Shown: positions 1 through 5,728 of the stretch, in pieces | Numbering within the stretch: the first letter of the stretch is position 1 | How the letters are laid out: each line of letters begins with the position of its first letter | NCBI GenBank assembly: GCA_030620005.1 | Contig: JAUXAJ010000307.1 | Coordinates: 1-5,728, forward strand | DNA length: 5,728 nucleotides | Direction of reading: 5' to 3' | Source: Promethearchaeota archaeon | GTDB taxonomy: Archaea; Asgardarchaeota; Lokiarchaeia; Sigynarchaeales; SOKP01 | Made by a program: the position numbers and the translations under genes | The notes under the pieces: model-generated | What the model was told of the DNA's origin: nothing | What the model saw: only the letters and a program-made list of their open reading frames with translations | The model's database searches: none

Positions 1-327
1 CGAGCTAATTTTACTGGAAAATGTTGCCATTTTTTTTCAACCGTTTTTTTTTTTTAGATCACTTTTTTTTAACTATAAATTTAATAACCATGAGTGTGAT
101 TTATAAATATTTTTGTTTAGTAACGATTTTGACAGTTAAAGGCGCCTACTAAGCGATTTAAAAGCTCTTTTTTTCGTAAGAACAAGATTTCGTTTAATTT
201 GTCCTACAATGCCCAAAAAACACATTTGCAAGAAACTAAGGTGAAGGCTGTTGCACGAAATACTTTGCTTGGCTTCTTAATGGAAAAGAATCCGCGCGAG
301 TTCGCCCTACTTTGACTTCAATTTTCT

Positions 328-352
328 GAGACAACCTTTATTTCGTTGTCTT
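328..352 (+). terminator. hairpin followed by T-rich tract
   Basis: AGACAAC at 329-335 pairs perfectly with GTTGTCT at 345-351 across a 9-base loop, and a G-U pair may extend the stem at 328 and 352. T-rich sequence follows on the plus strand, including an eight-base T-run just after 366. This would suit a terminator for a plus-strand transcript, but no convincing plus-strand gene lies upstream. Archaea also terminate mainly at T-runs without hairpins, so the stem could equally be part of a small RNA. Confidence 0.3.
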
Positions 353-503
353 TACCGTTTTTCTCGCTTTTTTTTGAAGAATGAGTTTTTTATTGGTTGA
401 TTTCGCTGCGAAAGGGGGGCTTTTAATCGCGAAACTACAATATTGACATTCGTGTAAAATTTTTTAAATCAAAATTGCTAAAAAATCTTCAAGTTCGATA
501 ATG

Positions 504-533
504 AAAAAAAAAAAGTTTCAACTTTTAAAAGTT
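504..533 (-). terminator. hairpin plus T11 run, candidate terminator
   Basis: On the minus strand a perfect 14-base palindrome (AACTTTTAAAAGTT, 520-533) overlaps a second inverted repeat (AAAAGTT, two bases, AACTTTT). An uninterrupted run of eleven T (504-514) follows. This is a good archaeal-style stop signal for transcripts coming from the minus-strand genes on the right, although the nearest intact stop codon is about 330 bases away. The alternating arms AAAAGTT, AACTTTT, AAAAGTT could form either of two hairpins. Confidence 0.4.
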
Positions 534-624
534 ATATAATGATATATGTTACTTTACTAAATATCACTTAAATATGGCATTTTTTTTAATCTAAAAAGTC
601 TAAGAACTTTTTTTTAAAATTCCT

Positions 625-752
625 TTATTTCAAACGCCTAAGATCAAATTTTCTAACATCTTCTCGATCAAATACAAGCAAGCTCACATCTTCGCTATTG
701 AATCCTGTAGCTTCATTATAAAGCTGCTAATTTTATTCTCATCGTCGTTCAT
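625..752 (-). pseudogene. possible frameshifted remnant of a small gene
   Basis: An ATG at 750-752 opens a 22-residue frame (MNDDENKISSFIMKLQ and so on) that stops at 684-686. A second frame overlaps it, is open from the in-frame stop just before its CAG codon, and ends at TAA (625-627). That frame reads QLYNEATGFNSEDVSLL and then a charged tail ending in DLRRLK. A one-base frame change in the overlap joins the two into about 43 residues of plausible, acid-rich protein. It lies on the same strand as the AT-rich island, 110 bases after its last stop, so it may be a decayed third gene of that unit. Both frames are short enough to be chance in AT-rich DNA, and I recognise no family. Confidence 0.25.
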
Positions 753-779
753 GTGAATTCTCTGGAAATTTGCCCATTT

Positions 780-797
780 AGATCTTTAAAAAGATCT
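780..797. repeat. 8-bp inverted repeat after the island operon
   Basis: AGATCTTT (780-787) and AAAGATCT (790-797) form a perfect inverted repeat with two bases between them. It lies 65 bases beyond the stop of the 862-1989 gene. It could end or stabilise the 3' end of that transcript, but no T-run follows on the minus strand, so I do not call it a terminator. Confidence 0.4.
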
Positions 798-861
798 TAC
801 ACCAATCTCAAGAACATGACATTCAATCGCTAACATTTGTCACTCAACCAAAAATTCTTCT

Positions 862-1989
862 TTAAATTTCTCCCGCTTTTAACTTTAAATAATTGATAAA
901 ATCGCCTAAAATATCATTATTATTTGTATTTCTCGCTTCTTCAGGATATAATCTAGAAAAATAGACATCATCAGGTACTTTTACATCCCCATCTTGTAAT
1001 TTTCTTACTAAAAAATTTTTTGCTTTAGCATCTTTATTCTTTGTAAAATGTACCCAAAATTTAGAATCTAAGATTGAATCATCGTTATGTTTATAGTAAA
1101 GACCCATTTTAAGAAATGATGTTCTATTTTCAATAAAAATGTTATAAAATTGGTCAACATAATCTAGTTCTTCATCTAGCTTACTTAGTAAAACATATTT
1201 CTCTAAAAGGTTCTTTATTTTGCTTATTATTTTACCAAATTCAATTTTATATGGTTTATTTAAATTATCAATAGTTTTGAGGAATTTATTACTTGAAAAA
1301 ATTTCATTTAAGCGAGAAATCTTGATTAAAGAAGATAAATTAAGAGAATCACCTGAGCTGTTCTTTAAACCATAAGTTATAAATCCAATTAATCTTGGAA
1401 GATTAGATTGTCCTTGAATCGTTCGACCTGAAATAGTCATAAAAGTTGGGAGGATAAAAACGGGACTGCCGATATTTTCATTAAAAACGATCAATTCTAA
1501 AAGATAATTTAAATTATGAGATTTCCCTGAGATAAATCCTCGTCTAGATATTGTTATCAGTGAATTTGGAATGTCTGGTTCTCTTAAATAACTTAAAAAG
1601 TAGGCTTCAGTACCAATCTCAATTTCTTCCTTTAAATAAAAATAGTTTTGAGGAATAATCTTAATATCATCAATTTCTGGGTCAAAAGGAAAAAAATTTA
1701 TTGCTAAATCAATTTTTTCATCTGGATGAAAAATCCAATCGAATTTAATAGAATCTTTATTTTTAGAATATTTCTTAGATTTAATTTTTCCTTTAGTTGA
1801 AAAATAGAAAAAATAATAATCATTAAACTCTGAAAGTGATTTTATTACGCTTTTTAATGTAGTAATAATTGCAAAGTTATCAAAATTTATTAAAACACCT
1901 GTTCCAAAGATTTTTATTCTTCTATTTGAATCTTCTTTAATTCCTAAGGCTATAATGCTTTTAAATAATTCTCTATGGACAAAGCTCAT
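862..1989 (-). CDS. trypsin-fold protein, probably inactive as a protease
   Basis: The 375-residue protein has the outline of a chymotrypsin-fold (S1-like) domain in its first 210 residues. FGTGVLI (28-34) matches the GTGFLI-type strand, IITTLKSV (41-48) lies where the catalytic-His segment TNAHVV normally is, IDLAI (93-97) matches the DLAVL segment with its Asp, and NIGSPVF (172-178) matches GNSGGPVF. LIGFITYG (200-207) is the usual following strand. In this alignment the His is replaced by Lys46 and the nucleophilic Ser by Ile173, while Asp94 is kept, so I infer a non-proteolytic fold. Residues 230-375 are helical and charged, with no motif I know. The ATG (1987-1989) shares one base with the stop of the upstream gene (TAATG), so translation is probably coupled. 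There is no signal peptide. One 60-base line is 25% G+C, against 50-60% in radA. The gene is probably real; the fold is a motif-level judgement. Confidence 0.72.
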   Translation of the reverse strand: MSFVHRELFKSIIALGIKEDSNRRIKIFGTGVLINFDNFAIITTLKSVIKSLSEFNDYYFFYFSTKGKIKSKKYSKNKDSIKFDWIFHPDEKIDLAINFFPFDPEIDDIKIIPQNYFYLKEEIEIGTEAYFLSYLREPDIPNSLITISRRGFISGKSHNLNYLLELIVFNENIGSPVFILPTFMTISGRTIQGQSNLPRLIGFITYGLKNSSGDSLNLSSLIKISRLNEIFSSNKFLKTIDNLNKPYKIEFGKIISKIKNLLEKYVLLSKLDEELDYVDQFYNIFIENRTSFLKMGLYYKHNDDSILDSKFWVHFTKNKDAKAKNFLVRKLQDGDVKVPDDVYFSRLYPEEARNTNNNDILGDFINYLKLKAGEI

Positions 1990-2663
1990 TAAGATTCAGC
2001 TCTTCTTCTTTTTTTTTCTCTATTTAATAATATTTTAAATTCTTTCAAAAAATCTATGAATTCCTTGATAAGAATTTTGCCCGCTTTTTCAAAATCTTCA
2101 ATTGGATATTCAATATTAAATTCATCTAAAGCTTTTTCTACATTCTCAGATGAAACATTATGAACGATAGGTACCATATTCCTTATTTTTCTTAATTTTC
2201 TTAATTTCTTTATGATTTCATCAGAATCTTCTAATTCATTTCTTAAAAATAAGTTTAAGTATTGAATGCTTTGAAGTGGATGAAACTCAAAAAAAGTTAT
2301 GTCATTATCTATTGAAAAGATCTCTTTTAAGTGGTTTATTAATATTTCATCATCAATAATTCTACAATTCAAATCAGTATATTTTTTTTTTATATCATCA
2401 TTATGAATTTTAGATTTAATTGATTTTCCATCTAAACAATCAATTAAAGCACCTAATGAAGCACAAAATACATCAAATTCCATTGAATCATTTCTACATC
2501 CCAAGGTGACTGTTGTAAGTGGAATTCCTTTTAATTTAAAAAGTTCAATCTCCCAGAGTTGTGAACTATATGTATTAATTGCATCAATCAACCGAGCAAT
2601 ATCTAAAGGATTGATATCCTCAATAACTACACTAGATTCTCTTACGGTAATATCATCTGACAT
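1989..2663 (-). CDS. hypothetical protein, 224 aa, partner of the pseudo-protease
   Basis: I do not recognise this protein. It is soluble, mostly helical by eye, with three Cys in the first half (GCRND, FCASL, DCLDG, within residues 55-79). It ends in a strongly basic helix (KKRRRAES). No membrane segment, nucleotide-binding loop or nuclease motif is visible. The ATG (2661-2663) comes seven bases after the stop of the upstream charged-protein gene. Those seven bases are all T on the coding strand, and no Shine-Dalgarno site is present. The stop overlaps the next gene's start by one base. This tight pair shares very low G+C and suggests an accessory two-gene module in which the two products act together. 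Islands of this kind include toxin-antitoxin or defence pairs, but nothing in this protein proves that role. Confidence 0.75.
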   Translation of the reverse strand: MSDDITVRESSVVIEDINPLDIARLIDAINTYSSQLWEIELFKLKGIPLTTVTLGCRNDSMEFDVFCASLGALIDCLDGKSIKSKIHNDDIKKKYTDLNCRIIDDEILINHLKEIFSIDNDITFFEFHPLQSIQYLNLFLRNELEDSDEIIKKLRKLRKIRNMVPIVHNVSSENVEKALDEFNIEYPIEDFEKAGKILIKEFIDFLKEFKILLNREKKRRRAES

Positions 2664-2670
2664 AAAAAAA
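2664..2670 (-). terminator. T7 run between two minus-strand genes
   Basis: Seven T on the minus strand fill the whole gap between the stop of the charged-protein gene (TGA, 2671-2673) and the ATG at 2663. In archaea such a run can terminate transcription, so it may attenuate expression of the two AT-rich genes. It also marks the point where base composition drops sharply, so it could be the edge of an insertion. Confidence 0.3.
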
Positions 2671-3411
2671 TCATTTCTTTTTCTTTTGAATGTTATCGTA
2701 AATCTCCCTCAAGATTGCTTCGCTTACTGGCGATTTGGTAGTTCTCTCGCTCTGTTCTTGTTGGCTAGCGTCGACCGACAGTTTCTTGTATACGTCCTTG
2801 AGGATTTCTTCCTTGAGCTCGGCTTCGGTCTTTTTGAAGGTTCCTTTCTTGCTTTCTTTAGCTTTTTTCATTTCTCCTTCAATTTTTTTCAGAAATTTAG
2901 GCTCGATGCCGGGAATTTTCGCGCTCTTGCCGGGTTTCCCGCGACGACCTTTCTTGCCGCGCTTCCCACGCTTGCCTTTTTCGGCCTTGAGGGTTTTGTC
3001 CTTGGTCTTATCTTTTTTACTTTCTTCGTCTACGGAAGGTTTTTCGCTCGTTGCTTTTCTTGACGACTTGTCGCTTGGTGTTACGTCGACTTCTTTCTCC
3101 ACTTTATCCTTGTCTTCAAGTTCCGAGTTAAATCCTTCCCCTGATCGTTCGTCTGCTTGAGCTCTCGAATCATCGTCGTATTCCACGACATATCCCATTT
3201 GCTCGCCTTTTACGACATACTCAGTCCTTACGCCTCCCTCCTTGGAGGTTTCGTACTCCGGATCGAATTCTTTTTCTTCTTTCTTGAAATCATCTTCAAG
3301 ATCCTCGTCGTACTCTGGATCAAACTCTTCTTCCTCTTTAAAATCGCTTTCTTCCATCTCGTCAACTTCTTCGAATTCTTCTCCAGCTTCGTCTTCTTTT
3401 TCTTCGTTCAT
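2671..3411 (-). CDS. low-complexity charged protein with Gly-X-Y stretch
   Basis: I do not recognise a family. The 246 residues look mostly disordered. Residues 1-57 are extremely acidic and carry two copies of EFDPEY (29-34, 48-53) in a longer similar context. Residues 64-80 contain the related pieces EYVV and GYVVEY. Residues 100-145 are mixed Lys/Glu/Ser. Residues 146-161 have Gly at every third position (146, 149, 152, 155, 158, 161) with Lys or Arg between, a short basic collagen-like or nucleic-acid-binding stretch. Two likely helices share a pattern: EEILKDVYKKL (201-211) and EAILREIYDNI (231-241). The tail is KKKK. There is no signal peptide or membrane segment, so it is likely cytoplasmic, perhaps a scaffold or nucleic-acid-associated protein. 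G+C resembles the radA side, not the AT-rich genes that follow. The ATG is clear, but no convincing Shine-Dalgarno site precedes it. Phase-consistent repeats and codon choice support a real gene. Confidence 0.75.
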   Translation of the reverse strand: MNEEKEDEAGEEFEEVDEMEESDFKEEEEFDPEYDEDLEDDFKKEEKEFDPEYETSKEGGVRTEYVVKGEQMGYVVEYDDDSRAQADERSGEGFNSELEDKDKVEKEVDVTPSDKSSRKATSEKPSVDEESKKDKTKDKTLKAEKGKRGKRGKKGRRGKPGKSAKIPGIEPKFLKKIEGEMKKAKESKKGTFKKTEAELKEEILKDVYKKLSVDASQQEQSERTTKSPVSEAILREIYDNIQKKKK

Positions 3412-3441
3412 TTTAAAATATCATCGTTCCAAATAATTTTT

Positions 3442-3479
3442 CGCGATCGATTTGTTCAGAATTTACTTACCAGATCGCG
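3442..3479 (-). promoter_or_regulatory. inverted repeat in the 5' leader of the charged-protein gene
   Basis: CGCGATC (3442-3448) and GATCGCG (3473-3479) are exact inverted copies separated by 24 bases. From the TATA box at 3501-3509 the transcript should begin at about 3479, so one arm would be the very 5' end of the mRNA. The repeat could fold into a leader hairpin, or bind a dimeric regulator just downstream of the start. Seven base pairs with a long loop is modest evidence. Confidence 0.3.
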
Positions 3480-3500
3480 TGATGAAATAGTTTTGAGTTA

Positions 3501-3509
3501 TTTATATAA
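3501..3509 (-). promoter_or_regulatory. TATA box for the charged-protein gene
   Basis: On the minus strand this reads TTATATAAA, a good archaeal TATA box, with an A-rich stretch just upstream that could serve as the BRE. Transcription is expected to begin about 25 bases downstream, near 3479, giving a leader of roughly 68 bases before the ATG at 3411. The same transcript could continue through the two AT-rich genes. Confidence 0.55.
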
Positions 3510-3568
3510 TCTTTCTATTTTTTTACTAATAAACAATGAAACGATAAGGTAACGATTGTCTTTCAAGC

Positions 3569-4387
3569 TCACCAGGGTGCCTCTCTAATTCCCGACTTGC
3601 GAGGGTGCTTTGGCTTGAACCTGCGCCGAGTATAAGGCTTGTAGCGAATTCTTGGAGGATGAGTTCTGTTTCTACTCAAGATCACGTAATACAAGCAGTT
3701 TAATCCATGCAATGAAAATTTCAAGCCTAAATAAAAAACGAGTACCAGAAACCACGCAAAATATTCCTGCATTGCAATAACGAACGGTCCAACGATAATA
3801 AATCTTGCGAATTCGACTGGTGGAACCCATTGGTAAAGATCTACTACTAGCCACGACAACCCCACTGATATAACGAGTAGTACAACGAGATAGCCGGATA
3901 GCCTTGGAATCCTCTTGAAGGCGTTAACGATATTTTTTAAATCTGGATTGGACGGCGACCCGCCTAGAAACAACGCTACGCAAAATAGTCCCGCTAGTAC
4001 CCTGTAAAGATCGGTAAACACCTCGGAAAAAGCGATTGTTAAAGACCAATAAATTAGACCTGTAGACACTAATAACGGCGCCAATGAGATCAATATGGCC
4101 TGAAAGATTGTGCGAGGATGGACGTGACGGACGGCTCCGTTTGGGTTAGGTCTGCCCGTTTCTTCGTCCCTGTATCTTACTTTAATTCCTTTAGGCATCA
4201 AGCCCACGAAAAGGCAAAAAAAGAAGTGGCTTAACTCGTGAACCCAAACACCCAAATACCTCAACAATAAAACGATACACTTGAAGGGTCCGATGTCCCG
4301 CCTTAACAAGATCGTCTTTGTTAACCTGCACGTCACGAATTGAAAGATTAAAATTGTTCCTAATAATAAAATTTCAACGATTATCAC
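3569..4387 (-). CDS. multi-pass membrane M50-like metalloprotease
   Basis: This 272-residue integral membrane protein resembles the site-2 type (M50) zinc proteases, which cleave substrates within the membrane. HELSH (50-54) gives the HExxH zinc motif inside a hydrophobic segment. SPSNPDL (144-150) is in the position of the second M50 motif, with Asp149 as the likely third ligand. Hydrophobic stretches lie at about 2-18, 36-62, 94-118, 124-142, 164-184 and 195-225. Between the first motif and the next helix is a loop with NGAVRHVHP (83-91), similar to the strand-loop insert of related proteins. There is no PDZ or CBS domain. The last 33 residues are a soluble Arg/Lys/Pro tail (RRRFKPKHPRK), probably cytoplasmic. 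The start is GTG (4385-4387) with no Shine-Dalgarno site. The TATA box lies about 29 bases before it, so the mRNA looks leaderless. The substrate is unknown; a regulatory or quality-control role is inference. Confidence 0.78.
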   Translation of the reverse strand: MIIVEILLLGTILIFQFVTCRLTKTILLRRDIGPFKCIVLLLRYLGVWVHELSHFFFCLFVGLMPKGIKVRYRDEETGRPNPNGAVRHVHPRTIFQAILISLAPLLVSTGLIYWSLTIAFSEVFTDLYRVLAGLFCVALFLGGSPSNPDLKNIVNAFKRIPRLSGYLVVLLVISVGLSWLVVDLYQWVPPVEFARFIIVGPFVIAMQEYFAWFLVLVFYLGLKFSLHGLNCLYYVILSRNRTHPPRIRYKPYTRRRFKPKHPRKSGIREAPW

Positions 4388-4410
4388 GATGTAAATACTT
4401 ATTTTTGCTT

Positions 4411-4423
4411 GTATTTAAATAAA
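4411..4423 (-). promoter_or_regulatory. TATA box of the M50-like gene (leaderless)
   Basis: The minus strand reads TTTATTTAAATAC. Its centre (about 4416) is 29 bases before the first base of the GTG start at 4387, the spacing expected when transcription begins at or within a few bases of the start codon. This explains the absence of a Shine-Dalgarno site. Confidence 0.5.
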
Positions 4424-4429
4424 AAAAAA
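4421..4429 (-). terminator. T9 run after the LAGLIDADG-like gene
   Basis: Nine consecutive T on the minus strand lie about 25 bases past the TAA (4453-4455) of the small gene at 4453-4683. This is a typical archaeal T-run terminator, and it directly abuts the TATA box of the next gene. Confidence 0.5.
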
Positions 4430-4452
4430 TTTTAGAATTATTTTTCACGTCC

Positions 4453-4683
4453 TTACTTCATTTCTAAAGCGTCCTTCTTGAATGCTTGAACGACTTCCTC
4501 GTCCGTAATAGCGATCGTTGTTTTCTCGAAATGTTCTGAAACCGTGGGTTCAATTCCAAAAACGGAGGTGATTAAACTTACCACATGGTCTATGTACTCG
4601 TATCTATATTTTTCAATAGTTATGGATAAGCGATCGTCGTCGAACTGTCCTGCACATAAAAAAATCCCTACCAATTCCGCCAA
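4453..4683 (-). CDS. small single LAGLIDADG-like domain protein, active site lost
   Basis: The 76 residues resemble one LAGLIDADG half-domain of the type found in archaeal intron and intein endonucleases. LAELVGIFLCAGQF corresponds to the helix and turn usually written LAELIGILLGDG. Next comes a strand (LSITIEK), a helix ending in VFGIEPTV (compare the usual FGIKPRV), a strand (TTIAIT) and a helix EEVVQAF. The catalytic acid of GDG is Ala here (CAG), so DNA cleavage is unlikely. A domesticated DNA- or RNA-binding protein is a better guess. The TTG start at 4681-4683 begins inside the first helix. In-frame sequence upstream (LKLALSEE) also fits the family, and a CTG at 4705-4707 sits six bases after GGTGAT (4714-4719), so the true product may be eight residues longer. 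The gene is divergent from radA. The family assignment comes from motif reading only. Confidence 0.5.
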   Translation of the reverse strand: MAELVGIFLCAGQFDDDRLSITIEKYRYEYIDHVVSLITSVFGIEPTVSEHFEKTTIAITDEEVVQAFKKDALEMK

Positions 4684-4720
4684 TTCTTCACTTAAAGCTA
4701 ATTTCAGCCACCTATCACCA

Positions 4721-4733
4721 TTTTTAAATATTA
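4721..4733 (-). promoter_or_regulatory. TATA-like box upstream of the LAGLIDADG-like gene
   Basis: The minus strand reads TAATATTTAAAAA. It would start transcription near 4701, leaving an 18-base leader before the TTG at 4683. A competing box, TTTTATAAAA (4764-4773), would start near 4743 and include the GGTGAT and AGGTGG sites in the leader. The sequence alone does not decide between them. Confidence 0.35.
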
Positions 4734-4798
4734 GGTAATTTCTCTAAATGACAATTTTCACTCTTTTATAAAAGAAAAAATTTCGCTTTATGCCAACA

Positions 4799-4813
4799 TT
4801 TTTTCTTTTTTTT
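4799..4813 (+). terminator. paired T-runs directly before the radA promoter
   Basis: T6 (4799-4804) and T8 (4806-4813), split by one C, run on the plus strand up to the base before the radA TATA box. They could stop read-through transcripts from the left or simply be a T-rich upstream promoter element. No plus-strand gene precedes them in this window, so the terminator reading is weak. Confidence 0.25.
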
Positions 4814-4814
4814 G

Positions 4815-4823
4815 TTTATATAT
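4815..4823 (+). promoter_or_regulatory. TATA box of radA
   Basis: TTTATATAT is close to the ideal archaeal TATA box. Transcription should begin near 4843, giving a short leader of about 28 bases that contains the ribosome binding site. Confidence 0.65.
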
Positions 4824-4856
4824 CTTTGTCCGTGATAATTACTAGCAAATTAAATC

Positions 4857-4863
4857 GAGGTGA
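4857..4863 (+). promoter_or_regulatory. Shine-Dalgarno site that fixes the radA TTG start
   Basis: GAGGTGA is complementary to the 3' end of archaeal 16S rRNA and lies seven bases before the TTG at 4871. This supports TTG as the start and gives a normal RadA N-terminus. Confidence 0.75.
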
Positions 4864-4870
4864 AAAATAA

Positions 4871-5728
4871 TTGGCTGAATTAAATCAGGTTAAGGGAATA
4901 AACGCAAGACAGATCAAACTGCTTCAAGAAAACGGCATCGGCACGGCAGACGCCTTGGCAATGTCTCCTAATAACGTGGTGGCGGCGATCGACGGTTTAG
5001 GCGATAAGACGGCGAAAAAGCTGATTTGGAACGCTAGGAACGCCTTGGGAATGACTGAATTCGTTCAAGCGGTCGATATAGACGAGAACGTGGAATACAT
5101 CGCTACTGGCTCTTCTGAACTCGATCGCATTCTCGGAGGTGGCGTCCAGACGGGCAAGCTCACGGAAGTTTACGGTCCTTTCAAGTCGGGTAAGACCAAC
5201 TTTGCCCAAACGATTGCCGTGACCGTTCAATTACCGGCGAGTAAAGGAGGTCTGGGAGGTGCGGTCGCTTACGTCGACACGGAAAACACGTTCTCTAAAG
5301 AAAAGGTCAAGCGCATCGCAAAAAGGTTCGGGCTCGACCCAAAAAAAGTTTTATCGGGAATATTTCACGCCAGGATCTACAGTTCAGATCACCAAACCCA
5401 AATGATAATGAAGGCAGAAAACCTTTGCAAGACCCGAAACGTGCGATTGATCGTCGTGGATAGCTTGATGGCGTTAATGAGGGCGGAATACTTGGGGATC
5501 GGCATGCTCGCCAGGCGACAGGGTGTTCTCAACAACATGTTGCACGCTTTATCGAGAATTGCCGAGACCTATAACTGTGCAGTTTTGCTGACCAATCAAG
5601 TGGCCACGAAAATGATGGGAATGTTTTCTGGGAACGACGCCATTGGAGGAAACGGTAATTTCACGCATCGTGAATTGCTTCTAAATAGTTGCCCATGGCT
5701 GCCACTTCCGCGTCATGTTCAAGACTAA
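4871..5728 (+). CDS. radA: DNA repair and recombination protein RadA, split by a 31-base intron, 3' end outside window
   Basis: RadA is the archaeal RecA/Rad51 recombinase, which forms ATP-dependent filaments on single-stranded DNA and carries out strand exchange. Residues 5-60 hold the N-terminal helix-hairpin-helix domain (VKGI at 7-10, IDGLGDKTAKKL at 40-51). FVQA (64-67) is the FxxA polymerisation motif. GPFKSGKT (102-109) is Walker A, DTENTF (136-141) follows, LIVVDS (193-198) is Walker B, and TNQVATK (241-247) leads into loop 2. The match stops at AIGGN (257-261). Read without splicing, residues 262-285 are unrelated and end at TAA (5726-5728), well short of the usual 320-350 residues. 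From 5685 another frame gives IVAHGCHFRVMFKT, the normal continuation. I therefore read exon 1 as 4871-5653, an intron at 5654-5684, and exon 2 from 5685 past the window end. The TTG start is supported by a TATA box and Shine-Dalgarno site. A sequencing error or pseudogene is less likely given the RNA structure. Confidence 0.95.
   Translation: MAELNQVKGINARQIKLLQENGIGTADALAMSPNNVVAAIDGLGDKTAKKLIWNARNALGMTEFVQAVDIDENVEYIATGSSELDRILGGGVQTGKLTEVYGPFKSGKTNFAQTIAVTVQLPASKGGLGGAVAYVDTENTFSKEKVKRIAKRFGLDPKKVLSGIFHARIYSSDHQTQMIMKAENLCKTRNVRLIVVDSLMALMRAEYLGIGMLARRQGVLNNMLHALSRIAETYNCAVLLTNQVATKMMGMFSGNDAIGGNGNFTHRELLLNSCPWLPLPRHVQD
5654..5684 (+). other. 31-nt bulge-helix-bulge intron in radA mRNA
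   Basis: Removing these 31 bases joins AAC (Asn261) to ATA GTT GCC CAT GGC and restores conserved RadA sequence. The RNA folds as a BHB motif. GGAA (5648-5651, exon) pairs with TTCT (5679-5682, intron) in a 4-bp central helix (one G-U). The bulges are ACG (5652-5654) and AAA (5683-5685). The known endonuclease cuts after the second bulge base, which gives C5653/G5654 and A5684/A5685, exactly the junctions the protein needs. Inside, 5655-5665 pairs with 5669-5678 in ten base pairs (one U-G) with U5659 bulged and a CAT triloop. The outer helix is weak: A5647-U5686, then mismatches, with GCCAT (5639-5643) and ATGGC (5695-5699) able to close the structure further out. This is therefore a relaxed form of the motif. 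Confidence 0.87.

Follow-up and report, generated by a model that had tools for sequence, protein, structure and literature searches.

Results

The radA gene at the end of the contig

The window, i.e. the whole stretch of 5728 bases analysed, which is a whole contig, ends inside a radA gene (4871–5728, + strand). The product of this gene matches Rad51 (PF08423, E 2.7e-59), scores above the cut-off of the RadA equivalog model NF003301 and is 80–86% identical, over the shared part, to the best 119 other proteins (84% for the best relatives); where an organism is named among the 119, it is one of the Lokiarchaeota or of other Promethearchaeota. Judged by these relatives and by the loci described below, the window probably comes from a Lokiarchaeon. 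Exon 1 (4871..5653, +), delimited by its open reading frame and by the Rad51 and RadA profiles, has 261 codons from a listed TTG start and ends with DAIGGN. Past codon 261 the unspliced frame departs from the conserved sequence and meets a stop at 5728, which gives a truncated RadA of 285 residues whose Rad51 domain lacks its final fifth (the match reaches profile position 190 of 244).

Between codons 261 and 262 sit 31 bases (5654..5684, +), a length that is not a multiple of three, and omitting them restores DAIGGN/IVAHGCHFRVMFKT, as encoded by intact Lokiarchaeal RadA, e.g. P0002. The frame break, the position and the length of this insert are read directly from the DNA; the initial annotation had the frame repaired exactly at 5653/5654 and 5684/5685, at the junction given by the protein alignment, and so it is. 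The predicted spliced message would join GGAAAC to ATAGTTGCC. Exon 2 begins with IVAHGCHFRVMFKT (5685..5728, +) and amounts to only 14 codons because the contig ends there, 44 bases after the insert, so that whatever is said below of exon 2 conservation rests on the relatives and not on these 14 codons.

Elsewhere in the window, a gene at 862–1989 (-), with no Pfam match, weakly matches the PADLOC candidate-defence model PDC-S45 (E 4.1e-7, 27 bits) and directly adjoins a second unknown gene at 1989–2663 (-). The protein encoded at 3569–4387 (-) has a below-cut-off match to Peptidase_M50B (E 5.9e-4). Searches of the window returned no Rfam match at the gathering score, hence no catalogued structured RNA, and no tRNA.

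The same insert in other Lokiarchaeia

We collected 31 loci related to this radA from the genome collection, 30 of them titled Lokiarchaeota or Lokiarchaeia. The insertion site is readable in 29: six of these have 31 bases inserted at this very codon boundary, while the other 23 are without an insert; three further matches to the 31-base pattern (L015, L032 and L033) were false, arising from an upstream GGNGGNAAY within the exon, and were left uncounted. The remaining locus by title (L010) lies on a contig titled Candidatus Neomarinimicrobiota, while its RadA groups among the Lokiarchaeal ones; the title probably reflects a binning error.

At the level of the phylum, 44 of 227 genomes have a RadA match at E 1e-90, and in seven of the 227 (G001–G006 and G142) the match breaks off at 261/262 with no contig end nearby, at eight places in all. 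All eight places were confirmed in the DNA to hold a 31-base insert; G006 accounts for two of them, having two main radA copies, both with the intron. Among 239 listed proteins the site could be read in 182: 140 continue as intact RadA and 42 depart, the latter being the product of the window itself, an ambiguous one (P0155) and 40 truncated public proteins, in which intron-like residues are followed by what appears to be exon 2 read in another frame. Some of these 40 come from the same organisms as the loci (at least P0126, which is L002, and P0145, which is L018), and one of the searches was aimed at short proteins, so the protein proportions are not prevalences. The tail of P0155, SFEHIVQCS, is unlike the usual intron-like residues and perhaps denotes a variant intron.

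Exon 1 of RadA was used to build a tree of 189 rows, 43 of them with the insert, by a quick method (P0155 was excluded); the tree is unrooted and has many weak branches. The distribution of the intron on this tree is patchy: at least 30 changes are needed, five of them forced by well-supported branches, and shuffled labels require 39 on average. We consider that the intron is probably old in Lokiarchaeia and was lost many times, which is suggested by its constant site and length together with a diverged but covarying sequence; repeated gain is also conceivable, loss and gain being indistinguishable on an unrooted tree.

A covariance model built from nine insert-bearing sequences (R1) was run against the 227 genomes, 29 first-look candidates being scored per genome. 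The eight radA places score at least 54.7 bits with it, and nothing else exceeds 31.1 bits. Twenty-three loci outside radA were returned, and 11 were translated and read by eye: five (L217–L220 and L222) lie in uninterrupted frames, and no split gene was recognisable in the others of these 11. R1 finds no convincing copy outside radA in the 227 genomes, so nothing points to a mobile family.

A relaxed bulge-helix-bulge motif

The initial annotation described a bulge-helix-bulge (BHB) fold across the insert, and each of its elements is present. The central helix pairs GGAA of the exon (5648..5651, +) with TTCT of the intron (5679..5682, +), one pair being G-U; it is bordered by the triplets ACG (5652..5654, +) and AAA (5683..5685, +) and encloses an intronic hairpin of ten pairs (5655..5678, +), formed by 5655–5660 with 5673–5678 and 5662–5665 with 5669–5672, with one bulged T at 5661 and the loop CAT at 5666–5668. 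If both triplets are cut behind their second base, the cuts fall at 5653/5654 and 5684/5685, as had been claimed, and both agree with the protein junction. The description of AAA as a second bulge has to be amended: the triplet is there, but it is not a true bulge, for it has no adjacent closing exon helix (in the alignment of nine sequences the three would-be closing pairs are formed in 29.6% of 27 cells).

The claim that the fold was obtained independently of the protein did not hold either, as folding of the single sequence does not produce the motif. The minimum-energy structure of 5630–5710 retains the inner hairpin and lacks the GGAA/TTCT helix; its energy is not exceptional (z = -0.83, 39 of 200 shuffles folding as well), and over 5648–5685 the proposed fold reaches -8.2 kcal/mol, versus -8.9 for a version shifted by one pair. 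Folding of one sequence was thus set aside as evidence for the motif, whose support is the comparison of nine sequences and not folding energy.

This comparison used nine distinct insert-bearing sequences in an alignment free of gaps; as L063 and L064 have the same insert, eight different inserts are represented. Standard pairs occupy 91.3% of the 126 cells of the proposed structure, and two-sided changes occur in eight of its 14 pairs. The covariation score is 0.415, against 0.215 +/- 0.026 for shuffles, none of 500 reaching it, a count that is not a probability since the rows are related; sliding the pairing partner by one to three columns gives 0.169 at most. The four central and first five inner pairs are all satisfied in eight of the nine sequences (L062, with one C-A mismatch, is the exception), a result obtained with shuffled-letter inserts in 0.01–0.11% of draws. 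Within the inner hairpin seven of the ten pairs show two-sided changes, and two are weakly kept, 5660–5673 in five and 5665–5669 in three of the nine sequences.

The central helix, formed between exon and intron, has all its pairs in each of the nine sequences (36 of 36 cells). It includes one compensatory pair, A-U to G-C, in L018, where GGGA in the exon and TCTC in the intron replace GGAA and TTCT, so that the compensation runs across the exon-intron boundary. The covariation anticipated in radA of related genomes is thus found: far from carrying substitutions that destroy the helix, the relatives largely compensate them. Given the nine-sequence alignment, RNAalifold predicts the greater part of the hairpin and all but one of the four central pairs. 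In the glycine codon that takes part in the central helix, the third position is a purine in nine of nine intron-bearing genes and in 22 of 34 intronless ones (Fisher p 0.044, on rows that are related).

An exon stem further away (alignment columns 10–14/66–70 and 16–17/64–65) was rejected. It is paired in 85.7% of cells with no two-sided change, and its pairing follows from the encoded AIGG and AHG codons, so it is uninformative.

Which class of motif this is depends on the outer side. The strict form, hBHBh', is present for its inner side and lacks the outer closing helix. The letter code HBh' denotes a central helix of four base pairs, a 3-base bulge and an intronic helix, and here all are found: the central helix in every cell, the inner helix in 87.8% of 90 cells over the nine sequences, and second-base cuts that coincide with the exon junction, in the same register in the nine sequences. 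As the second triplet lacks its closing helix, we class the motif as a relaxed BHB comparable to the HBh' type.

Inserts in rtcB and in a neighbouring gene

The rtcB genes of two genomes, G001 (L079, G001:C222) and G007 (L080, G007:C295), carry a 29-base insert that breaks the match at GGVGY/DINCGVR. This insert presents a 4-bp central helix TTGG/CCAA, the triplets ATA and ACA or AAA, and the hairpin CATAAGAGC/GCTTTTATG; by the rule of the junction scan, the second-base cut joins the frames in both loci. The two inserts are identical at 26 of 29 positions, and their exons at 119 of 150 and 666 of 900. Among the short public RtcB proteins, 15 of the 33 read (33 from 120 listed) end in GGVGY followed by residues such as IRA or IKA.

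A second site in rtcB, LPD/AHQGYGF, holds a 30-base insert that is in frame and contains an in-frame stop, in four other Asgard genomes (L165 in G089, L164 in G090, L163 in G091 and L161 in G160). In the scan, L164 and L165 have a central helix of four pairs, with four inner pairs in L164 and one in L165. The scan gave no such helix for L161 and L163, where by eye a G-A mismatch takes the place of the fourth central pair and a hairpin with six or seven pairs follows below it. The case for a BHB motif is weaker at this site, the motif being less clear than in radA.

Upstream of rtcB in G001, about 0.8 kb before its first Met codon, another gene is interrupted by a 29-base insert (L208:3092–3120). 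It encodes a protein of 241–248 residues with winged-helix and Longin matches below cut-off. The insert has a TTAT/GTAA helix and the triplets AGA and AAA, and the canonical cut restores V-I-D-M-Q as in relatives. An all-against-all tblastn over 1.46 Mb gave frame-breaking inserts in radA, in rtcB and in one further gene. Two antisense rows were set aside, one from L018 in this comparison and one from L208 in the G001 scan mentioned below.

A de novo scan for BHB junctions linking open frames, run with loose limits over 471 kb, recovered the radA and rtcB inserts among 131 hits. Over 240 kb of G001 it ranked the rtcB junction first and that of radA third, and over 760 kb of G004 and G005 it gave 14 weak candidates of up to 60 bases. 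It missed the insert upstream of rtcB in G001 and thus cannot bound the number of introns. The similar short inserts in rtcB and its neighbour suggest a shared reliance of a few core genes in these archaea on the machinery proposed for radA.

Splicing endonuclease and ligase genes

The contig stands alone for its organism, so the enzyme genes are known from insert-bearing relatives. An endonuclease gene (PF01974) was found in all 13 genomes searched and a second one in 12 (G007 has only one). All seven radA-intron genomes have both the alpha and the beta gene, and RtcB occurs in 13 of 13 genomes, these seven included. The alpha subunit keeps Tyr, His and Lys, which we take to be the active-site residues of the endonuclease, in 13 of 13 rows (12 genomes, G005 being represented twice and G009 not included); the beta subunit lacks the His in seven of seven genomes.

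Among PDB chains, the alpha subunit comes nearest to 3p1z and 3ajv, presumably the Aeropyrum enzyme with its Crenarchaea-specific loop, and the loop SPLG..KPR aligns. This Crenarchaea-specific loop is given a role in broad endonuclease specificity in the portion of PMC6379350 consulted. We infer that the endonuclease assembles as (alpha-beta)2 with broad specificity. Extracts of the same article state that only endonucleases of the (alpha-beta)2 or epsilon2 type remove relaxed motifs with efficiency.

Discussion

A probable pre-mRNA intron

We propose, with a probability of about 0.9, that the 31-base insert of radA is a pre-mRNA intron. The two-subunit tRNA-splicing endonuclease would cut the relaxed BHB at 5653/5654 and 5684/5685, RtcB would ligate the exons, and a 31-base RNA would be released; this reading is built on comparative sequence analysis. 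The intervening sequence in radA is real and conserved, and it is very likely to be an intron of the relaxed type that is spliced by EndA and RtcB.

A frame-breaking insert able to form a stem-loop, followed by an exon 2 selected in the resumed frame, would also be expected if the ribosome hopped over the 31 bases of an uncut mRNA, as on gene 60 of phage T4. Known bypassing uses matching take-off and landing codons, but in the nine sequences the insert follows an AAC or AAT codon and ends with TAA or CAA. Moreover, bypassing leaves unexplained the central helix between exon and intron, which places the junctions at the predicted endonuclease cuts in radA, at the YDIN site of rtcB and in the third gene. 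We hold it to be very unlikely.

It is highly improbable as well that the insert is removed outside the EndA/RtcB pathway, for example by excision at the DNA level or by another RNA-processing enzyme. Intronless alleles are indeed found close by on the RadA tree, as such a route might entail, but the structure is of the type recognised by archaeal splicing endonucleases and an enzyme of predicted broad specificity is encoded.

The truncated RadA, 285 residues long in the window, might be the real product, exon 2 being then a remnant or a separate frame, and truncated RadA is what gene callers deposit. Exon 2, on the other hand, is open in the spliced frame over at least 140 codons in all six intron loci. 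Over its first 55 codons in that frame, the eight intron-bearing genes (28 comparisons, synonymous changes being saturated in most) have a pN of 0.008–0.096 and a pS of 0.38–1.02; non-synonymous changes are thus far below synonymous ones, and we conclude that exon 2 is kept as coding sequence in the spliced frame. Truncation would furthermore remove the last fifth of the Rad51 domain, and we give this explanation hardly any weight. An assembly or sequencing artefact, or a pseudogene, as the nearness of the contig end might suggest, is next to impossible and is refuted by recurrence: seven genomes and 40 other proteins share an insertion of 31 bases at this site, and the inserts differ in sequence while covarying.

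The last part of L018 exon 2 is unlike all other relatives, the protein match ending at residue 378; another change of frame or an error in the sequence might account for this. In most of the 12 genomes G001–G012, all Lokiarchaeal, the main RadA is accompanied by two paralogues that share about 43% and 39% identity with it, so that full-length RadA from the intron-bearing gene need not be essential.

Comparison with known systems

Apart from cbf5, the extracts of PMC7714728 and PMC2738675 document hardly any spliced intron in a protein gene of archaea. The first, published in 2020, names the cbf5 mRNA as the sole further BHB intron to have been reported in archaea, in agreement with the initial annotation, which had held such introns to be rare with cbf5 as the established case. 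Extracts of the second mention predictions, unconfirmed, in other archaeal protein genes that are not named as radA, and 12-base inserts in a virus. The suggestion that an intron in radA may be new holds within the open-licence literature of PubMed Central (subscription papers and preprints being outside this scope), where no BHB intron of radA, rtcB or any Asgard protein gene is reported among the matches listed; nor do the portions consulted of PMC12722695, PMC9887622, PMC6125680 and PMC12397907 report any.

The radA intron is of a kind known from cbf5, in a gene and a phylum that appear to be new for it. According to extracts of PMC2738675, the cbf5 introns of Desulfurococcales and Sulfolobales are likewise short (16–44 bases), lie in a conserved protein gene and have a BHB-like motif that is frequently relaxed; insertion at the codon of a catalytic residue is shared as well, and so are cleavage by EndA, which is predicted for radA, and lineage-specific loss, which is probable there. 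They differ by the gene (here radA, and also rtcB), by the phylum (here Promethearchaeota), by their sequence, and by the length, which is 31 bases in every radA DNA sequence. Splicing of cbf5 was shown according to the same extracts, whereas that of radA is predicted from comparisons.

Two other kinds of RNA come close. Extracts of PMC6379350 describe tRNA introns with relaxed BHBs (hBH, HBh') that resemble the radA motif in having a central helix, a bulge and an intronic helix within an incomplete helix set, but the radA intron lies in an mRNA and not in a tRNA. The BHB sites of Haloferax HVO_1309, for which we rely on part of PMC7714728, are endonuclease substrates in an mRNA, as is predicted for the radA motif; unlike the radA intron, they are in an untranslated leader (5' UTR) and leave the reading frame uninterrupted.

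With the radA and rtcB inserts, the phenomenon extends to the closest archaeal relatives of eukaryotes, and to genes that serve DNA repair and splicing itself; the rtcB inserts make the radA case more than a curiosity. More tentatively, at somewhat short of even odds, they may belong to a dispersed pre-mRNA splicing of Asgard archaea running on tRNA-splicing enzymes, with introns of 29–31 bases at highly conserved codons of core genes (radA, rtcB). RtcB would then splice its own message, forming a feedback, and the supply of recombinase would be coupled to the tRNA-splicing capacity. Such a system, if true, would be the first in the archaeal lineage closest to eukaryotes.

The RadA and RtcB entries of these organisms in databases include truncated chains, by which phylogenies and presence/absence tables can be misled. 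The genomes are also close enough to one another for a study of how introns are gained and lost.

Asgard RtcB inteins (PF14890) offer a last comparison. They too are intervening sequences close to the catalytic motif where the rtcB insert of G001 and G007 lies, but they are about 1.5 kb long, in frame and removed at the protein level. Inteins near the YDIN insert site were seen in the RtcB of three other Asgard genomes tested (L170, L172 and L174).
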